Source: a virus. Taken from it: a stretch of 24,503 bases of DNA. Both the position numbers and the translations under genes were made by a program. The notes under the pieces are model-generated. The model was not told the DNA's origin, did not search any database, and saw only the letters and a list, made by a program, of their open reading frames with translations. Positions 1 through 24,503 of this stretch are shown here, one piece after another (within the stretch, counting starts at the first letter, position 1; each line of letters begins with the position of its first letter). The stretch lies in the IMG/VR virus record IMGVR_UViG_3300045051_000346, positions 1-24,503 of that record; one strand, given 5' to 3'.

Positions 1-623
1 ATGGGCTCCTTACGCCCCTTGTTCTTCTCCGACAGGAACCGTTGCAACTGGCTATTGATCTCCTGAGCTTGCTGCTGCTTGTAGACCTGGGCCTGCTGCT
101 GCTCGAATCGTTCCTGCCGGTCCTGCTGCATCTGGATGAACTCTTGCATCTGCCTCTGCGTCATCTGGATTCCCTGGTCTACCCGTCTGAGGTAGGCCAT
201 CGGATCCTCGTCTGCTTGCGGAGGCTGTGGCTGGTACTGTGGCTGCTGATACTGGGGCTGGTAAGGTTGCTGCTGTCGAACTGGAGGGGCTTGGCCTCCA
301 CCCATGCGTTCCTGGTATTGGGCGGCCTGAGCCTGCTGGAACTCCGCTAGCTGCTGCTTATAGGCGATATTCTCTCGGCTGATGCGGTCCGCTTCCCTGG
401 CCCTCTGGAAGGCGTTGATGACGCCCTCGGGAGTGGTTCCCAGGTTCTGAGCGATGCCGTCTATATAGTCGCGGGGTACGTCTTGGACTTCCCCACGATA
501 CTTGATCTGATACGTTTCGCTCTGCGGTTCCGGTGCTGGCTCCGGGGCCGGTGTGGGCTCCAGGGTCTGCTGTGGTTCTGCTCCCTCTCCCGGTAGGAGT
601 TGGGACACATCTTCTGCTGCCAA
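1..623 (-). CDS. Scaffold-like Q/P-rich virion protein, C-terminus cut by the window edge
   Basis: I start this at TTG 623-621 because AGGAGG lies 4 bases upstream and an acidic, proline-rich N-terminus follows. About 207 residues are visible before the left edge. An acidic P/E/A stretch comes first, then a segment resembling the start of phage scaffold or capsid-assembly proteins (IKYRGEVQDVPRDYIDGIAQ), then a long helical region very rich in Gln (QQQP and QYQQPQYQPQPPQ runs) with charged heptads. Low-complexity helical composition and a place downstream of portal are typical of capsid scaffolds, so the major capsid gene should follow beyond position 1. Family membership is inferred from composition and order, not from a diagnostic motif. 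Confidence 0.75.
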   Translation of the reverse strand, partial: MAAEDVSQLLPGEGAEPQQTLEPTPAPEPAPEPQSETYQIKYRGEVQDVPRDYIDGIAQNLGTTPEGVINAFQRAREADRISRENIAYKQQLAEFQQAQAAQYQERMGGGQAPPVRQQQPYQPQYQQPQYQPQPPQADEDPMAYLRRVDQGIQMTQRQMQEFIQMQQDRQERFEQQQAQVYKQQQAQEINSQLQRFLSEKNKGRKEP

Positions 624-645
624 GGTGCCTCCTGGTTAGGTTGGC

Positions 646-837
646 TTAAGCGTTCTGTGAAGGGAACTCGACTGGAGCTTTCCTCGTCTCCCCGTTGGAG
701 TCGATATGGATCAGCTCTGCCGACGTTCCGGTATCGTCTCTCGAATCGAGTGCTCCGTTCCCGCCGTTGCTGCCTCCGGTGGGTCGGGACGTGATTTCTA
801 CTCTGGGGTTGAGCGGGATACGCCCAAGGTCAGCCAT
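646..837 (-). CDS. Small hypothetical protein in the head operon (63 aa)
   Basis: Starts ATG (MADLGRIPLN) with AGGTGG 6 bases upstream and ends 22 bases before the scaffold-like gene. The sequence is polar with a Gly/Asn-rich loop (TGGSNGGNGA) and no Cys or membrane segment. The frame is open upstream to an ATG at 909, but those residues look like a shadow of the preceding gene, which overlaps by 8 bases. I do not recognise a family. Its place between portal and scaffold suggests a minor head or assembly role, which is inference. Confidence 0.55.
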   Translation of the reverse strand: MADLGRIPLNPRVEITSRPTGGSNGGNGALDSRDDTGTSAELIHIDSNGETRKAPVEFPSQNA

Positions 838-991
838 TGATGCCACCTGATTCCAGCGTGCCTTCTCCGACTTCGAGCATCGAGGTATCGTTCGTCCCGA
901 CGACCGCATTGACGAGCGGCGCTGGGGATGCCTGGACGTTTGACGCCTTGGGGACGGAGGTAGCGGGAGAGGTGGAGATATTGGCCTGCAT
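830..991 (-). CDS. Small Ser/Thr/Ala-rich ORF, start uncertain
   Basis: The reading frame ends in TGA overlapping the next gene's ATG, as real genes here do. The composition (SPATSVPKASNVQASPAPL, then VVGTNDTSMLEVGEGTLESGG) is that of a virion surface protein rather than random reading. The ATG at 991-989 has no good ribosome site. The frame is open further upstream to a stop near 1078 and continues plausibly (GTLEGTGPNKLGTTTGPARA), but offers no ATG, GTG or TTG there. The true start may therefore be unusual. No family recognised. Confidence 0.4.
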   Translation of the reverse strand: MQANISTSPATSVPKASNVQASPAPLVNAVVGTNDTSMLEVGEGTLESGGING

Positions 992-1083
992 GGACGTGAA
1001 ATTGAGCGCCCTCGCAGGCCCAGTCGTGGTGCCCAGTTTGTTCGGACCGGTTCCTTCTAAAGTTCCCGTATCAGTTCACTCCC

Positions 1084-1515
1084 TTACTTTCCGACGAGTT
1101 TGTAGTTGACTGCTAGGTAGAGGCTGTCCGAAGACGCCGCACCGATGACGAAGTAGACTGCGGAGTCCGCAATCGTGGTGATATTGGGAGTCATGGCGAC
1201 TCCCTTGATTCCGCCCGATGTCATGGCCTCCGAATACTTGAACTGACGCTGGGATCCAGCTACCCTGAGCGCGGACGTGCCTGAGACGATATCAACGAAC
1301 ACCTGGTTCGTGTTCGCCGCGTTGTCCCACCACATGTAGACGCCGTTGATGTAGGCTCGCTTCCCGTTCATGATCGACGCGGTAAGCGTGCTATCAATGC
1401 CCACGTCGGCTGCCGTGGCAACGACAACGGTCTGGAACTCCGAGTTCTGGCAGATGCCGAAGGTGGAGAGAGCGAGAAGCAGGACCAGGACGGTCAAGGC
1501 TGCGATCTTTCTCAT
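1084..1515 (-). CDS. Signal-peptide-bearing protein between portal and scaffold (143 aa)
   Basis: ATG overlaps the portal stop (ATGA). Residues 1-21 form a clear Sec signal: basic MRK, hydrophobic LTVLVLLLALSTFGI, then CQNSE. The Cys does not sit in a standard lipobox because Ile precedes it. The remaining ~120 residues are rich in Ser, Thr, Ala, Val and Asn with alternating polar and hydrophobic residues, which suggests an all-beta fold like phage decoration or fibre proteins. A secreted protein inside a head operon is odd. It could be a decoration protein whose leader is really a membrane anchor, or an exported host-modifying factor. The coding call is strong; the function is unknown. Confidence 0.75.
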   Translation of the reverse strand: MRKIAALTVLVLLLALSTFGICQNSEFQTVVVATAADVGIDSTLTASIMNGKRAYINGVYMWWDNAANTNQVFVDIVSGTSALRVAGSQRQFKYSEAMTSGGIKGVAMTPNITTIADSAVYFVIGAASSDSLYLAVNYKLVGK

Positions 1516-3410
1516 TTACTCTCCCCCCCTCCGTTGGATTTGGGTTTACCGTTAGGCCCCTGAGCGTCTGCTTGGGCCTGCATCTGAGCTGCGAACATGG
1601 CGGTCATCTCGGGAGGTTGCGGCTGCCCGGTAATCATCTGGTAGGACATCGGGTCAGTCATGATCGAACCCACCGCCACCATCTGGACCACCATCTTCTG
1701 GAGTTCCTTCGCCTTCTGGGGTCGGATCCCATAGCTCGGCAAGAGTATCGGTAGAAGTGGGATCATCCTGGGATCGAAGAGGAGTCCAGTTGAGACAAGC
1801 GCCTGTACGTTCTGTCCTTCGAGCGCGTCCTTCTCGATCTCGTCTGGGTCTGCCTCGATTCTGATGGCGATACCGGGAGGAAGCTGCGATACGTCGAATC
1901 GGATCGTCTCCAGTTCCCCGTTTGGCCCCTGGACCATGTAGGGACGTTCCCCAACGTAGTTCTGCCTCATGAGCTGGAACACGATATTGGCGAAGTCGGA
2001 GTCAAACTCGTTCATCTGCTTCAAGTGTCGGCCAATCCTCGTCGAAGCCAGCTTCGCCCTAGTCTGGAGTTCCTTTCCTGACGTTGCGGTGACCGGAGCC
2101 GCACCGGAGAGCACTTCCGACACCCCAGACTGGTCCTCGAAGTCCCGGCGGTTGGTTTCATCGAGCCAGGAGAGGAGTTGCATATTCACGTTGTTCGGAG
2201 TGACGACGTGAGCCATGCCCGATAGCTCGGGCGGGACGTGGACGACCTCTCCGGGGGCATTTCCCTTGTTGTCGTAGCCGTCCGCGCCAATCGGGACCTC
2301 CAGATTCCCGATAAGGCTGATTCGGGCCACGTCCAGAGCGATGGCCATGGTCTTATCCGCGACCATCTGGGAGGATTTCAGTCTTGCCACGATGCCGGGA
2401 CCCCAGAAACGGTCTGTATCCCAGTAATGGGTGTATTCTGCCATCGGAATGACATCAATTAACTCGTACGGGGACTCTCCGTCGTAGAGTTCGTAGTCCG
2501 CATTGATGACAATGAGCCTTCCGTAGGGGAAGGCCCTTGAATAGTTGGTCGATTCCTTGACTGGGGTGCCGTACTGGTCCCAGTTATACTTCGCTTCCTC
2601 GTAAATCATGTCGTCTCGGATCCAGACCATCGGCAAATTGACCTTGCACGAGCGGATAGTGCGGTCTTTCCCGAGAATCATGTCTCCACCTGGGCCGTTG
2701 ACGAGTTCGTCGTCCGTTCGGCTCCGAGAAACGGCGTCCTCGGCACTCAAAGTGCTCAAAACTTCCCCGCCAACGGGCTTCAGCTTCGCCTTGACGTTCG
2801 GGGAGACCTTCTCAAGGGCCTCAATCGCCCTCGAATAGTCTAAAGAGGGCTCGTAGATGAAGTACCGGCACTGGGAAAGCCGTATTGCGGAGGGGTCGTT
2901 ATAACATCTGGAACTATCCGCCAGTTCAGCACAGATTTCGGCTGCCTGGATGCCCATTGCCTCTGCCAATTTGTCGGGTTTGGTGTAGACATGGGCAAAC
3001 GCCTTGCCATTGGTGGACCCCTCGATGAAGATGTCCCGCCTCAATTCGTGCCACCGGAGCCTGCGGAGTTCTGCCTGGACCGCTTTGGAGGCCATTTCGA
3101 GCTGTTCCGTGGTTACATCGTCGGAGACGGGCTCGGCATGCACGGTGGGAGTGGCATCGAGGACCATTGCAGCGGTCTGATCTACGACCTGGACGAGTCG
3201 GTTTCGGACCGTCTTGGCCTTCCACTCGTCCTTGGTCATGTGGTACCTGTTGGTCGGCGTCGGCCAGTGGTTCTCTCCGCGCAAGTAATTCCGGTTATCA
3301 GCAAAACCGGACGTGAACTTGCGCGCCTGGGACCTGGCCGCCTCGATCAGACACCGGGCCAGCTTGTACCCTGGCTTTTCGGTGTCTTTTTCTACTTCTT
3401 CGTCCGCGAT
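1512..3410 (-). CDS. Portal protein (head-tail connector, podovirus type)
   Basis: A dodecameric portal forms the DNA entry vertex of the procapsid and docks terminase. The ~590-residue core from TTG 3284 has portal hallmarks: an N-terminal helical part with NRLVQVVDQTAAMVL, a mixed central region (MVWIRDDMIYEEAKYNWDQYG; WDTDRFWGPGIVARLKSSQMVADK), a stem-like helix with SGVSEVLSGAAPVTATSGKELQ, and a Q/A/P-rich tail. The frame stays open above 3284 to a stop at 3416-3414 and encodes a convincing N-terminus (ADEEVEKDTEKPGYKLARCL, later FADNRNYLRGENHW). The first start-like codon there is ATC at 3410, 6 bases after GAGGTG; CTG at 3362 is an alternative after CAGGG. I use 3410 and treat the start as unproven. 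It follows the terminase genes and overlaps the zinc-ribbon gene by 19 bases. Confidence 0.88.
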   Translation of the reverse strand: MADEEVEKDTEKPGYKLARCLIEAARSQARKFTSGFADNRNYLRGENHWPTPTNRYHMTKDEWKAKTVRNRLVQVVDQTAAMVLDATPTVHAEPVSDDVTTEQLEMASKAVQAELRRLRWHELRRDIFIEGSTNGKAFAHVYTKPDKLAEAMGIQAAEICAELADSSRCYNDPSAIRLSQCRYFIYEPSLDYSRAIEALEKVSPNVKAKLKPVGGEVLSTLSAEDAVSRSRTDDELVNGPGGDMILGKDRTIRSCKVNLPMVWIRDDMIYEEAKYNWDQYGTPVKESTNYSRAFPYGRLIVINADYELYDGESPYELIDVIPMAEYTHYWDTDRFWGPGIVARLKSSQMVADKTMAIALDVARISLIGNLEVPIGADGYDNKGNAPGEVVHVPPELSGMAHVVTPNNVNMQLLSWLDETNRRDFEDQSGVSEVLSGAAPVTATSGKELQTRAKLASTRIGRHLKQMNEFDSDFANIVFQLMRQNYVGERPYMVQGPNGELETIRFDVSQLPPGIAIRIEADPDEIEKDALEGQNVQALVSTGLLFDPRMIPLLPILLPSYGIRPQKAKELQKMVVQMVAVGSIMTDPMSYQMITGQPQPPEMTAMFAAQMQAQADAQGPNGKPKSNGGGESK

Positions 3411-3586
3411 TTGTTACACCTCAAGTCGGGGAGGTTGCCTTCGCAACAGGTTTCCTGGTAGTTGCACTCGGCGTTACTGCATACCAGCTTTTGTCGGCTC
3501 GGGAAGAGGATGTGTCCGCAGCATGGGCAGATCGGCTCAGGTGGATGATTCGTGGATTCGATCAATTGATCTACTTCCTCGGTCAA
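3392..3586 (-). CDS. Small zinc-ribbon protein between large terminase and portal (64 aa)
   Basis: ATG overlaps the large terminase stop (ATGA). The protein has a CPCCG knuckle, a 15-residue loop, then CSNAEC and a later ETCCEG, giving a likely four-cysteine zinc ribbon. Its tail is basic (CNKSRTKK). Similar short zinc ribbons are common in phages, but none has a role I can assign here. The position suggests a DNA-binding accessory of packaging or a translational regulator of portal, which is inference. Its 3' end overlaps the extended portal frame. Confidence 0.7.
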   Translation of the reverse strand: MTEEVDQLIESTNHPPEPICPCCGHILFPSRQKLVCSNAECNYQETCCEGNLPDLRCNKSRTKK

Positions 3587-5064
3587 GCGACCATCCAGCC
3601 CGTCTCTGTGTTCGGGATGTTGAGTCTGTACTTCCGGTGGTCTATTTGGTACATAGGGGAGTCGTAGTGGACGGCTAGCGCAAGTCCTGCGGCAATGACT
3701 TCGTCGTCATGGTACCCATCCAGATGGTCCACCTTACGGTCATCGTCAAGCTTTACAACCGTACCCATTTCCACCAGTAAGTCTCGGTTTGGCACCCATT
3801 CGCCTTCTCGGAGAGCCTTGGCAATGGCATCGTAAATGGCCATTCTGTTTGAGGACAGGGTACGCCATCCGTAGGAATCATCGTAGGTGCGCCTAACAGC
3901 ATTCCATTTCCTCTGTCGATAGAGGTTATGATATCGAGTACGTAGTTCCTGTATGACGGTCCCGCCGTGGTCGTTATTGGACTCCACCACAATCTGGGCA
4001 TTGTTGTAATATTTCCCGAGTGGGAGTACTCCATCTGATGCGAAAAGATTGGCATCTACCTGGTTGCTTTTCCACTTCGCCGCGCAAGCAAGGTCTTTAC
4101 GATCGAGAACCCATGCGCATGAGAAATCGCGGCCAATTCCCCCAGCGCAATCCACCCCGAGAATATATGCGTGACCGGGTGCTGGAGGCCTGTATACGGT
4201 GAGATGCCCGTTAGAATCTTTGCTGAGGATCGGCCCAGACATGGCAGCGTGTTTGATAGAGTATCGCTCACTCGTCTCACCCTTGATCCGTTCCCTTGTC
4301 TCTTCGATCAGCTTCCCGTTGAAGTAGCACGAGCCGGAGAGAAGTCCGAACTTCCCCATTACACGAGCTTCCCATTCCGCTTCCGAGTACCCGGCCTGGA
4401 AGTCCGTTAGTTCCTTCTCCGACCAGAACCCACCATGAGACTTGCTCGCATCGAGCTGGGTCACGGTGAAGGTTTCCACGTCCGGGAAGCAGCGGGTTTC
4501 CTTGTCCCAGAGTTCCTTGTGGCTCCATGAGAACCCCTGGAGTGGAGTGAATGTCATCCAGATCTTGAGCGGAATCCCTGGGGCACGGCGGGCATAGACC
4601 TCGTGAAAGACCTGCCTGCCGTTTTCCCCTACGGGCTCTTCGTCGAACCATGCGGCGGTTAGCCCCGCACCTTGGAATTTCTCGAAGCCGCTCGACGGGT
4701 CCGCCGACTTGATGTGGATTTCCGACCCGTTGGGTAGGATGAATGCGGGGGGCTGTGCTCTCCATTTAGTGCCCGGAGGCATGTACGACTTGAGCCGATC
4801 CCGCATAACGAGGCCGAGACTCTGATGGTCGAGGGCGATGGCCCAGCAGAGATTCGGAACTTGATACTTTTCCCCGGTATAGGGGTTATTCCCGTCAGAG
4901 ACGCAAGCCAAGAGGTGAGCGCCGCAACTAGTTTTCGAGGTGCGGTTTCCGCCAGCAAGGACTCTAATCTGAGCATTTGACTTAAGGAAGGGGAGCAGGG
5001 CCGGGTATGGCTGGTATTTGAGCCACGGCTTCTGCTGGAGTCTGCGGTCGTATTCCTCAAGGAT
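3583..5064 (-). CDS. terL: Terminase large subunit (ATPase and nuclease)
   Basis: This is the packaging motor and headful or site-specific nuclease. The coding frame contains a Walker A-like GGNRTSKT at 4930-4953, a Walker B WFDEEP with its catalytic Glu, and an RNase H-type nuclease half with three acidic clusters: ILGVDCAGG, IVVESNND and HLDGYHDDEV. The first in-frame ATG/GTG/TTG is TTG 4911, but that start would remove the Walker A motif, so it cannot be the functional start. The frame is open to a stop at 5106-5104. I set the start at ATC 5064, which has AAGGA 7 bases upstream, giving 493 residues, a normal family length. The Walker A has Ser where most have Gly before Lys. Identity is certain; the start is not. 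Confidence 0.93.
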   Translation of the reverse strand: MLEEYDRRLQQKPWLKYQPYPALLPFLKSNAQIRVLAGGNRTSKTSCGAHLLACVSDGNNPYTGEKYQVPNLCWAIALDHQSLGLVMRDRLKSYMPPGTKWRAQPPAFILPNGSEIHIKSADPSSGFEKFQGAGLTAAWFDEEPVGENGRQVFHEVYARRAPGIPLKIWMTFTPLQGFSWSHKELWDKETRCFPDVETFTVTQLDASKSHGGFWSEKELTDFQAGYSEAEWEARVMGKFGLLSGSCYFNGKLIEETRERIKGETSERYSIKHAAMSGPILSKDSNGHLTVYRPPAPGHAYILGVDCAGGIGRDFSCAWVLDRKDLACAAKWKSNQVDANLFASDGVLPLGKYYNNAQIVVESNNDHGGTVIQELRTRYHNLYRQRKWNAVRRTYDDSYGWRTLSSNRMAIYDAIAKALREGEWVPNRDLLVEMGTVVKLDDDRKVDHLDGYHDDEVIAAGLALAVHYDSPMYQIDHRKYRLNIPNTETGWMVA

Positions 5065-5089
5065 TGCCCGGTCCTTGTCAGTGAGACTC

Positions 5090-5200
5090 CTAGCGAAGGA
5101 AGATCACGGCCAGCCCCGCAAGGAAGCCAGCCAAGAGGCATCCTAGAACCATGCCGACCCAGAGCCCGAGGGCGTATTCTTCTTCCAGTTCGCCCTTCAA
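5090..5200 (-). CDS. Single-pass membrane peptide between the terminase subunits (36 aa)
   Basis: TTG at 5200-5198 overlaps the small terminase stop (TTGA), with AGGA 6 bases upstream. The product is KGELEEEYALGLWVG followed by a long hydrophobic helix (MVLGCLLAGFLAGLAVIFLR) with small-residue packing, so it should be one transmembrane segment with an acidic N-terminus. The stop lies inside AGGAG, a likely ribosome site for the large terminase. Overlap at both ends argues it is translated. A membrane peptide here is unusual; a lysis or exclusion role is possible but unsupported. Confidence 0.55.
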   Translation of the reverse strand: MKGELEEEYALGLWVGMVLGCLLAGFLAGLAVIFLR

Positions 5201-5688
5201 TCGTCTTCCTCGGTCCTCTTGCCCAAGACCTCCTCGACTTTCGCCAAGAGTTCGGCGTCCGAGTAGGAACTGTCTTGGACGATGTTCTGGTTGACGACAT
5301 TGACATTCCCGGCCTTCTTCAGATTCCCCGCAAGTTCCTCCAGGGTCCTTCCGGCCTTGAGCCGTGTGTCCTCCTTGTCGCTTTCGAGCAGAGCCCTTAG
5401 CTGGGGTCGCCATTCGACAACCATGTAGAGGAGCTCAGTATCAAGCCGGTCCCGGACTCCGGCGAGGACTCGCTTGTCGGTCTGGGCGGCTCGTACTCGG
5501 GCAGGAGAGATGCCGAGTAAAGAGGAGACGGAGGCAGCGGACGGTAAGCCTCGTTCTGCCTTCTCTCGATGGCTGAGGGCGTACCACTCCGTGAGCGCGG
5601 TGAGCCGCTCCTCGGTGAGATTCCCCGACCTAACACCGCTTTCACCTTCCTCGATCTTGACGATCTTGACTTCAGCGACGCTCCTCAC
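5197..5688 (-). CDS. terS: Terminase small subunit, probable
   Basis: This would be the DNA-recognition partner of the large terminase. The protein has 163 residues, a usual size. Residues ~30-70 contain a helix-turn-helix-like stretch (ASVSSLLGISPARVRAAQTD). A long helix (LRALLESDKEDTRLKAGRTLEELAGNLK) could oligomerise, and an acidic tail (KVEEVLGKRTEEDD) may bind the large subunit. The call rests on this architecture and on position directly upstream of terL. The GTG at 5688 sits immediately after AAAGGGAG, a poor spacing, so the real start may be slightly downstream. It overlaps the previous gene by 17 bases. Confidence 0.75.
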   Translation of the reverse strand: MRSVAEVKIVKIEEGESGVRSGNLTEERLTALTEWYALSHREKAERGLPSAASVSSLLGISPARVRAAQTDKRVLAGVRDRLDTELLYMVVEWRPQLRALLESDKEDTRLKAGRTLEELAGNLKKAGNVNVVNQNIVQDSSYSDAELLAKVEEVLGKRTEEDD

Positions 5689-5869
5689 CTCCCTTTAACG
5701 CTCTACGACCAATCTCATCCCGAACCTCGCGCCAATCTCGCCTAGCAAGATCGGATTCTTCGCCAATGGGATTTTCTCGTATGAATAAAACCAGTTGCCT
5801 GTGCGCCATCCTCAGATACTCGTCGGTCAAATAGGCTGGATTGGCAGTTAATAGCGGGGCCTTAGCCAC
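5672..5869 (-). CDS. Hypothetical protein upstream of small terminase (65 aa)
   Basis: GTG start directly follows a very G-rich ribosome site (GGGAGGGGG) and overlaps the preceding gene. The product is charged and mostly helical (DEYLRMAHRQLVLFIREN; ARRDWREVRDEIGRRAL) with no Cys or membrane segment. I recognise no family. Tight overlap with neighbours on both sides supports it as a real gene of the packaging operon. Confidence 0.6.
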   Translation of the reverse strand: MAKAPLLTANPAYLTDEYLRMAHRQLVLFIRENPIGEESDLARRDWREVRDEIGRRALKGGEERR

Positions 5870-6098
5870 TGCCCCCTCCCAGTACGGCCCGTATCATGTA
5901 GTCCCGAGCCACCTTAAACTCCCGGTCCACCCTCTCTGCCCGGTTCATCCTCATCAACGAATCACACATCTGACAGACTGAAAACCCAACCACTACGACC
6001 CTCTTATTGGTAAGATCCCGGTAATGAGTCTTGTGCCGCCTCGTGTCGTCCTCAATAGGTGCCTCGCAAGTGGCGCAGCCGATCAAGGCTTCATCCAC
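5862..6098 (-). CDS. Small zinc-finger protein with two CxxC pairs (78 aa)
   Basis: Two cysteine pairs (CATC near residue 8 and CQMC near 42) with a basic loop between them (RRHKTHYRDLTNKR) indicate a treble-clef or zinc-ribbon fold. The C-terminal half is helical and charged. The GTG start overlaps the end of the upstream gene and the stop overlaps the next. It likely binds nucleic acid; no specific family recognised. Confidence 0.65.
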   Translation of the reverse strand: MDEALIGCATCEAPIEDDTRRHKTHYRDLTNKRVVVVGFSVCQMCDSLMRMNRAERVDREFKVARDYMIRAVLGGGSG

Positions 6099-6391
6099 GG
6101 ACCTAAGAAGCCCGAACTTGTATCAAATAAAGCCCTGCAAATGCCTTCACGCGCGTCATGGGCCGCTACCGCAATCCGGTCCTCAAGTTTGTTAGACTTA
6201 CGCAACTCGGGAAGTTGCGCGATGAACTCCAGTCGACTCGCCCTCTTCTCCGCCTCAACCTTGGCATGGCAGGCGTCGTGCTGAAGATCCGACTCCTCCC
6301 AGCCGTGGTCCCCGTACTCCTCGTCCTCATATATAACCTCATTGCAGACCGAGCAGTACGTCTTGACCGGCTCCCTCACCGAGTCAGCCAC
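6083..6391 (-). CDS. Small protein with a CxxC...HxxxC motif (102 aa)
   Basis: GTG start has GGGAG seven bases upstream. The N-terminal third carries CSVC and HDACH spaced by an acidic stretch (YEDEEYGDHGWEESDLQ), which could bind one zinc. A basic/acidic helix follows (EAEKRASRLEFIAQLPELRK), then a helix with REGICRALFDT. The stop overlaps the next gene's start. It belongs to the string of zinc-type proteins preceding the terminase genes. Function unknown. Confidence 0.62.
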   Translation of the reverse strand: MADSVREPVKTYCSVCNEVIYEDEEYGDHGWEESDLQHDACHAKVEAEKRASRLEFIAQLPELRKSNKLEDRIAVAAHDAREGICRALFDTSSGFLGPWMKP

Positions 6392-6684
6392 CTCGACTCC
6401 CAGTCCGATACCTCCACATCGACCGCCTTCTCCATCTCCTCCAAGTCGGCCTCCCTCTTCGCCCTCAATGCCTCCAGAACCTCCTCAGATGGCCCAGGTG
6501 ACACGATCTTCTCTGGAACGAATACCCGGGCCTGCAAAGCCACAACCTCGCCCTTGAGGTCAGCAAGCGCCTTCCGGAGCTCGTCTATCTGCTCCTTGAA
6601 GGACAGACCTCGGCCAGCCAGTGCACTCACCTCGGCGTCGCACTTGCCTGGCCCTAACCGACTTTCTGAAGGATTTTCTTTCAA
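6376..6684 (-). CDS. Coiled-coil protein with an N-terminal MKEN...LGPGKCD motif (102 aa)
   Basis: TTG start with GTGAGG upstream. The first 16 residues match those of the next gene upstream (6681-6953), including LGPGKCD. After that it is a predicted coiled coil (FKEQIDELRKALADLKGEVVALQARV), a hinge (PEKIVSPGP) and a second charged helix (SEEVLEALRAKREADLEEMEKAV). The shared leader plus a different body suggests partial duplication or domain swapping. No family recognised. Confidence 0.62.
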   Translation of the reverse strand: MKENPSESRLGPGKCDAEVSALAGRGLSFKEQIDELRKALADLKGEVVALQARVFVPEKIVSPGPSEEVLEALRAKREADLEEMEKAVDVEVSDWESRWLTR

Positions 6685-6697
6685 GAGGAAGCCTCAC
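6637..6697 (-). repeat. Gene-start repeat, copy A
   Basis: About 61 bases covering the ribosome site, TTG start and first 16 codons of 6376-6684. It matches copy B at 6903-6967 with scattered differences and an identical start block TTGAAAGAAAAT. Confidence 0.75.
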
Positions 6698-6953
6698 CCT
6701 TACTTGGCACGCGGGGCGCACGTTTCGATCCAAGGGTGCTAAGTCCCTTAGTTGTAGCCACCCCGCCATCTAAATCGCGCAGTATATCTGCCAATTGATT
6801 AAGAAGTTGAGTGCGATCCTTAGCTTCATTTGAGCCTGGCTTCTGAGGGCAAAATCCGAGCAATGTAACAAGGCTATGCGCTACCAATCTCCGGAAATCC
6901 TTGTCACACCTGCCGGGACCTAACCTACCCTTTTCTGGAGTATTTTCTTTCAA
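6681..6953 (-). CDS. Hypothetical protein with an N-terminal MKEN...LGPGRCD motif (90 aa)
   Basis: TTG start with GAGG seven bases upstream; the stop overlaps the next gene. The N-terminus is a paralogue of the 6376-6684 product (LGPGRCD), then a hydrophobic helix (FRRLVAHSLVTLLGF), an amphipathic helix (RTQLLNQLADILRDLDGG) and a basic tail (LGSKRAPRVPSKG). It borders the 358-base intergenic region and so may be the first gene of a leftward unit, unless 7312-7560 is co-transcribed. No function assigned. Confidence 0.6.
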   Translation of the reverse strand: MKENTPEKGRLGPGRCDKDFRRLVAHSLVTLLGFCPQKPGSNEAKDRTQLLNQLADILRDLDGGVATTKGLSTLGSKRAPRVPSKGEASS

Positions 6954-6967
6954 GAGATGGCCTCACC
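6903..6967 (-). repeat. Gene-start repeat, copy B
   Basis: This is the second copy of the ribosome site and N-terminal coding segment, at the start of 6681-6953. Similarity begins upstream of the start codon, so a DNA segment was duplicated rather than only a protein motif conserved. Confidence 0.75.
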
Positions 6968-7008
6968 TACTCTTCGCTACCCACCCGGTGGCCTACCCAG
7001 GGGGGGTG

Positions 7009-7021
7009 TATGCTTGCCTAG
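7009..7021 (+). repeat. Repeat TATGCTTGCCTAG (copy 1)
   Basis: Matches 7035-7047 at 12 of 13 positions, with starts 26 bases apart, a spacing of about 2.5 helical turns. Confidence 0.7.
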
Positions 7022-7034
7022 CCTTGGCACGCTC

Positions 7035-7047
7035 TATGCATGCCTAG
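7035..7047 (+). repeat. Repeat TATGCATGCCTAG (copy 2)
   Basis: Second copy of the 7009-7021 repeat. It contains the palindrome ATGCAT and sits 5 bases before a hairpin. Confidence 0.7.
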
Positions 7048-7051
7048 ATGA

Positions 7052-7068
7052 TGTGCCATTGTGGCACA
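7052..7068. promoter_or_regulatory. Perfect 7-bp inverted repeat (possible operator or hairpin)
   Basis: TGTGCCA, three bases, TGGCACA. No T-run follows on either strand, so it is more likely a protein-binding site or RNA hairpin than a terminator. It lies between two GCCTAG repeats. Confidence 0.5.
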
Positions 7069-7070
7069 CT

Positions 7071-7085
7071 TCAGGACCGCCTAGA
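7071..7085 (+). repeat. 15-base repeat TCAGGACCGCCTAGA (copy 1)
   Basis: Identical to 7204-7218, starts 133 bases apart. It contains the same GCCTAG core as the 7009 and 7035 repeats. Confidence 0.75.
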
Positions 7086-7203
7086 TGGAGGCGTCACTCG
7101 ACTACTGGTCGCTTGGCGATTCCCTTTCCCGCCCTTTGCCCTGGCTTTGTGTAGTCTGCTGAGGCTTGGGTAATTAGTCGCCGCGTCCCATTCTGCCACC
7201 TTG

Positions 7204-7218
7204 TCAGGACCGCCTAGA
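7204..7218 (+). repeat. 15-base repeat TCAGGACCGCCTAGA (copy 2)
   Basis: Exact second copy of 7071-7085. Confidence 0.75.
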
Positions 7219-7311
7219 GCTTTCGTTCCGGCTGGAGTGTGAGCCCATCGCGACTGAGCTAGCGACTTGAATGGCGTGCTAGGTCACCCTGTCTCTCGTT
7301 CTAGTTGTCGT

Positions 7312-7560
7312 CTAGTCTCTAGGCTTAGGCTCAAGTACCCTCCACGCGTTCTCAAACTGACGTATCGCAGCATCTAGGTGCGTCCCCTGCCTCCGTGCCC
7401 GTCTGAGCTCTCTCTCGGCTTTCTTGAACCGGACCCAGTCTTGTTGATTGACTACCCTTAGTCCGTCGAGGACGGTCCCGGTCAAGTCATGGATGGAAAG
7501 AGCAGGAACGAGGAGCGTTGACTTTGGAACCGGATCGCTTGGTGCATGTTGGTAGCGCAT
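7312..7560 (-). CDS. Hypothetical protein, first leftward ORF (82 aa)
   Basis: ATG start; a G-rich stretch (GAGGGGCG) lies rather far upstream, so the ribosome site is weak. The C-terminal half is a basic helix (VRFKKAERELRRARRQGTHLDAAIRQFENAWRVL) and the N-terminal half is mixed (PKSTLLVPALSIHDLTGTVL). A single basic helical region could bind nucleic acid. Its 5' end faces the rightward operon across 181 bases containing the operator, so it could be the divergent partner in the switch. No family recognised. Confidence 0.5.
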   Translation of the reverse strand: MRYQHAPSDPVPKSTLLVPALSIHDLTGTVLDGLRVVNQQDWVRFKKAERELRRARRQGTHLDAAIRQFENAWRVLEPKPRD

Positions 7561-7658
7561 CGCTCGGTGCTTCGCCCCTCGCTTCTGCTTTTGTCGTTCG
7601 CTTCGCTCACTCTTAAGGAAGACCCTTTTTAAATTGGCTGTAGAGTGATGAAAAAAGA

Positions 7659-7687
7659 TTGACAGGGACCTATCCCTGTGCTACCAT
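7659..7687 (+). promoter_or_regulatory. Rightward sigma70-like promoter of the early operon
   Basis: TTGACA at 7659-7664, a 17-base spacer, and TACCAT at 7682-7687. A transcript starting near 7694 would have a ~48-base leader before the TTG of 7742, with GGAGG at 7728-7732. The spacer is almost filled by the inverted repeat 7662-7679. Confidence 0.7.
7662..7679. promoter_or_regulatory. Palindromic operator inside the promoter
   Basis: ACAGGGA, four bases, TCCCTGT: perfect 7-base arms lying across the -35 end and spacer. Protein bound here would block RNA polymerase, so this is the best candidate operator in the window. The first gene product (7742-8050) is a plausible autoregulator. Confidence 0.65.
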
Positions 7688-7741
7688 TGCAATTGGCGTG
7701 CACACTGAAGTAAATGGGATGTTGGGCGGAGGAAGGGTTAA

Positions 7742-8050
7742 TTGAAAGAGCGCCAAGAACTTGGACGCCAAAAGAGGTACCGCTACCATGTCACACTCAA
7801 TCTTGAAGAAGATGAAAAAAATGTCTTTGAGGCAATGGCACAGGCTTTTAGATCCGATGGCAAGGCGCGGCGTGGCTTCTCGGAAGCGACTCTTGAACTA
7901 TGTCGCATCGGAGTCGCCTGCATCCGTTACCATGAGCAAGAGAAAGACCCTCCGCAACGACTGTCGGTAAGTGAAGCACTAGAAGCAGGTCTCACCGTCC
8001 CAGGCCTCTCCCGCCAGAAGAATACCCTATACCGGGAAGAAGAGGAGTAG
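7742..8050 (+). CDS. First gene of the rightward operon; possible DNA-binding regulator (102 aa)
   Basis: TTG start with GGAGG nine bases upstream and a strong promoter and operator 55 bases before it. The N-terminus is basic (MKERQELGRQKRYRYHVTLNL), followed by helical segments (EDEKNVFEAMAQAFRSDGKA; FSEATLELCRIGVACIRYHEQ). A short beta-strand then two helices is reminiscent of ribbon-helix-helix repressors, which bind palindromes such as the one upstream. I see no diagnostic signature, so the regulator role is inferred from position and shape. The stop falls within a purine run (EEEE). Confidence 0.65.
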   Translation: MKERQELGRQKRYRYHVTLNLEEDEKNVFEAMAQAFRSDGKARRGFSEATLELCRIGVACIRYHEQEKDPPQRLSVSEALEAGLTVPGLSRQKNTLYREEEE

Positions 8051-8053
8051 CGC

Positions 8054-8066
8054 GACATGCGAACGT
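8054..8066 (+). repeat. GACATGCG(A/C)ACGT element, copy 1
   Basis: GACATGCGAACGT, within an imperfect dyad (CGAC...GTCG), just upstream of the 8085 gene. It matches 12 of 13 bases with the element in the 8227 promoter. Confidence 0.5.
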
Positions 8067-8084
8067 CGTGCTATGCTCTACCTC

Positions 8085-8213
8085 ATGGACACCAAAAACC
8101 CAGCAGCTCAAGAACTCGCCCGGCTCAGATGGGCCAAGCTCACACCAGAAGAGAAGTCTCAAGTGATGAGGGCAGTTAGACTTAAAGGCTTGCTAAAGAA
8201 AAAGAAGAAGTAG
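8085..8213 (+). CDS. Small basic protein with a TPEE motif (42 aa)
   Basis: Two in-frame ATGs exist (8073 and 8085); I choose the second because MDTKNPAAQELARL looks like a natural start, though no strong ribosome site marks either. The product is ELARLRWAKLTPEEKSQVMR followed by a lysine-rich end (LLKKKKK). This resembles short phage and plasmid proteins with repeated Arg/Trp-Ala-Lys-x-TPEE motifs and no known function. The charge suggests nucleic-acid binding. Confidence 0.6.
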   Translation: MDTKNPAAQELARLRWAKLTPEEKSQVMRAVRLKGLLKKKKK

Positions 8214-8226
8214 CCGAAAATACCCC

Positions 8227-8255
8227 TTGACATGCGCACGTGACCGGGATATAGT
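8227..8255 (+). promoter_or_regulatory. Second rightward sigma70-like promoter
   Basis: TTGACA at 8227-8232, a 17-base spacer and TATAGT at 8250-8255, nearly consensus. It lies 48 bases before the ATG at 8303. The spacer contains GCGCACGTGAC, part of the GACATGCG(A/C)ACGT element also found at 8054, so it may carry an operator. Confidence 0.78.
8229..8241 (+). repeat. GACATGCG(A/C)ACGT element, copy 2
   Basis: GACATGCGCACGT, overlapping the -35 box of the second promoter. It differs from copy 1 at one position. Confidence 0.5.
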
Positions 8256-8302
8256 TACTTGTGTCGGGAGCAATAGGGCGACCGACCCGGAGGGAAACGA
8301 AG

Positions 8303-8641
8303 ATGGCGAAGCGAGTCGAGGAACCTAAGGGCTATAACGGGTGGGAAAACTACGAGACGTGGGCTGTGGCACTCTGGATCGATAATGAGCAAGGCACATA
8401 TGATGAGCGGTGCCGGATGGTTGAGGAAGCGCGCGAGAACGCGTCAGAGGATACCAACGTCGATTCCGGTATTTGGACGGTTGAGCAAGCGGCCCGATAC
8501 AGATTGGCCGACACGCTTAAGGAATGGGTTACAGACGAACTGATGCCTGACCTTGGCGCTTCGCTGGCGGCTGATCTTCTTGGATCCGCTCTGTCTGAAG
8601 TGGACTGGAACGAAATCGCTGAGAACTTTCTAAGCGAGTAA
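8303..8641 (+). CDS. NYETW-motif protein (DUF7249-like, 112 aa)
   Basis: I choose ATG 8303 over the upstream start at 8261 because GGAGGG lies eight bases before it and the -10 box of the promoter at 8227-8255 ends only 5 bases before 8261. The sequence GWENYETWAVALWIDNEQGTYDE matches the recurring NYETW...LWI.N..G.Y motif of a family common in phages and haloarchaea, annotated DUF7249 to my recollection. A helical body follows (ARYRLADTLKEWVTDELMPDL), ending in an acidic segment (VDWNEIAENFLSE). The acidic surface could mimic DNA, but no function is established. It has its own promoter, so early high expression is likely. Confidence 0.8.
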   Translation: MAKRVEEPKGYNGWENYETWAVALWIDNEQGTYDERCRMVEEARENASEDTNVDSGIWTVEQAARYRLADTLKEWVTDELMPDLGASLAADLLGSALSEVDWNEIAENFLSE

Positions 8642-8650
8642 CGAGGGTCA

Positions 8651-8694
8651 ACCGGCGCGGGATTGAGTAGGCGTCCCGCGTCGGCCCCTCCGGT
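8651..8694 (+). other. Nested stem-loop in the leader of the lipoprotein gene
   Basis: Outer arms ACCGG (8651-8655) and CCGGT (8690-8694) enclose perfect arms CGCGGGA (8656-8662) and TCCCGCG (8674-8680). No T-run follows, so it is not a classical terminator. It could be an RNA element controlling the next gene, or a protein-binding site. Confidence 0.5.
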
Positions 8695-8714
8695 CAAAAG
8701 AGGAGGCAAAGACA

Positions 8715-8840
8715 ATGCGTAACCTTCTGCTCTATCTCACGCTTCTGTGGCTCCTAGCAGGATGCGCCCATCTGCCCGTAGTCGAAGACACCGAAGCCTG
8801 TGACGAAGCCATGGCCGACAGTCTGGTAGGTGTGCAGTGA
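8715..8840 (+). CDS. Tiny lipoprotein (41 aa)
   Basis: ATG eight bases after a perfect AGGAGG. The N-terminus is MRNLLLYLTLLWLLAGC, a signal peptide ending in the lipobox LAGC, with lipidation expected at Cys17. The mature ~25 residues are acidic (VVEDTEACDEAMADSL). Early lipoproteins of phages can block receptors or DNA injection by rivals (T5 Llp, for example), and Rz1-type spanin lipoproteins are equally short. Placement in the early operon rather than next to the lysis genes favours an exclusion role, which is inference. Confidence 0.72.
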   Translation: MRNLLLYLTLLWLLAGCAHLPVVEDTEACDEAMADSLVGVQ

Positions 8841-9058
8841 TCGCCGCCGGATCTCTTGTCAATCCAGGCACCCTTGAGGATATCCGGGAGCGCGCTGCGG
8901 CGAACTGGTATACGCCAGCCATGCTTAGGTCTATGGCCGAGTCCGCTCTTGCGCTCGCTGGGAGCACGGCCAAGGTCAACCCCGAGAAGGCATGGGAGCT
9001 GACCCAGTTCGCGGCTGACATGCTCCGAGCCTCGATCCACAGGAAGGACCGGATATGA
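8837..9058 (+). CDS. Small helical hypothetical protein (73 aa)
   Basis: GTG overlaps the lipoprotein stop; GGTAGGT is upstream. The product is Ala/Leu/Met-rich and helical (NWYTPAMLRSMAESALALAG; EKAWELTQFAADMLRASIHR). No motif recognised. The stop overlaps the next ATG, typical of this operon. Confidence 0.65.
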   Translation: MIAAGSLVNPGTLEDIRERAAANWYTPAMLRSMAESALALAGSTAKVNPEKAWELTQFAADMLRASIHRKDRI

Positions 9059-9246
9059 CCACCTATCACGGAGCGCCCATCTGCCGATGCGGGTCGAGGA
9101 ATAGCAAGGCTATCGGACAGAGCGCACTACTTCGGCAATGCCAGCATTGCGGGCAGACCTATGCATACCGACTCCACGATGGGATTTTGGTCGCCCATGC
9201 GCTAGAGACGGCGCTCGCCCTGGACGAACTGAGGAGGGGAAAGTGA
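9055..9246 (+). CDS. Zinc-ribbon protein (63 aa)
   Basis: ATGA overlap with the previous gene. CRCGSRN and CQHCGQTYAYR, about 18 residues apart, form a classical four-cysteine zinc ribbon as in transcription factors and transposase ends. A helical tail follows (HALETALALDELRRGK). Probably a nucleic-acid binding accessory; no specific family. Confidence 0.7.
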   Translation: MTTYHGAPICRCGSRNSKAIGQSALLRQCQHCGQTYAYRLHDGILVAHALETALALDELRRGK

Positions 9247-9617
9247 AAACGAAGCCCAATTACGCAAAGCGTTCCCGAATCTTGGGAGTGGATACTTCAG
9301 GCGACTACGTGAGAGTCGGTTATATGGACTTGGGCATGCTACATCTCTTGAAGGATGAGGGGTTCCTAGACCTAGACCAAACCCAAAACGACTCTCCCAC
9401 GGTCGCTGAGTTCATTGAATTTTTGGAAAAACATCCAGGCGCTTTCGCGCACGGTTACACCATTGGCTCAGACAGGGATGACGCTAGAGTTTCGCTTGAA
9501 GGCTTGGCCTGCCATGCCAACAAAGTGACGCCAACTATGCTTAAGGATTTTATCACTCTCTGTCGCCACGCCGACGAGTTCAGCATTGAAGACGGCCTGC
9601 GTTCGTGGTGGGACTAG
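9243..9617 (+). CDS. Hypothetical acidic protein (124 aa)
   Basis: GTG start overlaps the end of the zinc-ribbon gene, with GAGGGGAA upstream. The N-terminus is basic (KTKPNYAKRSR), then a mixed alpha/beta body (ILGVDTSGDYVRVGYMDL; FIEFLEKHPGAFAHGYTIG; VTPTMLKDFITLCRHADEF) ending RSWWD. The early ILGVDTSGDYV resembles the first strand of an RNase H-like fold, but the other acidic motifs are not evident, so I do not assign it. Length and composition support a real gene. Confidence 0.65.
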   Translation: MKTKPNYAKRSRILGVDTSGDYVRVGYMDLGMLHLLKDEGFLDLDQTQNDSPTVAEFIEFLEKHPGAFAHGYTIGSDRDDARVSLEGLACHANKVTPTMLKDFITLCRHADEFSIEDGLRSWWD

Positions 9618-9619
9618 CC

Positions 9620-9781
9620 ATGATCGACCTTGAGGAACGCGGCTTAGAAGATACGGACCGATGCCGATGCGGTCACTACCTCTTCGAGCACGCACAGGAT
9701 GAGCCGTTCGATCTCGCGTGTATGGAATGTGAGTGCGAATCTTTCGAGGAGCCTGAGCTACCGGATTGGGGGCAGGAATGA
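9620..9781 (+). CDS. Small zinc-binding protein (53 aa)
   Basis: ATG two bases after the previous stop; the TGA overlaps the next start. CRCGH, a loop with H, then CMECEC gives a zinc-site pattern (CxCGH...H...CxxCxC) seen in many tiny phage proteins of unknown role. Strongly acidic ends. Confidence 0.65.
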   Translation: MIDLEERGLEDTDRCRCGHYLFEHAQDEPFDLACMECECESFEEPELPDWGQE

Positions 9782-10038
9782 TGGATGACCTGAAGGCGCT
9801 GCGAGACGAGATCGAACGCGAGATAGCAATGGCGGAACCGAACTTTCCTGGGCTCGCCAAGATTTTGCGCAAGTGGGCCGCCCGCCTCACGTCCATCATC
9901 GAACGCCAGGAAAAGGAACGGGCGTTCGTCGCTGCCTGCAAGATCCATTGCACCAACAGCGACGACGATACGCTCGCGGCAACGTGGACGGCCCAGATGC
10001 AAGCCTACCGCGCCCTTACCGAGCCAGCGAAGCCATGA
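9778..10038 (+). CDS. MDDLKALRDE protein, uninterrupted paralogue (86 aa)
   Basis: Starts at ATG 9778 or the adjacent ATG 9781 after GGGCAGGA. It is a charged helical protein: MDDLKALRDEIEREIAMAE, a linker, AARLTSIIERQEKERAFVAA, then a loop and ALTEPAKP. It is paralogous to 13169-13609. The first 33 bases, the central ~45 bases and the last ~17 coding bases are nearly identical at DNA level, while intervening parts differ. The paralogue has a 26-residue zinc-knuckle insertion at residues IIERQEK that is absent here, so this form is probably ancestral. Function unknown. Confidence 0.7.
   Translation: MMDDLKALRDEIEREIAMAEPNFPGLAKILRKWAARLTSIIERQEKERAFVAACKIHCTNSDDDTLAATWTAQMQAYRALTEPAKP
9780..9812 (+). 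repeat. 33-base direct repeat, copy 1 (paralogue 5' end)
   Basis: Identical to 13168-13200; encodes MDDLKALRDE in both genes. Confidence 0.85.
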
Positions 10039-10265
10039 GCTATCTACTTCGCATCAGCCGGTTTGGAGTGGACAAGGCTACGTCAATCCATCCGACCTTC
10101 CAAGATGCCCTGGACCGAGCCAAGGCGCTCGTCAAAGTCTACACAGAGCATGCAGTCGATATCTATAACGAGGACAGGATGGACGGCAACATCACAAGCG
10201 AAGGGACGCAGTTCTTTGACGGGCTCACCGATGATGAACGGGACGCCCTCTACGAGGAGATATGA
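10035..10265 (+). CDS. Hypothetical protein before the ERF gene (76 aa)
   Basis: ATGA overlap with the previous gene. Reads MSYLLRISRFGVDKATSIHP, a helix (FQDALDRAKALVKVYTEHAVDIYN) and an acidic end (LTDDERDALYEEI). Looks like a small alpha/beta fold. The stop overlaps the ERF start, so they are translationally coupled and it may assist recombination, which is inference. Confidence 0.65.
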   Translation: MSYLLRISRFGVDKATSIHPTFQDALDRAKALVKVYTEHAVDIYNEDRMDGNITSEGTQFFDGLTDDERDALYEEI

Positions 10266-11233
10266 GCGAAGGACAGATCATAAGCGGCGGGCCTGGGGAT
10301 CCCATTCAATTCATCCCAGGACGCAAAGAGCGAAGCGACTACATCGGCAAACTAGCCGAAGCCCTGAGCAAGGCCCAAGGCGCTATGGAAGGAGCATCGA
10401 AGAGCGCCGAAAACCCCTTTTTCAAGTCCAAGTACGCGGACCTGGCCTCTGTGTGGGACGCCTGCCGTGGTCCCCTTTCGGCTAACGGGCTGGCAGTTAT
10501 CCAGGTGCCAGCTGCGCCCACAGCGCCCGGACGGGTCGCCATTGATACCATCCTAGCCCACGCAAGCGGCGAGTGGATCTCTGGCGTTCTTGAGTTGACC
10601 CCCGTCAAGTCAGACCCGCAGAGCGTCGGGTCCGCGATTACCTATGCACGCCGTTACGGCCTCCAAGCCATTGTTGGAATCGCGCCTGAGGACGATGACG
10701 GCAACGCCGCATCTGGAACCGATAAGGCGGGAGTCAATCCCAACCTCTGGCCCAGGGCGCTCACCAAGGAAGAGGTCAAGGCCAAGGAGGCAGCAGGACA
10801 GCTCAAGGGACAAAAGCCCTTTGTTAGGCCCCCATCACCAGAACAAGCCGAAGAGGCCCGGAAATGGGCGATGGACGCAGCCACAGATCCGGGCGACGAA
10901 GAGGCTCCCGCGTATCTCACGTCCCGAGTCGATCGTGGAGATATGGCCACGGTGCCGATTCAGGATCAGCTCAAGGCCATTGAGGACGCGGCAAGAGCGA
11001 AGCACGGCGTAACTGAGAACTGCGAGAAATGCCACGCACAGCTAGTCACCGGGATATCAAACTCCAAAGATAACCCCGGAAGGAAATACATGGTTTGCCA
11101 CCACGCATATCAGCAAAGGGCCAAGCTGCAGAAGGAAGGAAAGACCGAAGCAGAGATCGGTAAGGCCCTTAGTGGACATACGCGGTATTGGCTGCCCCAG
11201 GTTCCACCCGTCATGTCGGAGGGAGGTCGCTAG
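10262..11233 (+). CDS. erf: ERF-family single-strand annealing protein
   Basis: ERF proteins bind single-stranded DNA and anneal complementary strands, circularising or recombining phage DNA. The N-terminal ~150 residues carry the family features: IGKLAEALSKAQGAMEGASK, NPFFKSKYADLASVWDACR, and the hallmark GSAITYARRYGLQAIVGIAPEDDDG. A Pro/Lys linker (~155-250) follows, then an unusual C-terminus with CEKCH near 252 and a later MVCHHAY, which may form a zinc site and bind DNA or a partner. At 323 residues it is longer than many ERF proteins. ATG overlaps the previous gene. A partner exonuclease would be the DEDD enzyme at 15237-15890. Confidence 0.92.
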   Translation: MSEGQIISGGPGDPIQFIPGRKERSDYIGKLAEALSKAQGAMEGASKSAENPFFKSKYADLASVWDACRGPLSANGLAVIQVPAAPTAPGRVAIDTILAHASGEWISGVLELTPVKSDPQSVGSAITYARRYGLQAIVGIAPEDDDGNAASGTDKAGVNPNLWPRALTKEEVKAKEAAGQLKGQKPFVRPPSPEQAEEARKWAMDAATDPGDEEAPAYLTSRVDRGDMATVPIQDQLKAIEDAARAKHGVTENCEKCHAQLVTGISNSKDNPGRKYMVCHHAYQQRAKLQKEGKTEAEIGKALSGHTRYWLPQVPPVMSEGGR

Positions 11234-11269
11234 CCTGGGGCGCAATGAATCCGCTGCGGCATCCTAGGT

Positions 11270-11404
11270 ATGCCGGACGTTAAACCCGACGGGCTTGGGT
11301 TGATCGCCAAAGTCGCTGGCATCGGGTTCGGGAGGCTCGCTACGAAGCGAAGGCGCGTAGCCAGCGGATCAATGAATCGCACGGACGGGCCACGCATCCC
11401 GTAG
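11270..11404 (+). CDS. Possible small basic ORF after ERF (44 aa)
   Basis: ATG start with only a weak AGGT next to it. The product MPDVKPDGLGLIAKVAGIGF has a short apolar part and a basic tail (RLATKRRRVASGS). It would fill a 227-base gap, but coding evidence is thin; the gap also contains inverted repeats (GCTACG...CGTAGC) and two CAATGAATC copies. Confidence 0.32.
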   Translation: MPDVKPDGLGLIAKVAGIGFGRLATKRRRVASGSMNRTDGPRIP

Positions 11405-11416
11405 CCTCCTCGAAAG

Positions 11417-11442
11417 GGCCCCTGCACCGTGCGGCGGGGGCC
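11417..11442 (+). other. GC-rich hairpin before the membrane-peptide gene
   Basis: Arms GGCCCC (11417-11422) and GGGGCC (11437-11442) with an inner GCAC/GTGC pair. No T-run. It lies 17 bases before the ATG at 11460 and could affect translation or mark a processing site. Confidence 0.45.
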
Positions 11443-11459
11443 AGTACCAAGGAGAGCCA

Positions 11460-11561
11460 ATGTTCTGGTGGGGAGTCCTAGTCGGCGCTGCCGCTGTCTA
11501 CGTCGTGTCCATACCGTTCGGGATTCTAGTTGGGCTTTACTTGGGAGAGGATAGGGAGTGA
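11460..11561 (+). CDS. Single-pass membrane peptide (33 aa)
   Basis: ATG five bases after GGAG. FWWGVLVGAAAVYVVSIPFG and ILVGLYLG form one long hydrophobic segment, followed by a charged end (EDRE). The stop overlaps the GTG of the HNH gene. Too short to classify. Confidence 0.6.
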   Translation: MFWWGVLVGAAAVYVVSIPFGILVGLYLGEDRE

Positions 11562-12061
11562 ACCGAGCCGCTAGCAAAGTAGCCCGAGAGATTGCGGATG
11601 TGCGCGAGCGTTGGCTCGCCGGCGGGCAAGCTCCTGACCCTAGCGACCTGGGCCGCTGGCTCCTTCTCTTGACTCCCCCGCGCAAGAAGCGGGTCGTCCG
11701 ATCCCCACGAGCCGCTAAGAGACGGGCAACGGTGAAGGAACTGGATGCGCTCTGTAGGGAGATAGTCTTCGAGCGGGACGGTGGGATGTGCCGTGACTGC
11801 AAACTCAAGCCCGCCGTGGACTGGAGCCATGTCTACTCTCGACGCTACAAATGGTTGCGCTGGGATTTGGACAACAGCTTCGCGTCTTGCAAAGGCTGCC
11901 ACCTGGACTGGCACGCACGGCCCTCTGAGAATGGCGTTTGGTGGGAAGATGAGATCGGCACCGAACGCTACCGAGCCCTCGTCCTTCGAGCCGCCAAGCC
12001 CCGCAAGACCGACCCGGAACTCGTGAGGCAATACTTAATCCAGGAGCGCGGGAAGTTATGA
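11558..12061 (+). CDS. HNH endonuclease-like protein, NinG-like zinc/HNH domain (167 aa)
   Basis: GTG overlaps the previous stop. The first ~70 residues are basic and helical. Residues 78-119 contain CRDC (78/81), DWSHVYSRR (His91), LDNSFASC (Asn106), CKGCH (111/114) and a final WH (119). This gives the H-N-H catalytic triad on a zinc-ribbon scaffold, in the style of lambda NinG/Rap (a Holliday-junction or D-loop nuclease) and of phage HNH enzymes. Downstream of an annealing protein, a recombination nuclease is attractive; a restriction-type partner of the methyltransferase two genes later is an alternative. Confidence 0.8.
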   Translation: MNRAASKVAREIADVRERWLAGGQAPDPSDLGRWLLLLTPPRKKRVVRSPRAAKRRATVKELDALCREIVFERDGGMCRDCKLKPAVDWSHVYSRRYKWLRWDLDNSFASCKGCHLDWHARPSENGVWWEDEIGTERYRALVLRAAKPRKTDPELVRQYLIQERGKL

Positions 12062-12291
12062 GCGACGGGATACGTGGCGAGCTGGAGGAAGTTATCCAGG
12101 AAATGGATATGCTGTCATATTCGCGCGGCCAAACCTCAGTGTCCTACGATGACGTGACTGGATGGGCGTCTGTAATGAAGGGATACCGCCAGTGGGCAGA
12201 AGCCAACATCGCTGGACTGGAGCGCCAGATATTTATACTCACTCGGCCTTGCCCCTTGCCGGATTCCAGGCGGCACAGGGAGCCCAGGTGA
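12058..12291 (+). CDS. Hypothetical protein between HNH and methyltransferase (77 aa)
   Basis: ATGA overlap. The first ~60 residues are well behaved (ELEEVIQEMDMLSYSRGQ; VMKGYRQWAEANIAGLERQI). The last ~18, basic and Pro-rich, overlie the methyltransferase ribosome site. Stop and GTG overlap, so the methyltransferase is likely coupled to it. No family recognised. Confidence 0.6.
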   Translation: MSDGIRGELEEVIQEMDMLSYSRGQTSVSYDDVTGWASVMKGYRQWAEANIAGLERQIFILTRPCPLPDSRRHREPR

Positions 12292-12836
12292 AATTCGCCT
12301 ACGCAGATCCTCCGTATCCTGGATGCGCCAATCTCTACCCAGAGAAAGAGGAAGTGGACCATCTAGCACTAGTGAATCGTCTGGTTTCCGACTATCCAGA
12401 CGGGTGGGCGCTTTCGACCGGATCGGCTCAGCTCCAGTATGTGCTCGGCCTCTGCCCAGAGAATGTTCGCATAGCCGCATGGGTTAAGCCTTTCGCCAAC
12501 TATAAGCCTAACGTGAACCCGGCCTATGCCTGGGAGCCTGTTATTTGGAGCGGCGGGCGGAAGAAGCGCGCCAGAGCCGAAGTTACGGTCGCGGATTGGG
12601 TTGCCGCCTCAATCACGCTACAGCGAGGAGTTGTAGGGGCCAAACCGGACGGATTCTGGTTCTGGCTGTTTTCCCTACTCGGCATCGAGGAACAGGACGA
12701 GATGGTGGATTTGTTTCCTGGCACCGGCCGGGGGACCATTTGCCTCCAAGCCTACAAGTCTCAGTTGAGAATCAAGCCTGACGATCACTTGGAGCAGATT
12801 GTGGCTCTAGAAGCGAATAGGGAGAAGAAGCTGTAA
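12288..12836 (+). CDS. DNA adenine-type methyltransferase, beta-class motif order (182 aa)
   Basis: GTG start with GGGAG five bases upstream. The catalytic motif IV DPPY is at residues 7-10 (FAYADPPYPG) and the SAM-binding motif I (DLFPGTGRG) at 141-149. This is the order of beta-class N6-adenine or N4-cytosine enzymes. WFWLFSLLG precedes motif I as in related phage enzymes. It is small: the target-recognition part between (residues ~30-120) is short. A solitary phage methyltransferase would protect DNA from host restriction. Its recognition sequence cannot be read from the gene. Confidence 0.88.
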   Translation: MKFAYADPPYPGCANLYPEKEEVDHLALVNRLVSDYPDGWALSTGSAQLQYVLGLCPENVRIAAWVKPFANYKPNVNPAYAWEPVIWSGGRKKRARAEVTVADWVAASITLQRGVVGAKPDGFWFWLFSLLGIEEQDEMVDLFPGTGRGTICLQAYKSQLRIKPDDHLEQIVALEANREKKL

Positions 12837-12878
12837 GGCTCGCGGCGCGGCTACTCCAGTCCGCCTTGTCAGCGGGTT

Positions 12879-12967
12879 GCCTGGGTAGCTCAGTTGGGAG
12901 AGCAAGGGACGAACGGGGTGACTCCCAAGTAGTCCAGAGGTCGCGGGTTCAAGTCCCGCCCTGGGAG
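12879..12967 (+). tRNA. tRNA-like gene with an aberrant anticodon arm
   Basis: A D-arm (TAGCTCAGTTGGGAGAGC) and a T-arm (GCGGGTTCAAGTCCCGC) are textbook. Flanking 7-base acceptor strands pair at 6 of 7 positions, two of them G-T. The span is 89 bases, some 16 longer than a normal class I tRNA. Between the arms are 38 bases that give no standard 5-bp stem with a 7-base loop. GGAC/GTCC (12907-12910 and 12932-12935) pair around a 21-base loop; GGGA/TCCC pair around 13. I cannot name an anticodon. It may be a decayed tRNA, a tRNA with a small insertion, or a tRNA mimic. CC, not CCA, follows. Confidence 0.5.
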
Positions 12968-13005
12968 CCGTCCGCGAGCCGTCACTAACCCTGGAGGCGA
13001 TGAAG

Positions 13006-13176
13006 ATGGCGACCGTAATCTGGAGGGGTAAGCAATATCCGAGCATAGCGGCCTTCTTCTCCGGGGCCGAGAACAAATGCGTTGTCGATGCCGAAGCGGT
13101 CAAGAGATTCGCGGAATCTGCCGAACAGGCCAAGCGCAAATGCTCCAAGAAGGAGCGCGGCGGCTCCGATGGATGA
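13006..13176 (+). CDS. Small Lys/Ala-rich protein (56 aa)
   Basis: GGAGG lies eight bases before the ATG at 13006, which is a better spacing than the ATG at 13000. Reads MATVIWRGKQYPSIAAFFSG, then a helix with KRFAESAEQAKRKCSKKER. A strand-then-basic-helix layout is compatible with a small DNA-binding protein. It overlaps the next gene by 8 bases. Confidence 0.6.
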   Translation: MATVIWRGKQYPSIAAFFSGAENKCVVDAEAVKRFAESAEQAKRKCSKKERGGSDG

Positions 13177-13200
13177 CCTGAAGGCGCTGCGAGACGAGAT
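13168..13200 (+). repeat. 33-base direct repeat, copy 2 (paralogue 5' end)
   Basis: Identical to 9780-9812. Confidence 0.85.
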
Positions 13201-13609
13201 GCTGGTGATGGATGGGGCGCTCGGACCTGCGATGAGCCACTACCAGGAGCAGACCAAGCGGCTGTTTCAAGAGTGGGCCGACCGCCTCACGTCCATCATC
13301 GAACGCCAGGAGAAGGGCTGCATGAACTGCGGCGAGAATCCGGCGCACTACTGCTACACATGTTGGCAAGGCTCCGGCGAACGCCAGGAGAAGGAACGGG
13401 CGTTCACGGAGGCGGCGAAGGAAGTAGCTCGTGCCCGGCAAAGCGGCCGCGAGTTCTCAGTCTTTGGCGACGGGGAAATGATGGTCCGATTCGATACCGC
13501 CTATAGCGCCCTCACCGAGCCAGCGAAGCCGCCTGAGCTCCGAGACACAACGAGCGGCCAGTACCCAGGCAAGAAGGCCGAGCCATCGAAGCCAAAGGAG
13601 ACGACGTGA
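13169..13609 (+). CDS. MDDLKALRDE protein with an inserted zinc knuckle (146 aa)
   Basis: Start set at ATG 13169 because the paralogue at 9778 begins with the same MDDLKALRDE. Domains: helix 1-35, AD(R)LTSIIERQEK, a 26-residue insertion with CMNC and CYTC pairs (a zinc knuckle), then ERQEKERAF again, a helix (TEAAKEVARARQSGREF), a beta-like part (SVFGDGEMMVRF) and a ALTEPAKP tail extended by KKAEPSKPKETT. The insertion is bounded by perfect 16-base direct repeats, so it arose by an in-frame insertion or duplication. The no-insert paralogue shows the ancestral state. Function unknown; the insertion would add zinc-dependent binding. Confidence 0.75.
   Translation: MDDLKALRDEMLVMDGALGPAMSHYQEQTKRLFQEWADRLTSIIERQEKGCMNCGENPAHYCYTCWQGSGERQEKERAFTEAAKEVARARQSGREFSVFGDGEMMVRFDTAYSALTEPAKPPELRDTTSGQYPGKKAEPSKPKETT
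13301..13316 (+). repeat. 16-base direct repeat flanking the zinc-knuckle insertion, copy 1
   Basis: GAACGCCAGGAGAAGG, identical to 13379-13394. The offset is 78 bases, exactly 26 codons. Confidence 0.9.
13379..13394 (+). repeat. 16-base direct repeat flanking the zinc-knuckle insertion, copy 2
   Basis: Identical to 13301-13316. After it the sequence resumes the order seen in the paralogue at 9904-9927. Confidence 0.9.
13573..13591 (+). repeat. 19-base direct repeat in two adjacent gene tails, copy 1
   Basis: GAAGGCCGAGCCATCGAAG, encoding KAEPSK near the C-terminus of 13169-13609; identical to 13770-13788. Confidence 0.85.
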
Positions 13610-13803
13610 GGCGCACCGTCAAAGCGTGGGGGCTGTGCTGCCGTGATCGCGCCCGCGTCTACTCGATCCGAATGAGCGCCAAGCTGGGTTATCCGTTAGT
13701 CGAGCCGTGGTTCGAGATTCCAGTGACCATCACGTATGAGGATGGGCAGCGGAAGCGAGCGTCGAAGCGGAAGGCCGAGCCATCGAAGGGGGGGGAGAAG
13801 TGA
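13606..13803 (+). CDS. Small basic protein with a KAEPSK tail (65 aa)
   Basis: GTG overlaps the previous stop. The body is VKAWGLCCRDRARVYSIRMS then a beta-rich part (EPWFEIPVTITYEDGQRKR) and a Lys-rich tail ending KAEPSKGGEK. The tail repeats, at DNA level, that of the preceding gene. No family recognised. Confidence 0.62.
   Translation: MRRTVKAWGLCCRDRARVYSIRMSAKLGYPLVEPWFEIPVTITYEDGQRKRASKRKAEPSKGGEK
13770..13788 (+). repeat. 19-base direct repeat in two adjacent gene tails, copy 2
   Basis: Identical to 13573-13591. A run of eight G follows at 13788-13795. Confidence 0.85.
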
Positions 13804-13907
13804 GAACGGCAGCGTTCGTCATAATCATCGCGCTGTACCTCGCGGCACTGACGTGGCTTAACAATTGGGCAAATCAGTGGCACGCGCATCACGGATGGAA
13901 GCCATGA
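13800..13907 (+). CDS. Single-pass membrane peptide (35 aa)
   Basis: GTG overlaps the preceding stop and follows a G-rich ribosome site. Basic start then AAFVIIIALYLAALTWL, one membrane helix, and a short His/Trp tail (NQWHAHHGWKP). It is the third such peptide in the window, after 5090-5200 and 11460-11561. Confidence 0.6.
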   Translation: MRTAAFVIIIALYLAALTWLNNWANQWHAHHGWKP

Positions 13908-14182
13908 CCGAGCCTATGGACGTGGACGAGGCGCTCTGGCACGCAATCAACTGCGTGGATGGCATCCACACAAAAAGGCCGAAGGACTACGACGCAGCGA
14001 CTATCGGAGCCCTCTCCGCCCTCCGCACCCGCCTTCGCCAGAACCGGGAAGCGGTCCAACGAGGCCGCGATTCGCTTAATGAAATCATCAACGGAGGCGT
14101 CAAGCAAGACTCGCCCGATATGTGGATAAGGGCCATTGCCGCGCTCGCCGCTCTGGATGAAGTGCTCAAGGAGGGAACGTGA
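13904..14182 (+). CDS. Helical hypothetical protein (92 aa)
   Basis: I prefer ATG 13904 (ATGA overlap with the previous stop) to the earlier start at 13865, which would run through the membrane-peptide gene. Helical and charged: VDEALWHAINCVDGI, DAATIGALSALRTRLRQNRE, WIRAIAALAALDEVLKEG. No motif recognised. Confidence 0.65.
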   Translation: MTEPMDVDEALWHAINCVDGIHTKRPKDYDAATIGALSALRTRLRQNREAVQRGRDSLNEIINGGVKQDSPDMWIRAIAALAALDEVLKEGT

Positions 14183-14346
14183 AGATACAGGTCGAGCGTG
14201 ATGGGAAGTTTCAGCAAGAGATTGACATTCCAGTCATCCCGCGAAAGGGTGATACGGTTTCCTTCGAGAACGTCCGCTACAAGGTGCGGGAGGTAATTTG
14301 GTTCGTTCCGCGGATCACTACCGTCGCGCGGATCATCCTCAGGTGA
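14179..14346 (+). CDS. Small beta-rich protein (55 aa)
   Basis: GTG overlap with the previous gene and GAGGGAA upstream. KIQVERDGKFQQEIDIPVIP, GDTVSFENVRYKVREVIWFV, then ARIILR: alternating strands suggest a small barrel or SH3-like fold. The pattern PxKGDxVxFxNxxYKVxxVxW resembles small phage beta-barrel proteins without assigned function. Confidence 0.6.
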   Translation: MKIQVERDGKFQQEIDIPVIPRKGDTVSFENVRYKVREVIWFVPRITTVARIILR

Positions 14347-14552
14347 CCGCCCCATCCCCCAGCCTGGCCGAACGGATTCGGGACGTGGCGCTAGACCTCG
14401 AAGAAGTATACGCGCTGGTGGAGAAGGCAGAGTCGCTTCGCGCCATCGCCTCCGAACTGGACCAGAAGGCGGAGGAAATGCGCCGCGAGTCGGGCGGGGC
14501 TATTCCGTATATGGACGAGTGGGCCGACTCTCTCGCCAGGAGGAAGGGCTAG
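14343..14552 (+). CDS. Small coiled-coil protein (69 aa)
   Basis: GTG overlap with the previous gene. ERIRDVALDLEEVYALVEKA and ESLRAIASELDQKAEEMRRE form a continuous helix with heptad-like leucines. It is the last gene of the uninterrupted rightward series. Function unknown. Confidence 0.62.
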   Translation: MTAPSPSLAERIRDVALDLEEVYALVEKAESLRAIASELDQKAEEMRRESGGAIPYMDEWADSLARRKG

Positions 14553-14623
14553 GGTGGGAGCTCCTTGTCCAATGGCTCGATCACGTCCGGCAGTTTCCCG
14601 GCGACCGTCTTGTCCTTTACCCC

Positions 14624-14660
14624 TAAAAGGCGAAGGAGCGGCCTTATGAGGACCGCTCCC
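14624..14660 (-). terminator. Leftward intrinsic terminator after the holin-like gene
   Basis: Reading leftward: GGAGCGG, TCCTCATAAGG, CCGCTCC, then TTCGCCTTTT. The outer arms are a perfect 7 bp and CCT/AGG extends the stem past a bulged T. It begins 22 bases after the stop at 14682 and would end late leftward transcripts. On the plus strand no T-run follows, so it should act in one direction. Confidence 0.75.
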
Positions 14661-14681
14661 AGATGAAGCCAGCGCCTTGGT

Positions 14682-14849
14682 TTAATGGCCGCCGTCCTTG
14701 GCCAGCACCAGGCCGATGCCCGCGATGAGGGCCACGATGTCCATAGCCGAAGGGGGCCATGTATGGGTTGAGGCAAAGGAAACGAGGTACTGGGCCACCG
14801 TGATAGCAATGGTCAGGTAGCCCGCGATAGTCGTGTAGGGGTTCTTCAC
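14682..14849 (-). CDS. Holin-like small membrane protein (55 aa)
   Basis: GTG with GGAG five bases upstream. Two hydrophobic segments, IAGYLTIAITVAQYLVSFA and AMDIVALIAGIGLVLAKDGG, are joined by a short polar turn (STHTWPPS), the layout of small two-helix phage membrane proteins. The VALIAGIGLVLAKDGG end is common among proteins annotated as phage holin-like. It lies in the same direction as the lytic transglycosylase and at the end of the late unit. A pinhole or canonical holin role is inferred. Confidence 0.65.
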   Translation of the reverse strand: MKNPYTTIAGYLTIAITVAQYLVSFASTHTWPPSAMDIVALIAGIGLVLAKDGGH

Positions 14850-15106
14850 TTGCTCTCCTTTGGTTGAGGGCGCTGTGGACCGATACGGTATGATTGACCA
14901 AGAACTAGAAGCTCGTACTCTCCTGTTTTTACTCGGACCACCTTCCCGTGTTCGGTATGGTTCAGAGGAATGGGTGGATTGGGCGACTCTCCGGATGCTC
15001 TGGAGGGGGCGCATCCGCAACTTGGGCACCACAACTCCCCAGAGTCATCATCGATCATTGGCACGCCACAGCAGATTGAAAGGGGGACGCTCTTGATCTG
15101 TTCCAA
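14846..15106 (-). CDS. Zinc-ribbon protein (86 aa)
   Basis: TTG with GAGG six bases upstream. ICCGVPMIDDDSG, then WCPSCGC, forms a zinc ribbon; a Pro-rich linker precedes a beta-like part (KVVRVKTGEYELLVLGQSYR). Its stop overlaps the holin-like GTG. Its first 14 bases overlap the start of the oppositely oriented gene 15093-15299, so each gene's ribosome site lies in or beside the other. Confidence 0.6.
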   Translation of the reverse strand: MEQIKSVPLSICCGVPMIDDDSGELWCPSCGCAPSRASGESPNPPIPLNHTEHGKVVRVKTGEYELLVLGQSYRIGPQRPQPKESK

Positions 15107-15299
15107 GTGTGGCCTCGAAGTAGAAAAGGAGTGGGAAGGAGGCTGGAAGAGTACCGAGGACCGGAGGGACTACTTCGCCCACCATCTGTGCCCAAGGGAG
15201 AAGCTCTATATCTGGGCTCGGTGGCATAAGTTGAGATCAAATGCTCGTCTTGTTAACTCGGAAGTTTCCGTAAAGCCGGTCCCAGAGAGCCTCCAATGA
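15093..15299 (+). CDS. Small zinc-finger protein (68 aa)
   Basis: TTG with AGGGGG six bases upstream. ICSKCGLEVEKEW, a charged loop, then FAHHLC gives a CxxC...HxxC-type zinc site. The rest is mixed (IWARWHKLRSNARLV). Upstream in-frame codons to 14970 are a shadow of the minus-strand zinc protein. Its 3' end overlaps the exonuclease gene tail by 63 bases in convergent orientation. Confidence 0.58.
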   Translation: MICSKCGLEVEKEWEGGWKSTEDRRDYFAHHLCPREKLYIWARWHKLRSNARLVNSEVSVKPVPESLQ

Positions 15300-15890
15300 C
15301 TCCACGTCCTCCACGTTATGCTGGAGCACGTAGTCAATGGACGCCTTGTCCCCCGCCTGAGCCTTCATCCATACCGGAGGAGTGAGCCTATGCCCCTTGG
15401 AAGGGATGTCCAGAATATCGCAGGCCACTTCGAGCCGGTTACGATGCAGTTTCAGCTTGCCTCGGACCGAGTAGTACAGGTCCGTGTGGAATACGCTCCC
15501 CATAGGTGGGAAGTCGAGCTTGTGATGCAGGCACCGGGTTCTCAGGAATGGCACGTCGTATCCGGTACCGTAGTATGTCACCAAGCGGTCGAACTCTCCG
15601 AGATCCTCAAGGAACTGCTTGCAGAGGTTCCGGTCAAACCGGTGGGCTCGGATATCCGCCGGGGCTATAGGACGCTTCAGAACCTCACCGCCACGACGTT
15701 TGATGCAGTAGGAGAGCATGTACCCGAATGAAGCGTTGAGGCTCGTGGCCTCGATATCGAGAAAGCCAATGCGTTCGGTATCGTGGGCCTTGGTGTAACA
15801 CATCTGATGGGAGAGGCCGTCATGCCTATGCTGGCAACGGAACCTGAGTCTGGAAACGAGTTCAGCCTTTGAAAGCGACGATGGGTTCAG
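15237..15890 (-). CDS. DEDD-type 3'-5' exonuclease (RNase H-like, YprB-like)
   Basis: FLDIEATSLNASFG holds the first Asp and Glu, VTYYGTGYDVPFLRTRC the second Asp motif, and HNVEDVESLEALWDRL the third. Together they are the three Exo motifs of RNase H-fold exonucleases, close to the YprB-like branch. The ATG at 15803 has no ribosome site and would drop a likely zinc motif just before it (RCQHRHDGLSHQMCY). The frame is open upstream; CTG at 15890-15888, with GGAGG four bases upstream, gives 217 residues and is my preferred start. It could serve ERF-type recombination or DNA or RNA turnover. Confidence 0.87.
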   Translation of the reverse strand: MNPSSLSKAELVSRLRFRCQHRHDGLSHQMCYTKAHDTERIGFLDIEATSLNASFGYMLSYCIKRRGGEVLKRPIAPADIRAHRFDRNLCKQFLEDLGEFDRLVTYYGTGYDVPFLRTRCLHHKLDFPPMGSVFHTDLYYSVRGKLKLHRNRLEVACDILDIPSKGHRLTPPVWMKAQAGDKASIDYVLQHNVEDVESLEALWDRLYGNFRVNKTSI

Positions 15891-16306
15891 CGATCCTCCG
15901 GTGTCGGAGATGTACCTACGAGGCCGCAGCGAACTGGTTTGAGGACGGCCTCTGTGTCTGCTGCCGTGTTGATGATTCGACTGCTGCGCCGTGCAAGTGC
16001 GGCTGCGGGAACAAGGTCCCCAAGGGCAGGAGTTCCTACTTCTCGGACGAGTGCATGCGGAAGAGGAGTCCTATTCCAAGGAAGAAGATTGACGACACGA
16101 GGTCCCGCTATGTCAGGTGGAGAGAGAGGAAGCGGGAGTTAGGGCTCTGCGTCCGCTGCGGCGGCCCCAAGTCGGGACCGAGATTCCAGTGCCAAGGATG
16201 CTTGGACATTGCCCGGCTCAAGGCGAGGGGTCGGCCTAGTCGGGTAAGGAAGCCTCACCCACAGGCCGAAACACAGTCACCGCCACCGTCATGCCCAGCC
16301 CAATGA
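15881..16306 (+). CDS. Multi-zinc-finger protein (141 aa)
   Basis: Starts ATG 15881 or TTG 15869; neither has a strong ribosome site. Successive Cys groups CRRC, CVCC, CKCGCGNK, a DEC, then CVRCGG and CQGC show at least two zinc sites. The middle is basic (SRYVRWRERKRELG) and the tail Pro/Arg-rich. GLCVRCGG...FQCQGCLDIARLKARGRP is a pattern common in phage zinc proteins near HNH-type nucleases, but no His/Asn catalytic set is visible. Its start overlaps the exonuclease start, and its end overlaps the next gene by 71 bases. Confidence 0.65.
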   Translation: MGSAILRCRRCTYEAAANWFEDGLCVCCRVDDSTAAPCKCGCGNKVPKGRSSYFSDECMRKRSPIPRKKIDDTRSRYVRWRERKRELGLCVRCGGPKSGPRFQCQGCLDIARLKARGRPSRVRKPHPQAETQSPPPSCPAQ

Positions 16307-16526
16307 CGCACGTATCGTTCGCGTCTCCGCCGTCCAGTTGGCGCTCTTGAATCAGCTCGATCTTCCCTTCGGCGGGGTCCATCGACATGACCTCGCCGTA
16401 GGTAACGAGATCCACCAGTTTCAGAGACCCAGGCACGAGGGCCGCGTTCTTGTAGGCGGCGTGATCCTTCCAGCGAACAGCAACGAAATCCCCAGGTTGC
16501 ACGGTCAACGGCTTCTTAGCGGCCAA
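16236..16526 (-). CDS. Small beta-rich hypothetical protein (96 aa)
   Basis: I use TTG 16526 because GGAG lies six bases upstream; an earlier in-frame start at 16571 would overlap the RNA ligase. LTVQPGDFVAVRWKDHAAYK, VDLVTYGEVMSMDPAEGKIE and DTCVIGLGMTVAVTVFRP suggest a small barrel. Phage proteins of the type V.W.D....G.V.....D...I.L share this outline. It is antisense to the 3' end of the upstream plus gene. Role unknown. Confidence 0.62.
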   Translation of the reverse strand: MAAKKPLTVQPGDFVAVRWKDHAAYKNAALVPGSLKLVDLVTYGEVMSMDPAEGKIELIQERQLDGGDANDTCVIGLGMTVAVTVFRPVGEASLPD

Positions 16527-16542
16527 GGAGGTCTCCGGGATG
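16524..16542. promoter_or_regulatory. Overlapping back-to-back ribosome binding sites
   Basis: The segment AAGGAGGTCTCC supplies AAGGAGG to the RNA ligase ATG at 16540 and, on the other strand, GGAGACC to the TTG at 16526. Only 13 bases separate the two starts, leaving no room for promoters. Confidence 0.6.
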
Positions 16543-17136
16543 AGGAAGATAGTTAGCCTGTACCAGCGCAATTACGATGGCGACAGACTGGTGAGAGATG
16601 AGGTCGTGCCTGGAGCGGAATGGGTGATTGCTGGGGAAGGCGTGCCAACGCGCAAGTTTGATGGGACATGCTGCATGGTCAAGACGGGAGTCCTCTATAA
16701 GCGATTCGACGCCAAGCAGGGCAAGGAGCCGCCTTACGGATTCGTACCAGCTCAAGACCCAGACCCAGTTACTGGCCACTGGCCCGGATGGATTGAGGTC
16801 GGAAACGGAAACGAAGATAAGTGGTTCCGCGAGGGTTGCGGAAAATCATGGCCGAAGTGCGACGCGCCAGACGGGACATATGAATTAGTCGGCCCCAAGG
16901 TCCAGGGGAATCCGGAAGGTTTCGAGCACCACACGCTAGTTCCGCATGGAAAACATATCCTTGCAGACCTTAATCCGCGTAACTATGAAAACATCAAGCA
17001 TTACCTAGGCTACGGGGATATTGAGGGTATCGTCTGGCACCATCCCGACGGACGCATGGTCAAGATCAAAGCCAAGGACTTCGGCATCAGACGCCGAGCG
17101 GCACAATCTTCTCCGCATACCCAATCGCCTGTTTAG
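16540..17136 (+). CDS. RNA ligase family nucleotidyltransferase (DUF5565-like, 198 aa)
   Basis: ATG eight bases after AAGGAGG. Motif I is KFDGT with the AMP-accepting Lys39 (TRKFDGTCCMVK). ELVGPKVQGNPE (115-126) matches motif IIIa, IEGIVWHHP (161-169) motif IV, and KIKAKDFG (175-182) motif V with both Lys. All ligase motifs are intact, so it should seal nicked or broken RNA using ATP. The small single-domain form resembles phage proteins labelled RNA ligase/DUF5565. No polynucleotide kinase or tRNA-cleaving partner is visible nearby; the tRNA-like element at 12879 is on the same strand. The stop overlaps the transglycosylase gene by 50 bases. Confidence 0.9.
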   Translation: MRKIVSLYQRNYDGDRLVRDEVVPGAEWVIAGEGVPTRKFDGTCCMVKTGVLYKRFDAKQGKEPPYGFVPAQDPDPVTGHWPGWIEVGNGNEDKWFREGCGKSWPKCDAPDGTYELVGPKVQGNPEGFEHHTLVPHGKHILADLNPRNYENIKHYLGYGDIEGIVWHHPDGRMVKIKAKDFGIRRRAAQSSPHTQSPV

Positions 17137-17581
17137 CATCCGGTTTCTTCCCTCGCACGGACGCGGATGGGAAGGTGGCTTTGAAGTGGGGCCAGTCTAG
17201 GGGGGCGTTCTGCGAGGCCAAATCCCGTAGGGCGGCTTTGACGTACCCGAAGCCTGCGTTATAGGAGCACAATGCGAACCGGTAGAGATCATCCTGGGCC
17301 ACGGGCTGGGAACCTACCGTAATCTTGACGTTGGCCAGTTGCTGGGCCAGATACGTCGTGCCCGCTTTCAGGCACTCGTCCGGGTTGAAGGGCTCCATGC
17401 ACCCAAGTTCCTTGGCTGTCTCCGGCATGAGCTGGAGAAGCCCCATCGCACCCGATCCGCTCACAGCACGGGGGTTGTATGCTGATTCCGCGTCTACTTG
17501 CCGCCATACGAGGTCTGGCGGGAGCTCCGCTCTCCAGGCCCAGTAGTCAACTAGGGATCGGAATCGATCGGAGGGCTTCAT
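17087..17581 (-). CDS. Lytic transglycosylase, SLT family (164 aa)
   Basis: It cleaves the glycan strands of peptidoglycan. The catalytic Glu32 sits in WRQVDAESAYNPRAVSGSGA followed by MGLLQLMPETA, the SLT signature, and SYNAGFGYVKAAL is the third motif. ATG 17581 overlaps the previous gene's stop. There is no signal peptide, so it acts either with a holin as endolysin or as a virion-borne enzyme. Adjacency to internal-virion genes and to a holin-like gene allows both. Confidence 0.9.
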   Translation of the reverse strand: MKPSDRFRSLVDYWAWRAELPPDLVWRQVDAESAYNPRAVSGSGAMGLLQLMPETAKELGCMEPFNPDECLKAGTTYLAQQLANVKITVGSQPVAQDDLYRFALCSYNAGFGYVKAALRDLASQNAPLDWPHFKATFPSASVRGKKPDAKQAIGYAEKIVPLGV

Positions 17582-17763
17582 CGATCCAGTTCCCGTTCGA
17601 TAATCCGATCCACCTTGTCCTCGATCCGTTGGAGCCTGGCGTAGATTGCCACAAGGTCCTGTTCCCTTACTTTGAGGCCGATGCCGATGCCAGTGAAGGC
17701 GGCGACCATCGCACTGGAGGCACTTGTTAGGATGTTCCAAAGTGGAGCGTTATCTTGGTTCAG
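17578..17763 (-). CDS. Small membrane/coiled-coil protein, probable CTG start (61 aa)
   Basis: The frame begins with CTG overlapping the previous stop (CTGA) and ends overlapping the transglycosylase ATG. NAPLWNILTSASSAMVAAFT and GIGIGL give one membrane segment; VREQDLVAIYARLQRIEDKVDRIIERELDR is a charged coiled coil. The first in-frame ATG would cut the membrane segment and has no ribosome site. A membrane anchor plus coil next to a lytic enzyme could be a spanin- or holin-type partner, which is inference. Confidence 0.58.
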   Translation of the reverse strand: MNQDNAPLWNILTSASSAMVAAFTGIGIGLKVREQDLVAIYARLQRIEDKVDRIIERELDR

Positions 17764-18938
17764 GGGGTCACGTCCGTTGCGTCTGGGCTTACCGAATCGA
17801 GGAAAGCAAATAAAGCCCTCGGGCTCTGATGGAGCAGTTCTTGGATAGCGGGATGCGTCAGAAAAAGCGCGAGCCTCGATTGGGCTCCCGGCCCCGATAG
17901 AGAACGGAGGAGCGGATAGGTCCCAGGATGGAGAACATTGAGCGAAGGAGGAGGGCGCATCGAAGCGTCCGTTACTGCACGTTCAGCCCCGATGAGACTC
18001 TGCGTCTGAGCTTCCCTTCCCGCGACTCCGGGGATCGTCTCTAGTTGGTTCTTAGCGCCCTTGGCGATGGCGGCAGAGAAGGCGGCCCGGTTCTCCTGAG
18101 CGACGGTAGGAGCTCCCGTCTTGGCTGCTCTGTAGACCGTGGCGGCCCGGTTCTGGTAGAACTGCTTGATTTCTTTCAGGAGTGGCGGGTCAATCTTCTT
18201 ACCTTGGTCTTGGAGAAATCCCTTCAGTTGGCCCATGATCCGCGCCTTCTCTCCGCTGGGTAGAACTGGATCTCGTAGCATGGCGCGAACGTCCCTGGTC
18301 ACGTCTGCGGTGCGAAACGTCTTCCCTGCCGAATTCGATGAGTTGAGTAGGTCCATCAGCTTCTGCGACGACCCTTCCCGTAGCGCCGTCGCCTTGGCTG
18401 CACCCTTGGCGTTAGCCATGAGCCGATTGCTCATTACCGTCTCGGTCGGATCGGGGAAACTACTCTGTAGGGACTTTGAGGCCCGGAGGGCACCCTTCAT
18501 GACGGACTTTCCAGCGACTCTGGCTCCAGCCGACAAGCCTTGGCCGCCGATCTCGAAGAGTCCCTGGACGGCTCCCTCGTGGGCCATGCGCCTGAGCGAG
18601 GGCTTCTGCTTGAGGACCGCCTGCCGAATCCCCTCTCCTCCAGCGCCACCTAGCACAGCGCCTTGGTAGGCACCAGGAGGTCCGCCTAGAAAGAATCCGG
18701 CGGTCCCTCCCACCGCTCCACCGGCAGCGGGAATCAGCCCGGAAAAGTCGATACTCTGAGATGGGCTATAAAGGGATGCTTGGGAGCCGGGTGCCTGAAG
18801 GCCAGGCATCGGGCTGGCGGAGTCGTATCCCTCTAGCTGATGCGTCTCTCTAAGCGCCGCAACAATGCCCTCCGGAGAAGTCCCGGCGGGCGCGTTGGCG
18901 ATGATCTGGCGGACCTGCTCTTTGGTGAGGGTCGCCAT
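17760..18938 (-). CDS. Internal virion / DNA-ejection protein candidate (392 aa)
   Basis: ATG overlaps the previous stop (TAATG). The N-terminus (TKEQVRQIIANAPAGTSPEG) is polar. Residues ~65-130 are Gly/Ala-rich and hydrophobic (IPAAGGAVGGTAGFFLGGPP; GAVLGGAGGEGIRQAV), a pattern of ejection proteins that insert in membranes. The rest is basic and helical with repeated Ala/Arg/Lys helices. A place after the tail genes and before the transglycosylase fits podovirus internal virion genes. No family signature was recognised. Confidence 0.7.
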   Translation of the reverse strand: MATLTKEQVRQIIANAPAGTSPEGIVAALRETHQLEGYDSASPMPGLQAPGSQASLYSPSQSIDFSGLIPAAGGAVGGTAGFFLGGPPGAYQGAVLGGAGGEGIRQAVLKQKPSLRRMAHEGAVQGLFEIGGQGLSAGARVAGKSVMKGALRASKSLQSSFPDPTETVMSNRLMANAKGAAKATALREGSSQKLMDLLNSSNSAGKTFRTADVTRDVRAMLRDPVLPSGEKARIMGQLKGFLQDQGKKIDPPLLKEIKQFYQNRAATVYRAAKTGAPTVAQENRAAFSAAIAKGAKNQLETIPGVAGREAQTQSLIGAERAVTDASMRPPPSLNVLHPGTYPLLRSLSGPGAQSRLALFLTHPAIQELLHQSPRALFAFLDSVSPDATDVTP

Positions 18939-20206
18939 TACTTGATCCCCAATGACTTAATGTAGGCCCGGTCCGCATCGGTGGCCTTCGGTGAAGAAGG
19001 TGCTTTACTGCTTCCTCCCCAGTTCTTGCTTAGGATCGGGTTTTCTGCGTTGTCAAGCATATTGCTGACGATACTCAGCTTCCGGAGCGCCGTAGCGTAG
19101 GTATCAGTGACATTGGGGATGTCGTTCTTCACGGCGAGATTGATTTCGGCCTGGTTGATTCGCAGGCCCTTGCTACCCGCCATTGCTCGAAGGTTTCGGA
19201 TAGCGGCAGCCCGGAAGGCGTTGAAGGCTGCTACGTCCTCGTTGGTCTGAAGGTGCTGTGAAATCTTGATGAACGGATAGAGTTCGGTACGGCTCTGTGC
19301 ATTTGCCGGGAGAAGGCCCTTGATGTAGGTCTGGATGTCCTCGATGTTCCCTCGGGCTGCGTCAACGTCTTGGAGCTCTCCGACATCCGAAGACCCGATC
19401 ACCGGCATGCCGTTCTGGGTCGCATACTTGACCGCCGCTGCCTTGTCCTTCCCGGTCAGTTCCGCTGCGTTCAGGAATTTCTTTCCGCTCCGTGTCGTAT
19501 AGGTAAGCCCCGAGAGCCAAGAGTAATCTTCTCCCGTGACCTTCTGGTTGCTGGTCTGAAGCGCAGCCTTGGCCGCCGCCCTTCCCTCTGGGGTGTCCTT
19601 ATATCGTGGATCGAGATACCATGGAGCGTTCCCATAGTCAGACCCTGTTGCGGCCTGGAATTGGGAGGCTGCCATTTTCTGGCCAAGTTCCTTGACATAG
19701 GCTTCATCGGCCCCTTGAGGCAATCCGGGCGGCCTGTAGGCTTCACCCGGCGGAAGCGGCCCTTGGATATTCGGGTCGATCAGTCCGGTCGATGCTGGAG
19801 GAGCCGGATTCTGCTTGGCGTCGTACTCCCCCTGCTGCCTCGCGTTCTCCTGGGCGGCTAAGGCGAGCCTGGCCCTCTCTAGATCGAGCCTTTGGTTGTC
19901 ATTCGCCTGCTGGATCGCCTGCCGTTCATCCTCGTGGGTCCGCCTCTGGCTCTCGTCAAAGACCTCGCCACCCCTCAGAGCGCCAGTCAGACCTCCTGAG
20001 AAGCCCTGTAGGAAGTTATTGAACCCACCCCCTGCCTGGATGCCCTGGAGACCCTGGGCGAGCCCTGCGGCGAAGGTACGGCTTCTGCGAGGGGTGATCG
20101 GGACCCCGAAGATCCTGCGGACCCTGGCCTGGGCCATCTGTTGAATGGGGGGCTCGGGCGGGGGGAGCGGGGATTGAGGGTCTAGGAAGTCGTAGGGGCC
20201 CGCCAC
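18938..20206 (-). CDS. Internal virion protein candidate (422 aa)
   Basis: GTG shares one base with the previous stop (TAGTG), with GGAGG nine bases upstream. Pro-rich start (PYDFLDPQSPLPPPEPPI), a Gly-rich apolar patch (GGGFNNFLQGFSGGLTGALRGG), then a coiled coil (DERQAIQQANDNQRLDLERARLALAAQENARQQ), a Pro linker and a globular helical C-terminus (NIEDIQTYIKGLLPANAQSR; ILSKNWGG). The layout is typical of ejection proteins; the assignment is by position and composition. Confidence 0.7.
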   Translation of the reverse strand: MAGPYDFLDPQSPLPPPEPPIQQMAQARVRRIFGVPITPRRSRTFAAGLAQGLQGIQAGGGFNNFLQGFSGGLTGALRGGEVFDESQRRTHEDERQAIQQANDNQRLDLERARLALAAQENARQQGEYDAKQNPAPPASTGLIDPNIQGPLPPGEAYRPPGLPQGADEAYVKELGQKMAASQFQAATGSDYGNAPWYLDPRYKDTPEGRAAAKAALQTSNQKVTGEDYSWLSGLTYTTRSGKKFLNAAELTGKDKAAAVKYATQNGMPVIGSSDVGELQDVDAARGNIEDIQTYIKGLLPANAQSRTELYPFIKISQHLQTNEDVAAFNAFRAAAIRNLRAMAGSKGLRINQAEINLAVKNDIPNVTDTYATALRKLSIVSNMLDNAENPILSKNWGGSSKAPSSPKATDADRAYIKSLGIK

Positions 20207-20706
20207 TAGCGGAAGCCTCCTCCAGCGTAAGCGCCAAGGGCTGCTCCACCGATACCGGCCAGGTAGTCTCCGGTCTTCCTCTTCTTCTGAGCCCCTGCGA
20301 TCGCAGCCTGGACGTACTGGTTCTGCTGGCCTAGCCTCTGGTTGATGAGGTTCTGAAGCGCCGAAACCTCGGTCTGGCCCTGCTGCGCGGCGGCAGTCCC
20401 GTAGGCACGGGACAAGTCCCCGTAGGCCGAGGTCTGAAGCTGCCGATTGAGCCGATTGGCATAGCCGGAGTCTGCCAGGGCCCCTGCGCCCCCAAGGCGG
20501 TTCTGGGCCATCCTAAAGGCTGGTGTGAACTGAGAGCCGATATTGGCCTGGGCCGCTCCAAAGGCCCCCTGAAGGGACTGCTGCCCCTGGGCGTGGATCA
20601 TCTGGAGGTATCGCTGAATGTCCGCGTCAGAGAGAGCGAACTGATTGGCCTGCCCTATGATCTTGCTACGGGTTCTTGTATCGAAAGTGGGAACGTCGTA
20701 GGCCAA
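20206..20706 (-). CDS. Ala/Gln-rich virion protein (166 aa)
   Basis: TTG directly after the preceding stop. It is a long Ala/Gln helix with few charges (QSLQGAFGAAQANIGSQFTP; LQTSAYGDLSRAYGTAAAQQ; QNQYVQAAIAGAQKKRK) and a Gly-rich apolar end (IGGAALGAYAGGG). This resembles the smaller internal-core proteins of podoviruses (gp14-like in order and style). Not assigned by motif. Confidence 0.7.
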   Translation of the reverse strand: MAYDVPTFDTRTRSKIIGQANQFALSDADIQRYLQMIHAQGQQSLQGAFGAAQANIGSQFTPAFRMAQNRLGGAGALADSGYANRLNRQLQTSAYGDLSRAYGTAAAQQGQTEVSALQNLINQRLGQQNQYVQAAIAGAQKKRKTGDYLAGIGGAALGAYAGGGFR

Positions 20707-21249
20707 CTAAATCCCCCCCATTCTTGCCAGGATGAGTTTCCTGAGAGCGTCGGATGTGGGAGCCGTGTCGCTATACCCCTGGCTGACTCCGCCCATGCGG
20801 TATCCGCCAGCGCCCATCCCACGGACTCCCCTTGCTGCGCTGGCCAGATTCGATAGGTTCCCGAAGGCGTAGGGATTGCTATAAGGATCTCCAGTGGCTC
20901 TGATTTGAGACCCGCCTTGCCTATTGCCTGCGAGTTGGTTGTATTGGTCTAGCCCCGCAAGCATAGGCATCTGACCTGGACTCACGATCTGAGTGGACTG
21001 TGGATTGGGTCCGAGGTCTGGCCTACGCTTGCGAAATACCTGTGGAGGCCCCTGGTATCGAAGCCCGATCAATCTCCCGAGCCAAGCGCCACGCAGTCCG
21101 CCCCCAGCGGTATAGTCCCCAGGCGGCTTGAGAATGACTCCTCCACCGCCTCCGGTTCCCCCTCCACCGCCGCTTCCGCTGCCTGGGATAATGACTCCTC
21201 CACCGCCTCCGATAATGCCGCCGACTGGGGGGCGAAATGGGCCGGGCAC
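20707..21249 (-). CDS. Glycine-rich virion protein (180 aa)
   Basis: GTG start. The first ~45 residues are Pro/Gly with poly-Gly runs (GGGGGVIIPGSGSGGGGGTG), a flexible or collagen-like lead. The remainder has QGPPQVFRKRRPDLGPNPQ and AASAARGVRGMGAGGYRMGG-type low complexity. It sits between tail and internal virion genes and is probably structural; no family recognised. Repeats in the Gly run make it prone to length variation. Confidence 0.65.
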   Translation of the reverse strand: MPGPFRPPVGGIIGGGGGVIIPGSGSGGGGGTGGGGGVILKPPGDYTAGGGLRGAWLGRLIGLRYQGPPQVFRKRRPDLGPNPQSTQIVSPGQMPMLAGLDQYNQLAGNRQGGSQIRATGDPYSNPYAFGNLSNLASAARGVRGMGAGGYRMGGVSQGYSDTAPTSDALRKLILARMGGI

Positions 21250-21266
21250 TAATCCATCATCCTTTC

Positions 21267-21593
21267 CTAGAAGACCTCAATGTCTGCGAATGAGTTCGCC
21301 AGATTCGATTTCAACGCAATCACCGATTTGGTAGCAGAGAGAACCGACCCAAGTTCAGCACTCCCGCTCGATATCGTCGGAGCTCCACCCGAAGCGGAAC
21401 CCGTAGATACTGGGCGGATCCCGGTAGGAACCTTGCCTAAAGCATGGGGCATGACCATGACCGAATCCGCAGTTCCCCAGGAGAAGAAGACCCGGACCGA
21501 TATCGCCTTCCCAACCTTGGTGTCGTATTGTCTGGGCTGGAATGAGACCGCGCCGGAGGAGATGTCCTTCCTTGTAAGGAGAGGTCCCGGCAT
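21267..21593 (-). CDS. Small beta-rich virion protein (108 aa)
   Basis: ATG overlaps the tail protein stop (TAATG). AVSFQPRQYDTKVGKAISVR, VFFSWGTADSVMVMPHALGK, then GVR/PVSTGS and AELGSVLSATKSVIALKSNL. Alternating polar and apolar residues and an end like a fibre or decoration domain suggest an all-beta minor tail protein. Function inferred from context only. Confidence 0.65.
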   Translation of the reverse strand: MPGPLLTRKDISSGAVSFQPRQYDTKVGKAISVRVFFSWGTADSVMVMPHALGKVPTGIRPVSTGSASGGAPTISSGSAELGSVLSATKSVIALKSNLANSFADIEVF

Positions 21594-23965
21594 TAGCTCT
21601 TACCGATCAAGGGGAGAACTCCAGATCCCTCGACACCTACGGATAGAAGCCTCTGCTGATTCTCCGTGCCTCCCGCCGCTGTGCTCACTAGGAAGGAAAT
21701 GACGAGATCCGCCGTCCCACCCGTGCCCTCCGAAGGCACCGCCGAGATGCGCCTATAGTCGAGGCCGGTATCCGGGGTCCTATTGGTCAGCGTCCCGGCG
21801 GTATCCCCGATGTAATTGGAGAAGGTCTGGTTCTGTAGGGCCGGAGTGCCCCAGCCGGAAGTGGCGGAGAAGTAGGCAAAGGCCCGGTCCAGTTTGAACT
21901 CTTGGAATCCGCCTGGGCCGAAATGAACGTCCACTCCACATGAGAAATTGGTGCCGTTGTCCTGGGTCGTATATTCCCCGAGGTAGATGGCGTAGTCGGA
22001 CGCGGGGAGGGAGCATTGGCCGTAGAGCGGATGGCGGATCCCCGCGTCTGCGTGGGACGTGGGAGCCGTGATGACGCAGAGAGGCCCCCACTTGGCGGTA
22101 ACCCCTAGGGAGACGTTGGCCCAGGTCTTGGTCACCAGGTCGTACCGGAACCGGCCCACTTCGGTGTCTGTTGAATCGATCAGGTAGATATCGTAAAGGC
22201 GCTTGTGGATCACGGCACGACTCCTGCCGTGCTTCTCATAGGTCATCTTGCCGAATGTGAACGAGAGGTTGTTGCTTACCGGCTCCGGAGGAGACTGGCC
22301 GTCCCAGACGTATACTCCGGTCCTACTCAACCAGCACAGGAAGCCGAACGCGGCCTGAATGGAATCGGGGGCGATGCAGCCCACGTTGGCGATTTCATCG
22401 ATGGACGGCTGGTCCTGATCCACGTTGGACACTCCCCACATCTTGTCCTCAGTGAAGTGGACCACTTGGTCTGCAAACTCGATGATTCCGGTTAGTCTCC
22501 CGCCGGTAGACCGAGTGAAGTCCGCGAAGTTCTCGTCCTGATTGAACGCATCCATCTCGAACACATCGCTCCACCAGGATCGCCCTGGGAACTGGTTATT
22601 GCTGGCCAGGAAGAGCCGGTTCTTGTGGACCGCAATGAATCGGCATCTGGTAGGCGGAGCGTTCGTGACAATATCCATCTCGACAGGCGGGAACGGGAAC
22701 GCTTGGGAAGTATCCGAATATGAAGTGGGGAGTGACCCAACAGAATTCCTCGTCAGCGTGGCGATACGAAAGAACGGGAAGGAGGAGTAGAGAGATATAT
22801 TCTGGGCCGAAGACAAGTCAACGGATCGGTAGATGAAGACCTTCTCCACCTGAGCTGTCTCATTGGTCAACGTCCAGGCTAGATCAACTGAGTTGTTGGC
22901 CGGAGTCACGACCGAGGCGGACTGGAGAGCGTCGGACTCTCCCCACTCTCCGGCTGGGCCGTATCCCAGACTGATAGCGTACTTGAAGACTCCATTGAGC
23001 CCGGTGCCTGCGATATTGCTGGCCGCTGTGAACGCAGATACCGTAGGGGCCGAGAAGCCGATGTCGGAGAGGGTATTGTTGTCCCACTTCTTTTGATCCT
23101 TGCCGTTCACGAAGTAGAGAAGGTTCCGGTAGGACGCGAACCTGGTGCGAGCATAGTTACCGCTAAATAGGTTCGATGCTACGGTCTGCCACTGTGCCAC
23201 CGTCGCACTGGACTGGCCGTAATACTTGAGCACTCCGTTCGCAGTCGAAGCCGATGCGTCACCAGCGGCCACGTAGATTTGCCGCGCTCCGGCCCAGTCT
23301 GCATAGACCTTCTGAGTCGATTGATTGATATTGGCCGAGAAGCCGCTCCCCAGTACCGAGAGTCGGATACGGACCCAGTAGGCGTAGACACCGTTCCTGA
23401 CTGACCTGGACCACACCGACCCAGGATCTGCAAACTCGAATACCTGCTCCCCAACGGTAGTCCAAACGGGAGTGCTCGTCGTTGTGAGGTCTGCGCTGGT
23501 AGTCCAGTCCGTGCTTGTCGGATATTCATAGGCGAATGTAGGGTCCGTGGGGGCGCTATAGGACCCCTGCCCAATGTAGAAAACCACTCTAGAAAACTTC
23601 TGGTCAGAGCCAATATAGATAGCGTCGTCCGTGGTGGTCGTGGTCGTCCATATATTGAAGTACCCACGTTCCGTCAGGTTGGCGCTGTAGATCGATCCGC
23701 CGTTCGTGGCATTGAATATATACCCGTCCGCCATTGTATGCTCATGGGCACCCGTGAAGATACCGGCTGCAATGGGGTCCGAGGCCGAGCCTCCCGATGG
23801 TTTCAGGGCATCGAATCCGCCGCGAGCCTCAAGATACCCGCCGGGCATGACCCGGAAGTTGACGCAGGACTTGAGCCACTGAGGAGACCGGCCATAGAGG
23901 GGGACCGTGGTGTCTGCGAGTCCCCGAAACGGGGCCTTCTCCCCGCCGACTTCTAGAACCGGCAA
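21593..23965 (-). CDS. Large tail protein, nozzle/stopper type (790 aa)
   Basis: TTG directly after the adaptor stop, GGAG upstream. MPVLEVGGEKAPFRGLADTTVPLY... CVNFRVMPGGYLEARGGF is the characteristic opening of podovirus tail tube-terminating proteins (gp12-like), which ask for a platform then beta-propeller repeats. Successive W/Y-G-D blade-like segments follow (GQSSATVAQWQTVASNLFSG; FVNGKDQKKW; MDIVTNAPPTRCRFIAVHKN; WSRTGVYVWDGQSPPEPVSN). The C-terminal ~150 residues are beta-rich. Immediate proximity to the head-tail adaptor supports a tail-nozzle role. Confidence 0.8.
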   Translation of the reverse strand: MPVLEVGGEKAPFRGLADTTVPLYGRSPQWLKSCVNFRVMPGGYLEARGGFDALKPSGGSASDPIAAGIFTGAHEHTMADGYIFNATNGGSIYSANLTERGYFNIWTTTTTTDDAIYIGSDQKFSRVVFYIGQGSYSAPTDPTFAYEYPTSTDWTTSADLTTTSTPVWTTVGEQVFEFADPGSVWSRSVRNGVYAYWVRIRLSVLGSGFSANINQSTQKVYADWAGARQIYVAAGDASASTANGVLKYYGQSSATVAQWQTVASNLFSGNYARTRFASYRNLLYFVNGKDQKKWDNNTLSDIGFSAPTVSAFTAASNIAGTGLNGVFKYAISLGYGPAGEWGESDALQSASVVTPANNSVDLAWTLTNETAQVEKVFIYRSVDLSSAQNISLYSSFPFFRIATLTRNSVGSLPTSYSDTSQAFPFPPVEMDIVTNAPPTRCRFIAVHKNRLFLASNNQFPGRSWWSDVFEMDAFNQDENFADFTRSTGGRLTGIIEFADQVVHFTEDKMWGVSNVDQDQPSIDEIANVGCIAPDSIQAAFGFLCWLSRTGVYVWDGQSPPEPVSNNLSFTFGKMTYEKHGRSRAVIHKRLYDIYLIDSTDTEVGRFRYDLVTKTWANVSLGVTAKWGPLCVITAPTSHADAGIRHPLYGQCSLPASDYAIYLGEYTTQDNGTNFSCGVDVHFGPGGFQEFKLDRAFAYFSATSGWGTPALQNQTFSNYIGDTAGTLTNRTPDTGLDYRRISAVPSEGTGGTADLVISFLVSTAAGGTENQQRLLSVGVEGSGVLPLIGKS

Positions 23966-24503
23966 TTACTCTCCGCCCACGTACATGTATCCAGCGGTAT
24001 CCTCGACTCGGGTGGGAACGTCGATCTGAAGCGGAGTGGCGTATCTGCGAGCCCTCTGAAGCCATTGCTCCCATTCGGCCTTTGATTCGTCCCGCATGTT
24101 CGCCCAGTCCCGGCCCCATCTGCGGTAAATCTTCCAGAGCGCATAGGAAGGAAGCGCGTCATGCCACTGGACCGGGATCTCGGGACCCTGCCCGCCGGAT
24201 ACCATCGTCACTGGAAGCTGCCTGTAATAGATTTTCAGTGTGTAGGCTTGGTCTGGGATGGGATTGAAGTTGATTGTCTGCGCGTTGGAGCCTGAGACAT
24301 TGGCTCCGTGGATGTAGTAGAAGTAGGAGCCTTGGCTATTCTCCTTGGCATCTCTTTGCTGGACTCGGATTGGGATCAGTTTCCGCGTCGTGGCGAAGAA
24401 GACGGCTTCCAGCTTTAGATAGTCAGATGGAAGCGGGTATTCCTCTTGCCCGATGACCGTGGTGGACGTGGCGCAGGTCAGGTTTACGGGAGCTTCCCAG
24501 CAT
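23966..24503 (-). CDS. Head-tail adaptor (SU10-adaptor-like), N-terminus beyond the window
   Basis: About 178 residues are visible; the start lies past 24503. YPLPSDYLKLEAVFF, YFYYIHGANVSGSN, NFNPIPDQAYTLKIYYRQLP and QWHDALPSYALWKIYRRWGR match the pattern of podovirus adaptor proteins that ring the portal and connect it to the tail (Y-LP-D-L, then Y-Y-G, P-P, L-Y-Y-R-P, and a C-terminal helix with W-L). It ends 1 base before the 790-residue tail protein. In this gene order the major capsid protein should precede it. Confidence 0.87.
   Translation of the reverse strand, partial: CWEAPVNLTCATSTTVIGQEEYPLPSDYLKLEAVFFATTRKLIPIRVQQRDAKENSQGSYFYYIHGANVSGSNAQTINFNPIPDQAYTLKIYYRQLPVTMVSGGQGPEIPVQWHDALPSYALWKIYRRWGRDWANMRDESKAEWEQWLQRARRYATPLQIDVPTRVEDTAGYMYVGGE

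Follow-up and report, generated by a model that had tools for sequence, protein, structure and literature searches.

Near-cognate codons as likely starts of the terminase, portal and several other virion genes in a podophage lineage

How is the gene for a large terminase subunit (TerL) translated in full if its reading frame holds none of the usual start codons ahead of the Walker A motif? The question is raised by one viral contig of 24,503 bases, from a podophage seen solely in metagenomes, which was analysed at its whole length and is called the window here. Throughout, NTG stands for ATG, GTG or TTG, and SD for Shine–Dalgarno. The TerL frame is open on the minus strand from 5103 to 3586, bounded by TGA 5106-5104 upstream and TGA 3585-3583 at its end, and the only in-frame codons between 5106 and 4911 that count as starts in table 11 are ATC 5064, CTG 4998, ATT 4968 and TTG 4911. 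Since Walker A (4953-4930) precedes TTG 4911, the first in-frame NTG, this codon is too late to be the start. The initial annotation had described this frame, running without NTG through Walker A, and it was right in its landmarks (the stop at 5106, AAGGA ahead of ATC 5064 and a 36-residue ORF upstream).

3583..5085, minus strand: terL, without NTG start; placed by a coding signal from 5085 or 5079 and by alignments
4930..4953, minus strand: TerL Walker A, GGNRTSKT; precedes the first NTG, TTG 4911
5090..5200, minus strand: 36-codon ORF with one predicted-looking membrane (hydrophobic) segment; its TTG start overlaps the TerS stop, and it ends at TAG 5092-5090

The frame matches terminase profiles (Pfam PF03237, 1.9e-8; PHROG 2, 8.6e-24; T4 gp17 profile, 2.7e-9) and carries the aligned motifs WFDEE, GVD, VVE and HDD, with Walker B and the nuclease acidic residues present. 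Its Walker A departs from GxxxxGK[ST] in having Ser, not Gly, ahead of Lys-Thr; the relatives have GPNRGGKT, or GPNGGGKT in L151, and GGKT is kept by 5/5 aligned relatives. This residue calls for caution and makes TerL activity less certain, membership in the family being assigned by the whole profile. As a matter of chance, a 64-codon run free of NTG is expected in a few per cent of cases (NTG makes up ~4.7% of codons here) and is not very rare by itself. For such a run to cover the start of a gene is rare: among 38 terminases with a closed 5′ end in related loci, only one other, that of L122, has no NTG upstream of Walker A.

The window contains a second such gene, overlooked by the initial annotation, which is the portal gene, and a few further genes whose starts may be unusual.

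1512..3410, minus strand: portal, putative start ATC 3410 (MADEEVEKDTEKPGYK); no NTG until TTG 3284
5197..5679, minus strand: small terminase-type gene, TerS by position; putative start GTC 5679 (MAEVKIVKIEEGESGV), placed by SD spacing
830..1069, minus strand: small gene, possible start ACG 1069 (MGTLEGTGPNKLG); first NTG is ATG 991; homolog at 1847-2110 in G001
6376..6621, minus strand: small gene, possible CTG 6621 start after SD GAGGTG; TTG 6684 upstream as alternative

Upstream of TTG 3284, the portal frame continues without a stop as far as TAA CAA ATC GCG GAC GAA GAA. The 42 residues thus added at the N-terminus lift the score against the PHROG 156 portal profile from 75.3 to 82.9 bits and move the first matched profile position from 51 to 11. 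ATC 3410 aligns with the portal ATG of L151 (IAD against MAD; tblastn places residue 1 at L151:6337), and an SD, GAGGTG 3422-3417, stands at an aligned spacing of 6. ATC 3410 is the probable start, with ADEEVEK as the predicted N-terminal peptide. In TerS, a near-perfect SD (AAGGGAGGTG, 5695-5686, -13.5 kcal/mol) lies at an aligned spacing of 6 from GTC 5679, while the sole NTG candidate, GTG 5688, falls within this very SD; GTC 5679 is probably the start. ACG 1069 makes a weaker case, ATG 991 being also possible, and that for CTG 6621 is weak. Outside this set, the window encodes an ERF-type single-strand annealing protein (10262-11230, plus strand; Pfam ERF, 3.8e-23), in place of which G001 shows a weak RecT match, and an early-type gene with an RNA ligase domain (16540-17133, plus strand; Pfam RLIG1, 3.5e-11).

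Used alone as single-sequence queries, neither TerL nor the portal found a relative, and relatives were gathered by profile and DNA pattern searches; a host search by one genome-contig scan returned distant terminases only and no host. The most informative relative is G001 (40 kb), whose TerL is 48% identical to that of the window and which shares its gene order TerS-TerL-portal. The G001 portal has 57 codons without NTG, and its candidate starts are GTC, aligned with the window ATC, or, by SD, TTA two codons on. Its major capsid gene has 54 codons without NTG, with ATA at the N-terminus of ordinary relatives; gene 10160 has 87, and its ATC aligns with the ATG of the L151 ortholog; in gene 9583, ATA aligns exactly with the TTG of the tandem paralog 9295. 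In G001 TerS, the SD and the alignment with the window GTC both agree with ATA, and G001 TerL fits GTA; the two genes have upstream NTG codons too. SDs at usable spacing accompany GTC, ATC, ATA and GTA starts, some of them only moderate (-4.9 for the capsid gene, -3.6 for 10160). The capsid gene is identified through its L151 ortholog, which has matches among annotated major capsid proteins, and through PHROG 'major head protein' matches within the family; fold prediction gave a pLDDT of 30 and no usable fold. Glycosyltransferase genes (GT2, GT17) lie at L137:4776-5525 and 7186-7947 (plus strand), in the virion-gene region of G001.

The second terminase without NTG upstream of Walker A, in L122, belongs to the same small clade and fits a CTG start. 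In TerL and portal of the window, in portal, capsid, 10160 and 9583 of G001, and in TerL of L122, the conserved N-terminus offers no NTG, and for three of these genes the proposed first residue corresponds to an NTG codon in an ortholog or paralog (portal, ATC/ATG; 10160, ATC/ATG; 9583, ATA/TTG). G002, G003 and L151 have ordinary starts in these genes where 5′ ends are covered; therefore, non-NTG starts are confined to part of the clade.

To put numbers on these cases, we scored the coding signal of the stretch that precedes the first NTG, with a threshold of at least 6 and codon models trained per genome. Such a signal was found in 2/26 genes of the window and 3/49 of G001, and in none of the 130 genes of the controls phiKMV, N15 and ctEqG8. 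A wider control of 205 genes in 47 loci returned three flagged genes, two of which were dismissed, that of L043 as antisense-looking and that of L060 for a frame break; at L060:3560-3760 (plus strand), a terminase frame is disrupted by a frame change within the conserved domain. The third, in the unrelated contig L101 (IMGVR_UViG_3300034760_000017; 200-502, plus strand), is apparently a real case: a gene of ~100 codons without any NTG, fitting an ATC start (ATC GGT GGA ACC AAA) after AGAGAGG. Frames 6928+ and 16045+ of G002 were judged false reading-frame calls, the former lying opposite better genes. Lead length, that is, the number of codons before the first NTG, was abandoned as a statistic since it is swamped by antisense and upstream open stretches, and tallying SDs against codons automatically across the whole gene set gave too much noise, coding starts being poorly estimated.

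Two properties of the starts themselves speak for initiation. Third-base variants of NTG occupy the SD-appropriate place in 8/11 inferred starts, against a background of 13.8% (p 1.5e-5, or 1.4e-3 when two codon choices are allowed per gene for the same 11), and in 5/8 genes of a strict set (p 0.002; 0.03 with two choices). The second residue is Ala, Gly, Ser or Thr in 9/9 of the starts, the window TerL left out, as compared with 30% in gene interiors (p 2e-5) and 67% at canonical starts; a small second residue of this kind is what one usually sees where the initiator Met is processed. Gene sets for these enrichment tests were hand-curated, and the p-values are guides.

We therefore consider it likely that terL, the window portal and several virion genes of the relatives are translated from near-cognate, non-NTG start codons. 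This is one of the possibilities named in the initial annotation, that of a rare start codon, and it gains support from the aligned ATG and TTG starts of relatives, from SD position and from its recurrence in several genes. In such a mechanism, the 30S subunit would be placed by SD pairing, by reinitiation after the stop of an overlapping upstream gene, or by both, as the sequence supports, and the initiator tRNA would then accept a codon that differs from NTG mostly in the third base: ATC, ATA, GTC, GTA and perhaps TTA and CTC. Acceptance by the initiator tRNA is suggested by the homologs with ATG or TTG at the same residue, together with the second-residue signature; methionine would presumably be inserted at these codons. 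The purpose may be lower or coupled synthesis. TerL and the portal are present in few copies per virion, and for them such a purpose would be natural; it would be less so for the capsid gene.

Two sequence elements bear on the position of the terL start itself.

5087..5092, minus strand: TAGGAG, in which the TAG 5092-5090 stop of the 36-codon ORF overlaps an SD-like AGGAG; 1 nt from CTC 5085
5062..5076, minus strand: AAGGA 5076-5072, a 7-nt spacer and ATC 5064; the candidate preferred in the initial annotation

The start is perhaps CTC 5085, a choice we hold at somewhat short of even chances. The codon-model score places the onset of coding signal at 5085 or 5079. From CTC 5085, the second residue would be Thr and 19 residues would stand ahead of a conserved PW, close to the 20-23 found in TerL of G001, L122 and L151. 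A structure model of TerL (pLDDT 56) has a helix beginning at residue 3 counted from CTC 5085, which may lend weak support to the same codon. On the other hand, CTC 5085 lacks a usably spaced SD, as AGGAG stops just 1 nt short of it; initiation there would therefore depend on ribosomes that reinitiate after TAG 5092-5090.

ATC 5064 is a possible, if somewhat less favoured, start. It is better served by its SD (AAGGA, -3.6, aligned spacing 3) than CTC 5085, and ATC is of the codon class used at other starts in the clade; it would leave only 12 residues ahead of PW, a shorter N-terminus than in relatives, with Leu second. The AAGGA that had recommended ATC 5064 as the best candidate, with its 7-nt spacer, keeps this codon a serious contender, whereas the N-termini of relatives, Thr as second residue and the onset of coding signal favour CTC 5085. 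We regard AAG 5076, GAC 5079 or some other codon as unlikely. AAG 5076 has an SD of -5.3 at a spacing of 7, and both AAG 5076 and GAC 5079 are at the right distance from AGGAG, yet they are poor start codons and so less likely. Comparison with close terminases, which the initial annotation had proposed for identifying the codon, comes nearer to CTC in N-terminal length without fixing the first residue of terL. The predicted N-terminal peptides are TDKDRAILEEYDR from CTC 5085 and MLEEYDR from ATC 5064.

Relaxed start-codon recognition, through a host or phage factor that makes NTN efficient and not through gene-by-gene regulation, would account for the predominance of third-base changes and for the ATA start of the G001 capsid gene, whose product is necessarily abundant. 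We consider such a factor improbable: most SD-supported starts in these phages are still NTG (39 found), as are the starts of most of their genes; no tRNA gene was found in the window, G001, G002 or G003, nor any initiation-factor-like protein by profile search; and G002, G003 and L151 are ordinary. A broader form of the idea, to which we give slightly more credit but which is still rather unlikely, is that the podophage lineage or its host tolerates any third base in a start codon; NTN, even the capsid ATA, would then be efficient and start codons would drift, while SDs and stop-coupled reinitiation set the site.

Programmed frameshifting is a very improbable source of the pattern. TerL would then be a fusion, made by ribosomes that shift +1 out of the 36-codon ORF at CGC-TAG-G or that start at CTG 5081 and shift -1. 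Several features invite this reading: the TerL coding signal takes over at the end of the ORF, TerL is in the +1 frame of this ORF, AGGAG lies 5 nt before CTG 5081 and, in G001, ATGATGA at the TerS stop is in a frame requiring a -1 shift. Nevertheless, there is no XXXYYYZ or RF2-type site in the window between 5200 and 4931 or in G001, and the 36-codon ORF is not conserved, being missing between TerS and TerL of G001. Different genes would moreover require different shifts, and the exact alignment with ATG or TTG in portal, 10160 and 9583 would be left unexplained. The fusion to the upstream ORF suggested by the initial annotation thus finds little to sustain it.

A shade less probable still is that the window contains an error of sequence or assembly, or that the gene is decaying. 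Its best arguments are that IMG/VR holds no near-identical second assembly of the window and that Ser replaces Gly in Walker A. Against it, several genes show the same pattern, and so do three phages; apart from their starts the frames are long and uninterrupted, with the other terminase motifs conserved, and an error would have to have hit the terL and portal starts separately. Independent assemblies confirm both relatives: the L122 phage was assembled three times, each from another metagenome and with the same bases at the TerL start, and G001 differs from L115 by 10 mismatches in 2.7 kb, with the portal start in agreement. The sequence error entertained by the initial annotation does not fit these data. 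Ordinary starts at the corresponding site of relatives, which it had counted against a rare codon, do exist in homologs of portal, 10160 and 9583, but near-cognate codons stand in several genes of this lineage at once and, therefore, a single base error is no explanation. The missing start of terL is not isolated, nor is it likely to be a sequencing error. Finally, that TTG 4911 is the true start, with the upstream Walker A homology as a relic, is next to incredible even though it is the earliest usual start codon in frame, as it would cost Walker A and ~50 conserved residues, and coding signal and homology extend to 5085-5079.

Near-cognate initiation, as we propose it, matters first for annotation: gene callers restricted to NTG mis-start or truncate terminase, portal and capsid here, and in one case Walker A is lost. 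If confirmed, these phages would offer a natural set of near-cognate starts in genes that are essential and differ in expression, for which relatives with ordinary starts could serve as controls, and the acceptance of ATC, ATA and GTC by bacterial ribosomes would be directly testable. It would then also be justified to scan viral genomes for genes whose coding signal precedes the first NTG, L101 being an unrelated case among the controls.

Among described phages, the podophage ctEqG8 (MW202795) combines a P22-like portal with a T4-type terminase, and the window matches both types by profile; its terminase is only 27% identical to that of the window, however, and its start codons are ordinary. 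Our literature search turned up no paper describing phages that use non-NTG starts repeatedly. In bacteria, AUA starts in infC, ccpN and citZ and an AUU start in cvfC1 were mapped in S. aureus by ribosome profiling and reporters, in which ccpN, citZ and cvfC1 gave ~10-30% of the output of AUG; in infC, ccpN and cvfC1, initiation is predicted to be guided by an extended SD (PMC13009471). The near-cognate codons reported here are likewise changed in the third base. Those of S. aureus belong to single regulatory or housekeeping genes, whereas ours, predicted from sequence, belong to several structural genes of a phage clade, capsid, portal and terminase among them, and some SDs of these phages are moderate. 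E. coli infC and pcnB have AUU starts (PMC4245954) and resemble our cases in that a non-NTG start serves an essential or low-expression gene; these are two genes in a whole genome, while firm cases amount to 2/26 scored genes in the 24.5-kb window and three to four of 49 in G001. Single non-NTG starts are thus known in bacteria, and it is their repeated use in core virion genes of a phage lineage that is unusual.

Follow-up and report, generated by a model that had tools for sequence, protein, structure and literature searches.

In noncontiguous operons, opposite-strand protein genes are nested in one block and the mRNAs double as antisense RNAs. Examples are menE-menC-MW1733-ytkD-MW1731 in S. 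aureus and the tha/ith region of phage 80alpha (PMC11087260, PMC7154746). In 80alpha the opposite-strand transcripts overlap, the tha/ith layout switches expression, and RNase III is not the main mechanism (PMC11087260). Overlaps between divergent genes are strongly under-represented in prokaryotes, which has been explained by the regulatory sequence that must lie upstream of genes (PMC2174442). The noncontiguous operons known in phages each have one nested gene; in the DNA described here, the strands alternate at least three times in a row, and this series is kept in two genomes.

The stretch of DNA analyzed here (the window, 24,503 nucleotides) is a 24.5 kb virus record of a P22-like podovirus. 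Membership was assigned from profile matches to both a P22-type portal (PF16510, 4.2e-7; PHROG 156, 6.9e-21) and a large terminase (PHROG 2, 1.8e-19), which lie on the minus strand in the left part of the window. A plus-strand block from ~8.2 to 14.55 kb holds an ERF recombinase and small genes, and a minus-strand block between 24.5 and 14.55 kb holds the virion and lysis genes. The first-pass annotation had proposed that a rightward early unit meets a leftward late unit in the zone between them, and the gene layout bears this out, the names early and late being themselves assigned from that layout. The final gene in the plain part of the early block was called at 14343-14552 (plus strand), and the next late gene upstream of the zone, encoding a small membrane/coil protein, at 17578-17709 (minus strand); the latter occupies the same position in the nearest relative, L080. 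At the early/late border, coding regions overlap by 4 bases in the window, 14 bases in L080 and 98 bases in the relative L153, and in the relative L139 a small late gene (9119-9279) faces, over its whole length, the 3' portion of the final early open reading frame (ORF). Four of the six phages therefore have no room for a terminator between the coding regions at this border.

Nine genes occupy positions 14549-17581, in the strand order -,-,-,+,-,+,-,+,-. The alternation had been noted before and was confirmed, with the correction that three minus-strand genes lead the series instead of two. The leading genes encode a small protein A (working label holin2; 14549-14686, minus strand), whose family is conserved in L080, L139 and L153, a small holin-like transmembrane protein (holin1; 14682-14849, minus strand), with homologs in L080, L139, L153 and L233 (64%), and the zinc-ribbon protein zinc1 (14846-15106, minus strand), with homologs in L080 and L153. 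Small protein A probably starts with the ATT of ATTAA (14682-14686), overlapping the stop of the preceding gene; its relatives start with GTG or ATG. The first nested opposite-strand gene, zinc2 (15093-15299, plus strand), is an ORF with a TTG start that encodes a small Cys-containing protein. It is the weakest gene of the zone: its slot and strand are kept by a small Cys gene in L080, with an E-value of 0.33 between the two, too weak to establish homology. An RNase H-like 3'-5' exonuclease follows (15237-15890, minus strand; Pfam RNase_H_2, 1.2e-15; PHROG 403, 4.8e-20), 71% identical to its counterpart in L080 and 66% to that in L139. The second nested gene encodes a multi-zinc protein (15881-16306, plus strand) with homologs in L080 (pairwise E-value 1e-6) and L153. 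Four Cys residues are invariant across these homologs, and the gene always faces the one for a small beta-rich protein, the barrel (16236-16526, minus strand; TTG start), which also has homologs in L080 and L153. A structure model of the barrel indicated only that it is beta-rich, at low confidence (mean pLDDT 56). The third nested gene (16540-17136, plus strand) encodes a predicted member of an RNA ligase family, matching PHROG 14301 over its full length (profile positions 1-186; 1.4e-79) and RLIG1 in Pfam (3.5e-11), with the KxDG nucleotidyl-transfer motif present as RKFDG. The first late-strand gene of the zone is an SLT transglycosylase (17087-17581, minus strand; Pfam SLT, 6.8e-19; PHROG 669 endolysin, 3.4e-25), 53% identical to that of L080 and 43% to that of L139.

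Convergent gene ends overlap by 63 (15237-15299), 71 (16236-16306) and 50 bases (17087-17136). Divergent starts overlap by 14 bases (15093-15106) and, provided that the exonuclease starts at CTG, by 10 bases (15881-15890), or are separated by a 13-base gap (16527-16539). All of these values agree exactly with those reported earlier. The CTG start (15888-15890) is probable and is backed by N-terminal alignment with the relatives. The exonuclease start is seemingly CTG in the window, ACG in L139 (around 7911) and ATG in L080, and a strong Shine-Dalgarno-like sequence stands just before the CTG of the window and the ACG of L139. The first in-frame ATG, GTG or TTG of the L139 gene comes only after the DIE motif.

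Could the plus-strand ORFs be chance open frames opposite real genes? Codon usage alone would leave room for such an annotation artefact, since its signal is weak in zinc2 and negative in multi-zinc; it also gave no support for zinc1 on the minus strand. We accepted the minus-strand genes and the ligase on Pfam or PHROG matches or on homologs in relatives. For the ligase, the strength of its family match refutes the chance-ORF reading, as does, for multi-zinc, the retention of the Cys pattern in L080 and L153. Moreover, the plus-strand ORFs lie mostly between the minus-strand genes and not opposite them. We regard an artefact as very improbable.

To place the zone among other phage loci, we used a comparison set of 150 loci. 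As the first-pass annotation had assumed, phage genes are normally co-directional: strand switches occurred at 6.7% of junctions, pairs overlapping by at least 50 bases made up 1.7% of convergent pairs and those at most 13 bases apart 7% of divergent pairs, in what is a rough comparison made with a simple home-made codon-usage gene caller on loci collected via the ligase, exonuclease and transglycosylase, that is, on a nonrandom sample. The zone has 6 switches at 8 junctions, which corresponds to P ~2e-6 if junctions are naively treated as independent. One of the 150 loci also has 6 switches, mostly with wide gaps. Since three genes of the window (multi-zinc, zinc1 and zinc2) escape the caller, such zones are underestimated in this set. 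The interleaved zone is real, its arrangement is conserved, and it is rare among the loci examined.

Conservation of the interleaving was seen most fully in L080, a 40,084-base contig whose tail protein is 57% identical to that of the window; alternating strands were retained in other relatives as well. In the orientation of the window, L080 has the early block, zinc1 (minus), a zinc2-like gene (plus), the exonuclease (minus), two small proteins (minus), multi-zinc (plus), the barrel (minus), membrane ORFs (plus) and the transglycosylase (minus). Compared with the window, the small-protein pair stands elsewhere and tiny membrane ORFs take the place of the ligase, with every strand kept. Proteins in and around the zone are about 30-70% identical between the two phages. 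Convergent overlaps in L080 measure 68, 32 and 21 bases, and divergent starts either share a CATG, as they do in L153 also, or abut. The called late genes of L080 lie on one strand all round the contig and the called early genes on the other, and among called genes nested opposite-strand genes were seen only in the boundary zone. The portal gene spans the contig ends, which nearly repeat ~300 bases of it with few differences (start of L244, end of L245), as expected for a circularly permuted genome assembled with variants. The genome is therefore probably complete.

Simpler arrangements were found in the other relatives. L153 and the near-identical L154 read zinc1 (minus), phosphoesterase (minus), multi-zinc (plus), barrel (minus) and transglycosylase (minus). 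The exonuclease slot of L153 holds a metallophosphoesterase-like gene, with a Pfam match just under the cut-off, and the multi-zinc ATG shares a CATG with the start of this gene. L153 and L154 thus retain one nested opposite-strand gene. L139 does likewise, having a different plus-strand membrane gene between holin1 (minus) and the exonuclease (minus). L151 and L233 have plain convergent boundaries, which is compatible with an origin of the interleaving through insertions into such a boundary. Where the early block of L233 ends (reverse complement, ~5480-5900), we noticed a plus-strand ORF resembling a D-Ala-D-Ala-type peptidase, judged from a motif by eye, which faces small late proteins. Multi-zinc and the barrel co-occur in three lineages and neither was seen in the other three; in this small sample, the pattern suggests that these two convergent genes move together. 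Interleaved phages are few, at four lineages including the window. A search with the 790-residue tail protein returned only the L080 contig, one with the small-protein family a single new contig (L233), and one with the L153 phosphoesterase only the L153 and L154 contigs. Searching a prokaryote genome collection with the exonuclease gave two remote matches only. Neither the tail protein nor multi-zinc had a homolog among the named phages, and the phage collection held no close named phage to the window.

Given that two relatives lack interleaving, the zone might result from pure compaction, in which the boundary tolerates insertions, overlaps grow by loss of stop codons, and antisense pairing has no useful effect. 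The overlaps themselves agree with this account. If they were under dual-coding selection, third-position identity should be raised, as had been proposed for checking at synonymous sites; it was not raised in the exonuclease and transglycosylase overlaps (21 and 17 codons, a weak test), and we rejected such selection. The tail of the ligase that extends beyond its family profile falls within the overlap. In L153 (reverse complement, 5943-6527), a stop seems to have been lost from the barrel gene, which continues for 368 bases over the multi-zinc gene on the other strand. The overlap sequences thus look incidental, in that the arrangement is conserved and the overlap sequence is not. However, compaction must also account for the strand order shared by the window and L080 despite the moved small-protein pair and the replaced ligase, and it must yield divergent overlaps as well, the class that is strongly under-represented in prokaryotes (PMC2174442). 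We consider compaction possible and less likely than not. It denies only a silencing role and can coexist with the anatomy of read-through.

A link between RNA duplexes in the zone and the RNA ligase, also suggested in the first-pass annotation, found no support. L080 is interleaved with no ligase in the corresponding slot, and among 79 ligase loci both neighbors were on the ligase strand in 55 of the 61 that could be scored. The ligase thus seems to be a passenger occupying a single slot, and we rejected a ligase-centered function as the cause of the interleaving. No ligase was found in five relatives, a weak negative since no control gave a signal.

We then considered how the zone might be transcribed. 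The early block is headed by a strong sigma-70-like promoter match, TTGACA-17-TATAGT (8227-8255, plus strand; 11 of 12 consensus positions), and that of L080 by a promoter-like site, likewise with 11 of 12. A further promoter-like site at 7659-7687 contains the inverted repeat ACAGGGATAGGTCCCTGT, which may be a repressor operator close to the divergent control region. A scan of the window from 13 to 24.5 kb, blind to promoters outside the sigma-70 consensus and to Rho-dependent termination, gave no sigma-70-like site, where shuffled sequence led us to expect 3.8, and terminator-like sites at chance level (9 versus 8.6 expected). Given these blind spots, every one of the nested genes could be transcribed from a promoter of its own that lies within the neighboring gene. 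Since the divergent starts are tight or overlapping, there is little room for dedicated promoters, and transcripts very likely overlap.

These results bear on whether the zone is a noncontiguous operon in the strict sense, with the late genes forming one operon and the nested plus-strand genes being moron-like, with promoters of their own and reciprocal repression. The layout fits the review definition (PMC7154746) and the 80alpha example (PMC11087260), and the nested genes vary between relatives, as morons do. Yet the zone shows no sigma-70-like promoter, the overlapping or abutting starts would force any promoter into the opposite gene, and the nested genes lie on the strand of the early block, which makes an extra promoter unnecessary. 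We therefore judge the strict form unlikely.

The account that we favor is that the zone is probably a read-through boundary, the place where two long transcription units run into each other. The early unit, directed rightward, would start at promoters near 7.7-8.3 kb, and the leftward late unit, running around the circle, would include the genes for packaging, virion and lysis. Since there is no recognizable stop signal at the meeting point, mutual read-through is expected, and each unit would continue through the last genes of the other. Both strands would then be transcribed in the zone, so genes on either strand could be expressed, and small cassettes such as the multi-zinc/barrel convergent pair would have been gained, lost and shuffled with their strand kept. 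The plus-strand genes (zinc proteins, ligase) would be made early and the minus-strand genes (exonuclease, lysis proteins) late. Each block's RNA is probably antisense to that of the other, across ~2.6 kb. Collision of RNA polymerases together with duplex formation would favor the stronger unit, so that lysis genes would be damped early and nested genes late. Such antisense interference is likely a consequence of read-through, and that a silencing role has been selected inside the boundary seems to us rather unlikely. A fully selected timer would be a zipper of alternating early and late genes at the site where two genome-scale transcripts collide. Early read-through would restrain the lysis proteins, and the late transcript, on gaining the upper hand, would end that phase and shut off the nested early genes. 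We hold such a timer to be improbable. Together with the simpler stages and plain boundaries of the other relatives, the zone forms a natural series, suited to asking if the timing of lysis is set by antisense collision or if such points merely collect genes on both strands.

With its P22-type portal, large terminase, and early and late blocks on opposite strands, the window has a P22-like layout, and none of the papers open to our searches described an interleaved boundary for P22-like podoviruses. Like the noncontiguous operons, the window and L080 have opposite-strand protein genes nested within one block. In contrast to those operons, the zone has three nested genes in alternation with single late genes, and coding ends overlap. 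Nor do the nested genes have a visible promoter of their own, and the site is a probable early/late collision point instead of the lysogeny operon. Like an excludon, the zone joins convergent units with no visible terminator between them (class (b) in figure 3 of PMC7154746), whereas its predicted overlap covers about nine genes in alternating order. Opposite-strand overlapping genes expressed at different stages have been described in phage Fc02, where olg1 and olg2 lie opposite gene 10 (PMC9936078). The Fc02 overlap is extensive and sits in a regulatory region, whereas most genes of the zone stand next to one another, with overlap at the ends. Our verdict from these comparisons is that the zone would best be regarded as a multi-gene variant of the noncontiguous operon and excludon idea, placed at a probable early/late collision point.
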